A DNA stretch of 64,000 nt from Imperialibacter roseus (lineage in GTDB: Bacteria; Bacteroidota; Bacteroidia; Cytophagales; Cyclobacteriaceae): the NCBI RefSeq assembly GCF_032999765.1, contig NZ_CP136051.1:1712417-1776416 (forward strand), written 5' to 3'. Below the pieces are notes generated by a model. That model made no database searches. It saw nothing but the letters and a program-made list of their open reading frames with translations, and was not told the DNA's origin. This document shows positions 1 through 64,000 of this stretch, piece after piece. Within the stretch, counting starts at the first letter, position 1. Each line of letters opens with the position of its first letter. The position numbers and the translations under genes are program-made.

Positions 1-12
1 CCATCTGATGAG

Positions 13-40
13 AGCCCGGGTTATCTGAATCCGGGCTTTT
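13..40 (+). terminator. Intrinsic terminator of a gene left of the window
   Basis: A GC-rich stem (GCCCGG with CCGGGC) around a 9-nt loop is followed by TTTT. It would end a plus-strand transcript entering from the left. It may also end the minus-strand msrA transcript, although the minus-strand T tract is poor. Confidence 0.6.
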
Positions 41-67
41 ATCGTTGTGTATTCGCCTGCCCAGGGT

Positions 68-718
68 CTATTTCAACTTCCCTTTATAAGTGCGTTTAAA
101 CTTCTCGTACCTCGGAATGGAAACTCCCCGGACATAACCACTGCCAGGGTTGTGCTCGATATAATCCTGGTGATACTCTTCTGCCCGATAGAAAGCTTTC
201 AGCTCCATGATTTCAGACACAATGGGCTTGCTGAACATGCCTGAGTTGTCGAAGGTCTTTAACGATTTTTCCGCAATGGCTTTCTCCTCCGGTGTCAAAT
301 AAAACAAGATGGAGCGATAAGAATTGCCGACGTCCGGCCCCTGGCGGTCTTTGGTAGTTGGATCCTGGGAGGTGAAGAATACTTTGGTCAGCTCTTCGTA
401 ATTAATCCTGGAAGGGTCGTAGTAGACTAGCACTGTTTCAGCATGACCGGTCGTTTCAGTATTCACAAGTTCGTAGGTAGGGTTTTTGGTGTGCCCACCT
501 GCGTAGCCCGACACCGCCGAGTCGACACCTACTACTGCCTCGAAGATATGCTCAGAGCACCAGAAGCAGCCTTCTGCAAATGCTGCGATGGCTTTTCCGG
601 CCGGCGCCTTTAATTCAACCTGCCTTACGCCGCCGTCATTTTTTGATTTTTGGGCGTCGCAAGAATAGAAACCTAATATAGCGATAAAGAGTGCGGATTT
701 GGCAAGTGTATTTCTCAT
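68..718 (-). CDS. msrA: Peptide-methionine (S)-S-oxide reductase, lipoprotein form
   Basis: Reduces methionine-S-sulfoxide in oxidised proteins and free methionine. The MsrA active-site motif GCFWC lies at residues 50-54, with C51 the expected nucleophile, followed by the usual body ending in HQDYIEHNPGSGY. The protein has 216 aa. Its first 20 residues form a hydrophobic leader ending in FYSC, a plausible lipobox with C20, so the enzyme probably acts in the periplasm anchored to a membrane. No msrB domain is fused. It stands alone: its neighbour M20 peptidase begins about 1.4 kb away on the same strand and there is a 100-bp gap between them. The family call is secure; the cellular location is inferred from the leader. 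Confidence 0.95.
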   Translation of the reverse strand: MRNTLAKSALFIAILGFYSCDAQKSKNDGGVRQVELKAPAGKAIAAFAEGCFWCSEHIFEAVVGVDSAVSGYAGGHTKNPTYELVNTETTGHAETVLVYYDPSRINYEELTKVFFTSQDPTTKDRQGPDVGNSYRSILFYLTPEEKAIAEKSLKTFDNSGMFSKPIVSEIMELKAFYRAEEYHQDYIEHNPGSGYVRGVSIPRYEKFKRTYKGKLK

Positions 719-817
719 GATGTTAATAACTTGGTAAATGGCCTATAAGTTTCAAAAAATACCTTTCATTAAAAGTCCCGACCAAGACAGAAGGGGTGCT
801 AAACCATCGTCAACCGG

Positions 818-2116
818 CTACCTGGTTAACCTGTAGAGCAGAACAGCCGCCCTTTTGCTTTGCATGGGTAGCACCTTCAAATCTCCTATTTCATTCACAG
901 TATGGTCATTTTTCCCGCCCATACCCAGACCATCAAGGCCCATTTCAATATACGGAGAGGTAAACGAAATATCTGCCGCTCCGGCATTGCTTGGGTTGAC
1001 CGGCTCCACAGGCATAAAACCCAGATCGGTGCTCACTTTGCTAAGCTGCTTAAGTAGTGCGTAGTTGCCGTCCGTGGGGGCGAATGGAGGGTAGCCTTCA
1101 TCAAAAGTGATGGTTGCATTCGTCCTGGGCAGGTGTTTCGTCGCAATTTCTGTCATGGTTTTTTGAGTGCGTTGCAGTTGCTCAGGTGAAATGGTGCGGA
1201 TGTCGCCTGTGACAATCGCATCCTTGGCCACTACATTGCTTTTTCCGGTGGCCCTTCCGCCATCAATTGACTCGTCATAGCTTACATTGGTTCCTCCCAG
1301 TATCATTCCAGGATTGAAAGTGAGGTATTCTTCTGTGCTAAGCGCTTCGTAAAATTCGGTAAGGATTCTGGCGGCTTCGTAAATAGCACCGGCGCCCACC
1401 TCCGGTTTGAATACCTGAGAAGAATGAGCAGCATTTCCTGTCACTTTTAGCGTCCAACCTGATGAGCTTCTACGGGCAACATTTGCTGTGCCTGGATTGC
1501 CGTCTCCATTTTCAAAGCCAAGAGCGATATCGGCCCATTTAGCTGCCTCTACCAATTCCTGCTTCGAAAGAGACAGCGGATCGCCGCTTAATTCCTCATC
1601 ACCTGTCATCACCACAGTAATGCTCATGTCCTTCAAAAGGCCTGCATCATGCAGTGCCGACAAGGCTTGAAGTATGATCACGGCTCCTCCCTTCATATCC
1701 GCAATACCTGGCCCGCTGGCTGTGGAGTCGTTCAGTACATTGTATTTTTGAAATGGGCTTTCCAATTCAAATACCGTGTCGAGGTGGCCGATGAGTAGAA
1801 TTTTCCTTCCTTTTCCGCCTTTTGTTTTTGCAACAAGATGTCCGGCCCTGTTCCAGGCGCTTCCTTCTTTCCATTCTACTTCCATGCCAAGGGCTTTGAA
1901 CCTGGGCATGAGCACGTCGGCGACGGCTTTCACACCATTGAAATTCATGGTGCCGCTGTTGATATTGATGATTTCCTCAAGTAGCTGAAGGGCCTGGTTG
2001 TTGTGCTGGTCGATATATTTTACCAAGTGCTTCTCAGCTTTTGATACCTGTCCATTTGTCCAACTCGCACATACCAGCACATAACCAATGACGAGGCCAA
2101 CCTTGATGTATTTCAT
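818..2116 (-). CDS. M20/M25/M40 family zinc metallopeptidase, secreted
   Basis: Predicted co-catalytic zinc carboxypeptidase or aminoacylase of the peptidase M20 family (432 aa). Family landmarks are GHLDTVFE (first metal His and Asp), GPGIADMKGG (bridging Asp) and TGDEELSG (catalytic Glu followed by a metal Glu), with the dimerisation domain in the middle. The start is set at the Met of MKYIKVGLVIGYVLV, a Sec-type signal peptide. An in-frame upstream Met at 2230 would run through the terminator of the gene behind it and is rejected. Substrate cannot be told from sequence; glutamate carboxypeptidase-like (CPG2) members are the nearest in layout. It is probably transcribed alone, because a terminator separates it from the upstream oxidoreductase. 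Confidence 0.9.
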   Translation of the reverse strand: MKYIKVGLVIGYVLVCASWTNGQVSKAEKHLVKYIDQHNNQALQLLEEIININSGTMNFNGVKAVADVLMPRFKALGMEVEWKEGSAWNRAGHLVAKTKGGKGRKILLIGHLDTVFELESPFQKYNVLNDSTASGPGIADMKGGAVIILQALSALHDAGLLKDMSITVVMTGDEELSGDPLSLSKQELVEAAKWADIALGFENGDGNPGTANVARRSSSGWTLKVTGNAAHSSQVFKPEVGAGAIYEAARILTEFYEALSTEEYLTFNPGMILGGTNVSYDESIDGGRATGKSNVVAKDAIVTGDIRTISPEQLQRTQKTMTEIATKHLPRTNATITFDEGYPPFAPTDGNYALLKQLSKVSTDLGFMPVEPVNPSNAGAADISFTSPYIEMGLDGLGMGGKNDHTVNEIGDLKVLPMQSKRAAVLLYRLTR

Positions 2117-2192
2117 AAACAGAAGCTTTTTTGGCAATGATACTAAAATTATGGTTAAGGCTTGAAGGAGAACGGAGCGAAGACCTGTCAAT

Positions 2193-2225
2193 AAAAAAAA
2201 GTCACTGCCTTGCGACAGTGACTTC
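2193..2225 (-). terminator. Terminator of the Gfo/Idh/MocA gene
   Basis: On the minus strand AAGTCACTG pairs with CAGTGACTT and is followed by eight T residues. It lies just behind the stop of the oxidoreductase at 2249 and upstream of the M20 start at 2116. Its position also argues that the M20 gene starts at 2116, not 2230. Confidence 0.85.
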
Positions 2226-2248
2226 GTCAATATATGATTTAGAGTAGG

Positions 2249-3727
2249 TTACAATCCTTGCATTTTCCAGCCGTCTCGGTAGTCTCTGCGAACAAACTGG
2301 TTAGCTTCATCAAAATTAGTGATTTTCATGTTAGGGCCATCCCATAGGAGCTTGATAAAGCGACCTGGGTAGTCAAACTGGTCGTCTCTGCCACCTGGTC
2401 TTTTCTTCTGGATGTCATAGCTTCTTATCGCCAGGTTACCCATCAGGATGCTCTCCGTCATAGGTCCGGCAATATCAAACGGTGAGCTGACCTCCATTTT
2501 ACCATACCCTGCGATACAAGCCTCCACCCACTGGAAGTAGTGACCGGTTTCAGATCCTCCCGGGACTCTCGCTATCGTTTGAGGCACGTTCACCTCTTTT
2601 GTTCTTGAGGTTGGAAGTAGTTGTGGGTTGATGCCATAGGTGCTACACATCATTTTTCCTTTGCTGCCTACCATAATGACACCGTTGCCACCGTCACCCA
2701 TCATTTCATTTGGCCCGAGCTCCTCAGGTCTTTCCGGTTGAATACCGCCATCCATCCAGTGGAATTTCACGTCTGGCTTTCCACCGGGGCCAGGGAAATT
2801 CATAATGACATGAGATGAAGGAGGACAGCTGTCTGGGAAATATCCTCTCTTAAACTCGTCAACATATACACTACCAACGCTACACTCAACAGAACTAGGG
2901 TAGCCAAGACCAAGCGTGCGGAAAGGAGGCTCGATGATATGGCAGGCCATGTCTCCGAGTGCACCAGTGCCGTAGTCCCACCAGCCACGCCAGTTGAATG
3001 GTACTAATTTGTCAACATAATCTTTTTTAGGTGCTGTGCCAAGCCACAAGTCCCAGTCGAGCTCTTTTGGTATTGGTGCACTTTTCGTTGGCCAGGGAAT
3101 GCCCTGAGGCCACACAGGGCGGTTGGTCCAGCAATACACTTCTGTGACGTCTCCGATAGTGCCTGCGTTGTACCATTCTCTCATTTGGCGTACGCCATCG
3201 CCAGACGATCCCTGGTTACCCATTTGAGTAACAACTTTGTATTTGGCCGCTGCTTCGGTGAGCATTCGAGCTTCATAGATATCGTGGGTCAACGGCTTCT
3301 GCACGTATACATGCTTACCCATTTGCATGGCCGCAAGTGCCTGAACTGCGTGTTGATGGTCAGGGGTTGACACTGATACGGCATCGAAGTTCTTCCCTTC
3401 TTTGTCGAGCATTTCCCGATAATCTTTGTAGTATTTTGCTTTGGGGAAATTCTTTCGGGAAGTCTCCGCTCTTCGGTCATCTACATCGCAAAGGAAGGCG
3501 ATTTCAGCCTTGCCACTTTTTGCAAAATTGGCGATGTCACTCGTGCCTTTGCCACCGGCGCCGATGCCTGCTACGAATAGCTTATCGCTGGGGGCTAGGT
3601 GGCCTTTGCCGCCTATTACGTACCGTGGCACTATAGTAAACGCAGCACCTGCTATAGCCGCATTTTTCATAAACGTTCTTCTAGAAGTGCTTCCTGAAGC
3701 TGGGGGTGTTATTTTTTTGTGGGGCAT
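2249..3727 (-). CDS. Gfo/Idh/MocA family oxidoreductase with Tat signal
   Basis: NAD(P)-dependent oxidoreductase of the glucose-fructose oxidoreductase family (492 aa from this start). The N-terminus carries a twin-arginine leader, SRRTFMKNAAIAGAAF, typical of the large Bacteroidota/Planctomycetota exported subgroup. A Rossmann fold follows (GIGAGGKGTSD, then FLCDVDD), then the family signature VQKPLTHD with its catalytic-type Lys. The C-terminal half is the GFO_IDH_MocA C-domain. These exported members are often tied to glycan breakdown, with the nucleotide carried in bound form. The substrate is unknown and the neighbours give no clue. An alternative Met lies 33 nt upstream at 3760. Confidence 0.9.
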   Translation of the reverse strand: MPHKKITPPASGSTSRRTFMKNAAIAGAAFTIVPRYVIGGKGHLAPSDKLFVAGIGAGGKGTSDIANFAKSGKAEIAFLCDVDDRRAETSRKNFPKAKYYKDYREMLDKEGKNFDAVSVSTPDHQHAVQALAAMQMGKHVYVQKPLTHDIYEARMLTEAAAKYKVVTQMGNQGSSGDGVRQMREWYNAGTIGDVTEVYCWTNRPVWPQGIPWPTKSAPIPKELDWDLWLGTAPKKDYVDKLVPFNWRGWWDYGTGALGDMACHIIEPPFRTLGLGYPSSVECSVGSVYVDEFKRGYFPDSCPPSSHVIMNFPGPGGKPDVKFHWMDGGIQPERPEELGPNEMMGDGGNGVIMVGSKGKMMCSTYGINPQLLPTSRTKEVNVPQTIARVPGGSETGHYFQWVEACIAGYGKMEVSSPFDIAGPMTESILMGNLAIRSYDIQKKRPGGRDDQFDYPGRFIKLLWDGPNMKITNFDEANQFVRRDYRDGWKMQGL

Positions 3728-3904
3728 TTGAGTATAATTAGAGATATCACAATTTTTCAATTCCTTAATATAATCAAAAATGGTTCTTCACAACGGTTTT
3801 ATTACAAATGGGGCGTTATGAAATAATGAAGGGATCATAAAAGAGATTATATAAGGGGGATTGGAAGGCAGGTGTAATTTAATGATAGAGGAATAAACAA
3901 AATT

Positions 3905-3938
3905 TGGACAAAATACGTTATATTAGTGGACAAATTAC
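3905..3938 (+). promoter_or_regulatory. Tandem operator in front of the RES/Xre pair
   Basis: TGGACAAA is repeated at 3905 and 3927, exactly 22 bp apart. The two copies extend to a 12-bp match with one mismatch (TGGACAAAATAC and TGGACAAATTAC). The second ends 6 bp before the antitoxin ATG. Same-face spacing of two helical turns and this position suggest an autoregulatory site for the Xre-like antitoxin. This is inferred from the sequence only. Confidence 0.5.
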
Positions 3939-3944
3939 CCGAAT

Positions 3945-4433
3945 ATGAAAAAGCCAAGATACGAGCTCAAAGATGACAAGCCAATGGAAGTGAGTGAAGC
4001 TGCTCTCGCATACTATGCCCTGCCGGGTAAATTTTCTCCCGGAGCTATTCTGGGCTTAGCTAATGATCAACTTATGGAGCCACTTCAAAGAGTTGCTACC
4101 TTCAGGAAAGGGCTGAGCAAAGGTTCTTTTGATAGATTGAAGCAAGTGACAGGCCTCGATTACGAGAATATGGCCAGGGCTTTATCGGTGTCCTCAAAAA
4201 CACTTCAAAGAAAGGACGTTTTTGATTTAGTACAGTCCGAAAAAATGTACGAATTGGCTACACTTTACGCCAGTGGTATTTCTTATTTTGGGCAGGAGGG
4301 CTTCAGAAGATGGATGGAAAGGCCGCTTTTTAGTCTCGGCAATATAAAGCCTATTGACCTCATAGACGTTTCGGAAGGCGTTGATCTACTCAAAAATGAG
4401 ATAATGCGAGTTCAGCATGGCATTGCCATATGA
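3945..4433 (+). CDS. Xre/MbcA/ParS-type antitoxin (DUF2384)
   Basis: Antitoxin of a type II RES/Xre toxin-antitoxin module, 162 aa. Its middle part fits the helical DNA-binding Xre-like domain (KQVTGLDYENMARALSVSSK, with LQRK after it). The C-terminal part, with ASGISYFG and FRRWMERPLFSLGNIKPIDL, is the toxin-binding DUF2384 domain; the phrase W...PLFSLGN.KP.DL is its usual signature. Its stop overlaps the toxin start as ATGA, so the two are translationally coupled. In known modules the antitoxin binds its own promoter; a 22-bp-spaced repeat just upstream is a likely target here. Confidence 0.92.
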   Translation: MKKPRYELKDDKPMEVSEAALAYYALPGKFSPGAILGLANDQLMEPLQRVATFRKGLSKGSFDRLKQVTGLDYENMARALSVSSKTLQRKDVFDLVQSEKMYELATLYASGISYFGQEGFRRWMERPLFSLGNIKPIDLIDVSEGVDLLKNEIMRVQHGIAI

Positions 4434-4888
4434 CTATCTATCGAATTGCCAGGACTGAGTTTTGCGACGTGTCTGGCGAGGGCGCCAAGATTTACGGGGG
4501 ACGCTGGAATAGACAAGGTTTTGCGGCCCTTTACGGAAGTAGTTCTGTTTCCTCAGCCTTGCTTGAAAGGCTTACGGTCGATAGCGAGCTCTTTTCTTCG
4601 GAGCGCTATGTCTTATACTCGGTGATGGAGCTTGATTGCCCTGATGCGATGGTTAAAAAATATTCAGCCAGCGATTTGCCAGAAGGATGGGATGCAATTC
4701 CCCACGGCATTGTTTCAGAGGAGTTTGGTAGTCAACTTTTAACTAGTGGTCTATTGTGTTTCGGCGTGCCGTCAGTCGTGGACAAAAGTTCTTTAAACTT
4801 TATTATTAATCCAATGTCAAGAGATTTTGATAAAATTGACGCAAGGATTCTTCCATTAAGCCTTGATCAAAGGATTGTTCGTGGCTAA
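4430..4888 (+). CDS. RES domain toxin
   Basis: Toxin partner of the preceding Xre-type antitoxin, 152 aa. RES toxins attack NAD+ (for example MbcT, an NAD+ phosphorylase) or ADP-ribosylate a host enzyme (ParT). The conserved surface residues are visible: R25 in GGRWN, Y35 in ALYGSS and E46 in ALLER, which correspond to the family's Arg-Tyr-Glu active-site set. Length is normal for the family and nothing looks broken, so the pair is probably functional. The start overlaps the antitoxin stop by 4 nt. Which of the two reaction types it performs cannot be decided from the sequence. Confidence 0.92.
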   Translation: MTIYRIARTEFCDVSGEGAKIYGGRWNRQGFAALYGSSSVSSALLERLTVDSELFSSERYVLYSVMELDCPDAMVKKYSASDLPEGWDAIPHGIVSEEFGSQLLTSGLLCFGVPSVVDKSSLNFIINPMSRDFDKIDARILPLSLDQRIVRG

Positions 4889-4908
4889 TGACAGGATAGT
4901 ACGCCTTG

Positions 4909-5787
4909 CTAAAGCCCTCTTAAAATAGGCCGGGTCAAACAAGTGGGCCCACCACCTCCCTTTACGCTGATTTCCTGACCTTTGTAGGTGATTACTTCGC
5001 AGCCAGCTTCTTCGAGTCTTTTTTCTGTTTTTGGATTTCCCTCTACCATCAGGCATTGACGGGGAGCCAGGGCCAGCACATTACAACCCATGGAATCAAA
5101 CTCTTCCTCCGGCACTTCCACTAAATGAAAGCCTCTTTCTAAAAGCAGATTTCGGAATGCAATAGGCATCAGTGGCGAGTACACAACTGCCAGGTCTTTG
5201 TCAACCGGGCTCAATATCGACATCAGGTGAAAAACGTCGGAAGGCCCCTTATAATGTGGTAATTCGGCTACAACCACCTCAACACCTTTCGGTTCAAGCA
5301 TGGTTTTTAGCTGAGCAATGCCTTCCAGATTGGTTCGGTAGGTGTGTCCTACGGCGAGGGTTTTGTTGTCGAGCCAGGCTACGTCTCCGCCCTCCAGTGT
5401 GCCGGGCGCTATGATTTCACCCAGAATAGCTATGTCATTGTGCACAAGGAATTTTTTTTGTGCTTCAGGCTCCCTGGAACGGGCTTCTTTGCCCATACGG
5501 CAAATGATCATCCCAAAGTCGGTGGCTATAGACGCATCCCGGCAGTAAAGCGAATCGATAGACAGCCCTTCGCCGCTATGCAGCCGAATGAGTTCGGTGC
5601 CGCAAGCTTTCAGCACTCTTTCAAACTTCTCATATTCTTCGTTTGCAAGAGCGAAGTCCGGCTTTTGCAGATAGTTTAATGCCCGCCATTCCTGGTGTAC
5701 TTTTGCTTCGCTGATAAACGCTTGCACGGCAGGCTTGATGACTAATTTTGTAAGCTTACCAAATTCCGAATGGGCAGTTTGACTCAT
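4909..5787 (-). CDS. DDAH/arginine deiminase-superfamily amidinohydrolase
   Basis: Guanidino-group hydrolase of the pentein fold, closest in layout to dimethylarginine dimethylaminohydrolase and bacterial relatives (292 aa). Visible are EGGDVAWL (substrate-binding acidic loop), GCNVLALAPRQCLM and, near the C-terminus, KGGGGPTCLTRPI with C283 as expected catalytic nucleophile. The product would be citrulline or an ornithine-type compound plus an amine. The gene overlaps the upstream permease by 4 nt, so an imported amino acid, probably a guanidino compound, is the likely substrate. Annotated relatives are variously called arginine deiminase-like or amidinotransferase; hydrolase is preferred because the tail fits DDAH. 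Confidence 0.85.
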   Translation of the reverse strand: MSQTAHSEFGKLTKLVIKPAVQAFISEAKVHQEWRALNYLQKPDFALANEEYEKFERVLKACGTELIRLHSGEGLSIDSLYCRDASIATDFGMIICRMGKEARSREPEAQKKFLVHNDIAILGEIIAPGTLEGGDVAWLDNKTLAVGHTYRTNLEGIAQLKTMLEPKGVEVVVAELPHYKGPSDVFHLMSILSPVDKDLAVVYSPLMPIAFRNLLLERGFHLVEVPEEEFDSMGCNVLALAPRQCLMVEGNPKTEKRLEEAGCEVITYKGQEISVKGGGGPTCLTRPILRGL

Positions 5788-7085
5788 ATCTCTTTTGTTC
5801 TGTTAATGCTAACATAAATCGGGATGCCTAACAATAGCGACACAAAACCCCAGGCAATGCTCTCCTGGCCTGCACCAATCATTGCCCACATTCCGTATGC
5901 AAATGCGAGCAGACCCAGGCAAATATCCCAAAAACGTTTTGCTGGAGAAACATCCTGGTTTCGGTTGACAATCAAAAAAGACGCTGCTGAGAAAAGATAG
6001 GGTACAAGGACTGTAGTGGCAGTTAAAAGGATGAGGAACTCAAAGGCACCGGCCATTCCCCTGGAGTAGTTCATTACCAACAATATCGAAACGATTACAC
6101 TTCCGATGATGAGGCCAACAGCTGGGGTGCCGTTTTTATTTACTTTGGCAAATACTCTCGGGAAATCGCCATTTTTTGCTGCGGCGTAGGGGGTTTGTCC
6201 CTGAAGCAGAATCCATCCGTTCAGCGCCCCAAAAGTAGATATCAGTGCCCCAATCGTGATGAGGTAACGGCCAGGATCTCCCCAAATCAACCCTGCGGCA
6301 TCGGCGAACGGGGCGTTGGAGTGTTGAAGCTCAGAAGGGGGGATCATTCCCATGAGGGCAACCGAACTCAAAATGTAAACCCCTGTGGTAATCAAAGTGC
6401 CAAGCATGGTAGCTTTTGGAACTGTGATCTCCGGGTTCCGGGTACTTTTTCCGGGGATAGTTGCTACTTCCAGCCCCATGAACGCAAAAAGAGTGATAGT
6501 GGCGGTGGTGGTGACTGCGCTGAAATTACTTGCCTTGCTAATGTTGAAAGGGTGAAAATTGCCAAAATCGACATAAAACAAACCGGCAATAGTTACCAAT
6601 AATAAGGGAGCTAGCTTTAGCACAGTGGTGATTAGTTGCACATAGCCAGCTTCTTTTATGCCAAGGGTATTTACCCAGGTGAGCAGCCATACGACAGCCA
6701 GGCTCACTGCCAGGGAGTAGCTGGAATTATCGGCAAGCTGGGGGATAAGCACCGACAGGTAGCTAACGAAGGCCACCACTATGGCAGCGTTGGTAGCCAG
6801 TATGGATATCTGGTAGCCCCATGAAGACAGAAAACCTGCAAAATGCCCCAGGCCTTTGGTGGCATAGGTGTAGGGCCCACCATCTTCATTAGGGAATCGC
6901 CGACTGAGTCGGACAAAAACGAGAGCAAGAAAAAGTGCACCAATGGATGAAACCACCCACCCAAGCAGGCTGATTGCCCCATAGGCAGCCAGGGCTACAG
7001 GCAGGAAGAAAATACCCGAGCCTATCATATTGCCGACGACGAGGGAAGTAGAAGTCCAGAGCCCTATTTTCTTTTCTTGCGACAT
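5784..7085 (-). CDS. APC-family amino acid permease
   Basis: Inner-membrane amino-acid transporter of the APC superfamily, 433 aa with about 12 hydrophobic segments. The first helix carries the substrate-binding GSGIF motif within VVGNMIGSGIFFLP, and ALMGLEVATIP-like residues (FAFMGLEVATIP) mark helix 6. It resembles the AdiC/ArcD/PotE branch of basic amino-acid antiporters. The stop overlaps the start of the DDAH-like hydrolase in ATGA fashion, making a two-gene operon for uptake and hydrolysis of a guanidino amino acid. The specificity is inferred from this pairing, not from residues. Confidence 0.9.
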   Translation of the reverse strand: MSQEKKIGLWTSTSLVVGNMIGSGIFFLPVALAAYGAISLLGWVVSSIGALFLALVFVRLSRRFPNEDGGPYTYATKGLGHFAGFLSSWGYQISILATNAAIVVAFVSYLSVLIPQLADNSSYSLAVSLAVVWLLTWVNTLGIKEAGYVQLITTVLKLAPLLLVTIAGLFYVDFGNFHPFNISKASNFSAVTTTATITLFAFMGLEVATIPGKSTRNPEITVPKATMLGTLITTGVYILSSVALMGMIPPSELQHSNAPFADAAGLIWGDPGRYLITIGALISTFGALNGWILLQGQTPYAAAKNGDFPRVFAKVNKNGTPAVGLIIGSVIVSILLVMNYSRGMAGAFEFLILLTATTVLVPYLFSAASFLIVNRNQDVSPAKRFWDICLGLLAFAYGMWAMIGAGQESIAWGFVSLLLGIPIYVSINRTKEI

Positions 7086-7148
7086 AAGTGGGTCATATTG
7101 ATAGGCAAGTTAGTTGAATAGGATGCGCAGCCCCGGATTCCGTCGAAA

Positions 7149-7739
7149 TTAGTAAAAGATGAAGGTTAACCAAACCCATATTGAGTAGGCGAGGCCGGCA
7201 GCAAGAAATCCCACACCCAACCACCTGTATTTTACGAAGCTCAGCCACATGTACACGCCAGTTAGTACGAATATGAGCAGGGCCAGGCTGGCGAGATCCA
7301 TCAGCAGGACATACAAGCTATAGGCAGGCGAACCACCATATTTGTGCAGCCTATGGTAAGCCGTGATGCTTCCCATAGTGTTTCTGTCAGATACTTTGAC
7401 GGTTGCTGTGGTATGGGTGCTGTCAAAGTAAACGATCGTTTGCCGCAGCATACTTTGGTATTCGTAGTAAGTGGTGCCTTTGTTTGTCCAAGAATTGTGG
7501 AAGCGGCCGCTTATTTCCAGTTTATTTTTTAGTTGTTTGTACAGCTCCTCATTGCTCACTTCCGGCTTTTTCATGGAAATGGTCTTGATGTCAGGCGCAG
7601 GCTTCTCCTGATCAAACCATTGCGGGTTGTTCATCAGGTAGCCGGTGACAAAATACATCACCAGAAACGTGATGGTGATGAAGGCAGCATACATATGGAT
7701 CTGCCTGATAAGTTGATAGAGGTTTACCCGGCGAGCCAT
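7149..7739 (-). CDS. PepSY-associated TM-helix protein (second of two)
   Basis: Membrane protein of 196 aa with one N-terminal transmembrane helix (YAAFITITFLVMYFVTGYLM), a periplasmic segment of about 90 residues and two C-terminal helices. The layout and the RQIHMYAAF opening, with a His at the start of the first helix, fit the PepSY-associated TM family, whose members include iron- and flavin-linked membrane reductases. The start MARRVNLYQ at 7739 is chosen over a Met at 7787 because it overlaps the upstream gene by only 16 nt. It is the last gene of a tight unit with a sister protein, an acyltransferase and a sulfatase. Function unknown. Confidence 0.65.
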   Translation of the reverse strand: MARRVNLYQLIRQIHMYAAFITITFLVMYFVTGYLMNNPQWFDQEKPAPDIKTISMKKPEVSNEELYKQLKNKLEISGRFHNSWTNKGTTYYEYQSMLRQTIVYFDSTHTTATVKVSDRNTMGSITAYHRLHKYGGSPAYSLYVLLMDLASLALLIFVLTGVYMWLSFVKYRWLGVGFLAAGLAYSIWVWLTFIFY

Positions 7740-8323
7740 AAATAGGTCATTAGAATAAGGGACATAGAAAGGCTTCCGATAAGCCAAAAGGCCGAAGATT
7801 TCGACCTCGTTTTGCTAACCCAGCAAAGGTAGATGCCACTCAGTGCCCAAAACAACAGTGAGTAAACGGTCAGGTCCTGATAGAGTCCCCAGCCGTTGAT
7901 CCACCAAGGCGCTCCGGGGATTTCTTCATGAAGGCCATGAAGTCCTTTTAGCCTCGATATAAACCTTGTGGAGTTAGTGGTAAACTCAATTTCCGGGATG
8001 CCCCAGGTGCCGGTCATCCGGAAATCCCTGCCGAGGTTGCGCACATTCACGAGAAAGCCCGATGAGTCTATGTTTGACTCCCACGGGATGAACCAGCCCA
8101 TGAGTTGGAGAGAGTCACGAAGTGCCTCACCCAGCTCCCGTGGGGTATTAAAGCTCTCTTTGTTTAGAGCAATGGCTAGACTCTCGGATTTGACCGGGGT
8201 AAACTCCTCTTTTAATGACAGGTGGTTAAAACTGAGAGACGAGATGGCGAAAATAAGCAAGTAGGGAGTGCAAAAAAGCCCCAGGTAGATATGAAGCTGC
8301 AAGAGGTAATTTTTCACCGTCAT
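7724..8323 (-). CDS. PepSY-associated TM-helix protein (first of two)
   Basis: Membrane protein of 199 aa with the same plan as its downstream sister: an N-terminal helix (LQLHIYLGLFCTPYLLIFAI), a soluble segment of about 100 residues and two C-terminal helices. The His in HIYLG and a later GLHGLHEE suggest metal or heme contacts of the PepSY_TM type, which is an inference. It starts 2 nt after the acyltransferase stop and overlaps the next gene, so the two membrane proteins probably work as a pair. The two are alike in plan, not in sequence. Confidence 0.6.
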   Translation of the reverse strand: MTVKNYLLQLHIYLGLFCTPYLLIFAISSLSFNHLSLKEEFTPVKSESLAIALNKESFNTPRELGEALRDSLQLMGWFIPWESNIDSSGFLVNVRNLGRDFRMTGTWGIPEIEFTTNSTRFISRLKGLHGLHEEIPGAPWWINGWGLYQDLTVYSLLFWALSGIYLCWVSKTRSKSSAFWLIGSLSMSLILMTYLWLAG

Positions 8324-8325
8324 AG

Positions 8326-9438
8326 CTACATCTTAAAGAAAATCTTCCGTTGGTACAGCCAATAGCACAGATACCAGGTGAAGACCCACGCCGCCAAAGC
8401 CGCAAATAAGGCTTGCCAATGTTCACCTGCGCCGAGCAAACCGGTGAAGCCGCCAGCGAAGACCGCCAGGGTCTTATTGAGCCATTGGTGGCCAACCGTT
8501 TCAAAAAACAAGTAAATGAAGATGGAGTTCATTCCAACTACTGTGGCTATTAGTACCCCTCTTTGTCGTTTTCTGATATCGACCCACCAAAAAAGAAGTG
8601 CCACAAAAAGAATTACCCACCCAGCCGACGCAATAGTGAACGAGCTGGTGGCGATTCTCTTGATTATAGGAGTGATGCCAGCCAAATCCATCGCAAAACC
8701 TACGGCCAAAAAGCTGGCTCCAGCTATTGACAACCGTTTTAGTTTCACCGACGATGGCTTGCCCTCCATTAGCCATTTGCCTATCAACACTCCCCAGATG
8801 GTGTGCGCTGCAGTAGGAATAAAGTTGATGGTTACCCAGCCTCCCCCGTTGATTTTGCCCATCAGCACCGTGTCCATGTAGTTGCCAAAGTTGTGTTGAT
8901 CTACGAATGGCTGGTCGAAGCCTGGCATTAAAATGAAACGATACAGAAGTTCTGTGAGCACCAGCAATCCAATTGATATTGTGAATTGGAATGCAAATGA
9001 CTTCCTAATAATCAGGTAAGCAATAAGTGTGGTTACCGACAGTTGGGTCAGCACATTCCAAAGCTCCCAGACCAGTTTGCCGCTGTACACACAATGCAGT
9101 GCCGTACCTGCTATCAGCAACTTGAGGCACCTGATTAGTATGTGCTTCCAATTGTCTTCCCAGCTAATGCCCTTCTTTTCTTTCTGTATATAGGAAAGAT
9201 ACATGGCCGTGCCTGCCATGGTCATGAAAGCGGGTTGTATCAGGTCCCAGAAGCGGAGGCCATTCCACGGGTGGTGAAAAAACTGGATCATGATATAACT
9301 TCCAAGGAAACTCTCAGGGCTTAGTTCGTGGATGGAGTCCCACACCCGACAAGCTTCGCCTGCAAGTAATATCATTATTAGCCCCCTCATTACATCGAGA
9401 GATACCAGTCGCTGGTTTGCTAGTGCGGGCGTTGACAT
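8326..9438 (-). CDS. HGSNAT-like membrane acyltransferase (DUF5009/COG4299)
   Basis: Polytopic membrane protein of 370 aa with roughly ten helices, of the family that includes heparan-alpha-glucosaminide N-acetyltransferase. Signature parts are LVSLDVMRGLIMILL at the N-terminus, FHHPWNGLRFWDLIQPAFM and GGWVTINFIPTAAHTIWG. Relatives move an acetyl group across the membrane onto a terminal glucosamine. It starts 3 nt after the stop of a sulfatase, which is a suggestive pairing because HGSNAT and sulfatases act in the same heparan-degradation route in animals. Actual substrate unproven; many Bacteroidota members are called DUF5009 proteins only. Confidence 0.85.
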   Translation of the reverse strand: MSTPALANQRLVSLDVMRGLIMILLAGEACRVWDSIHELSPESFLGSYIMIQFFHHPWNGLRFWDLIQPAFMTMAGTAMYLSYIQKEKKGISWEDNWKHILIRCLKLLIAGTALHCVYSGKLVWELWNVLTQLSVTTLIAYLIIRKSFAFQFTISIGLLVLTELLYRFILMPGFDQPFVDQHNFGNYMDTVLMGKINGGGWVTINFIPTAAHTIWGVLIGKWLMEGKPSSVKLKRLSIAGASFLAVGFAMDLAGITPIIKRIATSSFTIASAGWVILFVALLFWWVDIRKRQRGVLIATVVGMNSIFIYLFFETVGHQWLNKTLAVFAGGFTGLLGAGEHWQALFAALAAWVFTWYLCYWLYQRKIFFKM

Positions 9439-9441
9439 AGC

Positions 9442-11289
9442 TTAATTCAATTTGTCAAGGATGTGGTTGATAGCTTTTGGTGTCTCGCTGATGGCCTGCC
9501 CCACGCTGTCGGTAAGTGATTGCTCGAGGGCTTGCTTTGCAGGAAGTGCATCCATTCCAAATTCTTCAAGCACGTTAGCTGCATACACCCGGGTAATCGC
9601 TCTGGGAGATTGCAGTTCGGAGACGCAGATATCAAGCGCTTCTTTCTTAACTCCCGATTTGTAAAGGGCTTCAGCGACAGCCAGCCGCACACTTGCCGAG
9701 GGATCTTTAGCCATTTTGAGCAGAGCGGCTTTTGTTTCGGGTGATTTGTCCTCCAGTATCATGGTGCCGGTAACTGCCCAATACCTTACGGCTGCGTTGG
9801 GGTCATCAAGCCTCTTGATCAACTCAGGCAGCGCAGAAGGATCACGCATACTTGCCAGGTCGGCGGTTTCAATCACGTAGTCCATCCGGAAGTCTTTGCC
9901 TCTCACATAGTCGAAGACAGGCTGCACTTCCGATATTTCGGCCGTCATTGGCTCCGGCAGGAAGTTGGCATCGCTGATCTCTTTTACCCACTTTAGGTTT
10001 TCATTGCGAAGCTCCATCAAAGTATTAGCATATGCCGGGTCTGCTGCCAGGTTGTTGATGTTGTCCGGATCTTTTGCAACGTCGTAGAGTTCTTCGGCAG
10101 GCCTTGGCAGCCAAAACCTTGATTGCACGTCATTCAATTCACCATTTTTAAAAGCCTTTTCCCACGAAGGCATAGAGCGTGCCAGCCATAGGTAGTAAAG
10201 GTGCTGGCCATTGGGCTTGTGAGGCATGTAGTTCCTGATGTACCTGAACTGTTTGTCTCTCACACTTCTTACCAGATCAATTCTCTCATCCATTCTTCCC
10301 CGGTAAGCATGGACATATTGCTTCGGTTCCGCCTGCTGGCTACCTAAAAACGGCTTGCCCTGCATATAGTCAGGCACTGTTACGCCTGCCAGACTTAGAA
10401 CGGTTGGGCCAAAGTCCACAAAGTTAACCAAACGATCAATTTTAGAGCCTGCTGCTGATGGTGCCAGGTGCTTGTACTTCTCCGGGAAGTTGATAATCAA
10501 AGGGATGTGAAGTCCTGATTCGTACATGAATCGTTTGCTTCTGCCCAGCACTCCGCCATGGTCGGAGTAGTAAAAGACAATGGTGTTTTCGGCTTCACCA
10601 CTCTTTTTCAGGTCGGCCAGAATGCCAGCCACTTGAGAGTCCATTTGCTGTATACGGTCGTAGTACTGCGCCCAGTCGTGCTCCATGTCTTTGGTGCGGG
10701 GATGGTACGGAGGCATCGGGACCTTCGTAGGATCATGCTTCAACTCTCCCCAGGGAATCGAATCATGGATTTGACTTTCATGAGTAATGAAAATATTCTG
10801 CACATGGAAGAAGGGTTGACCAGGCTGCCGGTTCAGGTAAGTCGCCTTGTTACTTGACTCGTCCCAACATTCAGGTTGATCTACTGTATTGTAATCCTTC
10901 TTTGAGTTGTTGGTGGTGTAGTAGCCGGCATCTCTTAGATAGTTAGGAAAGAAACGCATGTAGTCCGGTATGGGGTAGGGGCTGCGCATAGGTAGCGTGC
11001 CAAGGGAATTGCTATACATGCCTGTGATGAGCGTCGACCGGGAAGGGGCACACACTGGTGTGGTGGCAAAGGCGTTAGTGTAGAGAACGCTGACGGCCGC
11101 CAGGGAATCGAGAGTGGGAGTGGTAGCGAAATCGTCGCCATAAGCACCAATAATGGGGCTATTGTCCTCACTGACAATCCATAGTATGTTGGGTGGGGTT
11201 AGTTCTTCTTTTTGCTCGCATGACCAAAAAAGACTAGTCATTAGGAGTAGGGTAATTAGGCTGCCTGGCTTTGCTTTATCAGCTAACAT
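9442..11289 (-). CDS. Lipoprotein sulfatase with C-terminal HEAT repeats
   Basis: Type I (formylglycine) sulfatase, 615 aa. The catalytic motif is C80-A-P-S-R84, followed by STLITG; its Cys would need conversion by an anaerobic or aerobic maturase not found here. Metal-binding EDNSP is near residue 41 and a GRSKRFMYESGLHIPLI loop lies downstream. The N-terminus is a lipoprotein leader ending FWSC (C24). The last 110 residues form HEAT-like helical repeats (LPELIKRLDDPNAAVRYWAV and later copies), seen in a subset of Bacteroidota sulfatases. The start is set at MLADKAKPG; an earlier Met at 11385 adds 32 residues without leader character. It is the first gene of the four-gene unit. Confidence 0.92.
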   Translation of the reverse strand: MLADKAKPGSLITLLLMTSLFWSCEQKEELTPPNILWIVSEDNSPIIGAYGDDFATTPTLDSLAAVSVLYTNAFATTPVCAPSRSTLITGMYSNSLGTLPMRSPYPIPDYMRFFPNYLRDAGYYTTNNSKKDYNTVDQPECWDESSNKATYLNRQPGQPFFHVQNIFITHESQIHDSIPWGELKHDPTKVPMPPYHPRTKDMEHDWAQYYDRIQQMDSQVAGILADLKKSGEAENTIVFYYSDHGGVLGRSKRFMYESGLHIPLIINFPEKYKHLAPSAAGSKIDRLVNFVDFGPTVLSLAGVTVPDYMQGKPFLGSQQAEPKQYVHAYRGRMDERIDLVRSVRDKQFRYIRNYMPHKPNGQHLYYLWLARSMPSWEKAFKNGELNDVQSRFWLPRPAEELYDVAKDPDNINNLAADPAYANTLMELRNENLKWVKEISDANFLPEPMTAEISEVQPVFDYVRGKDFRMDYVIETADLASMRDPSALPELIKRLDDPNAAVRYWAVTGTMILEDKSPETKAALLKMAKDPSASVRLAVAEALYKSGVKKEALDICVSELQSPRAITRVYAANVLEEFGMDALPAKQALEQSLTDSVGQAISETPKAINHILDKLN

Positions 11290-11394
11290 AGAGGTGTAGG
11301 TGTAGTTACAATCCAAAAGATAGCAAAAAGAAATTACAGGGTGGCCTGAAGATTGAGAAACGGCAAACACGATCCGACGAATCACTCCGAAAAT

Positions 11395-11430
11395 AAAAAG
11401 AAAAAGCCGGGCAAATATGCCACGGCCTTT
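11395..11430 (-). terminator. Terminator of the outer-membrane barrel gene
   Basis: On the minus strand GCCGTGGC and GCCCGGC form a stem with a short AT loop, followed by TTTTTCTTTTTATTTT. It lies 40-80 bp behind the barrel gene stop at 11474. Confidence 0.75.
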
Positions 11431-11473
11431 ATCCCTACCAAACTTAAATTATTCGTTTGCGCCTGATTCAGGC

Positions 11474-14065
11474 TTAATTTCCTCTGCCTCTTCTAGGGGC
11501 AGCAGCAGGAGCTGCAGCAGGGGCACCGCCTCCATTGCTATCACCACCGTCACCACCATCTTTCAGGTCGTCGTTTTGAATGGATTTTCTTCTGCGCTGT
11601 GGGCCATCAGTAGTTATTTTACCAATGCGATAGCTGAAGTTCAACGAGAAGCTTAGGTTATTTCTGATATCGACACTGTTTTGTACGATGATAGGAGTGA
11701 TGGTTTCGCTCTTCACTTTGAGCTTGGGGTTCAGGAAGTTTTGCACGCCAAGGCCAATGCTTCCACGCTTGTTGTTGAAGTCTTTCTTCACGCCCAGATT
11801 GTACATCCCAAACCCACCTCTGTAGCCCTGTAGCTCAGTTCTTCTCAAACGGAAAAAGCTAAACATCTGCAAGCCATATCCGTTGCCCAGGTCGTAGTTT
11901 CCGAAAAACCGTCCACTGATCACAATACCCGTATTACTGGCATTGTAAATGGGGTCAGGGTTATTGTTAGAAAGCACTGCATAGTACACATCTGAACCAC
12001 CATTCAGCATTAGCTTTCCAAAATTTATATTGGCAGAAAGGTTGATGCCGTAAGCATCTTCCTGGCCGATATTCTGGTAGGTGGTTCTGATGGTGTCGCC
12101 TCTTACATCACGCACGCTACTGATGGCGCCAGTGGTGTTGCGGACGAAAAGTGCTGTCTGCACAGAAGACCTTTTGAAGTAGGAGCTGTAGCCCAATTCA
12201 TAGTTGTTGGTGTATTCAGGGTCTAGTTCGGGGTTTCCAATTGAGATGTTCAACGGATTAGAAGCTTGTATGTTAGGGTTCAGAAACCTGATAGATGGGC
12301 GTTGTATTCTTCTGTTGTATCCCAGTTTTACCATGTTGCCGTTTTCCAGTTTCTTTGACAGGTTAACGCTTGGCACAATAACACCGTAAGATGGAATGTC
12401 GATGTCACTTTCAGTCTTGGTAAAAGCGGTTATAGTAGTGTATTCGTATCTGGCGCCTGCTTTCACGCTGTAGTTTTTAGGCAGGGTGGCAGTGTACGAC
12501 AAATACCCTGATGTAATTCCCTGTCTGTAATCCAGGTTGTTGTTGAGTGTAGTCCCTTCCAGCTGCACGTAGCTGCCATTTTCACCATCGGCGCTGAGGT
12601 AAGTGTAGTCGCTAACAGCGGTTCTCATGATTTGCTTGGCACCATATTCAACTAGCTGTTTGTCACCAATAGGGCTGGTGTAGTCAATTTGCAAAGTGGT
12701 TTCTTCGTCATAGCTGTCGTTGAGGTTTTTTAGCCTGGTCAACAGTGTTTCATCGTCTACATCGTAATTGTAGTTAGTGAAGTCATTTGTTCGGTCGTTT
12801 ATACTCCACATACCCATGATGGTAAGTTCTTTCTGAGGCTTATCAAATACGTGAGTGTATGCCAGGCTTACATCAATATTATTCGATAAATCCTTTGTTG
12901 TAACATCCTTTAACGTTTCCCTAACTAAAACACCGTCCTGAAAAGATTGGCTGGTTAGGTCGTCCTGAGTGCCCCTGCCATTTCTGGCTCCCAGCTGTAC
13001 TGATCCGGTCAGATAGTTTTTCTCATTGAAGTCATAATCAAGTCCAAAAGTGTATCGTCCAAATAGCCTGTTGGAGGTGGTGCTCGCTTCCTGGGTGGTA
13101 AAGGTTTCTACACCGTTGCTGATGGTAGTTTGCCTGTTTTCAAAACTACCTGTGGTGTTGTACTCTGACCTGCCGAAGCCACCCAGCGAAAGTCCCAGTT
13201 TCTTGGTTTTCAAAGCTCCATTCAGCCCCAGGTTTGAGCCTCGGTAGCCCACCCCTGTGTTGAGGTTAAGTGTGGCGCCCTGCAGGTTGTTCTTCTTGGT
13301 GATAATGTTTATAATTCCCGAAGTTCCTTCTGCATCATATTTAGCTGAGGGAGAGGTGATAACCTCCACGGACTTTATTTCGTCTGCGGGGATTTGCTTT
13401 AAAGCATCAGCAATATTGGCTGCCATGATCGCCGATGGCTTGTTGTTGATTAACACCCTAATGTTTTCATTGCCACGAAGGCTCACGTTGCCGTCCATAT
13501 CCACTGAAAGCATTGGCACACGTCTCAGCACGTCAGTAGCGTTGCCGCCTCTCGTGGTCGCATCCAATTCGGCATTGTATATAGTCCGGTCGACTTTTTC
13601 TTCCACCATGTCACGCTGGCTCACGACGGAAACTTCCTGCAGTACCTCGGTGGCAGATCCCAGCTTGATAACGCCAAGATTTACCTTATCTTTTTTGTCT
13701 TCAACAGTGATGCCTTCAATTACCTGCCTTTCATAGCCGATGAAAGAAATAGCTACGTTGTACGTACCTGGTTCAACCTTTGAGATTTTGAACTGACCTT
13801 TGTTGTCGCATACAGCGCCGTCGATGGGCTTGTCCGTCGCAGGGTCGATAAGCGAAACCGTGGCAAACTCTACTGGCTGATTTGTTTCAGTGTCCAGTAC
13901 AACTCCCTCAATTTCGCCGTTTCCGGCATCAGTTGCGGCTGCAGGCATGCTTCTGTAGCTGGCCTCCCCAGGAGCCTGCATAGGCGTATTGCTTATTGCT
14001 GCCGGCTGGGCTACGGCAAGTCCTACGCTGCCAATTGTAAACATGATGGTTAAAAGCTTTTTCAT
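11474..14065 (-). CDS. TonB-dependent-receptor-like outer membrane beta-barrel protein
   Basis: Outer-membrane protein of 863 aa. In order: signal peptide MKKLLTIMFTIGSVGLAVAQ; a carboxypeptidase-regulatory-like domain (about residues 50-130, with GEIEGVVLDTETNQPVEFA); a plug-like region (LRRVPMLSVDMDGNVSLRG, then VEVITSPSAKYDAEGTSGI); and a long barrel of the OMP_b-brl_3 type. The tail is rich in Gly/Ala/Pro with RRGRGN, an unusual low-complexity end. No SusD partner is next to it. It is followed upstream by a LytS/LytTR pair on the same strand, which could regulate it. Cargo unknown. The start is placed at MKKLL; a Met at 14107 is possible. Confidence 0.9.
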   Translation of the reverse strand: MKKLLTIMFTIGSVGLAVAQPAAISNTPMQAPGEASYRSMPAAATDAGNGEIEGVVLDTETNQPVEFATVSLIDPATDKPIDGAVCDNKGQFKISKVEPGTYNVAISFIGYERQVIEGITVEDKKDKVNLGVIKLGSATEVLQEVSVVSQRDMVEEKVDRTIYNAELDATTRGGNATDVLRRVPMLSVDMDGNVSLRGNENIRVLINNKPSAIMAANIADALKQIPADEIKSVEVITSPSAKYDAEGTSGIINIITKKNNLQGATLNLNTGVGYRGSNLGLNGALKTKKLGLSLGGFGRSEYNTTGSFENRQTTISNGVETFTTQEASTTSNRLFGRYTFGLDYDFNEKNYLTGSVQLGARNGRGTQDDLTSQSFQDGVLVRETLKDVTTKDLSNNIDVSLAYTHVFDKPQKELTIMGMWSINDRTNDFTNYNYDVDDETLLTRLKNLNDSYDEETTLQIDYTSPIGDKQLVEYGAKQIMRTAVSDYTYLSADGENGSYVQLEGTTLNNNLDYRQGITSGYLSYTATLPKNYSVKAGARYEYTTITAFTKTESDIDIPSYGVIVPSVNLSKKLENGNMVKLGYNRRIQRPSIRFLNPNIQASNPLNISIGNPELDPEYTNNYELGYSSYFKRSSVQTALFVRNTTGAISSVRDVRGDTIRTTYQNIGQEDAYGINLSANINFGKLMLNGGSDVYYAVLSNNNPDPIYNASNTGIVISGRFFGNYDLGNGYGLQMFSFFRLRRTELQGYRGGFGMYNLGVKKDFNNKRGSIGLGVQNFLNPKLKVKSETITPIIVQNSVDIRNNLSFSLNFSYRIGKITTDGPQRRRKSIQNDDLKDGGDGGDSNGGGAPAAAPAAAPRRGRGN

Positions 14066-14106
14066 CCTAAGGATCCTATTTGACTTTATGTTGTATGTTA
14101 GTTTCA

Positions 14107-14823
14107 TTACTTCACTGATTTTTTGTTCAGGTATGCCTGAAATGTTTCTTTATATGCGTCTGCAATCGTGATGCCCACCTGTCCAATGACCACTTTGTTT
14201 CTTTCTATCAGGTCAATGCGGTCTAGTCTCACAATAAAAGACCGGTGTATTCTCATGAATTGTTGAGATGGAAGCTGCTCTTCCAGAGATTTCAAGCTCA
14301 TCAGTGTCATGACGGGCCTTGTTTGATCCTGAAGGAATATTTTTGCGTAGTCTTTCAGCCCTTCGATATAAAGCACCTTCTTCAAGTCGATTTTTACCAG
14401 TTTATATTCTGATTTGACAAAAAGGGCATTGGGATCGGTTTCCGAGCTACCGCCTGAAGCCACCGATATCCATTCTCTGGCCTTATTTGCTGACTTCAGA
14501 AACTCCTCGTAGTTAAATGGCTTAAGCAAGTAGTCTATTGCGTCGACTTTGAAGCCTTCCAGAGCGTATTCTTCGAACGCTGTTGTGAAAACGACCTTGG
14601 GGCCATTTTTCAAAGATCTCGAAAGTTCCATGCCAGTAAGCCCAGGCATTTGAATATCGAGAAACAGTAAATCTATTTTTTCAGCGGCTATTTTTTCCAA
14701 GGCCTCATACGCACTACTGCATTTTCCAGCCAGCTCGAGAAAAGGCGTTTTTTCCACGTAGCCCTCAATAAGGTTGAGTGCCAATGGCTCATCGTCGACA
14801 ATCAGGCAGCGGATCTTTTTCAT
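14107..14823 (-). CDS. LytTR family response regulator
   Basis: DNA-binding response regulator, 238 aa. The receiver domain spans about residues 4-120, with acidic pocket D10, D11 and phosphoacceptor D56 in LLFLDIQMPG, and LKPF at the end. The C-terminal LytTR domain follows (KVLYIEGLKDYAKI, then MRIHRSFIVRLDRIDLI). It overlaps its histidine kinase by 4 nt, so the two form a cognate pair. The next gene downstream is the outer-membrane barrel, about 40 bp away, a possible target. Direct-repeat LytTR sites were not identified. Confidence 0.95.
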   Translation of the reverse strand: MKKIRCLIVDDEPLALNLIEGYVEKTPFLELAGKCSSAYEALEKIAAEKIDLLFLDIQMPGLTGMELSRSLKNGPKVVFTTAFEEYALEGFKVDAIDYLLKPFNYEEFLKSANKAREWISVASGGSSETDPNALFVKSEYKLVKIDLKKVLYIEGLKDYAKIFLQDQTRPVMTLMSLKSLEEQLPSQQFMRIHRSFIVRLDRIDLIERNKVVIGQVGITIADAYKETFQAYLNKKSVK

Positions 14824-15848
14824 AGCTTAATTTTTAGCTCTGTTTTGTAAATGCCGTCCGCTACATTATGCTCAATGCTGTATTTACCTGCATACATCAA
14901 GTCCAGCCTTTTTTCAAGATTGACCAGCCCTATGCCCGAACCACTTTTGTCATCGATAGTTTTGGGCAGGTTAGGGTTTGCAACTGTAAACGTCACTTCG
15001 CCCTCTGCCATTGCCAGCTCAAACTCAATGACTCCTTTTGCAGAACCGCTGGCCCCGTGTTTGAAGGCGTTTTCCACAAGTGGAAGGAAAAGAAGTGGGG
15101 TGATGGTGGCACCCTCCTGCACCTTGCTAAAATTCTTTTTCACCTTGATGTTAGCCGGAAGCCTTATCTCCATCAGGTCAATGAACTTCTCCAGAAACTC
15201 CACTTCTTTTACTAGTGATACTTTGCCTTCCTTGGCCTCGTAAAGCATGTAGCGCATCAGCTTGGCCAGGCTGTGAATAGTTTCCTTCGCTTTTTCAGGA
15301 GAGCTGTCTACAAGCGAGTATATATTGTTAAGTGAGTTGAAGAAAAAGTGAGGCTGCAACTGATACTGAAGATAGGTGAGCTCTGAATGCAATTGTGCAT
15401 TTTCGGAGTTTCTCCTTAGGTTTTCAGATTCAATCCACCTTTGCGTCATCCTCACTGCCATGCTAAGTCCAATAGTGATGATGGCCGTGATTGACTCCCA
15501 GTAAACTGAGAATATTTTGAAACTTGATGAGTGAGGCCGATCATGGCTTTCAAAAAAGATTTCTCTGATTTGACTGTGTAAAAAAATGCAGACTGCCACT
15601 AGCAGTATGTTGGAAACAATAAATCGCAGCCCTTTTCTGTCGAAAATGAATTTTTCAATAAAGATGAAGTAGTTTACATAGAAAATGATGACGGAGAATC
15701 CCATTGGCGCCCAGGTTCTGCGTGCCACAATGCTTATGTCGAGTGTGTCGCCATAAAAAACGAAGACGGGAAAGAAAAACAGAATGAACCATACTCCAAA
15801 ATGGAGGAGTATTCTCAAGTTCTTTCCGTTGGTTTCTATTATTGCCAT
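14820..15848 (-). CDS. LytS-type sensor histidine kinase
   Basis: Membrane histidine kinase of the His_kinase/LytS class, 342 aa. Four hydrophobic segments fill the first 130 residues with no recognisable periplasmic sensor domain. A short coiled linker leads to the His box LQPHFFFNSLNNI with H167 as phosphoacceptor. The ATPase domain follows, with PLVENAFKHG (N box) and GSGIGLVNLEKRL (G box). It is translationally coupled to the LytTR regulator downstream. What it senses cannot be told. Confidence 0.95.
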   Translation of the reverse strand: MAIIETNGKNLRILLHFGVWFILFFFPVFVFYGDTLDISIVARRTWAPMGFSVIIFYVNYFIFIEKFIFDRKGLRFIVSNILLVAVCIFLHSQIREIFFESHDRPHSSSFKIFSVYWESITAIITIGLSMAVRMTQRWIESENLRRNSENAQLHSELTYLQYQLQPHFFFNSLNNIYSLVDSSPEKAKETIHSLAKLMRYMLYEAKEGKVSLVKEVEFLEKFIDLMEIRLPANIKVKKNFSKVQEGATITPLLFLPLVENAFKHGASGSAKGVIEFELAMAEGEVTFTVANPNLPKTIDDKSGSGIGLVNLEKRLDLMYAGKYSIEHNVADGIYKTELKIKL

Positions 15849-16006
15849 GCTATGATTTTTACACTGATGACAGTGTCAACAGCCTATTAAACATACAAAG
15901 ATGGCTTAGAGTTGGCCTGTAACATTCACTAATGGACGTAGGGAGGGAATTTGAGGAAGAATGGCTGATTTTTGAGGATGGTTTTCAAGCAATTCCCTTA
16001 AAAAAC
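15849..16006. other. Intergenic stretch without a gene
   Basis: About 160 bp between the histidine kinase start and the terminator of the thioredoxin lipoprotein gene. No ORF with coding character, tRNA or clear repeat was seen. It should hold the promoter of the kinase-regulator pair. Confidence 0.6.
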
Positions 16007-16038
16007 GAAAGTGAAGCCCGTTTCCAGACTTCACTTTT
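16007..16038 (-). terminator. Terminator of the thioredoxin-like lipoprotein gene
   Basis: On the minus strand AAAAGTGAAG pairs with CTTCACTTTC around a GC-containing loop and is followed by a run of T. It lies 30-60 bp behind the stop at 16069. Confidence 0.75.
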
Positions 16039-16068
16039 CAAATTTTCAGGACGGGAAATGTGGGAGTG

Positions 16069-17289
16069 TTAGTACACTCTGCCTATCATCTCATGTTCTA
16101 CAATGGCTCTTTTCAACTCGAGGAAGTCGACTTCTCCCTGGTGCTCGTACACCACTTTGCCTCCCGGCTCCACCAGTGCTGTGTAAGGCAATGCGCCGTC
16201 CCAACCGTCACCAAACGCATCAACCATAGCATAGTTGTCGCCGCCTGTAAATAGGTAGTTAGGCACTCCTGATTCTTTTTTGTCAAGAAACTCGAGCACT
16301 TTGTCTCTCTTTTCTGGCTTATCGGCCGAGATGGATACAAATTCGAAATCACGGGCGCCATACATGCGCTGAATAGCAATGAACTCGGGGTACTCGAGCA
16401 TACAAGGGCCGCACCAGGTAGCCCACACATTGATAAGTCTTAGCTTTTTCGAGTTGTCATTTTTTAGCAAAGTTTTGATTCCAGCCAAATCGATGTCTTC
16501 AACTTTCACCTCTCTGCTGTTCCAGTCCTTGTCCACCCGCTCTCTCATGTCTGTTTTCCATCCCCACTTTGTGGAGCAGCCGAAGACTTTTGTAACCGGC
16601 TCAGCAATAGGTTTTCCTTCAAGGGTAGCGTCTATGGCAGCCCTAAGATCCTCTGAGTTGGTGGTGCCAGGCTTTTCTACTTTGTCAAGACGACCATTGT
16701 AGGTCAACACTCTGTTGCTGTCGAAAACGAAAGCGTGAGGAGTAGCCACCGGGCCATATTGCAGAGAGGCTTCTTCAGTGTCGCCGTCGTACAGGTAAGG
16801 AAAATTGTAATCCATATAGTCGGCTCTGAGTTGCATAGCCGTATAGTCGTCGTTCAGGTCGGTGTACCCTAGTTCTTCGTAGAGTAGTCCCATAGGGCTG
16901 TTGGGCGAAATGGCTATCAGCTTCACACTTTTGCCTTTGTAATCGTTTACAACAGCTTTGATACGGTCCTCGTAGGCCTGGGCAGTAGGGCAGTGATTAC
17001 ATGTGAAAATGATCACAAGCACACTGGCCTCACTGAAATCATCAAGGGTGTAGAACTTTCCATCAACACCCGGTAGGTTGAAGTCTGGTGCTTTTGCTCC
17101 TATTTCCAGCGTTGTTACTTCTCTTTTGGCGATGAACTGCGGGTTGGCAACAAAAGCGGGCTTCATTTCACCCGATGCTTCCGTTTCAGTGGCTTCGGCA
17201 CTTTGGCTTTCATTTTTATTGCTTTGGCATGCAGAGAATATTGTGGCGAACACAATAACGGCAGCAAATGAATTCTTTAGAATTTTCAT
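16069..17289 (-). CDS. Lipoprotein with two thioredoxin-like domains (AhpC/TSA plus TlpA)
   Basis: Periplasmic thiol-disulfide protein of 406 aa. The leader ends in IFSAC (C21, lipobox). The first domain, about residues 60-240, is AhpC/TSA-like with CNHC at 97-100 in FTCNHCPTAQAYEDR, as in peroxiredoxin-like RedoxinB proteins. The second domain, about 255-406, is TlpA/ResA-like with WCGPC (C293, C296) and a cis-Pro in ALPYTALV. Two redox domains on one chain suggest internal electron transfer or a reductase for extracytoplasmic proteins. It is a single-gene unit with its own terminator. Start chosen at MKILKNSF; a Met 60 nt upstream lacks leader character. Confidence 0.88.
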   Translation of the reverse strand: MKILKNSFAAVIVFATIFSACQSNKNESQSAEATETEASGEMKPAFVANPQFIAKREVTTLEIGAKAPDFNLPGVDGKFYTLDDFSEASVLVIIFTCNHCPTAQAYEDRIKAVVNDYKGKSVKLIAISPNSPMGLLYEELGYTDLNDDYTAMQLRADYMDYNFPYLYDGDTEEASLQYGPVATPHAFVFDSNRVLTYNGRLDKVEKPGTTNSEDLRAAIDATLEGKPIAEPVTKVFGCSTKWGWKTDMRERVDKDWNSREVKVEDIDLAGIKTLLKNDNSKKLRLINVWATWCGPCMLEYPEFIAIQRMYGARDFEFVSISADKPEKRDKVLEFLDKKESGVPNYLFTGGDNYAMVDAFGDGWDGALPYTALVEPGGKVVYEHQGEVDFLELKRAIVEHEMIGRVY

Positions 17290-17428
17290 AGTTTCAATAA
17301 TAACAATATTAGGACGGTTTCGTGTCTGTCGATTTTTCGAACTTATCAATAACTTTGGCCAAAGGCAATGAAATGTGATGGTAGGAAGAGAAAATCATTG
17401 GGGAATGGGCAAAATACCCCCTAAACAG

Positions 17429-17455
17429 AAAGAGTGGACAAACGTCCACTCTTCA
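17429..17455 (-). terminator. Terminator of the small coiled-coil lipoprotein gene
   Basis: A perfect 9-bp stem, AGAGTGGAC with GTCCACTCT, around a 4-nt loop, with a T-rich tail on the minus strand. It sits about 30 bp behind the stop at 17485. Confidence 0.65.
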
Positions 17456-17484
17456 TTTTGATTATGTAATAGTCCACCGATTTT

Positions 17485-17892
17485 TTAGCTCTCTTCTTTT
17501 TTGAACACATCGTTGAACTCCTTTTTTACATTGTTGACAACTGTGGTTGCATCTTCTTTGATACCATTCCAATTGTCTTTTGTTGCCTCTTTCACGCCCT
17601 CCAGTTTGGACTGAAGCTGCTCTTTTTGATCATTGAGTTTTTCTTTGAGCGTTTCGCTTTCTTCATCCATCTTGTCCTTTAAACCGTCGAGCTTCTCATC
17701 CAACTCGTCAATCTGATTTTCAATTTTGGCAGTAAGCTTCGCCTTTTCAACTTTGATCTTATCAGTCGCATTTTCTACCGCTTCTGTTGCATTCTCTTTC
17801 ATGTCCTCAGCCTCTTTTTTTGAGTTCTGGGTACAACTAAAGAACAACATCGACAGTATAGCTGACATCAATACACCTCTTAGAATTTTCAT
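17485..17892 (-). CDS. Small coiled-coil lipoprotein
   Basis: Lipoprotein of 135 aa with leader MKILRGVLMSAILSMLFFSC (lipobox C20). The rest is a single highly charged helix of heptad character, with segments such as KIENQIDELDEKLDGLKDKM and LNDQKEQLQSKLEGV, rich in Lys and Glu. It has no cysteine after the lipobox and no enzyme motif. Proteins of this kind are common in Bacteroidota and may act in the envelope, like small stress-induced lipoproteins with apolipoprotein-like helices. Function is not recognised. Confidence 0.8.
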   Translation of the reverse strand: MKILRGVLMSAILSMLFFSCTQNSKKEAEDMKENATEAVENATDKIKVEKAKLTAKIENQIDELDEKLDGLKDKMDEESETLKEKLNDQKEQLQSKLEGVKEATKDNWNGIKEDATTVVNNVKKEFNDVFKKEES

Positions 17893-18006
17893 AGTTTTTA
17901 ATTTAAAATTTATAACTGGTTACAACTAGTTATAGCGTTTTTAAAACTATTTTGTTTCATTCATGAGCGTAAGTGCCTGATTTTTAGAGGATAAAGAATG
18001 CATGGT

Positions 18007-18984
18007 TTAAAGCTTTTTCCAGCGTTCCACTGTGTTTGGCACGGGATCAATTGTTTGCAAATATTCGTAAATGGCCCCTAAGTCCTGCTCGGTCATGCCA
18101 GCGTACATGGTCCATGGCATCACAGTTTGGAACTCGCCTTTTGCCATATCTACATCAGGTAGCACGTAGGTGGTGTCGGTGTAAAGCTTGAACCGCTGGA
18201 TAAAGGCAGCTTTTGTCCACTTGCCTATGCCCGTTTCGTGTGGGGTAATGTTCATGGACGATACCATATAGCCGTTGCCCATGTTAAATTCAAAGCCGCC
18301 CGCAAAAAGCTCACCTACCACTGTTCCGTTTTCCTGCTTGGTGTGGCATTCGGCGCAGCCTGCGGCATTTGCCACATAGGCGCCATACTCGACTACATTT
18401 TTTGGATCTGGCATTTTTTTAGGGCTGGCTGCCGCTGGCATGGTGTTGATAATGAAATTGACCGGAAAATCGGCAGCAGACGGGTCCGGGTCAAATGCTA
18501 TTGGAGAGAGTGAGCGGACGTAGGCGATAATCGACTTAATATCCTCTGTGTCCATTTTGCCATAGTATTTGTAAGGCATGACTGGGAAGAAGGCCGTTCC
18601 ATGCTTGCTAACGCCTGTTGTAATGGCTCTGAAAATTTCGCCGTCCGTCCAGCCTTCCAAATGATGAGGTGTGATGTTTTTCGAAACAAAACGACCCGGG
18701 AAGCCAAAGCTCTGATCAAAAAGTTCACCGCCTCTGCCTTCTGTGCCAGGTATAGGAGGTCCGGCAAATTTGCTCCAGTCACGTGTGGAGTGGCAATCGA
18801 TACAAACGCTCACGTGGTTAGCGAGGTAGCGGCCTCGTTCAATTTGCTGTTCGGTGCCTTCAACTGATATCTCGGGGGCAGGCCCCACGTCAGGAAGTGC
18901 AAATTTCAGGTAGGACAAGCCTGACGCAATTATCAGGATTAACAGACTGATGACGATAATCGTCACCTTTAGAATCTTATTCAT
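18007..18984 (-). CDS. Diheme c-type cytochrome, membrane anchored
   Basis: Periplasmic electron carrier of 325 aa with an N-terminal anchor helix (residues 5-25) and two heme c sites: CIDCH at 61-65 and CAECH at 210-214. Each is followed by a cytochrome-c-like helix (DIKSIIAYVRSLSPIA in the first, DLGAIYEYLQTIDPVP in the second). It resembles the diheme subunits that pass electrons from membrane-bound or periplasmic dehydrogenases to terminal oxidases. No dehydrogenase gene is adjacent, so its partner is unknown. Confidence 0.92.
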   Translation of the reverse strand: MNKILKVTIIVISLLILIIASGLSYLKFALPDVGPAPEISVEGTEQQIERGRYLANHVSVCIDCHSTRDWSKFAGPPIPGTEGRGGELFDQSFGFPGRFVSKNITPHHLEGWTDGEIFRAITTGVSKHGTAFFPVMPYKYYGKMDTEDIKSIIAYVRSLSPIAFDPDPSAADFPVNFIINTMPAAASPKKMPDPKNVVEYGAYVANAAGCAECHTKQENGTVVGELFAGGFEFNMGNGYMVSSMNITPHETGIGKWTKAAFIQRFKLYTDTTYVLPDVDMAKGEFQTVMPWTMYAGMTEQDLGAIYEYLQTIDPVPNTVERWKKL

Positions 18985-19095
18985 ATTAGATAGAGTTGGT
19001 TAGCTTACAAAAATGTCCAAGGCTGGAAAAGCATAAAAAATTGTCTCCAAAATACGACATCGGAAATTAAAAACGAAAGGGTATCGAACCGATTG

Positions 19096-19596
19096 CTAGC
19101 TAAGGAACATTTCCTGCATGGCTTTCCAAAGCTTTCCTTTTAGTGCAATGGCTTGTTCGAGGGCAGCCAGGCTATCGGAGGCCAGGTACTGCTGGCCATC
19201 TCTTTTGATAACGGAGTATTTAGAGGTAGAGACCGGCAACTCCACGCCGAAAGAGAGCACCTTGCTGAAGGAAACTGTTTGCGCCGGATTGGCTTTGTAA
19301 TCCGATTCGCTGATGAGCACAGCACTTCTCAGGTCTATGCTAACTGCCGCTGTGATTTTGGTCAGCAGCTCTTTCTGCGACGCTTCGAGTGCCTGAAAAG
19401 GTTGTTTGAGAATGATCAGCGTGTTTTGTTTGGGAGCGGCTGCTTCAGCCATTGCGGCTTTTGTCTCCTCCGGTTTTGTGGCCTCAACAGGGGCTGGCTT
19501 TTCTGCCGGAGCCTGAGCACTTTGCTTTTCACCAATCAGGTAAAGCTCTTCAGTAAACAAAGCTTTCAACGAAGCCGGATGGAGATCAGCGCCCAT
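19096..19596 (-). CDS. Hypothetical protein downstream of a thioesterase
   Basis: A 166-aa soluble protein that is not recognised. Residues 1-20 (MGADLHPASLKALFTEELYL) and the C-terminal 90 residues look folded, separated by an Ala/Pro/Glu/Lys-rich linker at about 25-55. The C-terminal part contains IILKQPFQALEASQKELLTK and ends in KLWKAMQEMFLS. The gene starts 6 nt after the stop of an acyl-CoA thioesterase, so it is co-transcribed with that gene and probably with pcm. No signal peptide. No function is offered. Confidence 0.7.
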   Translation of the reverse strand: MGADLHPASLKALFTEELYLIGEKQSAQAPAEKPAPVEATKPEETKAAMAEAAAPKQNTLIILKQPFQALEASQKELLTKITAAVSIDLRSAVLISESDYKANPAQTVSFSKVLSFGVELPVSTSKYSVIKRDGQQYLASDSLAALEQAIALKGKLWKAMQEMFLS

Positions 19597-19602
19597 AGTG
19601 AT

Positions 19603-20139
19603 TTAGCTTAGGTCTTCAGGTTTTAACTTAAAAATAGACTTCAACTCTACGGCATCCTCAGGCTTCATCCTTTTTGCCAACACCAGCCTCAGCTGACGGC
19701 GGCGAAGGGCACCTTCGTAGAGTTCCTTTTCAAATTCCGTTTCTGGAGTCAACTCCGGCACATCAATTGGCCGGCCGGTTTGGTCTACAGCCACAAAAGT
19801 GAAAAAAGCCGTGTTGCTGTCAATTTTTTTATTGCCTGGGATGTCTTCTGCTGTCACCTGGATATATACTTCCATCGACGAGTTGAAGGCTCTTGTAACT
19901 TGTGCTTTAAGCGTCACAACGTTCCCCAGCCGAATCGGTTTGCCAAACGAAACGTTGTCGACGGAAGCTGTTACCACTATGCGGTTTGAATGCTTTTGTG
20001 CCGCAATGGCGCTTACTATATCCATCCAGTGCATCAGCCGACCTCCCATGAGGTTGTTGAGCGTGTTGGTGTCGTTGGGCAACACCAGCTCTGTCATGAC
20101 TACTTCCGATTCCTTTGCACTCTTTGCTTTTTTTGCCAT
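19603..20139 (-). CDS. Acyl-CoA thioesterase, hotdog fold
   Basis: Hydrolyses acyl-CoA to free acid and CoA; 178 aa from this start. The hotdog core shows TNTLNNLMGGRLMHWMDIVSA-type residues, with the catalytic Asn/Asp region (NTLNNLMGG and MDIVSAIAA) and the strand VTASVDNVSFGKPIRLG. The C-terminus is charged, with AVELKSIFKLK. This is the YciA/ACOT cytosolic type. The Met at 20139 is preferred because it falls just after the pcm stop; earlier Met codons at 20163 and 20184 would overlap pcm. It forms an operon with pcm upstream and the hypothetical gene downstream. Confidence 0.92.
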   Translation of the reverse strand: MAKKAKSAKESEVVMTELVLPNDTNTLNNLMGGRLMHWMDIVSAIAAQKHSNRIVVTASVDNVSFGKPIRLGNVVTLKAQVTRAFNSSMEVYIQVTAEDIPGNKKIDSNTAFFTFVAVDQTGRPIDVPELTPETEFEKELYEGALRRRQLRLVLAKRMKPEDAVELKSIFKLKPEDLS

Positions 20140-20143
20140 CTCG

Positions 20144-20797
20144 TTATTTTTTGCCCCAGCCATGCTCGCCCAGTAATGGCACAAAGCTAAAATTATCGAA
20201 AGTTTCTTTCACCAGTTTGTTGCCTTCTTTTTTGGTTATCCGAATCATTTTTTGGCTTTTGTCGTCACCCACCGGTATCACCAGCCTGCCTCCCGGCTTT
20301 AGCTGCTCAACAAGTGCGGTGGGAATTGTGGGCGCTCCGGCCGTGACTAAAATAGCGTCGAATGGAGCAAAGTTAGGCATGCCCTTCGACCCGTCTCCCT
20401 GAAAAAAATAGGCCTTATATCCCATGGAGGGGAGAAACTTACGAGTTCTCTCATAAAGCACTTTGTTATATTCAATGGTGTAGACTTCAGCGCCAAGCTC
20501 CAATAAAATGCAACACTGATAGCCAGATCCGGTGCCAATTTCCAGGACTTTACTTCCTGAACCTGCGCCCGTTAGCTGTGTTTGAAACGCTACGGTGTAG
20601 GGCTGAGAAATGGTTTGGTCTTCCCCAATGGGAAAGGCTTTGTCCTGATAGGCGTGTTCTACAAAGGCGTTGTCGAAGAAAAAGTGGCGAGGTACTTTGC
20701 CAATGGCGTCGAGCACCATTTTGCTCTTAATCCCTTTTTCAATTAACGTATTTACAAGTCCTCTTCTTAGCCCTTTGTGCCTGTAGCTGTCTTCCAT
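20144..20797 (-). CDS. pcm: Protein-L-isoaspartate O-methyltransferase
   Basis: SAM-dependent repair methyltransferase acting on isoaspartyl residues in damaged proteins, 217 aa, cytosolic. Visible motifs are IGEDQTISQPYTVAFQTQL (the family's substrate-side signature around TISQP), SAM-binding VLEIGTGSGYQ, and ILVTAGAPTIPTALVEQLKPGG. The length is normal. It is the first gene of a short minus-strand unit with the thioesterase. The divergent gene on the other side is ribE, with 139 bp between them that must hold both promoters. Confidence 0.96.
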   Translation of the reverse strand: MEDSYRHKGLRRGLVNTLIEKGIKSKMVLDAIGKVPRHFFFDNAFVEHAYQDKAFPIGEDQTISQPYTVAFQTQLTGAGSGSKVLEIGTGSGYQCCILLELGAEVYTIEYNKVLYERTRKFLPSMGYKAYFFQGDGSKGMPNFAPFDAILVTAGAPTIPTALVEQLKPGGRLVIPVGDDKSQKMIRITKKEGNKLVKETFDNFSFVPLLGEHGWGKK

Positions 20798-20935
20798 TCT
20801 GATGGCAATTTAATTGAATTGACAGTACGGGGCACAGAAGGCGATCAGTTTTGTTCATTACTTTTGAAAGATATTGGAAAAGGCTACCGTGGGGAGCTTC
20901 TGCCAGTTAAATTCGCTGGATAATTAATAATTGAG

Positions 20936-21523
20936 ATGTTTACAGGGATTGTTGAAACTACCGGGAAAGTAGAGAAGATAGAAAAGTATGGATCCAACTA
21001 TACTTTCACAATCGAAAGTGCGATTAGCCCCGAGCTAAAGATTGATCAGAGTGTGTCTCACAACGGTGTTTGCCTGACGGTGATTGGCGTTGCCGGTAGA
21101 GCGCATCAGGTTACGGCTATCCACGAGACAATGGAGAAGACGGCGCTGGGGTTGCTAAAAGAAGGCGACCTTGTTAACCTGGAAAGATGCATGCTGGCCA
21201 ATGGTCGGTTCGATGGTCATATAGTGCAAGGCCATGTTGACCAGGTAGGCGTTTGTATAAGCAGAACGGAAGAAGACGGCAGTTGGCTGTTCGATTTTAA
21301 GTATGATGACGCATTGGGCAATGTGACTGTCGAAAAAGGCTCTATTTGCATCAATGGTGTAAGCCTGACTTGTTTCAACTCAAGAAAAGGGGAGTTTAGG
21401 GTGGCTATAATTCCCTATACTTTTGAGCACACAAATTTCAAAAATATCGACAAGGGTACTAATGTTAATCTTGAATTTGATATTTTGGGGAAATATATTC
21501 AGAGAATAATAAAAGGATACTAA
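20936..21523 (+). CDS. ribE: Riboflavin synthase alpha chain
   Basis: Converts two 6,7-dimethyl-8-ribityllumazine molecules to riboflavin, 195 aa. It has the two lumazine-binding repeats: the first from MFTGIVETTGKVEKI, with SVSHNGVCLTV, and the second from GHIVQGHVDQVG, with GSICINGVSLTC. The usual length is about 195-220 aa. No FMN riboswitch pattern was found in the 139-bp upstream region. An orphan LytTR regulator follows 32 bp downstream on the same strand and may be co-transcribed. Confidence 0.96.
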   Translation: MFTGIVETTGKVEKIEKYGSNYTFTIESAISPELKIDQSVSHNGVCLTVIGVAGRAHQVTAIHETMEKTALGLLKEGDLVNLERCMLANGRFDGHIVQGHVDQVGVCISRTEEDGSWLFDFKYDDALGNVTVEKGSICINGVSLTCFNSRKGEFRVAIIPYTFEHTNFKNIDKGTNVNLEFDILGKYIQRIIKGY

Positions 21524-21555
21524 TCGACCTGAACCTTCAACCTTAAGAATTTACT

Positions 21556-22254
21556 ATGGAAGTTAAATGCATGGTAGTGGATGACGATCCGCTGGCGAGA
21601 AAGCTGGTTAAACACTACATTGAAAAAACGGAATTTCTGACGTTGAGCTATGAGCTTGCCAATCCGATTGAAGCCAAAAACATACTGGTGAAGGAGGATG
21701 CTGACGTCGATTTGCTGTTTCTGGATATCCAAATGCCAGAAATGTCGGGGCTCGAATTAATGGAGTCGCTGGATAAATCTTACCAGATTGTTTTCATCAC
21801 TTCCGAAGAGCAGTATGCTGTTCAGGCATTTGAGAATAGTGTAGTCGACTACCTCGTAAAGCCTTTTGAATACCCACGTTTTTTGAAGGCCGCCACTAAA
21901 GGCAAAGAGAATATTGAGACACTTCGCAGGTTTGTAGAAAAACAAACCCACGTTTTTGTGAAGTGCGATGGCAGGCTTGTGAGGATTCAGCTAAGTGACC
22001 TGCTGTTTGTAGAAGCGCTGGCTGATTACGTGATCTTCAACACCAAAAAAGGAAAGTACATTGTTCACTACACAATGAAAGGTATAGAAAAGCGGCTCCC
22101 CACCACCTCCTTTGCCAGGGTTCACAGGTCGTACATTATTAATATCGACAATGTGGATCATCTTGAGGAATCGAATATCATGATAGGTGATAAGAGTGTG
22201 CCGGTAGGAGCTTCTTACAAAGAGAAATTCATCAAGAAGCTAAACATGCTTTAG
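21556..22254 (+). CDS. LytTR family response regulator, no adjacent kinase
   Basis: Response regulator of 232 aa: receiver domain with D9-D11 and phosphoacceptor D57 in LLFLDIQMPE, switch Lys in VKPFEYP, then a LytTR DNA-binding domain (DLLFVEALADYVIFNTKKGK, then FARVHRSYIINIDNVDHL). No histidine kinase gene is near, so it is an orphan. It follows ribE closely and its 3' end overlaps by 15 bp the end of the convergent PAP2 gene. Confidence 0.94.
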   Translation: MEVKCMVVDDDPLARKLVKHYIEKTEFLTLSYELANPIEAKNILVKEDADVDLLFLDIQMPEMSGLELMESLDKSYQIVFITSEEQYAVQAFENSVVDYLVKPFEYPRFLKAATKGKENIETLRRFVEKQTHVFVKCDGRLVRIQLSDLLFVEALADYVIFNTKKGKYIVHYTMKGIEKRLPTTSFARVHRSYIINIDNVDHLEESNIMIGDKSVPVGASYKEKFIKKLNML

Positions 22255-22800
22255 TCTGCCTGTTTTCCTCCCAATCAGATAAATGGTGTAGGCTGCGGCA
22301 ATACCCACAAGGGCTCCCACAAGTACATCGCCGGGGTAGTGCACGCCAACGTAAATCCTGCTATAAGTCACTACTGCGGCCCAGACGTACCACACAAAGT
22401 GCCAGTAGGGTTTTCCTGTGTGCAATAGACTGACGAACGTGGCCAGTGCAAAAGTGTTGGCTGCGTGTGAGGAGGCAAAGCCAAATTTCCCTCCGCATCC
22501 GTCAACCAGATGAACCAGTGAGGCGATGGCGGGGTCATGGCATGGCCTCAGTCTTTCGAAAAATGGCTTCATAAGGCCAGAGGTCAGCTGGTCGGCTATC
22601 ACAATGGTGAGCACTATGGCAAGTATTGACCAAACCGCCTCCTTTTTTTGCTGGTAGATTAACCAGGCAATGAGAGCAAGGTAAAGCGGAATCCAGGTAT
22701 TTCTTCCAGTTATCAGCAGCATGGGGCCGTCAAGCCAACTGGCATAGTGCGAGTTGAGCCACAGGAAAAATTGTTGGTCTAACTCAATTAGCCAGTTCAT
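22240..22800 (-). CDS. PAP2-family membrane phosphatase
   Basis: Membrane acid phosphatase of 186 aa with about five helices. The three catalytic parts are KPFFERLRP (C1), SSHAANTF (C2, where the commoner PSGH is SSHA) and SRIYVGVHYPGDVLVG (C3, with the nucleophile His). Likely substrates are undecaprenyl pyrophosphate, phosphatidylglycerol phosphate or a lipid A phosphate. It overlaps the upstream hemF by 4 nt, an arrangement with no obvious functional link. Exact substrate unknown. Confidence 0.9.
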   Translation of the reverse strand: MNWLIELDQQFFLWLNSHYASWLDGPMLLITGRNTWIPLYLALIAWLIYQQKKEAVWSILAIVLTIVIADQLTSGLMKPFFERLRPCHDPAIASLVHLVDGCGGKFGFASSHAANTFALATFVSLLHTGKPYWHFVWYVWAAVVTYSRIYVGVHYPGDVLVGALVGIAAAYTIYLIGRKTGRLKHV

Positions 22801-23696
22801 AAGCCCAACCAGTTAACCCCTTTCTTAAGGGACAAAAGCGTGTCATGTTCCGGCGTACCTGCCTCAGGCTGGTGGTTGTATTCCCAGCCAGCCAATGGCG
22901 GCAAGCTCATCAATATCGACTCAATACGTCCATCTGTTTCTAATCCAAATTTTGTACCCCTGTCGAGCACGAGATTAAACTCCACATAGCGGCCTCTTCG
23001 CAGCATTTGCCAGTTTTTCTCCCGCTCACCATAAGGCTGCGAGCTATTGCTGGCCATAAAGTGCGTGTAAGTAGGTGCAAAAGTGTTGCCCACGTCTTGT
23101 ACAAACTTCCACCGGTCATCCATCGAAATTCCATCTTCTGCTTTCAGGTGGTCGAAGAATATTCCACCAATGCCACGGGTCTCGTGGCGGTGCTGCACAT
23201 AGAAATAGTTGTCAGCCCATTCCTTGAACTTTGGGTAGTAAGCCGGGTTGTGCCTGTCACAGGTGTTTTTGAGTGCCTGGTGGAAATAGAGGGCGTCGTT
23301 GGGGTTTACATAGTGTGGGGTGAGGTCGATGCCGCCGCCAAACCAGCAAACGCCGTTGCTCATTTCAAAGTACCGAACGTTCATGTGAATGATGGGTACA
23401 AAAGGATTGGAGGGGTGGAGTACGATGGAAACGCCGGTAGCGTAGAAATCTGCATGGTCGAGGCCAAAGGACTGAAGAACTTTTTCGGGTGTTGGGCCCC
23501 ATACCGCTGAAAAGTTGACGCCTCCTTTTTCAATTACTTTTCCATTTCTTATCACCCGTGACCTGCCACCGCCGCCCCCAGGCCTGTCCCAGGCATCCTC
23601 TTCAAAGGAACCAGTGCCATCGGCTGCTTCCAGTGACACACAGATATTATCCTGTAAGCCTTTGAACCAATTTGTAATTTCTTCTTTTCCAGGCAT
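22797..23696 (-). CDS. hemF: Coproporphyrinogen III oxidase, aerobic
   Basis: Oxygen-dependent oxidative decarboxylation of coproporphyrinogen III to protoporphyrinogen IX in heme synthesis, 299 aa. Conserved signatures include RPGGGGGRSRVI, SIVLHPSNPFVPIIHMNVRY (with the catalytic His) and GGIDLTPHYVN, with RRGRYVEFNLVLDRGTKFGL at the C-terminal side. The presence of HemF shows an oxygen-using lifestyle and fits the many cytochromes c here. It heads a two-gene unit with the PAP2 phosphatase. Confidence 0.97.
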   Translation of the reverse strand: MPGKEEITNWFKGLQDNICVSLEAADGTGSFEEDAWDRPGGGGGRSRVIRNGKVIEKGGVNFSAVWGPTPEKVLQSFGLDHADFYATGVSIVLHPSNPFVPIIHMNVRYFEMSNGVCWFGGGIDLTPHYVNPNDALYFHQALKNTCDRHNPAYYPKFKEWADNYFYVQHRHETRGIGGIFFDHLKAEDGISMDDRWKFVQDVGNTFAPTYTHFMASNSSQPYGEREKNWQMLRRGRYVEFNLVLDRGTKFGLETDGRIESILMSLPPLAGWEYNHQPEAGTPEHDTLLSLKKGVNWLGL

Positions 23697-23743
23697 AGCT
23701 TCAACGATATCAATTCAATGGCAAATATAGGAGAACCACAAAA

Positions 23744-26188
23744 CTAGAACGGGTACCCGATTCCAATATTCAGAATAGTCTGCTCTTTTTCGCCAAATGG
23801 GAAGTTGGTCAGCAGTTTGTCGAACACCCATCTTTGTCCGGGAGGTCTTGCAGGATCATGTATCTTTGCTCCCGCATCGAGCCTGAGGATAAGGAACGAA
23901 AAATCAAACCTCAGGCCAAAGCCAGATCCAACTGCGATTTCTTTAGCAAATGAGTCAACTTTGAACTGGCTTCCGGGCCTGGTGACGTCATCTCTTAGCG
24001 TCCACACGTTACCTGCGTCAATGAAAAACGCCCACGATACAAAGCTGAAAAGCCTTCTGCGATATTCAACACTTGTTTCTAGTAAGATTTCTCCTGGTTG
24101 TTCGAAGCTGTAGTCGTAGAGCCCGTCTTTTTCCGGGTTGTCGTTGAGTGGAGGCGTGTAGGATCCTGGGCCAAGCCGCCGGGGGCGCCAGGCTCTAATA
24201 CCATTGCTTCCGCCAGCAAAGAAGTACTTTTCATAGGGAAGCACGGTGTTTATCCCGTAGGGCACAGCCACCCCAACGTTGAAGCGGTAGGCAAGATCGT
24301 GCTTCGATGATAGGTTGGTGACCTTTCGAAAGTCAAAATTGGCTTTAGAAAATTGGTAGTACTCCAACCGGTCACTAATGAGATTGTCCTCATTGAAGAA
24401 CCAGAGTGAGTTTCCGCTGCTTTCGACAAAAATTCTGAAAAAGCTGGCATTCCCTTTAGTAATACCATAGCTATTGTTGTTGACCGCCATCGAGAAGCTG
24501 GTGCTTCCAACGTAAGATGGGTTAAAGGAATTGATCAATCGGTTGCCTCTGTCGGCGTAGTCTTGAAGTAACTCTTTGAATTTGTCGTCCTTCAACTCCG
24601 AGTCAATAAAGCTGATATCGGCAAGGGTAAGGTTGAACAGGTGTTTATTGTCCTTTTGCCAGATGTATGCCCAGGTCGAGTTAAAGTTGGTTCGTTTGTA
24701 CTCACGCCTGTCGGTAACGGTAGTACCTACCAGCCAGCGTGTTCTGGGGTTGAGCCGCCCCTGGTCTCGTCGTCTGCTCCAGGAGGCAGGTGTGATGAAC
24801 TGAGGAAAAGTCAAGGCAAGATTCCCTCCGTACTCCTTGCTGGAATACACATCCTTTACATCGGATGGTGATGCGACGCCTTCGATACCAAACCTGCCAG
24901 ACAGTTCCAGTATTTCAAGGCCCTTGAATACATTCCTGTCTTTGATATTGGCGTTGACAAAGGGTCCGGGAAGTCCCTGGCTTACATTGACACCAAACTC
25001 TGTTGAGGTTTGGAACTTTTGAAGAGGGCTGGTATAGATATTGGCGATGAAATGAGTACCTACGGTGTCGTAGTTGATGTTGACAAACTTGAAAATATCG
25101 AGGTTGGCCAATTGCTTTTGCGTCTCGAAGGTGTTGGCCCTGCTATACATACTATCCGGGTAGATGAAAACCCTCCAGTCAAGTATTTTTTTGTTGTATC
25201 GCTCCTCATAGAAGCTATAGTTGACACCATGATAGATCCTATTGCTTCGCTTCTCACCGGGGATATTGATATTGGCATCAGTAATGAAGTTTACAGAGTC
25301 GATGACAAATCTTTTGTGGTCATGTTCCTTTACAGGTGATTTCACTGCGATTTCGATGAGGACCTTTTTGCCGCCCAGGCTTGCCGTGTCCACCTGAAAA
25401 GAAATTAATTGCTTATTGAATCTGTAGTAGCCCTTGTTTACAAGAGATTCATAGACTCTTTCCCGTTCACTGGCCAGCTCCTTTTGGCGATATCTGTCGC
25501 CCTTCACTAACAGTGATTTATTCTCTGAGTTAAGTACAATGTCCTTGATCTCATCGTCGGGTATGCCGTAAAATATCGAATCAATAACATACGGCTTGTT
25601 TCTTTCAAGCTCATAGGTCACCGACACTAGTTTCTCCTTTTCTTTCAGCGATGAGGTAACTCCGGCATTGAAATACCCCTCCGACTGAAGGTAGGATACA
25701 AGCTGTTGCTCTGTTTGTTCTCGCAACTCTGGCTTGAAAACGGCGACTTCCTCACCCCACCGCATGAATAAATTGCCTTCCTTTAAAGTTTTGTCAATTT
25801 TAGAGACCTTCTTGAGCTTTCTTGATTTAAGAAGCTCTGCTTTTTTTGGCTTTTTTTTGTCTGTTGCTTTGGCAATCTTGGCATCGTACCTGGCAATGGC
25901 ACTTTCTTTTTTGCTTTGATACTTTGCTGAATCGTACCTGTGTTGCCCCCAGTAGTAGACATTCACATATAGAGACCAGGGGAAAATGGGCGTTCGCCGA
26001 TTGGGCTTTTGCTGAAATTGGGCTTCGAGTTCATCTATATTCAGTCCCTTGGCATTTTCTATTGATTCTTTGTAAAGCAGCTTCTCGTCTTCTTTAAGGT
26101 ACCGCAATCCCAAACACCCCGACAAGGTGCCCGAAAAAGCAGCGGCAATAATGGTTATAAATACTAATTTGCGGATTGAAGCCGTCAC
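23744..26188 (-). CDS. BamA/TamA-family outer membrane lipoprotein
   Basis: Outer-membrane protein with POTRA-like repeats and a C-terminal Omp85 barrel, 814 aa from this start. An N-terminal leader of about 20 residues ends in GTLSGC, a lipobox, as in Bacteroidota TamL-type proteins. A charged segment follows (YDAKIAKATDKKKPKKAELL), then POTRA-like parts and a barrel with FFAGGSNGIRAWRPRRLGPG and a terminal aromatic (IGIGYPF). The start is taken as a GTG at 26188, right before the lipobox leader. The nearest ATG, at 26221, would overlap the divergent methyltransferase. Likely role: barrel assembly or translocation. Confidence 0.88.
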   Translation of the reverse strand: MTASIRKLVFITIIAAAFSGTLSGCLGLRYLKEDEKLLYKESIENAKGLNIDELEAQFQQKPNRRTPIFPWSLYVNVYYWGQHRYDSAKYQSKKESAIARYDAKIAKATDKKKPKKAELLKSRKLKKVSKIDKTLKEGNLFMRWGEEVAVFKPELREQTEQQLVSYLQSEGYFNAGVTSSLKEKEKLVSVTYELERNKPYVIDSIFYGIPDDEIKDIVLNSENKSLLVKGDRYRQKELASERERVYESLVNKGYYRFNKQLISFQVDTASLGGKKVLIEIAVKSPVKEHDHKRFVIDSVNFITDANINIPGEKRSNRIYHGVNYSFYEERYNKKILDWRVFIYPDSMYSRANTFETQKQLANLDIFKFVNINYDTVGTHFIANIYTSPLQKFQTSTEFGVNVSQGLPGPFVNANIKDRNVFKGLEILELSGRFGIEGVASPSDVKDVYSSKEYGGNLALTFPQFITPASWSRRRDQGRLNPRTRWLVGTTVTDRREYKRTNFNSTWAYIWQKDNKHLFNLTLADISFIDSELKDDKFKELLQDYADRGNRLINSFNPSYVGSTSFSMAVNNNSYGITKGNASFFRIFVESSGNSLWFFNEDNLISDRLEYYQFSKANFDFRKVTNLSSKHDLAYRFNVGVAVPYGINTVLPYEKYFFAGGSNGIRAWRPRRLGPGSYTPPLNDNPEKDGLYDYSFEQPGEILLETSVEYRRRLFSFVSWAFFIDAGNVWTLRDDVTRPGSQFKVDSFAKEIAVGSGFGLRFDFSFLILRLDAGAKIHDPARPPGQRWVFDKLLTNFPFGEKEQTILNIGIGYPF

Positions 26189-26192
26189 GGGA

Positions 26193-26939
26193 ATGATTTC
26201 GAAAAACAGGGCAAAATTCATTAAATCACTGCAATTAAAAAAATTCAGAAAGCAGGAGGGGCTTTTTGTGGTAGAGGGCGGTAAAAGTGTGCTCGAAGTT
26301 TTGCAATCAAATTTCACGCTCATAGAGCTGTATGTAACCTCTTCCTTTTACGCAGAAAACGAATTTATTCTAAAACTGGCACCTATTCCGGTAGAAATAG
26401 TTTCGGAGCGGGAACTGGAAATGGCCAGTGGTTTACAATCCAACAATGCTGCCTTGGCTGTTGTTCAAATGCCAGCTTATCAGTTTGAAGAACCAGTTGC
26501 CTCGGAGTTTGCCCTTGTTTTGGACGACGTGAGGGATCCCGGTAACCTTGGCACCATCATCAGGATAGCTGACTGGTATGGCATCGGCAAGGTATATTGC
26601 TCTCCGGAAACGACCGACCTGTTTGCAGGGAAGGTGGTGCAGGCATGCATGGGCTCGCTGACCAGAGTGAAGGTTTTTTATACAGCGCTGAACACCCTGT
26701 TGGAGGGGTACGAAGGGCCTGTGTACGGCGCCCTTTTGAATGGGAAGAACATCTACGACGAAAGATTCGATCAAGTTGGGCTTATTGTGATGGGCAATGA
26801 GTCAAACGGCATTTCTGCTGGCTTGCTACCGCTGGTGAGTCACCCTATTACCATTCCGGGGCACGGTGGTGCCGAGTCGCTCAACGTAGCTGTAGCTACT
26901 GCCATAGTTTGTGACAATGTACGCAGGCCAAAGAGCTAG
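26193..26939 (+). CDS. TrmH/SpoU-family RNA 2'-O-methyltransferase
   Basis: SAM-dependent RNA ribose methyltransferase of the SPOUT class, 248 aa. A short substrate-binding N-domain (KFRKQEGLFVVEGGKSVLEV) precedes the knot domain, with motif 1 in LDDVRDPGNLGTIIRIADW, motif 2 in GLIVMGNESNGIS and motif 3 in ITIPGHGGAESLNVAVA. The target is likely rRNA or tRNA but cannot be named. Start is chosen at MISKNRAKF, which leaves only 4 bp to the divergent BamA-like start. The end overlaps the convergent phosphotriesterase gene by 4 bp. Confidence 0.94.
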   Translation: MISKNRAKFIKSLQLKKFRKQEGLFVVEGGKSVLEVLQSNFTLIELYVTSSFYAENEFILKLAPIPVEIVSERELEMASGLQSNNAALAVVQMPAYQFEEPVASEFALVLDDVRDPGNLGTIIRIADWYGIGKVYCSPETTDLFAGKVVQACMGSLTRVKVFYTALNTLLEGYEGPVYGALLNGKNIYDERFDQVGLIVMGNESNGISAGLLPLVSHPITIPGHGGAESLNVAVATAIVCDNVRRPKS

Positions 26940-27946
26940 TTGGCTGCTTTTACATTGATAGCAAAGGCCCGTGCCGGGTTGACCCGCAGCAGTTGGTCTA
27001 TGTCTTTTTCTGAAAAATCGTTTTGCTTCAAAAGGGGGATGAGCTCATCAAAAATGGCTGTGAACGCCTTGAAGTCACCTCCGTTCAATTCACCCGGGCT
27101 GTACCAACCGGCGTCGTGGGAAATAAGCACTTTGTCTAAAAGACCGTTTTTCTTGCAATAGATGAGTCGCTTCAAGTGTTCTTCCACATCCCAAACTACC
27201 CCGTCAAGACTGATCCAGGCACCCAGGTCATAGGCTTTGTTGTAGTAAGTGAAATCAGTTTCGATCTGGGCGTGCACCCAAATGAACGCAGATGGATCAA
27301 CACCTTCGGCCTTTAGCAGGGCGATTTCTTCCAGGGCAGGCAGTGCCGGGCCCGTGTGGGAAGCGATGGTCATTCCCGTGGCCAGGTGTGTGATGGCAGC
27401 CGCCCGAACGAGTTTTTGATCTACAGTGGAAAGTGGCACGTCGCTATTGACGCTGATTTTTATAAAACCCGGCTTGACGCCCGATCCCTCAATACCGTTT
27501 TGGAATTCGTCGATCCATCTTGTGGCCAATTGTTCCGCCGTTTCCGTGAAAGCATGCTCAGGCAAGTACTTATTGCCGACAGCTCCATAGTAACCGGTGT
27601 TGGTTATGATGGTCAGCCCCGACAGCTCACTGAGCTCCTGCAGCAGCCAGGGGTCTCGTCCCAAATAGGCAGGGGTGCAGTCGATGAAGGTGTTGACACC
27701 TCTTTTTTTGGCATCCACCAGAAAGGGAAGTGTTTGGGCAATCACGCTGTCCCGGTCCCATCGGTGGTAGCCAACACTGTCGGCTCCAATAAAGTCGACC
27801 AGGATGTGTTCGTGGATGAGTGTGGTTCCCATTTCGCTGGGGGTCATTTTGCCGTTGACTGAAATGACCTCGGGCTGTTGAGTAGCCGGATTGCAATATG
27901 ACAAGGCAACCAGAACGGCGATCGATAAAAGGGAATAGAGTCTCAT
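26936..27946 (-). CDS. Phosphotriesterase-family lipoprotein
   Basis: Metal-dependent hydrolase of the phosphotriesterase/lactonase family within the amidohydrolase superfamily, 336 aa. A lipoprotein leader ends in LSYC (C18). The first metal pair is H45/H47 in TLIHEHILVDF; KPGFIKISVNSD holds the bridging Lys; IASHTGPALP, FIWVHAQIE and ISHDAGWY hold the remaining ligands. Most relatives hydrolyse lactones or esters rather than organophosphates. The start codon shares a base with the stop of the queuosine transporter gene (TGATG), so it is the last gene of the purC operon. True substrate unknown. Confidence 0.9.
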   Translation of the reverse strand: MRLYSLLSIAVLVALSYCNPATQQPEVISVNGKMTPSEMGTTLIHEHILVDFIGADSVGYHRWDRDSVIAQTLPFLVDAKKRGVNTFIDCTPAYLGRDPWLLQELSELSGLTIITNTGYYGAVGNKYLPEHAFTETAEQLATRWIDEFQNGIEGSGVKPGFIKISVNSDVPLSTVDQKLVRAAAITHLATGMTIASHTGPALPALEEIALLKAEGVDPSAFIWVHAQIETDFTYYNKAYDLGAWISLDGVVWDVEEHLKRLIYCKKNGLLDKVLISHDAGWYSPGELNGGDFKAFTAIFDELIPLLKQNDFSEKDIDQLLRVNPARAFAINVKAAN

Positions 27947-28752
27947 CAGAAAAAGCCTTTACTTTTTGCAGCAGCGTCTTCAATCAGCGCTTCTGCGTCT
28001 TTTTTGCCCAGGTATCGGTCGATGAAGTAGTGGGCAACATAGAGCAGAGGCGTGAGCAAGATAGCGACGCTGAATTTGTAGATGTAGTTGATGGTGCCTA
28101 CTGCCGCAAGCTGAGAGAGACTCCATCGACCACCTTCAGGAGCGAGGACATAGAAAGCAATGCCCAATACCACGAAGCTATCGATGAACTGGCTGACGAG
28201 TGTTGACCCGGTAGCCCTGAGCCAAATCATTTTTGATCCGGTTACTTTGCGAAGCTGATGAAACACATAGACATCGAGCAACTGGCCGATAAGGAACGCC
28301 ACCAGTGATCCGATGATGATACCAAGCCCTTGCCTGAAAATGACTTTGAAAGCATAGTTGATATTGAATGGATGCCCTTCACTGTCGGTACCGTTGACAT
28401 CGAGCCAGAAGGCTGCGGGGTCGAGCAGTGTAACCAGATAGATGACCAGAAAAACGTAAGCGATAAAGCCAGCGGTCATATAGCTGATCCTTTTCACGCC
28501 TTGTTTGCCAAAGTATTCGTTGATAATGTCGGTGGTGATGAAAACCACCGGCCAGATCACGGCACCTGCAGTCAGGTTGAAGTCGAGCACAAAGTCGCCA
28601 AAGAGATGAATTTGTGCCGGGGGCAGTCCGAAGGTGCCTTCGGCTGAGAAAATTTTGACACCAATCATCTCTGCGACGACGGCATTGGTGAGAAAAATGC
28701 CGCTCAGGACGATAAAGAGATTGGTTCGTTTGTTGTTGAGTGTTTGCTCCAT
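27946..28752 (-). CDS. Queuosine precursor transporter (YhhQ/VUT family)
   Basis: Inner-membrane protein of 268 aa with about six to seven helices, belonging to the vitamin-uptake-like family used for queuosine precursors (preQ0 or preQ1). Typical segments are FLTNAVVAEMIGVKIFS, VFITTDIINEYFGKQGVKRI and the C-terminal KFSVAILLTPLLYVAH. The Met at 28752 is chosen because the earlier one at 28794 lies inside rnz. The gene is tightly packed between rnz and the phosphotriesterase gene. A link to tRNA modification fits its neighbour rnz, a tRNA processing enzyme, but this may be coincidence. Confidence 0.93.
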   Translation of the reverse strand: MEQTLNNKRTNLFIVLSGIFLTNAVVAEMIGVKIFSAEGTFGLPPAQIHLFGDFVLDFNLTAGAVIWPVVFITTDIINEYFGKQGVKRISYMTAGFIAYVFLVIYLVTLLDPAAFWLDVNGTDSEGHPFNINYAFKVIFRQGLGIIIGSLVAFLIGQLLDVYVFHQLRKVTGSKMIWLRATGSTLVSQFIDSFVVLGIAFYVLAPEGGRWSLSQLAAVGTINYIYKFSVAILLTPLLYVAHYFIDRYLGKKDAEALIEDAAAKSKGFF

Positions 28753-28759
28753 TTTTCTG

Positions 28760-29674
28760 TCAGGCAGGGGAGAAGTCAGTCCCCTCAATACCAAGATACG
28801 ATTCTTTAAACACAGTCAATGCTTCTTCCAGCAAAGGATTTAGTTCTTTGTAGCGGGTGCTGAAGTGGCCCAGGATCAACTTGCCTACACCTGCTTTCAG
28901 CGCCAGGGTAGCTGCCTGTGCGGCCGTGGAGTGAAACGTTAGCTCAGCTCGCTCTCTCATGTCATCCAGAAAGGTGCCCTCGTGATAGAGCATGTCGACA
29001 CTGGCAATGTATTGGATGAGGGACTCTTCGTACTTCGTATCGGCGCAGTAGGCGTACGAATAAGAGGGCCGGGGAGGGAGCGTTACCTCGCTATTTTTGT
29101 ATTTGATGTTCCCATTTTCATCCAGCAGATCTTCTCCGTTTTTTAGCTTAATGATCAGGGTGGGCGTAACGTTAGGGGGCAGCAAGGACTTCTCAATCCG
29201 TCTGTTTTTTGGTTTCTCCCGAAAAAGAAACCCACTACAGGAAATTCGGTGACTGACAGGAAAACTACTGACAGTGATTTTCTGATTTTCCAGAAGCACC
29301 TCACTAGTGCCGGGCACCCATTCTTTGAACTGGATGGGGAAGTTCAGTGTGGTGTTGGAGTACTTGAACTGCAGACTGAGGATTTCAGATAGGCCTGGCG
29401 GGCCATAGAGGAAAAGCCTGGCCTTTCTGCCATACAAGTGCATGGTTGATAACAACCCTATCAGGCCGTAGTAGTGGTCGCCATGCAGGTGGCTGATAAA
29501 AATATGATTGATTTTGGTGGCCTTTACTTTGTATTTCTTTAGCTGAAGCTGAGTGCCCTCTCCGCAATCGATGAGAAAGTGCTCGTCATCAACCACCAGT
29601 ACTTGCGACGTTTGGTTTCTGTTGTGCGCTGGGGCGGCGGAATTTGATCCAAGAATTTTTAATACAAAGCTCAA
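28760..29674 (-). CDS. rnz: Ribonuclease Z
   Basis: Zinc endoribonuclease that trims the 3' trailers of tRNA precursors, 304 aa. The beta-lactamase-fold motif SHLHGDHYYG starts at residue 61, with downstream His/Asp ligands in FPVSHRISCSGF, YCADTKYEESL and YHEGTFLDD, and KLILGHFSTRY at the C-terminus. Full length for the short RNase Z form. It sits 6 nt downstream of the STAS gene in the purC operon. It is directly relevant to the tRNA-like repeats elsewhere in the window. Confidence 0.96.
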   Translation of the reverse strand: MSFVLKILGSNSAAPAHNRNQTSQVLVVDDEHFLIDCGEGTQLQLKKYKVKATKINHIFISHLHGDHYYGLIGLLSTMHLYGRKARLFLYGPPGLSEILSLQFKYSNTTLNFPIQFKEWVPGTSEVLLENQKITVSSFPVSHRISCSGFLFREKPKNRRIEKSLLPPNVTPTLIIKLKNGEDLLDENGNIKYKNSEVTLPPRPSYSYAYCADTKYEESLIQYIASVDMLYHEGTFLDDMRERAELTFHSTAAQAATLALKAGVGKLILGHFSTRYKELNPLLEEALTVFKESYLGIEGTDFSPA

Positions 29675-29680
29675 TGGAGA

Positions 29681-30058
29681 CTATTCTTCTTCCTCCTCGA
29701 GTCCACTTTCAATTTCATGAAGAAATACCGTGTCTATTGCCTCTTCCTTGGTAGGTACTATATTCAACACCTTGTCAAGCTGCGATATTTTAATCAGCTT
29801 CACCACGTGGTCGTTCATACCGATCATAACGAAGATGCCTCCAGCTTCTGAAAAGCAGCGGTTGCCAACAAGCAATGCACTCAGGCCAGACGAATCGACA
29901 TATTTTACATCGGAAAGGTCTAGGATCATGTTGGAGCTGCCTTCAGCTTGCAGCTTTACAAATTCGGATTTGTAATCCGGGGCAGTAGAGGTATCCAGTT
30001 TTTCCTGTGTAATTTTTAAGATGCTGTATTTTTCGCTCTTATCTAACGAATACTTCAT
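29681..30058 (-). CDS. STAS-domain anti-sigma factor antagonist
   Basis: Small cytosolic protein of 125 aa, a single STAS domain of the SpoIIAA/RsbV kind. The phosphorylatable Ser lies in YVDSSGLSALLVG (around residues 55-58). The C-terminus is acidic (ESGLEEEEE). Such proteins are released or sequestered by partner-switching kinases and phosphatases, none of which is encoded nearby. It lies 18 nt behind purC and 6 nt ahead of rnz. Confidence 0.93.
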   Translation of the reverse strand: MKYSLDKSEKYSILKITQEKLDTSTAPDYKSEFVKLQAEGSSNMILDLSDVKYVDSSGLSALLVGNRCFSEAGGIFVMIGMNDHVVKLIKISQLDKVLNIVPTKEEAIDTVFLHEIESGLEEEEE

Positions 30059-30076
30059 GTGTTTATGTGTTTACTT

Positions 30077-31024
30077 CTACTTACTAATTTCTTTAAGGCT
30101 CTTCAAAACGTTCGACTCTATGGTTGATTCAACCCCGGCATAGCTGCGTTTCTGAAATTTTTCGCCTGTTACTTTCTCAAAAAGCTCAATATAGCGATGT
30201 GAGATGGAGTTTACTACCTCATCTGACATTTCCGGCACATTTTGACCTTCTTTACCCTGAAATCCATTTTCAATCAGCCACTGCCGCACAAACTCTTTTG
30301 AGAGTTGCTTTTGAGGCTCTCCCTTTGCCTGGATTGCCTCATACGTATCGGCGTAAAAATACCGGGATGAATCCGGTGTGTGTATTTCGTCAATTAAATA
30401 GATGGTGCCGTCGTGCTTCCCAAATTCGTATTTGGTGTCTACCAAAATAAGTCCCTGCGAGGCCGCATACTCCGAACCCTTTTTGTAAAGCGCTTGCGTA
30501 TACTTCTCCAGCTGCATGTAGTCAGCTTCCGATACCACTCCCTGCGCTATGATTTCCTCCCTGGAAATGTCCATATCGTGACCCTCTGAGGCTTTGGTAG
30601 TGGGTGTGATGATGGGAGAGGGGAGCTTGTCATTTTCTTTTAGCCCGTCGGGAAGAGGCACTCCGCAAACCTGACGCTTCCCTGATTTATATTCTCTCCA
30701 GGCATGTCCGGCCAAATAGCCCCTGATCACCATTTCTACTTTGAAGGGTTCGCACTTCACACCAATCGTGACATTGGGATCAGGTACTGCGGTTACCCAG
30801 TTGGGCACCACGTCCCTTGTTAGTGCCAGAAACTTGGCTGCAATTTGGTTCAGGATTTGTCCTTTGAACGGGATGGCCCTCGGAAGGATGACATCGAACG
30901 CTGAAATGCGATCGCTGGCAACTACTATCATCAGTTGGTCGAGGTAGTACACGTCCCGCACTTTGCCTTTGTATTTGCCAGTGACGCCGGGGAATTGAAA
31001 TTGGGTTTCCTTGAGGGCTTCCAT
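30077..31024 (-). CDS. purC: SAICAR synthase
   Basis: Phosphoribosylaminoimidazole-succinocarboxamide synthase of purine biosynthesis, 315 aa, the longer form (about 300 aa) as found in yeast and Bacteroidota rather than the 240-aa type. Signatures are [50 protein letters not shown] and [30 protein letters not shown]-like residues near 190-220. It is the first gene of an operon of five. A TAAATTTG box 8 bp before its start is a fair match to the Bacteroidota -7 element. Confidence 0.96.
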
Positions 31025-31032
31025 AAGGGTGA

Positions 31033-31065
31033 CAAATTTATGGATGGGTGGCGTATTAAAAAATT
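31033..31065 (-). promoter_or_regulatory. Likely promoter of the purC operon
   Basis: On the minus strand TAAATTTG fits the Bacteroidota -7 consensus TAnnTTTG exactly. About 20 bp further upstream lies a T-rich ATTTT in place of the TTTG -33 box. It ends 8 bp before the purC ATG, so any leader would be very short. Recognised by eye only. Confidence 0.45.
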
Positions 31066-31101
31066 TTCTTTTTTGAAATGTAGCAGTGAGGAGATGGCGG
31101 G

Positions 31102-32412
31102 CTATTGCTCCTTGATTACCTTGCCCAGTTTATAGGTCACCGTCTTTTCCAATCGTCCTTTACGGTCGTAATATTTCCATGTGCCATTTTTTAGATTTCT
31201 CACATAATTACCCTCTTCAATAAGATCGCCTGACTTATCAAAGGCTTTGTGCGAACCGTGCTTCCTGTCGTACTCATAATAAGTTTCGTAAGCAGTTTTT
31301 TTATTGAGGTGGTAGCCTATTGTCAAACCATGCTGCTTGCCATTCTTGAAGTCGGCTTCCTCCGTTATAATCTCTTTCGAACTATATGTTGTCCTCTTGC
31401 CATCAAGCTTGTCGTCGATGTAGTTTTCTCTGACGAATGATCCATCGGCAATATTGTAAATTGTCCACTGCCCTGAGCGGACGTCCTCTTTGTAGGTTTT
31501 GGTGGAGAGAAGCTGACCTGAGGTATTGAACTCTTCAATGGTGCGGTCTTTCTCGTTGTTGGAGTAGTCAGTTGCCGTTTTCACAGCGCCGTTGGGATGG
31601 TACGTGTAGTTTTTCCCTACCCGGGATCCTTCTTTGTACACCAGCTTTTGTGAGGGCGTTCCGTCTTCAAAAAAAGCGTTTGCAGTACCACTTAGCTTTC
31701 CCTGTACGTAGGTGCCGGCATACTCCAACTGCTCATTGGCATAGTAGGTTTTATAGGTGCCATTCTGCAATCCAGCCTCATTGTAGGCTTCAGTTTTTAG
31801 GGTACCTGAGGGATAGTAGGTTTTGAAATGCCCATCCAGCTTCCCCTTTTTATAATAGGCCTCGGTTTCTTTGGTTCCGTTTTCGTAGAACGTTTCGGTG
31901 GCACCGTCCTGTAGCCCGCTTTGGTAGTGGATCACCTCTTTCTTCACGCCGCTGGGGTAGTAATTCACTACCTCACCATCGGGCTTGCCACTTTTGAATT
32001 CAGTGGAGGATTTGACGACCTCATCTTCGTAATAGGAAATAATTTGTCCGGAAAGCGTGTCGTTTTTAAAGACGGCGATTTGAAGCAGGTTGCCGTTGGG
32101 GTGATACACTTTTGTTTCCCCCTGCCTTAAGCCATCGATGTAGATGGTTTCTCTCTGTAGCTTGCCGTTGTCGTAGTAGTTAAAAAACGTGCCATTTCGC
32201 TTCCCTTTTACGTAATCGCCTTCGATGATGACTACGCCCTCCGGGTTGTATTTAAGATACCTACCATCTATTAGGCTGCTGTCGGCATTCAGAACAAAGT
32301 ATTCTTCGTTTTTAAGGCCTTTGATCCGGTCGTGATAGGTGGTGATTTTGGTTTGGCTGGCCACAACCAAAGGAAGGAGAAGCATGCTAAATAAAAGGCA
32401 GTTTTTCATCAT
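31102..32412 (-). CDS. MORN-repeat (YwqK-like) exported protein
   Basis: A 436-aa protein with a signal peptide ([20 protein letters not shown]) followed by about seventeen MORN_2-type repeats of roughly 23 residues. Typical units are [40 protein letters not shown] and [19 protein letters not shown]. The repeats run to the C-terminus with no other domain. Proteins of this type are often annotated as YwqK-family antitoxin, but no partner toxin is visible and the leader suggests an envelope or surface role. Function unknown. Confidence 0.85.
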
Positions 32413-32478
32413 GCATCAAGCGAATTTAAAATGAGCGCCGCTTGATAACGTTGCGGCGCCACTTTCATTTTTTACTGG

Positions 32479-33657
32479 CTAAATTTTTTCAATGACAATG
32501 GCGGAAGCGCCACCACCACCGTTGCAAATACCTGCCACGCCAATGGTGCCACCTTCCTGACGCAGCACACTGTTTAGCGTTGTGATAATCCGGGCGCCGG
32601 AGCAGCCAAGTGGATGCCCTAATGCCACAGCCCCTCCAAACACATTTACCCTGGCTGGATCAAGCTCCAGCTTTCGGTTGTTGGCAATCGCTACTGCAGC
32701 AAAAGCCTCATTGATCTCGTAGAAATCAACATCATCCGCACTAACGCCAGCCATTTTCATCGCTTTGGGGATGGCCAGCGATGGCGAGGTGGTGAACCAC
32801 ATGGGATCTTGCGCTGCATCGCCAAAGCCTCTGATTTTTGCGATGGGGATGAGTCCCAGCTCTTTTGCTTTGGCTGCACTCATGATGATCAGGGCAGAAG
32901 CGCCATCGTTGATGGTCGAAGCATTGGCGGCGGTTACCGTGCCGTCTTTTTCAAATACAGGCCGCAAAGAAGGTATCTTATCGAAGTTCACATTTTTGAA
33001 TTCCTCGTCCTCTTTCATCAAAATTGGATCTCCTTTTCTCTGGGGGATTTCAACAGGAACAATCTCGTCTTTGAAATAACCGGCTTCAGTAGCGGCTGCC
33101 ACTCGCTTGTAGCTGTTGATGGCGTAGGCGTCTTGCTCCTCCCGGGTGATCTTCATTTCTTTGGCGGTATTCTCGGCGCAGTTACCCATCGGGAAGCCAT
33201 TGTAAATCTCCCATAATCCGTCGTGCATGAGGCCATCTATGAGTTGGCCGTGGCCATATTTGTAGCCATAGCGTGCTTTTGGGATATAATAAGGCACGTT
33301 TGTCATGCTTTCCATACCGCCAGCCACCACAACTTCATTCTGCCCAGTCATGATAGACTGCGCTCCTATCATCACCGCTTTCATGCCTGAAGAACACACT
33401 TTGTTGATGGTGGTACAGGGTACATTTTGCCCGATGCCAGCACCCAACGACGCCTGACGGGCCGGAGCCTGCCCCAGGTTGGCCGAAATGACATTGCCCA
33501 TGAATACCTCACCAACCTCTTTTGCACCAACACCAGCCTTTTCCAACGCACCTTTTATAGCGATAGAGCCAAGCTGAGTGGCAGACAAGCCAGCCAAAGC
33601 GCCTCCAAAACTTCCAATGGGCGTTCTTACTGCTGAAACGATAACTACTTCCTGCAT
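32479..33657 (-). CDS. Acetyl-CoA C-acyltransferase (thiolase)
   Basis: Thiolase of 392 aa, either a beta-ketothiolase or acetoacetyl-CoA forming enzyme. The nucleophile Cys is C88 in TTINKVCSSGMKAV, preceded by QAPARQASLGAGI. The second signature NVFGGAVALGHPLGCSGARI and the C-terminal ICNGGGGASAIVIEKI hold the His and second Cys. Its size and motif set match AtoB/PhaA-type thiolases. It stands alone in a monocistronic setting, and whether it serves fatty-acid breakdown or synthesis is not decided. Confidence 0.95.
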   Translation of the reverse strand: MQEVVIVSAVRTPIGSFGGALAGLSATQLGSIAIKGALEKAGVGAKEVGEVFMGNVISANLGQAPARQASLGAGIGQNVPCTTINKVCSSGMKAVMIGAQSIMTGQNEVVVAGGMESMTNVPYYIPKARYGYKYGHGQLIDGLMHDGLWEIYNGFPMGNCAENTAKEMKITREEQDAYAINSYKRVAAATEAGYFKDEIVPVEIPQRKGDPILMKEDEEFKNVNFDKIPSLRPVFEKDGTVTAANASTINDGASALIIMSAAKAKELGLIPIAKIRGFGDAAQDPMWFTTSPSLAIPKAMKMAGVSADDVDFYEINEAFAAVAIANNRKLELDPARVNVFGGAVALGHPLGCSGARIITTLNSVLRQEGGTIGVAGICNGGGGASAIVIEKI

Positions 33658-33748
33658 AATGATATAATTTTCGGGTTAATGAAATGGGGTGTATTGATCG
33701 ACTTTTCTTATAACAATATCAGCCTGGCTGTTGGCTACAGCCGAGGCT

Positions 33749-34645
33749 TTACCAGTCGGGCTTTCCGCTTTCTGGCTTTTTAACGCCTTTCCGCTTGTTC
33801 TGCTGAATGTACTGAATCTCGCTGTTTCGCATCGCTTCAAGTATCATTTTGGCCTTTTCTTCTGAGATGTTCATCTCCTTCAGCTTATCGGGATTGATTT
33901 GAGGAGGCTGCTTTTCACCGTCTTTGTTCTCTTTGTCCTGCTGTTCGGCGTCTTGTTGCTCTTTTTTCTTTTGCTCCTGATCCTTCTTTTCTTGTTCTTT
34001 CTTTTGCTCTTCGCTCTGCTGCTCCTGGTCTTTCTGCTCTTTGTTCTCGCTCTCCTGGTCTTTCTTTTCCTGGTCCTGCTTTTTCTGTTCGTCGTTCTTT
34101 TGATCGTTGTTCTGATCTTTGTCTTGCTGGTTCTGCTGGTCTTTCTTCTCGTCTTCTTTTTCTTCGTTCTTCTCCTTGTCTTGCTGCTGGTCGTCCTGGT
34201 TTTTTTCGTTGTCTTCGGCTATCTGGCGTTTCACCAGCTGGTAGTTGTACCTGGCTTCTTCATTGGTAGGGTCAGCCTTTAGCGCCTCTTTAAAGAAGCT
34301 TAACGCAGTGTTTCTGTCGCCCGGCTTGTTGCTGATGATGCCCATTTGGTTATAAGCCAGCGACTTCAGGTCTTTCTCCTTGGTGTTGATGAGGCGCTGG
34401 TATTGACTGAACGCCTGGGCTGAGTCGCCCTGCTGGAAGAGAGAATGGCCGAGGTTAAGAAATAGCTTGTCTTCCAGCACACCCAACGAGTCGGTAAGTA
34501 TAGTGTAGGCTTGAGAAGCCCTGGCATAGTCTCCTGCCAGATAAGCTTTCTCTGCGTCTTTCTTCAGTTTGTTAACAGTGGCGATGTCATTCACTCCCGG
34601 AATGATGGCCGCTATCACCAATAAAATGCCTGCTAATGCCTTCAT
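33749..34645 (-). CDS. BatC-like TPR protein with charged low-complexity tail
   Basis: A 298-aa protein with an N-terminal leader (residues 1-20), three TPR-like helical pairs (about 28-135, including GNRTALSFFKEALKADPTNE-like residues) and a 100-residue tract made almost only of Lys, Asp, Glu, Gln and Asn (about 140-245). It ends in a short helical part. This is the BatC arrangement, usually next to BatB in the aerotolerance/Bat operon. It overlaps the vWA gene by 4 nt, confirming the pair. BatA, BatD and BatE are not in the window, so only part of the Bat set is seen. Confidence 0.87.
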   Translation of the reverse strand: MKALAGILLVIAAIIPGVNDIATVNKLKKDAEKAYLAGDYARASQAYTILTDSLGVLEDKLFLNLGHSLFQQGDSAQAFSQYQRLINTKEKDLKSLAYNQMGIISNKPGDRNTALSFFKEALKADPTNEEARYNYQLVKRQIAEDNEKNQDDQQQDKEKNEEKEDEKKDQQNQQDKDQNNDQKNDEQKKQDQEKKDQESENKEQKDQEQQSEEQKKEQEKKDQEQKKKEQQDAEQQDKENKDGEKQPPQINPDKLKEMNISEEKAKMILEAMRNSEIQYIQQNKRKGVKKPESGKPDW

Positions 34646-35610
34646 ATTTTCATGGTTTTCACTGAAATGAGGTAATCGAGAGCGAAAAGAGCCAGCCCAA
34701 TGGCAAGGAAATAATAGTACCTGTTGGCCGTAACGTCGACCTGCCGGGCATCTCTCATTTCGCCTTCGATCTCATTGATTGTATTTATTAATCTCGAAAC
34801 GTCGTTTTTAGTTTCATTGATCTCAAAGTACTTGCCGCCGGTTTTTGTGGCGACGTCTTTTAATGAGTTGCTGTTAAGCCTGGTCACTACGTCATTTCCC
34901 TGATTGTCTTTTTTAAAGCCTCTTCGGCTTAGTATTTTACTGCCCTTGTCTGTACCAACGCCCAAAGTGAACAGTTTGATACCTGTTTGCTCTATTTCTT
35001 GAGCAATCTGGTCGGTTTCTTCTCCAAAATCTTCTCCATCGCTGATCAGTATAATAATCTTCGATTTTTGTTGGGTAAGGGGCGACTCATCGTCGTTCAG
35101 CTTGCTAAGTGCCATCCGAAGTGGCGGGCCAAAGTCGGTACCGGTGTTGGGCACAAGGCTGGTGTTGAGCGTTTCGATGAAGATGTTGAGTGCCGACTGG
35201 TCGTAAGTGAGCGGACACTGCATGAAAGCTTCGTTCGAAAACATGATGATGCCCATCCGGTCGGAGTTGAACGCATCGGTGATGTTTTTGAGCTCGAATT
35301 TTATTTTCTCAAGCCTCGTGGGTTGTACGTCAAATGCATCCATAGACACAGAGAGATCGACGCAGAAGAAGATGTCTTTACCAACCGACTTGATTTCTTT
35401 TTTGCTGTCGCCAAAGGATGGCCCCATGAGGGCGACAATGAAGAGCAGAAAGTAGCTTGACCGGAGGATGACTTTACTTAGCACTATTTTGGAGGAGCTT
35501 CCCACTGCCTTGGCGACATAAAGCACCCGGGCCAGGTAGGCCAGGTAGAGGATGCCAAAAACGAGGCAAAACGTTAATTCAAGTAATCCAAACGACTGAT
35601 ACCAACTCAT
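34642..35610 (-). CDS. BatB-like vWA-domain membrane protein
   Basis: Membrane protein of 322 aa: two N-terminal helices (about 8-30 and 45-65), a von Willebrand A domain with an intact MIDAS (D85-L-S87-V-S89, in CVDLSVSMDAFD), a DGEDFGEETDQ metal loop, and one C-terminal helix. This is the BatA/BatB plan. In Bacteroides the Bat proteins are linked to oxygen tolerance. Coupled to the BatC-like gene. The vWA motif is complete, so metal-dependent ligand binding is expected. Confidence 0.88.
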   Translation of the reverse strand: MSWYQSFGLLELTFCLVFGILYLAYLARVLYVAKAVGSSSKIVLSKVILRSSYFLLFIVALMGPSFGDSKKEIKSVGKDIFFCVDLSVSMDAFDVQPTRLEKIKFELKNITDAFNSDRMGIIMFSNEAFMQCPLTYDQSALNIFIETLNTSLVPNTGTDFGPPLRMALSKLNDDESPLTQQKSKIIILISDGEDFGEETDQIAQEIEQTGIKLFTLGVGTDKGSKILSRRGFKKDNQGNDVVTRLNSNSLKDVATKTGGKYFEINETKNDVSRLINTINEIEGEMRDARQVDVTANRYYYFLAIGLALFALDYLISVKTMKI

Positions 35611-35744
35611 ACAACACTATTTGGGCAATGCCACAGCTTTTATAACACCGGAAGTGGGGACAAATATATAAAATGAACGCTGGCAGGCTAGCAATTCACA
35701 TTTTTTAACAGGGTAAAAAGAATATCATTTTTTTAGGGCTGAGG

Positions 35745-35777
35745 TTTGCTTCCGTCAGAAAATGTCCGTTATCTTTG
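35745..35777 (+). promoter_or_regulatory. Promoter of the tRNA-Ser/tRNA-Arg unit
   Basis: TTTG at 35745-35748 and TATCTTTG at 35770-35777 are separated by 21 bp. These match the Bacteroidota -33 (TTTG) and -7 (TAnnTTTG) elements closely and lie 25 bp before tRNA-Ser. Confidence 0.8.
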
Positions 35778-35802
35778 CAACTCTTTTTCAGAACAGACCT
35801 AT

Positions 35803-35891
35803 GGAGAGATGGGTGAGTGGCTGAAACCAACAGTTTGCTAAACTGTCGTACTGGGTAACCGGTACCCCGGGTTCGAATCCCGGTCTCTCCG
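35803..35891 (+). tRNA. tRNA-Ser (GCU)
   Basis: An 89-nt class II tRNA. The acceptor stem is GGAGAGA with TCTCTCC, discriminator G. The anticodon loop reads TT-GCT-AA within ACAGTTTGCTAAACTGT. The long variable arm (GTACTGGGTAACCGGTAC) and the T arm (CCGGGTTCGAATCCCGG) are intact. CCA is not encoded, as is usual in this phylum. Confidence 0.96.
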
Positions 35892-35901
35892 CATTGATTG
35901 A

Positions 35902-35975
35902 GGTCCCATAGCTCAGCTGGATAGAGCAACTGCCTTCTAAGCAGTAGGTCTCAGGTTCGAATCCTGATGGGATCA
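35902..35975 (+). tRNA. tRNA-Arg (UCU)
   Basis: A 74-nt tRNA 10 nt after tRNA-Ser. The acceptor pairs GGTCCCA with TGGGATC (one G-U), discriminator A. The anticodon stem-loop CTGCCTTCTAAGCAG gives TCT. The T arm is CAGGTTCGAATCCTG. Its 3' half, terminator and 60 bp of downstream DNA are the parts that recur in the repeat array behind it. Confidence 0.96.
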
Positions 35976-35989
35976 CGAAGAAAATTTGG

Positions 35990-36019
35990 AGCCTTCAGTT
36001 GAAACTGGAGGCTTTTTTT
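35990..36019 (+). terminator. Terminator of the tRNA-Ser/tRNA-Arg unit
   Basis: A 10-bp stem, AGCCTTCAGT with ACTGGAGGCT, is followed by seven T. It begins 15 nt after tRNA-Arg. The same terminator is repeated at about 36398, 36576 and 36941. Confidence 0.9.
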
Positions 36020-36076
36020 GTGTTTGCACGTTTTACCTTTTCCGTAATATACTCGTGAACGGTCAGCCGGATAGAG

Positions 36077-36268
36077 GATCAAGCGGAAAATCTGGGGAGT
36101 AAGACGCTGAAATAACGTTGTACCATTTGGCGAATGATAGACAATAAAGAAGCAAAACTGGTTCAATGCGTCTCGCCCGGCCGGGTTAGGCTTGGACCTT
36201 TTGCTTATTTATGTAATGACATAATACTCTTGTCAAAAGAATTAATCCCCCAGAAATATTGCTTGATC
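36077..36268 (+). mobile_element. Inverted-repeat element, copy 1 (192 bp)
   Basis: The ends GATCAAGC and GCTTGATC are perfect inverted repeats, extending imperfectly to about 24 bp (GCGGAAAATCTGGGG against CCCCAGAAATATTGC). The element is flanked by a perfect 10-bp direct repeat, CCGGATAGAG, at 36067-36076 and 36269-36278, as expected of a target-site duplication. The centre holds a hairpin (AAGCAAAACTGGTTCAA with TTGGACCTTTTGCTT). No ORF inside, so it is a non-autonomous, MITE-like element. It split a tRNA-like unit. Confidence 0.75.
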
Positions 36269-36383
36269 CCGGATAGAGCCACTATCGGGGACGCCTAGTC
36301 GGGGACGCCCAGTCGGGGACGCCTAGTCTTCTAAGCAGTAGGTCTCACGGCTAGGCGCCCCCGATCCAATCCTGATGGGATCA
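36269..36383 (+). pseudogene. tRNA-Arg-derived unit A
   Basis: The D-arm-like CGGATAGAGCCACT is followed by three tandem 14-mers (36285, 36299, 36313), then CTTCTAAGCAGTAGGTCTCA identical to tRNA-Arg, then CTAGGCGCCCCCGA (36351-36364), then AATCCTGATGGGATCA identical to the tRNA 3' end. The third 14-mer pairs with CTAGGCGCCCCCGA (13 of 14), so the anticodon piece is held in a 24-nt loop. No acceptor 5' strand remains, so it cannot be a normal tRNA. Confidence 0.75.
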
Positions 36384-36468
36384 CGAAGAAAATTTAGAGC
36401 CTTCAGTTGACACTGGAGGCTTTTTTTGTGTTTGCACGTTTTACCTTTTCCGTAATATACTCGTGAAC

Positions 36469-36561
36469 GGTCAGCCGGATAGAGCCACTGTCGGGGATGC
36501 CTAGTCTTCTAAGCAGTAGGTCTCACGGCTAGGCGCCCCCGATCCAATCCTGATGGGATCA
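36469..36561 (+). pseudogene. tRNA-Arg-derived unit B
   Basis: Same plan as unit A but with one 14-mer (TCGGGGATGCCTAG at 36491). The D-arm-like GGTCAGCCGGATAGAG precedes it. The loop segment CTTCTAAGCAGTAGGTCTCA, the CTAGGCGCCCCCGA arm (36529-36542) and the tRNA 3' end (36546-36561) are unchanged. A terminator follows at about 36576-36608. Confidence 0.75.
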
Positions 36562-36638
36562 CGAAGAAAATTCAGAGCCTTCAGTTGTCACTGGAGGCTT
36601 TTTTTGTGTCCGTACTTTACCTTTTCTATAATAATGGG

Positions 36639-36791
36639 AATCAAGCGAAAAAACTGGGGATTGAATGTTTCGTTTGTGGTTAAATAAAAAAGCAAAACTG
36701 GTTCAATGCGTCTCGCTTGGACCTTTTGCTTTTTTATGACTACTCGGGATTTTGGGCTTAAAGGGTAATTCCCCAGATTTTCCGCTTGATC
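36639..36791 (+). mobile_element. Inverted-repeat element, copy 2 (153 bp)
   Basis: The ends AATCAAGC and GCTTGATC, with CGAAAAAACTGGGGA against TCCCCAGATTTTCCG, form about 24 bp of inverted repeat. The central hairpin AAAAAAGCAAAACTGGTTCA with TTGGACCTTTTGCTTTTTT is conserved but its apical part is shorter than in copy 1. The flanks share AATAAT at matching positions, perhaps a decayed target duplication. Confidence 0.68.
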
Positions 36792-36801
36792 CAATAATCG
36801 T

Positions 36802-36926
36802 GAGAGCTTAGCTGGATAGAGCCACTGTCGGGGACGCCCAGTCGGGGACGCCTAGTCGGGGACGCCTAGTCTTCTAAGCAGTAGGTCTCACGGCCAGGCG
36901 CCCCCGATCCAATCCTGATGGGATCA
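36802..36926 (+). pseudogene. tRNA-Arg-derived unit C
   Basis: The most tRNA-like copy: GAGAGCTTAGCTGGATAGAGC at its 5' side resembles the tRNA-Arg D arm with its flank. It carries three 14-mers (36828, 36842, 36856), the CTTCTAAGCAGTAGGTCTCA segment, CCAGGCGCCCCCGA (one base different from A and B) and AATCCTGATGGGATCA. Its terminator (36941-36970) may also serve the convergent UspA gene, though it reads as plus-strand. Confidence 0.75.
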
Positions 36927-36983
36927 CGAAGAAAATTTAGAGCCTTCAGTTGACACTGGAGGCTTTTTTTGTTTGCATCAGCC

Positions 36984-37823
36984 TCAGTCCCTTAACGTAC
37001 AAGTCCAGATAGGACATTCAATATGGTTGACAATGTCCTCTGCCAGGCTGCCGGAAACCAGGTGAGCCAGCCCTCGCCGACTGTGGGTGGCCATCGCCAG
37101 CATGTCTGCCTTTGTCTGCTCCACAAATCGGATAATACCTTCCTCTTCAAAAGGAGCATTTCGGATATTCAGCGTGTAATTCTCAAGTTTATAGTGCTTT
37201 ACAAAATCTTCCAGTAAAAGTTGTGCTTCCTCCTCGGGCTTGAAGCGAGCAAGCGAGTTGATATAGAGTATGTGAAGTTTGGCTCCAAAAAATGACTGAA
37301 GATCTTTTACCTTTTCCACAAACTTCCTCTGGTTAAGTTCAAGGGAGTTGGCCAATACAATGTTTTTTATGTTGGAAGCTTCGTGGCCCTCTCTTAGAGA
37401 AAGCACTGGGACTGGCGAAAACCGAACTACTTTTTCGGTGTTGGAGCCAATCAAAACCTCGCTGAGTCCGCTGGCTCCTGTTGTGCCCATTACTACCAGG
37501 TCAATGTTCTTCTCCCGAATCTGGTCGAGAATTGAACCGGTAATGCTGCCATATAAGGCCTCGAAATGCTGGTTTTCTACCGCTTTGCCTACAGCTTTTC
37601 TCATTTTCTTGAAGTTTTCTTCTGCCTTGTCTTCTATAGATTTCAGAAGCTCCATGTCGAAAATATAGGGTTGTACTCCAAAGGTCGATTCGTAGGAAAA
37701 CGGAAGCTCGAAGGCGTGCATGACAAACACCTCACCTTGCGCTTCTCTTGCCATTTGGCATGCGAAACTATAAGCGTGAACTGCTGGTGTGGAAAAATCG
37801 CAGGGAACAAGTATCTTTTTCAT
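36984..37823 (-). CDS. Universal stress protein, tandem UspA domains
   Basis: Two UspA-type domains in one 279-aa chain. Domain 1 (residues 1-145) opens with KKILVPCDFSTPAVHAY and ends with DLVVMGTTGASGLSEVLIGSN, which carries the ATP-binding GxxG pattern and the S/T tail. Domain 2 (about 150-279) is more diverged and ends with MLAMATHSRRGLAHLVSGSL. Such proteins bind ATP and help survival under stress. It is followed upstream by an unknown 153-aa protein 12 bp away, likely in one operon. Confidence 0.93.
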   Translation of the reverse strand: MKKILVPCDFSTPAVHAYSFACQMAREAQGEVFVMHAFELPFSYESTFGVQPYIFDMELLKSIEDKAEENFKKMRKAVGKAVENQHFEALYGSITGSILDQIREKNIDLVVMGTTGASGLSEVLIGSNTEKVVRFSPVPVLSLREGHEASNIKNIVLANSLELNQRKFVEKVKDLQSFFGAKLHILYINSLARFKPEEEAQLLLEDFVKHYKLENYTLNIRNAPFEEEGIIRFVEQTKADMLAMATHSRRGLAHLVSGSLAEDIVNHIECPIWTCTLRD

Positions 37824-37835
37824 GGCTTCTATTTC

Positions 37836-38297
37836 TTATGTGGAAGAAAGCAGTCGCTGGGCTTTACTGGAGTCAATTGCCTGCTCCGCTATTTGAAACA
37901 CCTCTTTTTTTACCGCCCGTAGTTCCATCTGCAGGTCAGCCAAAGCCTTTTTAACGGTGTTATGCTCGTTTTCACAGGCCGACGCATCAGGAAGCGAAGG
38001 GTTTTCGATAAACGCTACCAAATGATGCATGTGCTTAGTTACTTTCGTTTCAGTTGCTAGAGTATTTCTCTCAAAATGGGAGAGCCTGCTGGCTACTTGT
38101 TGTGTGCTTTCGAGGTGCTTTTCGTCAATCAGCCACAAGAAATATTTGTCAATCAGTTTCTTAAGGAACCGCAATTCATCCTTGTCGAACTTCAGGTCGG
38201 ATTGCCAGCGCTCTGCCATTACATATTGCTCACTCCAAAAATCTTTACCGGTATTTTGTGTGGAGCCTAATGCCGATTCTTTTACTGTGGTGCTCAT
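37836..38297 (-). CDS. Hypothetical helical protein next to UspA
   Basis: A 153-aa soluble, mostly helical protein that is not recognised. It has several His-rich positions in the middle (ETKVTKHMHHLVAFIENP) and a C-terminal coiled-coil-like part (LADLQMELRAVKKEVFQIAE). No signal peptide. It lies 12 bp upstream of the UspA gene and is read the same way, so a stress role is possible. The region upstream of it holds a periodic heptamer array shared with the divergent quinoprotein gene. Confidence 0.65.
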   Translation of the reverse strand: MSTTVKESALGSTQNTGKDFWSEQYVMAERWQSDLKFDKDELRFLKKLIDKYFLWLIDEKHLESTQQVASRLSHFERNTLATETKVTKHMHHLVAFIENPSLPDASACENEHNTVKKALADLQMELRAVKKEVFQIAEQAIDSSKAQRLLSST

Positions 38298-38550
38298 AAT
38301 ATTGGTTTTTTAGTCATTGAATTTGCTTGACTAAAGATTCTTATTCTCTTTCACCATTGCTATGACGTAGGTCTTATGGGAGGCAAATTTTTGTCACATT
38401 TACGCCTAATAGTGGCCACATGACGGCGGGATGATTGATAAGCAATCGTTTGGGAGATGTTGTGTTTCCCTGGATTGGACTTATCAGGGAGAAGTTTACT
38501 GTGTGCTGAGGAATGAGCCACAGGAGGAAAATTACGCTTCCTCAAAAATA

Positions 38551-38667
38551 CAGCTATCTTTTACCCTAAACATAGCTATCATTCATTCCAAACATAGCCA
38601 TCTTTGGGTCGAAACATAGCTATGTTTGAGGTGAATTGTAGCTATAAATGAAGTGGATTATAGCTAT
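38551..38667 (+). repeat. Six AGCTAT motifs at exact 22-bp spacing
   Basis: AGCTAT (once AGCCAT) begins at 38552, 38574, 38596, 38618, 38640 and 38662, each 22 bp from the next. The left copies are preceded by AAACAT. The fourth sits in a perfect 16-bp palindrome, AAACATAGCTATGTTT (38612-38627). The spacers otherwise differ, so this is a series of sites rather than a simple duplication. Two helical turns per step would put all sites nearly on one DNA face. Confidence 0.85.
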
Positions 38668-38862
38668 GATTTTGACTGAGGTGTTTTTGGTGCTTTTTGG
38701 CCAGTAGATGAAAAAAAAGCAGATGATCGAATTCTTCGGATACTCGCATTGAAAGTAGGTGATCAATATTGCAGGCCGCTGCTCTCTATGTGTTGGATTT
38801 TCTCGGCTTTTCATTCTCCCTTATAATATATAAGGTATTACAGTTACGTGAGATCGAAGCGA

Positions 38863-38875
38863 TCACACTGTGTGA
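38863..38875. promoter_or_regulatory. Palindrome TCACACTGTGTGA
   Basis: A perfect 13-bp palindrome with odd centre, 115 bp before the quinoprotein-cytochrome gene. It shares the half-site GTGT/ACAC with a second palindrome at 38920. Candidate operator. Confidence 0.35.
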
Positions 38876-38919
38876 GTGAGATTCCTTTCGTCAAACCTCT
38901 TATACTGCCTTTTGAATAA

Positions 38920-38935
38920 TTGTGTCCGCACACAA
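38920..38935. promoter_or_regulatory. Palindrome TTGTGTCCGCACACAA
   Basis: Perfect 6-bp arms around CCGC, 54 bp before the start of the quinoprotein-cytochrome gene, near where a promoter would be expected. Candidate operator for the downstream catabolic cluster. Confidence 0.4.
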
Positions 38936-38989
38936 CATCATTTTAGAATGTTTTTTTATATATTGAACAAACACTCTATATGAATTAAC

Positions 38990-40759
38990 ATGGCTAGACG
39001 GCGCTTCTTACCTAAACAGGGATGGTTTCATCCATTGATCACTTTTATCTGCCGGTCGGCGTTGGCTGCAGGGTTTGTTGTCATGGTGTCGTGCAGCAGC
39101 GGCCCGCAGTTGCCACCCGGCGACCCTGATAACGGTGGCCTTGTGCTCCCCGGTGGCTTCGATGCTGTGGTGGTGGTCGACAGCCTCAAGGGCAGAACCC
39201 GGCACATGGCTGTAAACGACAATGGCGACATCTATGTAAAACTCCGTTTTCCACAGGAGGAAGGTGGTAATATGGCCTTGCGGGATGTGGACGGTGACGG
39301 CAAAGCAGACGAACTTCAGGTATTTGGCGACTACAAAAATGACGGAAGCTATGGGGCAGCCATGAGAATATACAATGGCTACTTGTACTACGGCTCCCAG
39401 CTGGCGGTGTATCGGCAGAAGCTGGTGCCTGGCAAACTGGTTCCGGATACTGAAATAGAAACAATTCTAACCGACGACCACGAGCACGGCAGCCATGAGC
39501 ACATCGCCAAGGTCGTCTCTTTTGATGATAAGGGAAATATGTATGTCCCGTTTGGTACGCCTTCGAATGCCTGCATGCCGGTAAAGCGAACGCCCAATAT
39601 GCCGGGGATGGATCCATGCCCACAGCTTGAAGACCACGGTGGAGTCTGGAAGTTCGATGCTAACAAGAAAAATCAAACGCAGAAAGATGGCACCAAGTTC
39701 GCAACGGGATTGCGCAGCATTGTGGCCATGGATTGGAATACTGAAGACAATAATCTGTACGTAGTCATGCACGGTCGGGACGACCTGCTCCGGCTTTGGG
39801 CGCAGAAGTACAGTCCCTGGGAAAGCGCCATGCTGCCAGCTGAGGAATTCCTGCGGGTGACAGAAGGCACCAACGCCGGTTGGCCCTACTGCTACTACGA
39901 TCAGATAAAAGGCCAGAAGGTACTCGCTCCGGAATATGGTGGCGATGGCGATAGCATCGGACGCTGTGCTGATTTTGTCGATCCCTTGATGGGTTTCCCG
40001 GGGCATTGGGCGCCCAACGATCTTTTCTTTTATACAGGCGATCAATTTCCCGAGCATTATAAAAACGGTGCCTTTATCGCATTTCATGGCTCTACCAATC
40101 GGGCACCCTATCCGCAGGCGGGCTATTTCATTGGGTTTGTACCCTTCAGGAACGGTCAACCCTCGGGCGATTGGGAAGTGTTTGCCGATGGCTTCGCCGG
40201 AGTTGATCCTGTTGTCAATGTAAGCGACGCTATTTACAGACCTATGGGCATAGCCATGGGGCCCGATGGCTCACTCTATTTCTCTGATACTGAAAAAGGG
40301 AAAATCTGGAGGGTAATGTACAAGGGAGATAGGGGCAGCTTTGGCACCGAACAACTGGCCAAAATGGAAGAACGTAAGAATGCCTCCAATATCCGCACAC
40401 CTGACAAGATTGAAGATAACCTTGAAAAAGGAGTGAAAGTGGCCGGAGAAAAGACGTATCTGACTTATTGTGGGTCTTGCCATCAGAACAACGGCAAAGG
40501 CGCCTCTGGTAGATTTCCTCCGCTGGCTGGAGCGCCCTGGGTGGTTGGCGACAAAGGCTTGCTCATTAGTATTGTGCTCAATGGCATGGAAGGAAGCATT
40601 ACGGTAAATGGAGAAGAGTATAACAACGTGATGCCTCAGCACAGCTTTTTGAGTGATGAGGAGGTGGCCAGGGTACTCACCTATATCCGGCAAAGCTTTG
40701 GAAATGAGGCCAGTGAGGTTTCCACGGAAGATGTAGAAAAAATAAGACGGACATTATAA
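38990..40759 (+). CDS. PQQ-type sugar dehydrogenase fused to cytochrome c, lipoprotein
   Basis: A 589-aa lipoprotein: a leader ending MVSC (about C35), a six-bladed glucose/sorbosone dehydrogenase-type propeller (about 55-450), and a C-terminal cytochrome c domain. The propeller shows HGSHEHIAKV with the likely catalytic His, TGLRSIVAMDWN, and PMGIAMGPDGSLYFSD. The heme site is CGSCH at 494-498, with probable Met ligand at 548. The fusion would pass electrons from substrate oxidation straight to heme. It is the first plus-strand gene, 11 bp before two PLP-dependent enzymes, so all three may be one transcript. Whether PQQ itself is bound is inferred. Confidence 0.9.
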   Translation: MARRRFLPKQGWFHPLITFICRSALAAGFVVMVSCSSGPQLPPGDPDNGGLVLPGGFDAVVVVDSLKGRTRHMAVNDNGDIYVKLRFPQEEGGNMALRDVDGDGKADELQVFGDYKNDGSYGAAMRIYNGYLYYGSQLAVYRQKLVPGKLVPDTEIETILTDDHEHGSHEHIAKVVSFDDKGNMYVPFGTPSNACMPVKRTPNMPGMDPCPQLEDHGGVWKFDANKKNQTQKDGTKFATGLRSIVAMDWNTEDNNLYVVMHGRDDLLRLWAQKYSPWESAMLPAEEFLRVTEGTNAGWPYCYYDQIKGQKVLAPEYGGDGDSIGRCADFVDPLMGFPGHWAPNDLFFYTGDQFPEHYKNGAFIAFHGSTNRAPYPQAGYFIGFVPFRNGQPSGDWEVFADGFAGVDPVVNVSDAIYRPMGIAMGPDGSLYFSDTEKGKIWRVMYKGDRGSFGTEQLAKMEERKNASNIRTPDKIEDNLEKGVKVAGEKTYLTYCGSCHQNNGKGASGRFPPLAGAPWVVGDKGLLISIVLNGMEGSITVNGEEYNNVMPQHSFLSDEEVARVLTYIRQSFGNEASEVSTEDVEKIRRTL

Positions 40760-40770
40760 ACTATCAGATC

Positions 40771-42003
40771 ATGTTAAGCAGAAGAAAACTTGTAAAACGC
40801 TTAGCCAGTCTTCCTTTGATAGGAGGGTTTGTGGGCAGTGGTATTCCTATTCAATCCGTTGCCGCAGCAACACCTGCGGCGAAACCTGCACAAAACTTAT
40901 TCAAAGAGCTGGGGATACGCCCATTGATCAACGCCCGTGGCACCATGACGTTTTTGTCAGGTTCTTTGATGGAGCCTGAGGTGATGGCGGCGATTAACGC
41001 AACTGCACACGACTTCGCCAACATGCATGAACTGACCGACAAAGTGGGTGAGCGAATCGCAGAGATGCTACAATGTGAAGCAGCCATGGTCACTTCCGGG
41101 GCTGCATGTGCTCTTACCATTGGCACTGCGGCTGCTATTACCGGGATGGATATGGATAAAATCAAACAAATCCCTAACCTGCCTGGCCCTAAGCCAGAAG
41201 TGATTATTCAGAAAAAGCATCGCTATGTATTTGACCAGGCGGTGCGCACTGCCGGAGTGAAGTTGATAGAAGTAGAAAATGCAAAGGAAATGGAGGCTGC
41301 CTTTAACGAGCGCACGGTGATGACCCTCTTCTTTAATGGTGCGGTCGATTGGTATGGCATTGAAGATAGTATCAATCACGAGGATTTTGTAGCCATCTCC
41401 AAACGTCATAATATTCCTTCTTTTATAGATGCAGCAGCGGATGTGCCGCCAGTGGAGAACCTTTTCAAATACCAAAAGATGGGCTTTGACCTGGTCACCT
41501 TTTCCGGTGGAAAAATGATTCGTGGCCCACAAAGCGCAGGCCTGCTCTTTGGTCGCAAAGACTTAATTGAAGCTGCTAAGCTTAATTTTTCTCCTCATGA
41601 AAGCCCCATTGGGCGATCCATGAAAGTGAACAAAGAGGAGATATTTGGCATGTACGCCGCCTTGAAGCTCTATCTTGAAAAGGACCATAAAAAAGAATGG
41701 CAGGAGTGGGAGGGACGAGTAGCCGATATCACCAAGACAGTAGAAACCGTGCCCGGGGTAAAAGGAGAGATGCACATGCCTAAAGGCAGGGCCAATGTAT
41801 TTCCAGGGCTTTTGGTGAAGTGGGATCAGAACAAGGTAAAAATCAAGCCAAAGGACGTAGTGGAGGCGCTTAGGGCTGGTGAGCCGAGGATTGAAACCTC
41901 TGCCGGAGACGATGCTCTTCGCATCACCGTGGTTACTTTGTTACCCGACCAGGTGCCAATTGTTGCCAGGCGAATCAAAGAAGTGCTTCAGGCAGCAGTG
42001 TAA
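40771..42003 (+). CDS. SelA-like PLP-dependent enzyme with Tat-like leader (first copy)
   Basis: Fold-type I PLP enzyme of the SelA/DgaE-like group, 410 aa. PLP-anchoring parts are visible: SFIDAAADVPP with D220 and TFSGGKMIRGPQSAG with K248 as Schiff-base Lys. Known relatives act as ammonia-lyases on amino acids or amino sugars (for example D-glucosaminate-6-phosphate). The N-terminus MLSRRKLVKRLASLPLIGGF followed by Ala-rich sequence looks like a twin-arginine signal. A second copy follows after 52 bp. Selenocysteine synthesis is unlikely: two tandem copies, an exported leader and no selB or selD nearby. Confidence 0.85.
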   Translation: MLSRRKLVKRLASLPLIGGFVGSGIPIQSVAAATPAAKPAQNLFKELGIRPLINARGTMTFLSGSLMEPEVMAAINATAHDFANMHELTDKVGERIAEMLQCEAAMVTSGAACALTIGTAAAITGMDMDKIKQIPNLPGPKPEVIIQKKHRYVFDQAVRTAGVKLIEVENAKEMEAAFNERTVMTLFFNGAVDWYGIEDSINHEDFVAISKRHNIPSFIDAAADVPPVENLFKYQKMGFDLVTFSGGKMIRGPQSAGLLFGRKDLIEAAKLNFSPHESPIGRSMKVNKEEIFGMYAALKLYLEKDHKKEWQEWEGRVADITKTVETVPGVKGEMHMPKGRANVFPGLLVKWDQNKVKIKPKDVVEALRAGEPRIETSAGDDALRITVVTLLPDQVPIVARRIKEVLQAAV

Positions 42004-42055
42004 CAATGCCTGAGCCAACCTATTTTTAGTTAAGACCTATTTAAACGACAAACCT

Positions 42056-43282
42056 ATGCTAAGTAGAAGAAAACTCATTAAACGCCTTTCAGCCCTGCCT
42101 TTTGTAGGAGGGATCATCGGTGGTGGCGTGCCTCTTGCAGCCATTGCCGCTGCACCTGCAGCCCCTTACCGTGATTACTTTGCCGAGTTAGGCGTGCGCA
42201 CCTTCATTAATGCGGCAGGTACTTACACCGCTATGACTGGCTCTTTGCTAAGAGATGAAATGAAAGACGCTTACAACTACGCCTCGGAGCATTATGTAAT
42301 GCTCGACGAGTTGCAGGATAAAGTAGGCGAGAGAATTGCAAAGTTGCTTAAATGTGAGGCAGCCACGGTCACTTCCGGAGCCTTTTCGGCGATGACTTTC
42401 GGGATGGCAGGCGTGCTCACCGGCATGGATCCCAAAAAAGCAGAGCAGATTCCACACCTGGACGGCACAGGGATGAAAACAGAGGCGATCATTCAGAAGT
42501 CTCACAATATTGGTTATGCTCATGCTGTGCGTAACTGCGGAGTGAAAGTGATTGAGGTGGAGACCAAAGAACAGTTGAAAAAGGCCATCAATAAAAACAC
42601 GGCTTTGATGCTTTTTATCAATGCCTATGAGCCTAATGGACAGATCAATGCAGAAGAATGGCTGAAGACGGGCAAGGAGAATAATATCCCCTGCATGAAC
42701 GACTGTGCGGCTGATGTGCCACCGGTGGAGAATCTGTGGAAGTTCACCCAAATGGGCTATGACCTGGTATGTTTTTCAGGAGGCAAAGGACTGAGAGGCC
42801 CCCAGAGCGCAGGCTTACTGCTCGGTAAAAAAGAACTGATAGCGGCAGCCCGGTTGAGCGCTCCGCCAAGAGGCAATACTGTCGGCAGAGGAATGAAAGT
42901 GAACAAGGAAGAGGTGCTCGGCATGTGGGCTGCACTGGAGGCCTTTGTAAATGGAGACCATGAAAAAGAATGGAAGTTGTGGGAAGGCCAGATCAACCTT
43001 ATTGCCGACTCCGTAAAGGGTATTGATGGACTGACCATCAAAATTCATGTGCCCCCCATTGCCAACCATATTCCTACCCTGGATCTTTCATGGGATACCA
43101 AAAAGGTAAAAATATCAGGCAACGGCCTTAAAGATGTGCTTCGAAGCGGTCACCCGTCGATAGAGGTTGCGGGTGGTGGCGAAAACTCCGTCAGTATCAC
43201 CACCTGGATGATGCGTCCAGGACAGGAAAGAATTGTTGCGGACCGAATCCGTGACGGCCTTGAGAAAGCAGCAGCGGGTTAA
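42056..43282 (+). CDS. SelA-like PLP-dependent enzyme with Tat-like leader (second copy)
   Basis: Paralogue of the preceding gene, 408 aa, colinear along its whole length, with the same leader type (MLSRRKLIKRLSALPFVGG). PLP residues are conserved: CMNDCAADVPP with D216 and CFSGGKGLRGPQSAG with K244. The substrate-side segment around residues 135-160 differs from the first copy, so the two may have different substrates or form a heteromer. A convergent amidohydrolase and RidA gene lie just downstream on the other strand. Confidence 0.85.
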   Translation: MLSRRKLIKRLSALPFVGGIIGGGVPLAAIAAAPAAPYRDYFAELGVRTFINAAGTYTAMTGSLLRDEMKDAYNYASEHYVMLDELQDKVGERIAKLLKCEAATVTSGAFSAMTFGMAGVLTGMDPKKAEQIPHLDGTGMKTEAIIQKSHNIGYAHAVRNCGVKVIEVETKEQLKKAINKNTALMLFINAYEPNGQINAEEWLKTGKENNIPCMNDCAADVPPVENLWKFTQMGYDLVCFSGGKGLRGPQSAGLLLGKKELIAAARLSAPPRGNTVGRGMKVNKEEVLGMWAALEAFVNGDHEKEWKLWEGQINLIADSVKGIDGLTIKIHVPPIANHIPTLDLSWDTKKVKISGNGLKDVLRSGHPSIEVAGGGENSVSITTWMMRPGQERIVADRIRDGLEKAAAG

Positions 43283-43423
43283 GGGCTTTGATTGTAGGTG
43301 TCGGCACGGCAAATTGCCCCTGAGCAAGAGCCGTCAGACACCGGATTCTATTCAAAAATGGTCAGCAGGGTGTGAAGACACACCCTGCGACATGGTATGT
43401 CCACACCCCCGCCTTACATGTAG
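43283..43423. terminator. Hairpins between convergent genes
   Basis: A perfect 9-bp stem, GCAGGGTGT with ACACCCTGC, lies at 43365-43388, and a longer imperfect stem at about 43297-43341 (GTGTCGGCACGGC against GCCGTCAGACAC). T tracts are short, so this may be a bidirectional but weak terminator for the SelA-like and amidohydrolase genes. Confidence 0.45.
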
Positions 43424-44665
43424 TTATCTCGGCAGCACCACAGGGTTAGCGATGCCATTTAAGTCGTAGACGATTCTTCCTCCCTTAATAGTCATTTCGC
43501 ACTCAAACTTTTGTGTGCCCGTTTCTTTATGCCCCCGATAGTCGAAGAAGCCAAAGTTGCCTTTGCGCATATTCAGAATAGCCACGTCGGCAATCGCCCC
43601 CTCGGAAAGGTGCCCGAGCTCCGTTCGCTGGATAACCTGCGCAGGTTTCCAGGTGGAGGCATTGATGACCAGCTCCAAATCCATCCCCATCTGAAGGAAT
43701 TTCGACATCACACTGAGCTGATCTTTCATGGCATTGTTGAAGCTGCCCGCATGGATGTCGGTGCTGATGGTGGTAGGATAGAAACCCGCTTTGATAGCAG
43801 GAATGGCCTGTGAATAGGAAAAGCTTATGCCACCGTACCCCACGTCAAACACAATCCCCCGTTTTTGCGCATCCCAAACAAAAGGTTTCAATTTTTTGGT
43901 AGCCGGATCAACAATAGGTTCTCTCGTATCCAGTTCCCCGAAGGCATGGGTGAAAATATCACCTGGTCTGAGGTGCTTCATAAAAAGGTCTTCGATCGAA
44001 AGAGGAGGGTTGTTCCCGCCAAAATCAACTATCACAGGCATTTTTGCAAGGTTACCTGCTTCTACGGCATTGTCTACCGGCGTCCATTCGGGGCCATTGA
44101 AATGAGCCACTTTAAAGCCTACAATATGTTCCTTATTTGACCGTGCCACAGCAGCAGCCATGCGGGGGTCCATGTCATTCAGGTTCTGCTCGTACACGCC
44201 GCCTCTCATGCCTTCACCAACAATGTTGAGAAACGACAGTACCCTGGTTTGAGAGTTATCAATGATGTTCTCTTTGAATGTAGGGAACGACTTCCAACCG
44301 GATCCTCCTGCGTCCACAATGGTAGTCACACCTACACGAAAGGTGAATCCGTCCGGCATAATAGCCGTCAACCCGTCGCTCAGGTAATGGTCAGGTTGTG
44401 TGCCGAAGAATACGTGTCCGTGTATGTCGATCAGCCCTGGGGTGATGTACATGCCTTTCGCATCTACCACCTGCCTGGCGCCGGTAGCATCGATGGTTTT
44501 GGCTACCCTGGCAATCTTTCCGTCGTGTATGGCAACATCCATCAACTCATTGATGTTGTTTTTGGGGTCAATGACGTGACCTCCTTTGATAACGATTTGG
44601 TAGGGCTGCGCTACGATGCTGGCAGTGACAAAGAAAAAGGCAATAATAGATAAGAAGCGTTTCAT
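43424..44665 (-). CDS. Exported amidohydrolase/deacetylase-family metallohydrolase
   Basis: Metal-dependent hydrolase of the amidohydrolase superfamily (413 aa), in the EF_0837-like amidohydrolase/deacetylase group that is found beside SelA-like enzymes in other bacteria. A Sec signal peptide (MKRFLSIIAFFFVTASIVAQ) is followed by MYITPGLIDIHGHVFFG with H82/H84 as metal ligands, VTTIVDAGGSGWKSFP, VGFKVAHFNG with probable carbamylated Lys, and TISTDIHAGSF with the last ligands. It probably removes an acyl or amide group from a nitrogen-containing substrate. Upstream start at 44719 rejected in favour of the signal peptide. Confidence 0.87.
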   Translation of the reverse strand: MKRFLSIIAFFFVTASIVAQPYQIVIKGGHVIDPKNNINELMDVAIHDGKIARVAKTIDATGARQVVDAKGMYITPGLIDIHGHVFFGTQPDHYLSDGLTAIMPDGFTFRVGVTTIVDAGGSGWKSFPTFKENIIDNSQTRVLSFLNIVGEGMRGGVYEQNLNDMDPRMAAAVARSNKEHIVGFKVAHFNGPEWTPVDNAVEAGNLAKMPVIVDFGGNNPPLSIEDLFMKHLRPGDIFTHAFGELDTREPIVDPATKKLKPFVWDAQKRGIVFDVGYGGISFSYSQAIPAIKAGFYPTTISTDIHAGSFNNAMKDQLSVMSKFLQMGMDLELVINASTWKPAQVIQRTELGHLSEGAIADVAILNMRKGNFGFFDYRGHKETGTQKFECEMTIKGGRIVYDLNGIANPVVLPR

Positions 44666-44733
44666 TGTAGTGGATTCAGGGTGTGAAAAGGAAGCCCGTC
44701 GTCTCACGGCGCCGGGCATTCATAGATAGTATT

Positions 44734-45198
44734 TTAAACGTAGGCGATGCAATCAATCTCCACCAGGGAGTCGCCGGGTACGCCACCGTAGGTTGCCACC
44801 GTGGTTCTCACTGGTGGCTTCGCACCAAACCTGCCTTTGTAAACCTCATTCATGGCTTTGTAGTCATTCAAATCAGCGAGGAAAACACTTACCTTTAGTA
44901 CCTTTTCCATGGAGGATCCTGCTTTGATGAGTTCTTTTTCCAGTTCCTTTAGCACATGATCGGTGTGTGCTTTGATGTCGCCTTCGAAATGTGCCCCTTT
45001 TCCGGCGATAAACACCAGATTACCCATTTGAGTGGAGCCTGAAAATAAAGGCATGTCCTGAAAGGTAGTAATGTTGTTAGCCTTCTTTTCAAGAGTAGCT
45101 GGTGCGGCGTTGGCCGATGAGACGGCTCCAAAACCAGCGAAGCCAGCTATACCGGCAAAAAGTTTTTTCAGGGTAGATCTGCGTTCTAGTTTTTCCAT
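44734..45198 (-). CDS. RidA-family imine deaminase with Tat-like leader
   Basis: RidA hydrolyses the enamine/imine intermediates released by PLP-dependent ammonia-lyases. This one has 154 aa, against about 128 for cytosolic RidA; the extra part is an N-terminal leader, MEKLERRSTLKKLFAGIAGF, with a twin-arginine pattern and a hydrophobic stretch ending in ANAAP. The core keeps STQMGNLVFIAGKG and the carboxylate-binding Arg in PVRTTVATYGG (R131). It lies 68 bp upstream of the amidohydrolase gene on the same strand, in reach of the two SelA-like lyases whose product it could clear. Confidence 0.9.
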   Translation of the reverse strand: MEKLERRSTLKKLFAGIAGFAGFGAVSSANAAPATLEKKANNITTFQDMPLFSGSTQMGNLVFIAGKGAHFEGDIKAHTDHVLKELEKELIKAGSSMEKVLKVSVFLADLNDYKAMNEVYKGRFGAKPPVRTTVATYGGVPGDSLVEIDCIAYV

Positions 45199-45400
45199 GA
45201 TAAGAGTCAGTTTAGCGTTGTATGATTGAGTACATGAGTAATATGACGTACAGCCTCAATTTGAGAAAAAAAAGCGAGAGTTAAAACTCTTATTATTTGT
45301 AAAATAGGGGGTGTGTGCGCAAACATCAGGCTAGCGACTCCAAATTTCGATCGAAGAGTGAAGCGGGAAAGCGGCGATTCAATATGATGAGTTCTGGTTT
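45199..45400. other. Intergenic stretch without a gene
   Basis: About 200 bp, AT-rich. No coding ORF or tRNA. It should carry the RidA promoter. Nothing else supportable. Confidence 0.5.
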
Positions 45401-46282
45401 TTACCTTCCCTGATTAACATACTCTACCTGAATTTGAAGGATTGGTCGTGCACCGCTGGAAAGTGTAAGTGCATTTTTGTCGAGAGCAACCACATACCGG
45501 TTGCTATTCAGACTGTTAACAATCAGTGCGGTAGGCGTCTCGGTGATTGTATAAAGAAGTTTGTGGTTCCTTTTTCTTCTCTGGAATATACTGACCTCTT
45601 TTTTCTCGTCGTCGGCATGAACGTAATACGCCTTTCCTAATGTTAGCTGATTCTCAATCATAGAAACTTCAAAAGGCCGATTGGTTTCTGCTCTGAAAGT
45701 CGAGTTCGATGTTTTCATAATTTCTGCCCTTACTTTGCCCTTTCTGGCAAATGTTGGCCCGCTTTCGCTCAGTGAAAAAGTGAAGTCTTCCTTGTTGTTT
45801 TTGGTTACTTTAGTTTGCTCACCTTCCTGCTCCAGGGTGCGACAAATGGTTGCAGCTTCATCGGCGTCTCTTCCGCTACCCGTGCACAACTGGTCGCCTG
45901 CTTGAACAATAAAATGCTGTCTTTTTTTGGGTTGGCCATCTACACTGCAGTTGGTAGTCTTCAGGGTAAAGTCCCTGCTTTTATCCAGCTTTAAGAGATA
46001 ACCCAGATCGAGGCATAAATTCCTGTTAAGGTCGAAAAACAGACCATTGCTCAGATCGAAGCCAAGGGGGTGGTAGCTCACAGGCTGCTCATGGTATTGA
46101 TCATTTATATAGGAATAAGTTTTTTGTCTGATTAAGTCGGCACGCAGGCTGTACATATCGAAAGCAGGGCGAATGACTAACGGCTCTGGAAGAACTCGTG
46201 ATGCTGAGTCAACCGGAATAATGCGAGGCCCCGTGCAACCGAAAAGGCAGATGATTAATAGCCAGGGTAGTGTGTTTTTCAT
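45401..46282 (-). CDS. Lipoprotein of unknown function
   Basis: A 293-aa lipoprotein with leader MKNTLPWLLIICLFGC (C16) followed by TGPRIIPVDS. The remainder is beta-rich with segments such as FALSNGL-like (LGFDLSNGLFFDLNRNLCLDL), TFSLSESGPTF and TLGKAYYVHADDE. Two further cysteines (NCS and LCTG) might be paired. No enzyme signature recognised. The Met at 46354 is disregarded because the leader starts at 46282. It is divergent from the symporter gene with about 170 bp between. Confidence 0.7.
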   Translation of the reverse strand: MKNTLPWLLIICLFGCTGPRIIPVDSASRVLPEPLVIRPAFDMYSLRADLIRQKTYSYINDQYHEQPVSYHPLGFDLSNGLFFDLNRNLCLDLGYLLKLDKSRDFTLKTTNCSVDGQPKKRQHFIVQAGDQLCTGSGRDADEAATICRTLEQEGEQTKVTKNNKEDFTFSLSESGPTFARKGKVRAEIMKTSNSTFRAETNRPFEVSMIENQLTLGKAYYVHADDEKKEVSIFQRRKRNHKLLYTITETPTALIVNSLNSNRYVVALDKNALTLSSGARPILQIQVEYVNQGR

Positions 46283-46450
46283 AGTTATTGAATGCTGTTG
46301 CGGAAACACCCTCAAGATTTGTACCAAGCGGGGCTTTCGTATCTGCCGAGTCATGCGAAATTAAGGGAAAGCCACTTCGAATAATTGAATGAGGAAGAAA
46401 TATCATTCTGGTGTATATTACCCTTTCGCTTAATAACTACACCTACTTAC

Positions 46451-48028
46451 ATGCTACTTACCTTTTTATCTTTTCTGGCTTTTACGGGTTTCGTCGCTCT
46501 TTTTTCGTGGTACAAACTCCGCAAAGACAAGCTGGACACTCAGGACGGCTACTTCCTCGGAGGCCGCAGCCTTACCGGCGTAGTCATCGCTGGCTCCATG
46601 CTACTTACCAATATTTCTACCGAGCACCTGATAGGGATGAATGGCTCGGCTTACAAAAATGGCTTCATCATCATTGCGTGGGAGGTGACGTCGGCGGTAG
46701 CGCTGGTCATTGGCGCTCTCTACTTCATTCCGACGTTCCTCAAAATGGGCTTGACGACGATCCCGCAATACCTTGAGTACCGCTTTGACCGAATTACGAG
46801 AACGCTGGTGGCTCTTTTCCTGATTGTATCGTTTGTAGTTACCCTGTTGCCGATTGTGCTTTATACTGGCGCTATTAACCTCGAAAGCATCTTTAACGTG
46901 TCTGAAACACTTGGGGTCACTCAGGGGCAGGGGCTGTGGGTGACAGTTATCATAATAGGAGTGATAGGCTCTATTTATGCCATTTTCGGTGGTTTGAAGG
47001 CGGTCGCTTTTTCTGACACCATCAATGGCTTTGGTCTGTTTATAGGAGGTCTGCTGGTGCTTGGGTTTGCTCTTTGGGACATCGGCGATGGCAATATGAT
47101 TGAAGGCCTGAGTAAAGTGTACAAGGCCGCACCTGAGAAGTTCAATGTGATAGGAGCAAAGGATTCGGTGCTGCCATTCGAAACACTCTTTACCGGGTTG
47201 ATGATTAACCAGCTGTACTTCTGGTGCATGAATCAGACCATTATTCAACGGGCTTTTGGGGCAATGAGCCTTGCGGAGGCGCAGAAGGGCCTTTTGTATA
47301 CCGGCGTGCTAAAGCTGCTGGTGCCGTTGATCATTATTTTGCCTGGTGTGATTGGCTTTTACTATTTCGGCGACTCCCTTTACAACAATCAAGATTTGAT
47401 CTATCCCGAGCTCATTAAAAAAGTGTTGCCGGTCGGCCTCACTGGTTTCTTTGCTGCAGTAGTGCTGGGGGCCGTGCTAAGCACGTTTAACAGCGTGCTC
47501 AATAGTACGGCAACCATTTTTAGTTTGGGTATTTATAAGCGGCACCTGAACAAAGACGCTTCTGAGAAACAGCTGGTGTGGATAGGGAAATTGACGTCTA
47601 TCATCCTTGCCGTTTGCGCCATTGTTGCCGCTCCTATGGTGGCTGGAGCTCCAGAAGGATTGTATCAACTTCTGCAGCAGCTCAATGGTATCTTCTTTAT
47701 TCCCATCGCTTCCATTCTTATCGCAGGCCTTTTTATACCCAGAATATCTGCCGTGGGAGCGAAGGCAGCGCTTTTTATTGGTCTGGCTTTTTACATCCTT
47801 ACCAGTTTCATCTTTAAAGTCGATATACACTTCGTGCACCTGTGGGGCATTGAGTTCATCTTAAATATGATAGTGATGTTTGGCGTGTCTTACTTTTACC
47901 CCAATACCAATACGTTTAAACCCGCCGATATTGAGTCGATACAAATGCATCCGTGGAAGTATGCCAGGCATCTCGGGCTGCTTCTGGTAGTACTTACCGT
48001 CGCTATTTACATTTGGCTGGGACAATGA
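46451..48028 (+). CDS. Sodium:solute symporter (SSS/SLC5 family)
   Basis: Secondary transporter of 525 aa with about 13-14 helices. The SSS landmarks are visible: GYFLGGRSLTGVVIAGSMLL near the N-terminus, NISTEHLIGMNGSAY (sodium-site helix) and ALFLGLAFY-like helices further on; the second signature GAVLSTFNSVLNSTATIFSL lies near residue 340. The SLC5 sugar branch (SGLT-like) is the best fit. The next plus-strand gene is a myo-inositol oxygenase, so inositol is a plausible substrate, which is inferred from position. The start is placed at MLLTFLSFL; an earlier Met at 46385 has no support. Confidence 0.92.
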   Translation: MLLTFLSFLAFTGFVALFSWYKLRKDKLDTQDGYFLGGRSLTGVVIAGSMLLTNISTEHLIGMNGSAYKNGFIIIAWEVTSAVALVIGALYFIPTFLKMGLTTIPQYLEYRFDRITRTLVALFLIVSFVVTLLPIVLYTGAINLESIFNVSETLGVTQGQGLWVTVIIIGVIGSIYAIFGGLKAVAFSDTINGFGLFIGGLLVLGFALWDIGDGNMIEGLSKVYKAAPEKFNVIGAKDSVLPFETLFTGLMINQLYFWCMNQTIIQRAFGAMSLAEAQKGLLYTGVLKLLVPLIIILPGVIGFYYFGDSLYNNQDLIYPELIKKVLPVGLTGFFAAVVLGAVLSTFNSVLNSTATIFSLGIYKRHLNKDASEKQLVWIGKLTSIILAVCAIVAAPMVAGAPEGLYQLLQQLNGIFFIPIASILIAGLFIPRISAVGAKAALFIGLAFYILTSFIFKVDIHFVHLWGIEFILNMIVMFGVSYFYPNTNTFKPADIESIQMHPWKYARHLGLLLVVLTVAIYIWLGQ

Positions 48029-48062
48029 ATTGGTTTAGAATCTCGGTTTGAATTATTATCTT

Positions 48063-48193
48063 CAACGTCGTTTAGTTAAGAGGCTCGGTTTCCCGATTCT
48101 GTTTTACCCCTGTCCCTGAAGGGCGAAGAATGGTCGTTAGCATACCCCTTTAGGGAATAAAAGGGTAATAAGGCTCTTAACTAAACAACATTG
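48063..48193. repeat. 131-bp palindromic element
   Basis: The ends are a 20-bp inverted repeat with two mismatches (CAACGTCGTTTAGTTAAGAG at 48063 and its complement ending at 48193), including 13 perfect bases. Inner arms (TTACCCCTGTCCCTGAAGGG against CCCTTTAGGGAATAAAAGGG) pair again, so the entire stretch folds as one long hairpin. It may be a MITE-like element or a transcript-end structure between symporter and inositol oxygenase. No ORF. Confidence 0.6.
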
Positions 48194-48222
48194 TTAATAT
48201 CTTAGTAAAAATTTAAGCACCC

Positions 48223-49080
48223 ATGAAGGACGTTACACCTCATCAAATGGAAGAGCTTTGGGAGGAAGATCTTTTAGAAAGATACCCCGAAGAAGGAAAA
48301 CCTGCCAAGGCAAAAGAGGAATTCAGAAACTACGATGATCCCGCCAGAGATACGGTAAGAGAATTTTACCGGGTCAACCACATCCATCAGACCTATGATT
48401 TTGTGATGGCAAAGGAAAAGGAGTTTCTCAAGTTTGATAAAAGGGAAATGAAGCTCTGGGATGCTGTAGAATTTCTGAATACCCTGGTAGACGATTCCGA
48501 CCCTGACACCGATCTTGATCAAACACAGCACCTGCTGCAAACTTCTGAAGCCATTCGTGCCGATGGGCACCCCGACTGGTTTGTGTTGACAGGCTTTCTT
48601 CACGACCTGGGAAAGGTGCTTTGCCTCTTTGGTGAGCCTCAGTGGTGTGTGGTGGGTGATACGTTTCCAGTGGGCTGCAAGCATTCCGACAAGATCGTTT
48701 ACCCAGAGTTTTTCAAGGATAACGCTGATACTTATAACGAGCGCTTCAATACCAAGTATGGTGTTTACGAACCAAATTGTGGGTTGGACAATGTGCACCT
48801 TTCATGGGGGCATGATGAATACATTTACCAGATCATGAAGGACTATCTTCCGCAGGAAGGACTGGCAATGCTTCGTTATCACAGCTTTTACTCGCAGCAC
48901 AGGGAGAATGCCTACGAGCACCTGATGAACAAGGATGATCATAAGTTGTTTGAGTGGGTGAATAAATTCAATCCGTACGACTTATACTCAAAGGCTGCCA
49001 CTCCTCCGAATGTGAAGGAGTTGAGACCCTATTACGAAGACCTGGCGTCGAAATATCTACCAGATACTTTGAAGTTTTAG
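48223..49080 (+). CDS. Myo-inositol oxygenase
   Basis: Diiron oxygenase that opens myo-inositol with O2 to D-glucuronate, 285 aa, the same length as the mammalian enzyme. The diiron ligands known for MIOX can be placed: H116 (GHPDWF), H127/D128 (FLHDLGK), H197 (SWGHDEY), H220 (RYHSFY) and D253 (NPYDLYSK). The Lys in HDLGK and the D.FPVGC substrate-lid region are conserved (TFPVGCKHSDKIVY). It follows a sodium:solute symporter, consistent with inositol uptake and oxidation, and is followed by its own terminator. Bacterial MIOX is uncommon outside some Bacteroidota and a few others. Confidence 0.95.
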   Translation: MKDVTPHQMEELWEEDLLERYPEEGKPAKAKEEFRNYDDPARDTVREFYRVNHIHQTYDFVMAKEKEFLKFDKREMKLWDAVEFLNTLVDDSDPDTDLDQTQHLLQTSEAIRADGHPDWFVLTGFLHDLGKVLCLFGEPQWCVVGDTFPVGCKHSDKIVYPEFFKDNADTYNERFNTKYGVYEPNCGLDNVHLSWGHDEYIYQIMKDYLPQEGLAMLRYHSFYSQHRENAYEHLMNKDDHKLFEWVNKFNPYDLYSKAATPPNVKELRPYYEDLASKYLPDTLKF

Positions 49081-49100
49081 TGAACGAAATTAGCAATATT

Positions 49101-49128
49101 AAACCGGGGCTCACCTCCGGTTTTTTTT
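49101..49128 (+). terminator. Terminator of the inositol oxygenase gene
   Basis: AAACCGG with CCGGTTT around a short GC loop, followed by eight T. It lies 20 bp after the stop at 49080. Confidence 0.85.
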
Positions 49129-49138
49129 ATTTTACCCT

Positions 49139-50875
49139 ATGAAGAATCTGTTATTATTATTTGCTGCCGCCTTTTCAGTTGGAGCACTTTCAGGATGCGA
49201 AGAGCCTGAGCAGAAACGCCCCAACATCCTTCTGGTGCTTACGGACGACCAGGGGTGGGGCGATCTGGCCTTTCACGGTAACGACAGCATCGATACACCA
49301 CACCTTGATTGGCTGGCACAGCATGCCACAGAGTTTACAAGATTCTACGTTTCTCCGGTTTGCGCCCCTACAAGAGCAAGCATCCTTACTGGCCGCTATC
49401 ACCTGGCTACCGGAACTTCATGGGTAACCCACCGAATGGAAGTCATGCGTGAGGAGGAAGTGACAATCGCCGAGGTGATGAAGGCTGCCGGTTATCGCAC
49501 AGGGCTGTTCGGAAAGTGGCACAATGGCAAGCAGTACCCGCACGACCCGCTAGGGCAGGGCTTTCAAGAGTTTTTCGGCTTCAAGGAAGGCCACTTTAAT
49601 AACTACTTTGACGCTGTGCTCACCCATAACTTTGAGGAGGTAAAAACACAAGGATACATGGCTAATGTGCTGGCAGACAAAGCCATGGAGTTTATGGCCA
49701 GCGATGGCCCCTTTTTGTGCATGCTGACGCTCAATACACCTCATGGACCTTTTCAGGTGCCCGACGAGTATTTTGATAAGTATGCGGCGATGGGATTGAG
49801 CAACAAGGATGCGGCCGTGTATGGAATGGTCGAGAACATTGATGACATCATGGGGCGTTTGCTTGATCATTTGAATGCTATTCAGAAAGAGGAAGAAACG
49901 ATCGTTATTTTTATGACAGATAATGGTCCCAACGGCGTGCGTTACAACGGCGGCTTCAAAGGTATCAAAGCACACGTAGATGAAGGGGGAGTGAGGGTGC
50001 CCTTTTTGATCCGATATCCAAGATTGGGCTGGGACAAAGGGGCGAAGATTGAAAAGATGGCAGGCCATATCGATATTCTACCCACACTAGCTGAGCTGAC
50101 TGGGGTTGTGCTGCCCGATAGTTTGAATATTCATGGAAAGAGTTTGCTTCCAATGACTGATTCGGCGCCGGGCCGGCCCGACCGGAAGTTTTACACGCAC
50201 CAGGTGATTCGTGAAATGGATACCATTCCTTCGGCGGTTCGAACCGATCAGTATTTGTTGACCATGAAGCCTAATGAAACGGCTCTTTACGACCTGTTGG
50301 CCGATCCGTACCAAAAGCAGAATATTATCGATTCGCTACCAGAGCTGGCGGCAAATATGCAGGCAGACTATCGGAATTGGTTTAGTGAAGTAACCAAAAA
50401 AGGAACAACGCCGGAGCCCATCCAGGTAGGCCATTCTGGCGTGCCGGAAGTGGAGTTGCCTGCACCTGATGTGTTTGCTAAAGAAGCGGTAGAATTTAAA
50501 GGAGGGATGGGCTGGGCCAACGACTGGTTCACCGGCGTGAACAATGAGTCAAAAGCTATCTGGGATTTGCTGGCGGTAGACACAGCCACCTATGCGGTGT
50601 ATGTGGAAATGGCATGTGAAACAGCAGCCCCTTTTAATGTTCGCATTTCGCTTGGAAGCGAGGTTGTTCAAAAAGAAGTTTCCGCAAGCCTTTCGGCTCC
50701 GCAGCTCGAAAGCCCCGATCGTGAAGACCGGGGAGAGGTATATGAAAGAAAATGGCCACTGGTATTTGCAGGCAACCTGAAAGTAAGTCCGGGAAGTGGC
50801 GAACTAAGTGTCAGTGTTAACGGTTTTTCTGGAAGCAGCCTGGAGATTAAGTCAATCAGGTTGAGGATGTTATAA
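49139..50875 (+). CDS. Arylsulfatase-type lipoprotein sulfatase
   Basis: Type I formylglycine sulfatase, 578 aa. The motif is C75-A-P77-T-R79 with ASILTGRY after it; LTDDQGWGDLAFHG holds the metal-binding Asp residues and MTDNGPNGVRYNGGFKGIKA the later ligands. The lipoprotein leader ends LSGC (C20). The last 120 residues are a separate beta-sandwich-like domain (GGMGWANDWFTG onward), seen in sulfatases of the N-acetylglucosamine/galactosamine or steryl type. Substrate unknown. A terminator hairpin precedes it and tRNA-Pro follows. No other glycan-degrading gene is adjacent. Confidence 0.92.
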   Translation: MKNLLLLFAAAFSVGALSGCEEPEQKRPNILLVLTDDQGWGDLAFHGNDSIDTPHLDWLAQHATEFTRFYVSPVCAPTRASILTGRYHLATGTSWVTHRMEVMREEEVTIAEVMKAAGYRTGLFGKWHNGKQYPHDPLGQGFQEFFGFKEGHFNNYFDAVLTHNFEEVKTQGYMANVLADKAMEFMASDGPFLCMLTLNTPHGPFQVPDEYFDKYAAMGLSNKDAAVYGMVENIDDIMGRLLDHLNAIQKEEETIVIFMTDNGPNGVRYNGGFKGIKAHVDEGGVRVPFLIRYPRLGWDKGAKIEKMAGHIDILPTLAELTGVVLPDSLNIHGKSLLPMTDSAPGRPDRKFYTHQVIREMDTIPSAVRTDQYLLTMKPNETALYDLLADPYQKQNIIDSLPELAANMQADYRNWFSEVTKKGTTPEPIQVGHSGVPEVELPAPDVFAKEAVEFKGGMGWANDWFTGVNNESKAIWDLLAVDTATYAVYVEMACETAAPFNVRISLGSEVVQKEVSASLSAPQLESPDREDRGEVYERKWPLVFAGNLKVSPGSGELSVSVNGFSGSSLEIKSIRLRML

Positions 50876-50902
50876 TGATTGATGAATTAAAGTGAAAAAA
50901 GT

Positions 50903-50934
50903 ATTGTGTGGAAAAGTAAGATTCCGCATCTTTG
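50903..50934 (+). promoter_or_regulatory. Promoter of tRNA-Pro
   Basis: ATTG at 50903-50906 and CATCTTTG at 50927-50934, 20 bp apart, resemble the Bacteroidota -33 and -7 boxes with one mismatch each. About 50 bp before the tRNA. Confidence 0.55.
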
Positions 50935-50983
50935 CAGCCTCGTTTTGAGAATCAGGGCACACGGAACCTGATTAATTGAAGTA

Positions 50984-51057
<74 letters not shown>

Positions 51058-51058
51058 C

Positions 51059-51171
51059 TCCGCCCGCCATAGCTTTTTCAGCGACGGCGGGCTTTTTTTT
51101 TGCTTTAAAGGTTACCAGTTTGTTCGAACTTTAGTCAATCGGGCTCCGTCGGGCAGGCCCGACTTAGTTAC
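51059..51171 (+). repeat. 113-bp direct repeat, left copy
   Basis: Identical to 51440-51552. It begins with a terminator hairpin (GCCCGCC with GGCGGGC, then nine T) that serves tRNA-Pro, followed by a second imperfect hairpin around TCGGGC/GCCCGA. It flanks a small GIY-YIG gene on the left. Confidence 0.93.
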
Positions 51172-51190
51172 CAACCTAAGTTTTGTATTT

Positions 51191-51427
51191 ATGCAATACG
51201 TTTACATTTTGAGGTGTGCTGATGGAGATTTGTATACTGGATGCACGGCTAATGTAGAAGAGCGTCTGGCCCGGCACAATGCTGGTTATGTCCCCGCCAC
51301 CAAATCCCGGCTGCCTGTTACACTTTTAACCTATATTGCCTTCGCTGAACAACACAAAGCTTTTGCGTTTGAAAAGTATCTTAAGACTGGATCAGGCAGA
51401 GCTTTTCTGAACAAGAGATTGATTTAG
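51191..51427 (+). CDS. Small GIY-YIG nuclease-domain protein
   Basis: A 78-aa single-domain GIY-YIG protein. The conserved parts are YVYIL (GIY strand), DLYTGCT (YIG strand, here YTG), the Arg in EERLARHN and the Glu in FEKYLKTGSGRAFL, so the catalytic set is complete. The start is the ATG at 51191, 20 bp after the left direct repeat; a longer ORF from 51017 runs over the tRNA-Pro and is not credible. The protein belongs to the YhbQ/UPF0213-like small group, whose role is unclear but may be DNA nicking or repair. Bracketed by 113-bp identical repeats and followed by an inverted-repeat element. Confidence 0.85.
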   Translation: MQYVYILRCADGDLYTGCTANVEERLARHNAGYVPATKSRLPVTLLTYIAFAEQHKAFAFEKYLKTGSGRAFLNKRLI

Positions 51428-51439
51428 TTAATCGAATAT

Positions 51440-51552
51440 TCCGCCCGCCATAGCTTTTTCAGCGACGGCGGGCTTTTTTTTTGCTTTAAAGGTTACCAGT
51501 TTGTTCGAACTTTAGTCAATCGGGCTCCGTCGGGCAGGCCCGACTTAGTTAC
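51440..51552 (+). repeat. 113-bp direct repeat, right copy
   Basis: A perfect repeat of 51059-51171, shifted by 381 bp. Its terminator hairpin now serves the GIY-YIG gene (stop at 51427). The inverted-repeat element copy 3 begins directly after it. Confidence 0.93.
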
Positions 51553-51553
51553 G

Positions 51554-51756
51554 GATCAAGTGGAAAATCTGTGGAGTAAGCCTCTGAAATATCGCCGTCC
51601 CATTTGGCGAACGATTGACAATAAAGAAGCAAAGCTGGTTCAATGCGTCTCGCCCGGCCGGGCTTCTCCAGTCGGACAGGCTTGGACCTTTTGCTTTTTT
51701 ATGCAAGCACAAAATACCCATGCCAAAAATCAATCCCCCGGAAATATTGCTTGATC
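51554..51756 (+). mobile_element. Inverted-repeat element, copy 3 (203 bp)
   Basis: Ends GATCAAGT and GCTTGATC, with the same inner arms as copies 1 and 2 (GGAAAATCTGTGGAG against CCCCCGGAAATATTGC). It shares with copy 1 long stretches such as CAATAAAGAAGCAAA and TGGTTCAATGCGTCTCGCCC. The apical part of the central hairpin has an extra 14-16 bp relative to copy 1. No target duplication is obvious. No ORF. Confidence 0.72.
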
Positions 51757-51760
51757 TAAA

Positions 51761-51809
51761 CAAAAAGCTGCTTCGCAAGGGATGATGAATCACCCTTTGC
51801 GAAGCAGCT
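51761..51809 (-). terminator. Terminator of the persulfide dioxygenase-rhodanese gene
   Basis: On the minus strand GCTGCTTCGCAAAGGG pairs with CCCTTGCGAAGCAGC (one bulge) and is followed by TTTTTG. It lies 20 bp behind the stop at 51831. Confidence 0.88.
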
Positions 51810-51830
51810 ACAACTTTGAGTTATTGTTGT

Positions 51831-53237
51831 TTAATTGTTGGTAACAACGGGCTCACCGGCATTCGCCCATTCACCCATGCCGCCTGAATAGTTCTTCACA
51901 TTTTTGAAGCCGTTTTTAGCCAGGATTGAGTAACCAATCGAAGACCGGTCGCCCGACTGACAGTGGATAATTACCTGCTGGTCTTTTTTGATCTTGTCAA
52001 GGTTCTTCTCCAGCGTCCCGATGAACACATTGTCTGTTCCTTTAATATGTCCTGTTTTGTACTCAGCGGCTCCACGCAAATCCACTACCTGGGTGTGGTT
52101 TGTTTTCAGGATGTCTTTGAACTCATCGAGTGAGATCACACTCGCTTTTTCAAGTTTGTTGCCTAGTTCTTCCCAAACTTCAACACCAGGAACGTACCCG
52201 TAAATATTATCGAGGCCTATGCGCATTAGTTTACGGGTAAGGTCATCGTGAGTAGCTTCATCCGCAATAAGGATAAATGGCTCGTCGTATGAAACTATCC
52301 AGCCCATCCAGGTGGCAAAAGCATTGTTGCCTTGAATATTGATAGATCCCGGGATGAAGCCCTTGGCAAAATCAGTTTTCATTCGGGTGTCAATGACCTT
52401 AATGCCCTTGTCCATGGCTGCCTTGAAATCCTCTTTGGATAGTTTTTTCAGTGCTGGCACCTCAGTCATCAGCTTTCTGTCGACCTTGTTCAGCTTTTTC
52501 ATCATCGCAAAGTACTTGGGGGGCTCCGGCTGATCTTCCAGCAAGTATTTCACAAATCCAGGCTCATCATTTTCATGCTGAAGCGCCCAGTTCCTTACTT
52601 TTTCATAGCCTACTGTGGTACTAGGAACGGCACCGAGGGCTTTGCCACATGCAGAACCTGCGCCATGGCCGGGCCACACCTGAATGTACTCCGCCAGTTG
52701 ACGGAAACGCTCAACAGATTTGAACATCTGCTTTGCACCCACTTCCTTGGTTCCTTTGATACCGGCAGCTTCTTCAAGTAAATCGGGTCTTCCTACATCG
52801 CCAACAAATACAAAGTCGCCGGTGAACATCATTACGGGCTTATCACTGGCGGGGACATCGGTTAGCAGGAAGGTGATGCTCTCTGGTGTATGGCCTGGTG
52901 TATGCAATACTTCAAACTTCAGGTTGCCAACTTTGAAAATAGTACCATCATTTAACCCGACATGAGGGAATTCATACTGCCAGCCTTCTCCTCCTTCGTC
53001 GGAAAGATACATTTCGGCACCAGTAAGAGCGGCTAACTCTCTTGATCCCGAAAGGAAGTCGGCATGTATGTGCGTTTCTGCTATGTGGGTTATCTTCATC
53101 TTATTTTGCCGGGCGATCTCAATGTAGGTGTCAACGTCCCTCTTGGGGTCAATAACAATAGCTACACCTTCTTTCTGGCACCCAATGAAATAGCTGGCCT
53201 GGGCGAGTGATTTGTCGTATACGTGCTGGAAATACAT
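51831..53237 (-). CDS. Persulfide dioxygenase fused to two rhodanese domains
   Basis: A 468-aa protein: a metallo-beta-lactamase-fold persulfide dioxygenase (about 1-250), with ETHIHADFLSGSREL (H56, H58, D60) and HTPGHTPESITF, then two rhodanese domains. The first (about 270-365, VIDTRMKTDFAKGFIPGS) lacks an active-site Cys. The second (about 375-465) has C426 in IIHCQSGDRSS. This layout, with an inactive then an active rhodanese, is that of staphylococcal CstB, which turns persulfides to thiosulfate. It belongs to the sulfur group on the same strand up to 57.9 kb. Confidence 0.93.
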   Translation of the reverse strand: MYFQHVYDKSLAQASYFIGCQKEGVAIVIDPKRDVDTYIEIARQNKMKITHIAETHIHADFLSGSRELAALTGAEMYLSDEGGEGWQYEFPHVGLNDGTIFKVGNLKFEVLHTPGHTPESITFLLTDVPASDKPVMMFTGDFVFVGDVGRPDLLEEAAGIKGTKEVGAKQMFKSVERFRQLAEYIQVWPGHGAGSACGKALGAVPSTTVGYEKVRNWALQHENDEPGFVKYLLEDQPEPPKYFAMMKKLNKVDRKLMTEVPALKKLSKEDFKAAMDKGIKVIDTRMKTDFAKGFIPGSINIQGNNAFATWMGWIVSYDEPFILIADEATHDDLTRKLMRIGLDNIYGYVPGVEVWEELGNKLEKASVISLDEFKDILKTNHTQVVDLRGAAEYKTGHIKGTDNVFIGTLEKNLDKIKKDQQVIIHCQSGDRSSIGYSILAKNGFKNVKNYSGGMGEWANAGEPVVTNN

Positions 53238-53336
53238 GTTTATTTAGTTTTAATTTATTGTAAAGGTCGGACTGAAGCGTGTCTTTCTCAGTGATTCTTG
53301 TCACACAGGGCTTTTTTCTTAGCTTTTTTGCGCCGT

Positions 53337-54770
53337 TTAGAAATTGTAGTCAAACACCAGCGAAATGTGATGCATGTCTACTTTGTTGTGAAAATTAGCT
53401 GGTGTTTCTGGTAAGTCTTTTTCAAGAGCGCCTTTGTAGACATACATAAGGTCGGCTTGCAAGCCATAAAGAAATCCCCCGAAGTTGTATTTGGCCCTCA
53501 TATTTAATTGATAAAAGCTGGGCATATTGTACTTATTCAATGCAGGAGAATCTAAAGCGGGCATGCTGAAAACTCCAGCCATACTTTGAAGAGAAAGCCT
53601 TTTGTTCTCATCCAAAAACTGCGTGTTTTTGACCGTCACAGCATGAACGTCTCCAGCGCCTTCCATCCTTTCCCGGTTCATAAATGTGAAAAAGGGTTCA
53701 ATGCCCCATTCCCTAGGAAACAGAAAGCGCCCCGTTGCCGCAATTCGGGTATAGTTCAGGCTCCATCCCGTTTTGGTTGAAAGGTTGGTCCGGCCTATTT
53801 TCAAACCAAAGGCATGTGCCTGCTCACCCTCGCTGATGTACTGTTGTTCGATAGGCAGATCGGCCTGGTACATAGACTGCTGGAAAAGGTACTGTCCTCC
53901 AAGAGACCATTTCGAAGCGTTTGTCTCTTTTGTCCATTCTCCGTTAAGTAAACTGGTCGTGAATAGTTTTGGTATTGTATAGTTCCAGGCACTCACCTGC
54001 AAGTTTTTATTGGGTAGATAGGTAAAGCCTGCGATGGCTATTCCAGGCAAGCTGAGATGTCCGGCATACTCAGCCCTAGCGCCGTTAACAGCCCTGCCTA
54101 CTGGGTAAACACCTATCGACTCATCGATACTGAGCCACCGCACGGTGCTTCGGGGTGAGGTGCGCCACAGCCATCCACCCTTCAGCTTAACCTTCTTCCA
54201 CTCGTTTATATCGGCCCAAACACCCTCCTGAAGGTTGGGCATCATTCTGCCATCCTGAGGATTTATCATCGGCGTTTTTAACCCAAACTTGCCAATCTGA
54301 ATGTAAGATTTGCTTTTTGCTGACAGAACGTATCGCAGATACAGGTTCTCCACCCTGCCAAGGTCACTGCGATTGTCGGGATTCAATACATCAAACAAGC
54401 CTACCTCGTAACGGTTATTGAACGGGGGCTGATTGCCCAAACTGCTGGATGCCAGGTTGTAGGTAAAGAAGCCACTTACGGCTACCTGGAAATTTTTAAT
54501 CACCGGAGAATAGTAGCCCAAACCAACGCCAACACCCTGGGCATAGTAGTCAGGGAAGTCGTTGTGGTTGACAGTGGCCATCGAAAAGCTTCTTAGGTGG
54601 CCTTCAAAGGTTCCATAGGAGTGGAGCTTTGTGTTAAGAGTATCTGCTGCTGCCTTTTTCTCAAAACTGAGCTCCCCGGAAAGCCAGGCCGGATCGGTCT
54701 GTCGTGCATAGGCTGACGCTAACCCTAGCGTTGTCAGTAAAAATGTGGTAATCAAAAATATACGATGCAT
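53337..54770 (-). CDS. OprD-like outer-membrane porin
   Basis: A 477-aa protein with a signal peptide (MHRIFLITTFLLTTLGLASA) and a beta-barrel ending in a terminal aromatic (SLVFDYNF). Segments such as YAQGVGVGLGYYSPVIKNFQ, SYIQIGKFGLKTPMINPQDG and GRMMPNLQEGVW are like those of the OprD/BenF group of substrate-specific porins. It starts 5 bp after the stop of the TsdA-like cytochrome gene, so it is probably co-transcribed; a role as thiosulfate or small-anion channel is inferred from that position only. Confidence 0.8.
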   Translation of the reverse strand: MHRIFLITTFLLTTLGLASAYARQTDPAWLSGELSFEKKAAADTLNTKLHSYGTFEGHLRSFSMATVNHNDFPDYYAQGVGVGLGYYSPVIKNFQVAVSGFFTYNLASSSLGNQPPFNNRYEVGLFDVLNPDNRSDLGRVENLYLRYVLSAKSKSYIQIGKFGLKTPMINPQDGRMMPNLQEGVWADINEWKKVKLKGGWLWRTSPRSTVRWLSIDESIGVYPVGRAVNGARAEYAGHLSLPGIAIAGFTYLPNKNLQVSAWNYTIPKLFTTSLLNGEWTKETNASKWSLGGQYLFQQSMYQADLPIEQQYISEGEQAHAFGLKIGRTNLSTKTGWSLNYTRIAATGRFLFPREWGIEPFFTFMNRERMEGAGDVHAVTVKNTQFLDENKRLSLQSMAGVFSMPALDSPALNKYNMPSFYQLNMRAKYNFGGFLYGLQADLMYVYKGALEKDLPETPANFHNKVDMHHISLVFDYNF

Positions 54771-54775
54771 GATTG

Positions 54776-55834
54776 CTAGTTTGAGACCGCCTGACCTCGC
54801 CTTTTTTCTTCAATAGGTTTAAATGGACCATACTTATGCTGCTCCTCTTCAAAGCCGTCGGTGTATGGCCCAAAGGGGTGGTCGATGGGCTTTTTAGATA
54901 TGTCGGGCCAGTCTTTGCTGAGATCTTTGGAAGGGCGGGGCAGGCTGTTCACATAGGCTGCAATGTGCCAGGCTTCCTCATCAGAGAGTTGTGGGCTATC
55001 GTAGGTAGCTCCAAAAGGCATATTAGCTTTTATATAGCCAGCAAATTTTGAAAGCCGATAAAGGCCTGCTCCCTGATTGTAACTGTGAGCACCCCAAAGT
55101 GGAGGGTAAACGTATTCTGTGCCATCGCCATTGGCCAGCCCGGCACCGTTTTCCATATGACAAACGACGCACTTTTGCTCATAAAGGAGCTTGCCAGCGG
55201 CTGGATTGGCGGGCTCATCGAGGTACGCAAGTGTCACCAAACCCGCACCCTCTGGCTTTTTGCCTTTTTCCACATCCTGTCCCAGCCACTTGATATAGGC
55301 AACAATGGCCTGCATCTCTTTGCTATCTTCTTTCAAAGGCCGTCCGTTGAGACTTCGCTCAAAGCAACCGTTGACCCTGCCGGCGATACTTGTTTCCCTA
55401 CCTGACCGGGCCCTCACTTGAGGGTAGGTGCTGGCTACACCACCATAGTTATTGCCAAAAGGCTTGGTGCCTGCCTGAAGATGACAGTTTTGACAGTTTA
55501 AACCGTTACTGATTTGTGCCACTTTTCCTTTCGGGCCCAGGTAAAGAGAAGTATGAGCAATCAGCTCTTTGCCATAGCGAATCATCTCCCCCTTGCTTCC
55601 TGCCGGAAGGCTACTTTCAAGCGGTGCCTCCCAAAGCGTGCTTGACTTGGCACTAGCGGGTTGAATAGTCTTTTTGGCTGTGGACGGAGTGGCTGCCACT
55701 GCCGGCAACTTGGCGGGCTTGATCATCAGGGAGGCAATGAGGCCACCTGATGCCATCAGCAACAATAGCACGGCGACAATCAGTAAATTCAGTAAACTGA
55801 TTATTTGTTTTGGGTTAAACGATGGCTGGTTCAT
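54776..55834 (-). CDS. tsdA: TsdA-like diheme thiosulfate dehydrogenase
   Basis: A 352-aa membrane-anchored diheme cytochrome c. Hemes bind CQNCH (114-118) and CVVCH (222-226). Between them lies GRVNGCFERSLNGRPL, where C157 matches the special Cys ligand of the active-site heme in TsdA, the enzyme that joins two thiosulfates to tetrathionate. An N-terminal helix (11-37) anchors it. Start at MNQPSFNPK; the Met at 55882 would overlap the YeeE-like gene. It stands between porin and sulfur transport genes, which supports the call. Direction of the reaction is not set by sequence. Confidence 0.87.
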   Translation of the reverse strand: MNQPSFNPKQIISLLNLLIVAVLLLLMASGGLIASLMIKPAKLPAVAATPSTAKKTIQPASAKSSTLWEAPLESSLPAGSKGEMIRYGKELIAHTSLYLGPKGKVAQISNGLNCQNCHLQAGTKPFGNNYGGVASTYPQVRARSGRETSIAGRVNGCFERSLNGRPLKEDSKEMQAIVAYIKWLGQDVEKGKKPEGAGLVTLAYLDEPANPAAGKLLYEQKCVVCHMENGAGLANGDGTEYVYPPLWGAHSYNQGAGLYRLSKFAGYIKANMPFGATYDSPQLSDEEAWHIAAYVNSLPRPSKDLSKDWPDISKKPIDHPFGPYTDGFEEEQHKYGPFKPIEEKRRGQAVSN

Positions 55835-55850
55835 GGAGTATAATTTACCA

Positions 55851-56363
55851 TTAATGAGGTAGTTTGTCACGTAGTAGCCCATACACCCATGTGCCGGCTA
55901 TTGCGCTAATAAGCGTAACTGTCACGACAGAAAAACCGCTGCCTATTTGGGCGTAAAGCGGACCAGGGCAGGCGCCGGTAATGGCCCAACCAAGACCAAA
56001 TATCAACGCACCGATGACGTTGCCCCAGTGAAATTTCTTGTCGTGAAAAACTACTTTTTCTCCCTGTAGGGTATTGATCTTGAATTTTTTTATAGCCCAA
56101 ACAGAGAGAATACCTACGACTACAGCAGTTCCTATCACGCCGTACATGTGAAAGGAGTGCAACCGGAACATTTCCTGAATTCTATACCAGGAGATGATTT
56201 CAGCCTTTACGAAGACAATACCAAATGCCAGACCGACAATAAGGTACTTGATATTGGATGTAAAGTGGTTGTCCTCTGAGATTTGGTCATTGGGTGCTTC
56301 GCATTCAATGGGATGCTCTATGGTTACGGTTTGCGTGTCTGAGATCTGAGTTGAGTTTTTCAT
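55851..56363 (-). CDS. YeeE/YedE-type transporter, C-terminal half
   Basis: A 170-aa membrane protein with about four to five helices, the DUF6691 half of a split YeeE/YedE family transporter. The signature ITGACPGPLYAQIGSG carries the conserved Cys that relays thiosulfate or sulfur compounds in YeeE. It starts 21 bp after the stop of its partner gene. Together they match the PmpA/PmpB-type pairs. Confidence 0.88.
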   Translation of the reverse strand: MKNSTQISDTQTVTIEHPIECEAPNDQISEDNHFTSNIKYLIVGLAFGIVFVKAEIISWYRIQEMFRLHSFHMYGVIGTAVVVGILSVWAIKKFKINTLQGEKVVFHDKKFHWGNVIGALIFGLGWAITGACPGPLYAQIGSGFSVVTVTLISAIAGTWVYGLLRDKLPH

Positions 56364-56384
56364 GAGTTTTATTGGAATGAGAGT

Positions 56385-56960
56385 TTAAGCAATAAGTTGA
56401 AAGAGCCATGGAAAGACGAGGTGAACCATTGCAAAGCCACCAACCATGAAACAGCAAGTGGCTACCAACGATGGCCATTGCAGGTTAGACAGGCCCATGA
56501 TGGCATGTCCGGATGTGCAGCCGCCACCATAGCGTGTGCCGAAGCCTACCATGAACCCGCCGATGACAAAGAAGAAGAGTCCTTTGAGTGTTAATAGGTT
56601 ATCGATGGTGAAAATGGAGGCTGGCATCAAATTGTTGTCGACTGTGATGTTGAGGGACTTGAGATCGGCAACTGTGGCAGGAGCTACTTGGATCGGTTGA
56701 GGGTTGCTAAGCCAAACCGACGCCACCAAACCACCCAGCAGCACTCCGCCTACAAAAAAGAGGTTCCAGCTTTCTTTTTTCCAATTGTATTGAAAAAAGG
56801 GGATGCTGGCAGGAGCACAGGCTGCGCAAATGTGACGAAGAGAAGAAGACACGCCAAAATGCTTGTTCCCAAGCAGCAATAGTGTTGGTACGGTAAGGCC
56901 AATTAAAGCGCCCGCTACGTACCACGGCCACGGTTGAAGAATGATTTCAAATAAACTCAT
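56385..56960 (-). CDS. YeeE/YedE-type transporter, N-terminal half
   Basis: A 191-aa membrane protein with about five helices, partner of the next gene. The motif [19 protein letters not shown] is the conserved Cys loop of the YeeE/YedE sulfur-transport fold. Before it lies [17 protein letters not shown]. It is the first gene of the pair and lies about 130 bp from the TauE gene. Confidence 0.9.
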
Positions 56961-57094
56961 GGATAGAATATGTTTTAGATGATAGTTTTAGAAATGTGTG
57001 GGCGAGGAGAAAGCTTCTTGAGCCCCTGACGATATTGCTGTTCTATGGGGCAACCTCCCGGCTAGCTAACTGCCTGGTTTGGGTGCGTCTCGAA

Positions 57095-57889
57095 TTAGAA
57101 AAGAAGTTCCTTTCCGAGGATGTAAAAGCCCATGATCAACACGAAGTATCCGAATACCGGCTTGAGCTTTTCATTAGGGATAAACTTGGTGAGATAACTA
57201 CCCGCAAATATGCCCACGATAGCAAAAGCCGAGAAGATCAGCATGAATTTGTAGTCGATGATGAGTGCTCCGCTTAGGTCGCCAGTAAACCCGATCAGTG
57301 ACTTCATTGCTATAATGAGGAGCGATGTCCCGACTGCTTTTTTCATCGGCAAACCAGCCATCAAAACCAGCGCCGGAATGATCAGGAAGCCGCCTCCGGC
57401 TCCTACGAGTCCCGTTATACCTCCCACCAACAGCCCTTCAGCAAGAATGATGAGGTAGTTATAATGCGTGTCTGATTGCTCCTCTTCCTTCTTCTTGGGC
57501 TTTCTGATCATTGAGATGGACGCCAACAGCATGAGGGTTGCGAATAACACCATCACAAATAGTGATTTTGTCAAGGTAAATGACCCAATCGTCATGATGG
57601 TGTCCGGAATGGCCGGTACCAGAAACTTGCGTACGCTGTAAACAGAAATGATGGCCGGCAGCCCAAAGATGAATGCGGTTTTTAAATCCACATTGCCTTT
57701 TTTGAAGTGACTGACTGATCCTACCAAACTTGTTAGTCCCACGACGAAGAGCGAGTAGGCTGTTGAAGCCACCGGATCCACACCAAAGAGATAAACAAGG
57801 ATTGGCACTGTTAGAATGGAGCCTCCCCCGCCAATAAGCCCCAGTGATAGTCCCATGATGACTGAGGCCGAAAATCCAATTAATTCCAT
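57095..57889 (-). CDS. TauE/SafE-family sulfite/organosulfonate exporter
   Basis: Membrane protein of 264 aa with about eight helices. The two Gly-rich repeats of the family are visible: GLSLGLIGGGGSILTVPILV at the start of the first half and GLVGAGGGFLIIPALVLMAG at the start of the second. In this setting it likely carries sulfite made by the persulfide dioxygenase out of the cell. The long gap to the next minus-strand gene upstream puts it first in the sulfur transcript. Confidence 0.9.
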   Translation of the reverse strand: MELIGFSASVIMGLSLGLIGGGGSILTVPILVYLFGVDPVASTAYSLFVVGLTSLVGSVSHFKKGNVDLKTAFIFGLPAIISVYSVRKFLVPAIPDTIMTIGSFTLTKSLFVMVLFATLMLLASISMIRKPKKKEEEQSDTHYNYLIILAEGLLVGGITGLVGAGGGFLIIPALVLMAGLPMKKAVGTSLLIIAMKSLIGFTGDLSGALIIDYKFMLIFSAFAIVGIFAGSYLTKFIPNEKLKPVFGYFVLIMGFYILGKELLF

Positions 57890-58268
57890 ATACTCCTTGT
57901 TTTGAAATGATGTTTTTATGGTTGTTGAAGAGCCAAATGATCACCGCATCAATACCCACGGTTTTCTTGACAGTTGGCCGTTTTACACTGAGACAAAACT
58001 ATCGGCGGCTAGGAGCGCCTTCAGTAACAAATGTCACATTGGAGCAGAGCGATGCTTTGGATAGCCAATTGTGGTACCGGGTTTTAGAGACTTACCAAAT
58101 TCATTTTCAGCTGATTGCAGAAGCTCCGGATGCTGATTTTGAGGACAGAATATTGTTGAAAAAAACTGACAAAAATCAGTTTTATCTCCTCATGCGGTTC
58201 ATAAAATAGACTTATCCAACATGACGGATTGTTGCTATATTGAGCGCTTAACAACAATCAATCTAAAA
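57890..58268. other. Intergenic stretch with a doubtful short ORF
   Basis: About 380 bp between divergent genes. An ORF of 100 codons at 57907-58209 (plus strand) has no recognised domain and no clear start; its C-terminal part, [20 protein letters not shown], is only mildly protein-like. No other feature was seen. It is not given as a gene. Confidence 0.4.
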
Positions 58269-61200
58269 ATGAAGCATCTCAGGCTACTCCTGCTGCTGTT
58301 AGTTTCGGCATCTATGTCGTACGGCCAAAACCTTGACAGCGTCTTTCAAACCTTAAAATTCCGAAATATTGGGCCTTTCCGTGGAGGTCGTTCAGTAACC
58401 GCCAGTGGCGTAGTTGGCGACCCGCTCACCTATTACATGGGTACCACTGGTGGAGGCGTTTGGAAAACCGACGATGCCGGTGCCTATTGGAAAAATATAT
58501 CTGACGGTTTTTTTGAAATGGGTTCAGTAGGAGCTGTCTCTGTTTCGGAAAGTGACCCCAATGTGGTTTATGTCGGCATGGGTGAGCATGCGCCGAGAGG
58601 TGTGATGACGTCTTACGGCGACGGCATGTACAAGTCGACCGACGCAGGCAAGACCTGGAAGAAAATAGGGCTGGAAAAAACGCAGCACATTGCCAGGGTT
58701 GTCATTCATCCTAAGAACCCTGACATCGTTTACGTGGCAGCTCAAGGAGCCCTGCACGGGCCAACACAGGACAGGGGAATTTACAAAACCACGGACGGCG
58801 GAGTGACATGGACAAAGGTATTGTACGTGAATGACCTCACCGGTTGCTCCGAGCTTTCTATGGACATGAGCAATCCGCAGGTGCTGTACGCCACCATGTG
58901 GCACCACCAGCGCATGCCCTGGCAGGTGGTGAGCGGAGGCCCCGGTAGTGGCGTCTATAAATCAAGCGACGGTGGAGCTACCTGGGAGAAGATACACAAA
59001 GGCTTGCCAAAGGAAATGGGTAAAATGGCAATATCGGTGAGCAGAGCCAATCCCGAAAAAGTATTTCTGCTGATGGAAAGCGACTCTGATAAGGAGCTGG
59101 GAGGCTTGTTTGTGTCAGGAGATGCCGGCAAGAATTGGAACAAAGTAAGCGGCGACCACCGGTTGCTGCAAAGAGCGTGGTACTATATTGAAGTCTTTAC
59201 CGACCCGCAGGATGAAAACACAGTGTATGTGCTAAGCGCTCAGGCCTTGCGTTCAATTGATGGTGGTAAAACCTGGGAAACGCTTTCTACTTCACATGGA
59301 GATCACCATGACTTGTGGATCAATCCGAATAACTCCAAAAACATGGTGTTGGCAGACGATGGAGGAGCTGCCATCACCTTCAACCGGGCAGAAAGCTGGA
59401 CGACACTGGACAATATGCCAACGGCCCAGTTTTACCGAATCAACGTTGACAACGAGTTTCCTTACAATATTTACGCTGGCCAGCAGGACAACAGTTCCGT
59501 GAAAATCGCCAGCATGTCCTTAGGTTCTTACAGCATTGGCGAAAGAGATTGGACAAGATCGGCCGGCGGTGAAAGTGCCTTTCTGGCTTTTGACCCCGAC
59601 GACCCACGCTACGTAATGGGAGGCAGCTACCTCGGCACCATTGAGATACTGGACATGAAATCCAAAGCGGGAACTGGAGTGATGGCCGCACCGATACAAT
59701 ATTTGAGTATGGCAGCCCGTGATATGAAATACCTTTATGACTGGAATGCGCCGATCATCTGGTCGAAACATGAGCCGGGCACGTTTTACCATGGTGCGCA
59801 ATACCTGCTGAGAACGAGAGACAAAGGCGTTACCTGGGAAGAAGTTTCTCCTGATTTGACGAGGAATATTGACGAAAAGCAGGGTAAAGGCGGAGGCCCT
59901 TATACCGTTGAAGCTGTAGGTGCAGAGAACTACGGTGCGCTTAGTTACGTGATCGAATCACCGCACGAAAAAGGCGTGATCTGGACAGGCAGCAACGATG
60001 GTTTTGTGCATGTAACCAGAGACAATGGTGCCAGCTGGATCAACGTAACACCTAAGGGTTTGGCAGAATGTCTGATCAATGCAATTGAGGTATCTCCGCA
60101 CGATAAGGCTACAGCTTATATCGCAACAACCAGATACAAGTTCAACGACTACACGCCTGCTATTTATAAAACCACGGACTATGGCAAAACCTGGATCAAT
60201 ATCAGCAAAGGCATTCCTTATGGTTCTTTCACAAGAGTAGTGCGGGAAGACGAGGCCAAAAAAGGTCTGCTCTATGCCGGTACCGAAAAGGGCCTCTATA
60301 TATCGTGGAATGATGGAGCTTCCTGGCAGCCTTTCCAGCTCAATCTTCCTATCACGCCAATCATGGATTTGAAAGTGAAAGAGGGCGACCTCGTAGTGGC
60401 TACCTCCGGAAGATCTTTCTGGATATTGGATGACCTTGGTGTGCTTGGCCAGTATAGTGGTCTGACCAATTCGCTCAAGCTCTACAAACCCGACGATGCG
60501 GTGATTGGCAATTGGGGAAGCCCTTTGAACCGCACCTCGGCTGAATTTGATGGCACCAACTTGCTGGAAGGCGTGAATCCTGCTAATGGCGTCATTATCT
60601 ACTACGAACTACCGAAGCTGGCCGATTCTGTCGCAGTAACGCTTGAAATAAGAGATGCTCAGGGCAACCTTGTGCGTACGCTTAGCTCCGAAAAGGATCC
60701 AAAGTTTCAGTCATACCCCGGTGGCCCTTCTCCAGAACCTACAATTTCAAAGTCTAAGGGGATCAACAGATTTGTGTGGGATATGCGCTATGCAACGATG
60801 ATAGGCGCACCAAGTGCCTATGTAGAAGGAGGTTACAGAGGGCACAAGGCTTCGCCGGGCACTTACTCTATCACCTTGAAATACCCAGGCAAGGAGGCAA
60901 AAAGCGAGTGCAAAATCCTTCCCAACCCGCTCTATGAAACCACGCCTGCCACTTATGCTGAATACCACACGTTCATGACGGGCATGGAGAGCAGTTTGAA
61001 TGAGATGCACAAGAAAGTCAATACAGTGCTTGACCTAAGAAGTCAGATCGAAGGCGTGCTAAAAGATTTGCCCGCAGGTGAATCATTTGTAGCTCTAAAG
61101 ACGGACGGCGAGGCCCTGGTTGCCAAAATGAAAGCCTGGGATGAAGACATGGTGCAGCGCAAATCGAAGGCATACGACGATGTGGAGAACTTCCCTAACA

Positions 61201-61412
61201 AGTTCACTGCCAACTTCCTCTTCCTGGTCAATGCCACCGAGAGCGATATTCCGAGGGTTAATCAACCCAATAGAGACCAACTCAGGGTGCTGATGGAGGA
61301 ATGGGCTCAACTGAAGGGGCGGGCCGATGAATTGATAAATACCGATGCTCCTGCCTTCAACAGGCGCCTATGGGAGGCGGGCATAGGAGCCGTGAGGGTT
61401 ACCAAAGACTAA
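58269..61412 (+). CDS. Large secreted Asp-box (sortilin/VPS10-like) propeller protein
   Basis: A 1047-aa secreted protein with signal peptide [20 protein letters not shown]. About ten Asp-box motifs (S/T-x-D-x-G-x-T-W) are spread over residues 60-700, for example [37 protein letters not shown] and [12 protein letters not shown]. This marks sortilin- or sialidase-like beta-propellers. The C-terminal 300 residues hold a beta-sandwich ([19 protein letters not shown]) and a helical end. Bacteroidota relatives are annotated as glycosyl hydrolase or VPS10-domain proteins; no catalytic residue set is evident here. A strong terminator follows. Confidence 0.88.
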
Positions 61413-61438
61413 GCACGCATGAAGTATCAGGTGCCTGA

Positions 61439-61479
61439 ACAAAAAGCTGATCGACGTTGATCAGCTTTTTGTTTTTTTT
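61439..61479 (+). terminator. Terminator of the Asp-box protein gene
   Basis: A perfect 12-bp stem, AAAAAGCTGATC with GATCAGCTTTTT, around GACGTT, followed by eight T. Because of the A tract it may also stop minus-strand transcripts. Confidence 0.9.
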
Positions 61480-61518
61480 CTCCTTCCATTCCGAATTAAA
61501 AGCCATCTGAACCTCAAT

Positions 61519-62307
61519 TCACCAGCTCAAATTTGTATTCAAAACTTGCATCGCTACCTGCAATAAATTTTTTAATCGCCAACCCATGTCATTATACTCA
61601 TAGGTGAATTTTTGTACAGCAGAGATGCCGTTGGCATTGGTTAATTTTTGTGTTTGAGGATTATTCTGAAAAAATATCACAAATGGATGATGAAGGCTGC
61701 TCATGAAGAAGTGCTCGGAGTTTTTCTTTGTATCGAAATTTAGATAAGCAATAGTGGATGCGGGAACAAAGGCTGAGCCATTGTAGCCAGAACGCCGCTC
61801 CTCAATGAGGTTGTCGTGACTGTCGTATTTGTATTCAATTTGATAGTTCTTCTGAAGTGTGCCGGTTGTAGTATTTCTCGTCCACGTGATATCTTTTATT
61901 AGTCGGCCCAGTCCATCGTACGAATACTTGTGAGACTCGTAAAGATCATTGCCCAGATAGGCATTGGTTTCAGTAAGAATGTCGGAGGAGCTGTAGGAGT
62001 ATTCATATGAAATGACGGTTTGGTCATCTGACTTCGCTGACCTTAGCAAATTGCGGCTATAGGAAAGCTTATGCGTAGATTCAAAGGTTCCGTCTTCCGG
62101 GTTTGTTAGTCCGGAGACAATGGTCGTTAGCCTCCCGCCGGCATCATACGTCAGGGTTCGGTAGCTTTTGCTGGAGCCAAAGGAATAGGTCAACTTTTGG
62201 GCACGGAGCGTTACCGGTGATGGTGCTGGCTCATATTCATAGCATGATTGTAGTGTCAAGGCTGCCACTACCAGCAACAGACTTGAAGTAAATTTCGAGC
62301 TTTTCAT
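61519..62307 (-). CDS. YD-repeat-like lipoprotein
   Basis: A 262-aa lipoprotein, leader MKSSKFTSSLLLVVAALTLQ then SC (C22). It consists of beta-strand repeats like the RHS/YD type: LTYDAGGRLTTIVSG, YSYDGLGRLIKDITW, and EYKYDSHDNLIEERR. The protein ends with YEYNDMGWRLKNL, so it appears complete and is far shorter than true Rhs proteins. It has no toxin tip or secretion tag and resembles the small lipoprotein YD proteins of Bacteroidota with unknown role. An upstream Met at 62472 lies outside the leader and is rejected. Confidence 0.8.
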   Translation of the reverse strand: MKSSKFTSSLLLVVAALTLQSCYEYEPAPSPVTLRAQKLTYSFGSSKSYRTLTYDAGGRLTTIVSGLTNPEDGTFESTHKLSYSRNLLRSAKSDDQTVISYEYSYSSSDILTETNAYLGNDLYESHKYSYDGLGRLIKDITWTRNTTTGTLQKNYQIEYKYDSHDNLIEERRSGYNGSAFVPASTIAYLNFDTKKNSEHFFMSSLHHPFVIFFQNNPQTQKLTNANGISAVQKFTYEYNDMGWRLKNLLQVAMQVLNTNLSW

Positions 62308-62475
62308 GGAGCATAAGACAGCCTTTGTGGCGCAAAGGTTGCAGTGTGAAATGAAAAGTTCAGGGCCTGCATGTACGACATTGGCACGCTGTATCAACAA
62401 CAAATGCCAGCGAAAACAAAAAAGTGATTCGATTGGCAGAAGCAACTTCACGTCAATGAAAAATTTAAGCATTTG

Positions 62476-63780
62476 TTAGTCATCTTGATTTGGAGTGGGC
62501 GTAAAGAGTGGCTCGTGACTTGCAATTTCAAATCCGTGGCAATAGTATCTATTCCATGTTTCTTTCATTTTCCTCCAAACCAGAAGTCCTGAGCAAAAAG
62601 TAAGCAGCCCGGCCACATGTACAGCCCATGTTAGCCCTAAGAAAGAGGCAACAATGCCTGCCATTAAAGCTCCAGCGGCATAGCCCATGTCTCTCCAAAA
62701 ACGGTAGACGCCTACAGAGGAAGCCCTCCATGAGGGGTGCGCTGCATCACTCACTGCTGCCAATAGGGCTGGATAAACCATTGCCGTGCCAATGCCCAGC
62801 AATACAGAACCCGCCAGGCCGGTAAAAAGTGGAAATGAGGCACCAAAGCCAATAACGACGTGACCAATAGCCTGAACCATCATGCCCCAAACGATCAATG
62901 GTTTTCTTCCAATCCTGTCAGCCAATGGGCCGGTGATCACCTGACCGAGGCCCCACACGACGGGGTAAACCGCCTTGATCCAGCCTATGCCCTCTATTCC
63001 CACACCCACTGATGCAAAGAGCAACGGAAACACACCCCATGACATGCCATCGTTTAAATTATTGATCAAGCCTGCTTGGGAAACTGAAAACAAGGTTTTA
63101 TTGCGCCAGCTAGTTTCACCAAACACCCATAGCAGATTGGGCTTGTTCTCACTTTCGTCGGCATTGGTTTTTTTTAGTTGTGCAGCTTCCATTTGTGCAT
63201 GGCCTCTGGTGTCCTTAATCAGAAACACAGAAATAATCAGACCAGCTGCTGTGTAAAAGATGCCTATGTAGAATGGTTCAGGTCGCAGACCATACGACGA
63301 AGCAATGTATCCCGTGAGCAGCGCTGTTATCCCTACGGCGCCATAGCCGGCGGCTTCGTTCAAGCCCATAGCCAGTCCTCTTCTTGCAGGTCCAACCAGA
63401 TCGATCTTCATGTTGACCGTCATTGACCAGGCCAGGCCCTGGCTGATACCCAAAAGCACATTTGCTAAAATAATCCAGTTCCACGCTGGCCCCCAGCCCA
63501 ATAGGAATGGGACAGGAATTCCTACCAACCAGCCAAGTATTAGCACTTTTTTTCTAGTGAGCTGGTCAGCCAGCACACCAGAAACGAGGTTTGTAATGGC
63601 CTTAACCACACCAAAAGCGATGATGAAAGAAAAAATAATCATCTCGGAGCCAATGCCAAATTCCTCAGTGCCGACGAGTGGGACCACCGTTCTCTCCAGG
63701 CCCACCATTCCACCCACGAATGCGTTGACCAAAACCAACAGCGTGAATTGTCTCCAGTTTTCTTTTAAGCCCAATTGCAT
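62476..63780 (-). CDS. MFS transporter
   Basis: Inner-membrane major-facilitator protein of 434 aa with 12 predicted helices. The loop 2-3 signature VLADQLTRKKVLILGW and the matching loop in the second half, GPLADRIGRKPLIVWG, are clear. The C-terminal tail is short. It resembles drug or small-molecule exporters of the YfkF/AraJ-like branch. It begins 16 nt inside a broken rhodanese ORF. Substrate unknown; the rhodanese remnants next to it might hint at a sulfur compound. Confidence 0.9.
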   Translation of the reverse strand: MQLGLKENWRQFTLLVLVNAFVGGMVGLERTVVPLVGTEEFGIGSEMIIFSFIIAFGVVKAITNLVSGVLADQLTRKKVLILGWLVGIPVPFLLGWGPAWNWIILANVLLGISQGLAWSMTVNMKIDLVGPARRGLAMGLNEAAGYGAVGITALLTGYIASSYGLRPEPFYIGIFYTAAGLIISVFLIKDTRGHAQMEAAQLKKTNADESENKPNLLWVFGETSWRNKTLFSVSQAGLINNLNDGMSWGVFPLLFASVGVGIEGIGWIKAVYPVVWGLGQVITGPLADRIGRKPLIVWGMMVQAIGHVVIGFGASFPLFTGLAGSVLLGIGTAMVYPALLAAVSDAAHPSWRASSVGVYRFWRDMGYAAGALMAGIVASFLGLTWAVHVAGLLTFCSGLLVWRKMKETWNRYYCHGFEIASHEPLFTPTPNQDD

Positions 63781-63923
63781 CTAAGACATGTCAAGCAATT
63801 GCACAGCGATTGGCGTCGGCTTTCAATTCCGCAGGTTGGTGACCTTACATCCAACATAAAGAGCGGCTCGTGCCTGTCAAGCATCCTCCGGAGTGTTTGT
63901 ACAGAAATTGTTTCTCCTTTCAT
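63765..63923 (-). pseudogene. N-terminal rhodanese fragment
   Basis: A 52-codon ORF, MKGETISVQTLRRMLDRHEP followed by LFMLDVRS, matches the opening of a rhodanese domain (the LFMLDVRS strand). It then breaks into CNCLTCLRCN and stops within the MFS gene. The central and Cys-containing parts are missing. It is either a truncated pseudogene or a decayed 5' remnant. It starts 5 bp after the end of another rhodanese-like gene. Confidence 0.55.
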
Positions 63924-63928
63924 TGTGG

Positions 63929-64000
63929 TCAGAATTCAGTGGGCGTTGGTTCAATAGGCAGGCCCATGGCTGCCCAGTCCGGGAATCCCTCTTCCATGCG
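63929..64000 (-). CDS. C-terminal end of a rhodanese-like protein (partial)
   Basis: The last 23 codons of a gene running off the window edge. The sequence MEEGFPDWAAMGLPIE is like the C-terminal rhodanese signature GGM..W...GLPVE, then PTPTEF and stop. With the fragment at 63765-63923 it suggests a small group of rhodanese genes at this edge, perhaps linked to sulfur metabolism. Confidence 0.6.
   Translation of the reverse strand, partial: RMEEGFPDWAAMGLPIEPTPTEF

Follow-up and report, generated by a model that had tools for sequence, protein, structure and literature searches.

The window analyzed in this work, i.e., the whole stretch of 64,000 nucleotides, is part of the 6.75-Mb single chromosome of a bacterium belonging to the genus Imperialibacter. 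On its forward strand, where all the features of the window described below are located, two intact tRNA genes lie close to each other, that is, tRNA-Ser(GCU) (35803–35892), recognized by both ARAGORN and Rfam, and tRNA-Arg(UCU) (35902–35976), recognized by ARAGORN and by Rfam with a score of 71.3 bits, the latter being followed by its terminator (35988–36015). Downstream of this pair there are three broken tRNA-Arg units, whose parent is the intact tRNA-Arg(UCU) gene. Unit 1 (36270–36381; terminator, 36396–36423) embeds a D part, three copies of the 14-mer TCGGGGACGCCYAG (36285–36326), a 24-nt anticodon loop (36327–36350), the complement of the 14-mer (36351–36364), and the 3′ part of the tRNA; an outer fragment of its D part (36060–36075), recognizable from direct repeats and from the duplication CGGATAGA, is separated from the rest by a MITE-like element. 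Unit 2 (36460–36559; terminator, 36574–36601) contains a D part, a single 14-mer (36491–36504), the 24-nt loop (36505–36528), the complement (36529–36542), and the tRNA 3′ part. Lastly, unit 3 (36799–36924; terminator, 36939–36966) is formed by a D part (36799–36827), three 14-mers (36828–36869), the 24-nt loop (36870–36893), the complement (36894–36907), and again the tRNA 3′ part.

The comparison of the units with the intact gene revealed that the anticodon-to-variable segment and the tRNA 3′ end match it exactly: CTTCTAAGCAGTAGGTCTCA occurs four times with 100% identity (at 35934, 36328, 36506, and 36871) and AATCCTGATGGGATCA is identical across all the units, while the 5′ acceptor strand is missing from every one of them. 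A chance origin of the repeats was ruled out by the four exact 20-mers and by a near-empty control with the backwards pattern. The original prediction, made from the letters alone, had described this retention, as well as one or three copies of the 14-mer on the 5′ side, its complement on the other side, and arms pairing at 12–13 of 14 positions around a loop of about 24 nt, and on all these points it was borne out. Indeed, the 14-mer is present in 3, 1, and 3 copies upstream of the anticodon loop in units 1, 2, and 3, respectively (with one variant among the copies), one near-complement is located in the T arm of each unit, and the innermost arms pair at 13, 12 (plus one wobble), and 12 of the 14 positions, enclosing exactly 24 nt. 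Other points have to be amended. The 5′ strand of the anticodon stem had been considered as replaced; the 14-mers are there, but the arrangement is more consistent with their insertion downstream of CTG, in the order ACTG, 14-mer, TCTTCTAA. In the same way, the parts kept and replaced had been regarded as the same in all units, which holds for the two insert positions but not for the D part, alike in units 1 and 2 and different in unit 3, and the 12-pair terminators, supposed to be unchanged, have conserved stems and loops that vary. RNA folding predicted the arm-to-arm helix in all three units, with a stability relative to shuffled sequences (z) of −3.0, −0.8, and −1.4 for units 1, 2, and 3, respectively, i.e., clearly beyond the shuffles only in unit 1.

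Two MITE-like elements interrupt the array. The first one (36076–36269), present in many dispersed copies, sits inside unit 1 and has the 8-bp duplication CGGATAGA on its flanks; the second one (about 36636–36792) is located between units 2 and 3 with AATAAT on both sides, and the corresponding AATAAT site lacks the element in the sister species Imperialibacter sp. EC-SDR9. The members of this MITE-like family share the TIR GGATCAAGCGGAAAATCTGGGG, are about 140–210 bp long, and occupy dozens of places in the genome, frequently near tRNA genes and terminators, with 8-bp flanking duplications where checked.

The history of the array can be partly traced through this sister species, represented here by a same-genus relative (G001) that carries the locus listed for EC-SDR9. 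This locus harbors the same two tRNA genes and one orthologous unit with two 14-mers per side. The D part of unit 3 agrees with that of the EC-SDR9 unit at 29 of 29 nt, while units 1 and 2 share the other D part; the complete agreement suggests that one unit is ancestral and that two arose through a later duplication in the lineage analyzed here, the alternative being a loss in EC-SDR9. The tRNA-derived pieces are identical in the two species; since the nearest upstream noncoding DNA is also 98.4% identical, this identity is no proof of constraint. As regards the arms, there is a wobble in unit 2, an extra mismatch in unit 3, and several mismatches in the EC-SDR9 unit, none of which is compensated in these few sequences. 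The copies of other tRNA genes turn over between the two sister species at Thr, Met, Pro(AGG), and Ser, those bearing inserts occurring in only one of the two at Thr and Pro(AGG), and the Asn copy of EC-SDR9 has an altered anticodon.

The 14-mer was detected in 26 of the 291 genomes of the order, representing 17 of 116 genera, with up to 31 copies per genome and a near-empty backwards control; this distribution rules out a 14-mer unique to the array. It interrupts the T arms of Pro(GGG) copies in another genome (G303), of a Thr copy in the genome analyzed here, and of Pro(AGG) copies in EC-SDR9, and it is also found in tandem arrays in hairpin loops and in apparent group II introns. Moreover, it occupies both arms of palindromes at a fixed spacing, either in the order CCCTTCGA, 14-mer, CAAGCTCAGGG plus the mirror or in the order GTACCACGGACTTCAG, 14-mer, TCCGT plus the mirror; at three loci (L171, L180, and L182), one arm is occupied and the other one is the uninterrupted site, the empty sites of the 14-mer being mostly paralogous. 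The occupation of both arms would be the expected product of template switching from one arm to the other (PMC8794818).

At 37 of 48 distinct sites, TC lies directly after the 14-mer; therefore, each net insertion appears to consist of 12 bp and a repetition of TC. According to flank statistics that are approximate, the sites including related, non-independent palindromes, the flanks, once joined, give better folds than stretches drawn at random from the same loci (p = 7e-6; the 5% point of the control is exceeded at 12 of the 48 sites), and the signal is weak (p = 0.02) if only the stems immediately flanking the insertion are considered, because insertions occupy palindrome arms as well as loops. 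Some matches in coding DNA (L137, L138, and L153) have no TC flank and are probably due to chance. The lone intergenic 14-mer of the genome analyzed here (L001, 1437–1596) is embedded in an inverted-repeat element of roughly 150 bp; elements of this type recur at about 1-kb intervals in G001 (contigs C16, C17, C19, and C59), where they possibly form an integron-like cassette array. The empty site of L001 was sought in the sister species, and only diverged relatives of the surrounding repeat were retrieved.

Among about 85,000 species scanned for tRNA-Arg(UCU) genes split between the D arm and the anticodon loop, eight stretches were hit, mostly from Cytophagales. The combination of the 14-mer and the tRNA-Arg segment, whose search in related genomes had been suggested together with the original prediction, exists in EC-SDR9, and Dyadobacter, Roseivirga, and a Cyclobacteriaceae MAG have versions of their own. 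In Dyadobacter, the number of units varies from one to three; the same position of the anticodon stem is occupied by the insert CCCGGGGCGCGTAG, or by a longer sequence related to it, and the T arm by CCGGGCCGCCGGTGCGG (in Dyadobacter crusticola, L060/L065, the stretch from the start of tRNA-Arg to the hairpin unit is N-masked). In the Cyclobacteriaceae MAG, there are three units with TCCGGGGCGCGTAG, of which two are seen to carry the T-arm hairpin GCGGTTCGCCGC; lastly, in Roseivirga and in a Saprospirales MAG, the copies bear perfect palindromes in the D loop and, in one case, in the T arm too.

Broken copies are not a peculiarity of tRNA-Arg(UCU), since they adjoin 7 of the 30 tRNA genes scanned in the genome analyzed here (Arg, Asp, Thr, Asn, Met, Pro(AGG), and Ser(UGA)), most of them with hairpin inserts; with the same test, the figures were 0 of 25 for a genome of the same family (G013) and 4 of 26 for one of another family (G068). 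The insert GCGGTTCGCCGNTGCGA is common to copies of Asp, Ser, Arg(CCU), and Arg(UCU) across genera, and CGGTTCGGCGYTCCGA is found in the D loops of Thr and Lys copies. It was also observed that GCGGTTCGCCGNTGCGA is located within apparent IS1-type transposase and group II intron reverse-transcriptase genes (L114, L117, L119, and L121), i.e., within other mobile elements. At a further locus (L082; G000:C1:2819391-2820197), at least six units with a 125-bp period lie in tandem downstream of tRNA-Asp, every one of them provided with a terminator and with the hairpin GGCGGTTCGCCGNTGCGA in the T arm, and the sister species has its own tRNA-Asp array with different spacers. A viral origin was rejected, the single match in viral contigs being a plain 5′ tRNA duplication devoid of hairpin inserts. 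In the open-access literature, we found no on-point report of bacterial tRNA copies with hairpins.

Some tRNA genes are also accompanied by GIY-YIG nuclease genes. In the window, tRNA-Pro(UGG) (50984–51058) has downstream of it an ORF of 78 aa (51191–51427) with a GIY-YIG domain (Pfam PF01541, E = 2e-13). The genome encodes nine such domains, four of which are no more than 140 bp away from a tRNA gene (Pro(UGG), Met, Pro(AGG), and Ser), and three of these four ORFs are located at tRNAs that also have hairpin-bearing copies. Small GIY-YIG ORFs of 78–86 aa (that of the window, L090, L092, L096, and L252) lie beside tRNA-Pro, tRNA-Met, and tRNA-Ser here and beside tRNA-Arg(UCU) in G068. Judging by position, tRNA-adjoining domains number at least 2 of 10 in G001, where a second copy in tandem lies some 0.5 kb off, and 2 of 8 in G295, and none of those of G030 and G356 is beside a tRNA. 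In the Pro(AGG) locus of the genome analyzed here, the leader is separated from the tRNA by a palindrome-bearing 5′ copy of the tRNA and by a GIY-YIG ORF, and the sister species has no insertion at this site; at Ser, the ORF has a 5′ tRNA copy with a hairpin on one side and the intact tRNA on the other. The same arrangement was found in G068, where the ORF separates a 5′ tRNA-Arg(UCU) copy with a 20-bp D-loop palindrome from the intact tRNA-Arg(UCU). No GIY-YIG gene is located in or beside the tRNA-Arg array, nor near the Asp, Thr, and Asn copies. Reports on GIY-YIG genes beside bacterial chromosomal tRNAs were sought in the open-access literature, and none was on point; in phage T6, a tRNA locus cannot undergo tandem amplification without SegB, a GIY-YIG homing endonuclease (PMC13096335). 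These facts make it attractive to think that nucleases gave rise to the spare tRNA copies.

Different explanations can be proposed for the array. The original prediction had called for either selection or a copying mechanism; copying is supported by the tandem duplicates of the tRNA plus its terminator and by the recurrence of the 14-mer insertion elsewhere, whereas the functional roles it had listed (substrates for RNase P or RNase Z, decoys for arginyl-tRNA synthetase or for an anticodon nuclease) are not. According to this functional reading, the units would encode small RNAs mimicking tRNA-Arg, which would carry a long hairpin with the UCU loop exposed and serve as decoys for a tRNase, ArgRS, or RNase P/Z. 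The retention of the anticodon segment, the 3′ end, and the terminators in all units, the good pairing of the arms, the folding of unit 1 beyond its shuffles, and the presence of tandem Arg units also in Dyadobacter and in the Cyclobacteriaceae MAG fit this idea, as does the existence in Bacillus cereus of a pseudo-tRNA with a cellular effect (PMC3399842). However, the covariance-model scoring proposed with the prediction gave no tRNA match in Rfam between 36040 and 36990 at E values up to 10, and ARAGORN made no call on the units, which rules out a functional tRNA variant or a known RNA family. Besides, the 5′ acceptor strand is gone, the arm changes are uncompensated, the copies of other tRNAs decay (as in the case of the EC-SDR9 Asn anticodon) and turn over, and the insert is found also outside tRNA copies; we consider a decoy role quite unlikely. 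A promoter scan with a sigma-70 model, which does not cover Bacteroidota promoters, found nothing.

The position of the GIY-YIG ORFs between hairpin-bearing 5′ copies and intact tRNAs at Pro(AGG), at Ser, and in G068, the site without insertion in the sister species, the proximity of four of the nine domains to tRNA genes, and the precedent of SegB might suggest that each broken copy is the direct product of breaks made by a homing endonuclease, the hairpins being repair filler or changes that destroy the cut site rather than independent mobile elements. This is unlikely in such a strict form: identical inserts occur at non-tRNA sites, which would not be expected from random repair filler, and the copies of Arg, Asp, Thr, and Asn have no GIY-YIG ORF in or near them. 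Far less probable are the scars of a repeated tyrosine-integrase action at a tRNA-Arg attachment site, which had also been put forward. tRNA-Arg genes are common integration sites, and in G356 a 3′ remnant starting at the anticodon loop, of the kind left by attachment, precedes the Dyadobacter-type units. However, that remnant lacks the D side, whereas the units retain the D part upstream of an anticodon-loop crossover together with the 3′ part, with inserts on both sides of the segment, and the same pattern, with inserts in D loops and T arms, affects many other tRNAs; on anatomy, this reading was discarded.

We suggest, with a probability of about 70%, that the array represents amplified non-coding tRNA debris invaded by hairpin micro-inserts, a process possibly started by tRNA-homing GIY-YIG nucleases. 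Some observations count against it, i.e., the integrity of the tRNA pieces and of the terminator stems in all units of both species, which selection would explain as well, the two insert positions common to all units with arms still well paired, and the absence of any GIY-YIG gene in or beside the array. If the debris reading is correct, tRNA-Arg and its terminator would have been duplicated in tandem, one unit arising before the split from EC-SDR9 and two later, as the alignment shows (unless EC-SDR9 lost them). Upstream of the anticodon loop, as well as in the T arm, the spare copies would then have gained the 14-bp hairpin-prone micro-insertion (12 bp plus the repeated TC), and the 14-mers may have multiplied through slippage or repeated insertion, giving 3, 1, and 3 copies here and 2 + 2 in EC-SDR9, with the complementary arm perhaps produced by template switching. 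The two MITE-like elements arrived later, as shown by the flanking duplications and the empty site, and the identity of the tRNA-derived pieces might have been assured by recombination with the intact tRNA or simply by recency. As for the trigger of the tRNA duplication, small GIY-YIG nucleases cutting or homing at tRNA genes might have played this role, as suggested by the occurrence of their genes beside other tRNAs here and, in another family, beside tRNA-Arg(UCU). Overall, selfish DNA that seeks out structures seems to have left its trace in the array, which does not look like a dedicated RNA device.

Comparable elements are known, such as the hairpin-forming repetitive elements of sponge mitochondria (PMC2800124) and the GC clusters of yeast mitochondria (PMC4478555). 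Like these and the double-hairpin elements of organelles, the inserts described here are short, GC-rich or hairpin-prone dispersed repeats, unevenly distributed among relatives and located in or near RNA genes. The traits of mobile hairpin micro-elements (RHE-, GC-cluster-, or DHE-like) are only in part the same: many dispersed copies and both occupied and empty sites were found, but in a bacterial chromosome instead of an organellar genome, with a unit of just 12–17 bp concentrated in spare tRNA copies and in the arms of other palindromes. The amplification involving SegB also relies on a small free-standing GIY-YIG gene by tRNA genes and yields tandem copies of tRNA segments; in our case, however, the tRNAs are chromosomal and bacterial, the copies are broken and hairpin-bearing, and the array contains no GIY-YIG gene. 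Template-switch hairpins share the insertion as a reverse complement in the second palindrome arm, but template switching alone supplies no defined recurrent 14-mer. REP/BIME-type repeats, in turn, are dispersed palindromes, and the 14-mer often lies within such palindromes; unlike them, it is shorter and inserts into palindromes.

More tentatively, and with somewhat less than an even chance of being right, tRNA genes might be the target of a selfish system of Cytophagales not described so far, in which small GIY-YIG nucleases would break and re-supply tRNA genes, leaving tandem fragments, while hairpin micro-elements of 12–17 bp would use sites adjacent to TC in structured DNA, chiefly the arms of spare tRNAs, for their insertion, with copying between palindrome arms. 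If this were true, few mobile DNAs would be as small as these micro-elements. Most of the known micro-hairpin elements come from organelles, and their presence in a bacterial chromosome, with both occupied and empty sites in relatives that can be cultured, would make the question of their movement testable. Our findings also represent a warning that hairpin copies bearing an anticodon can arise without any decoy function, and they suggest that, in part of a bacterial order, essential single-copy tRNA genes are repeatedly hit by duplication and possibly by GIY-YIG nucleases.
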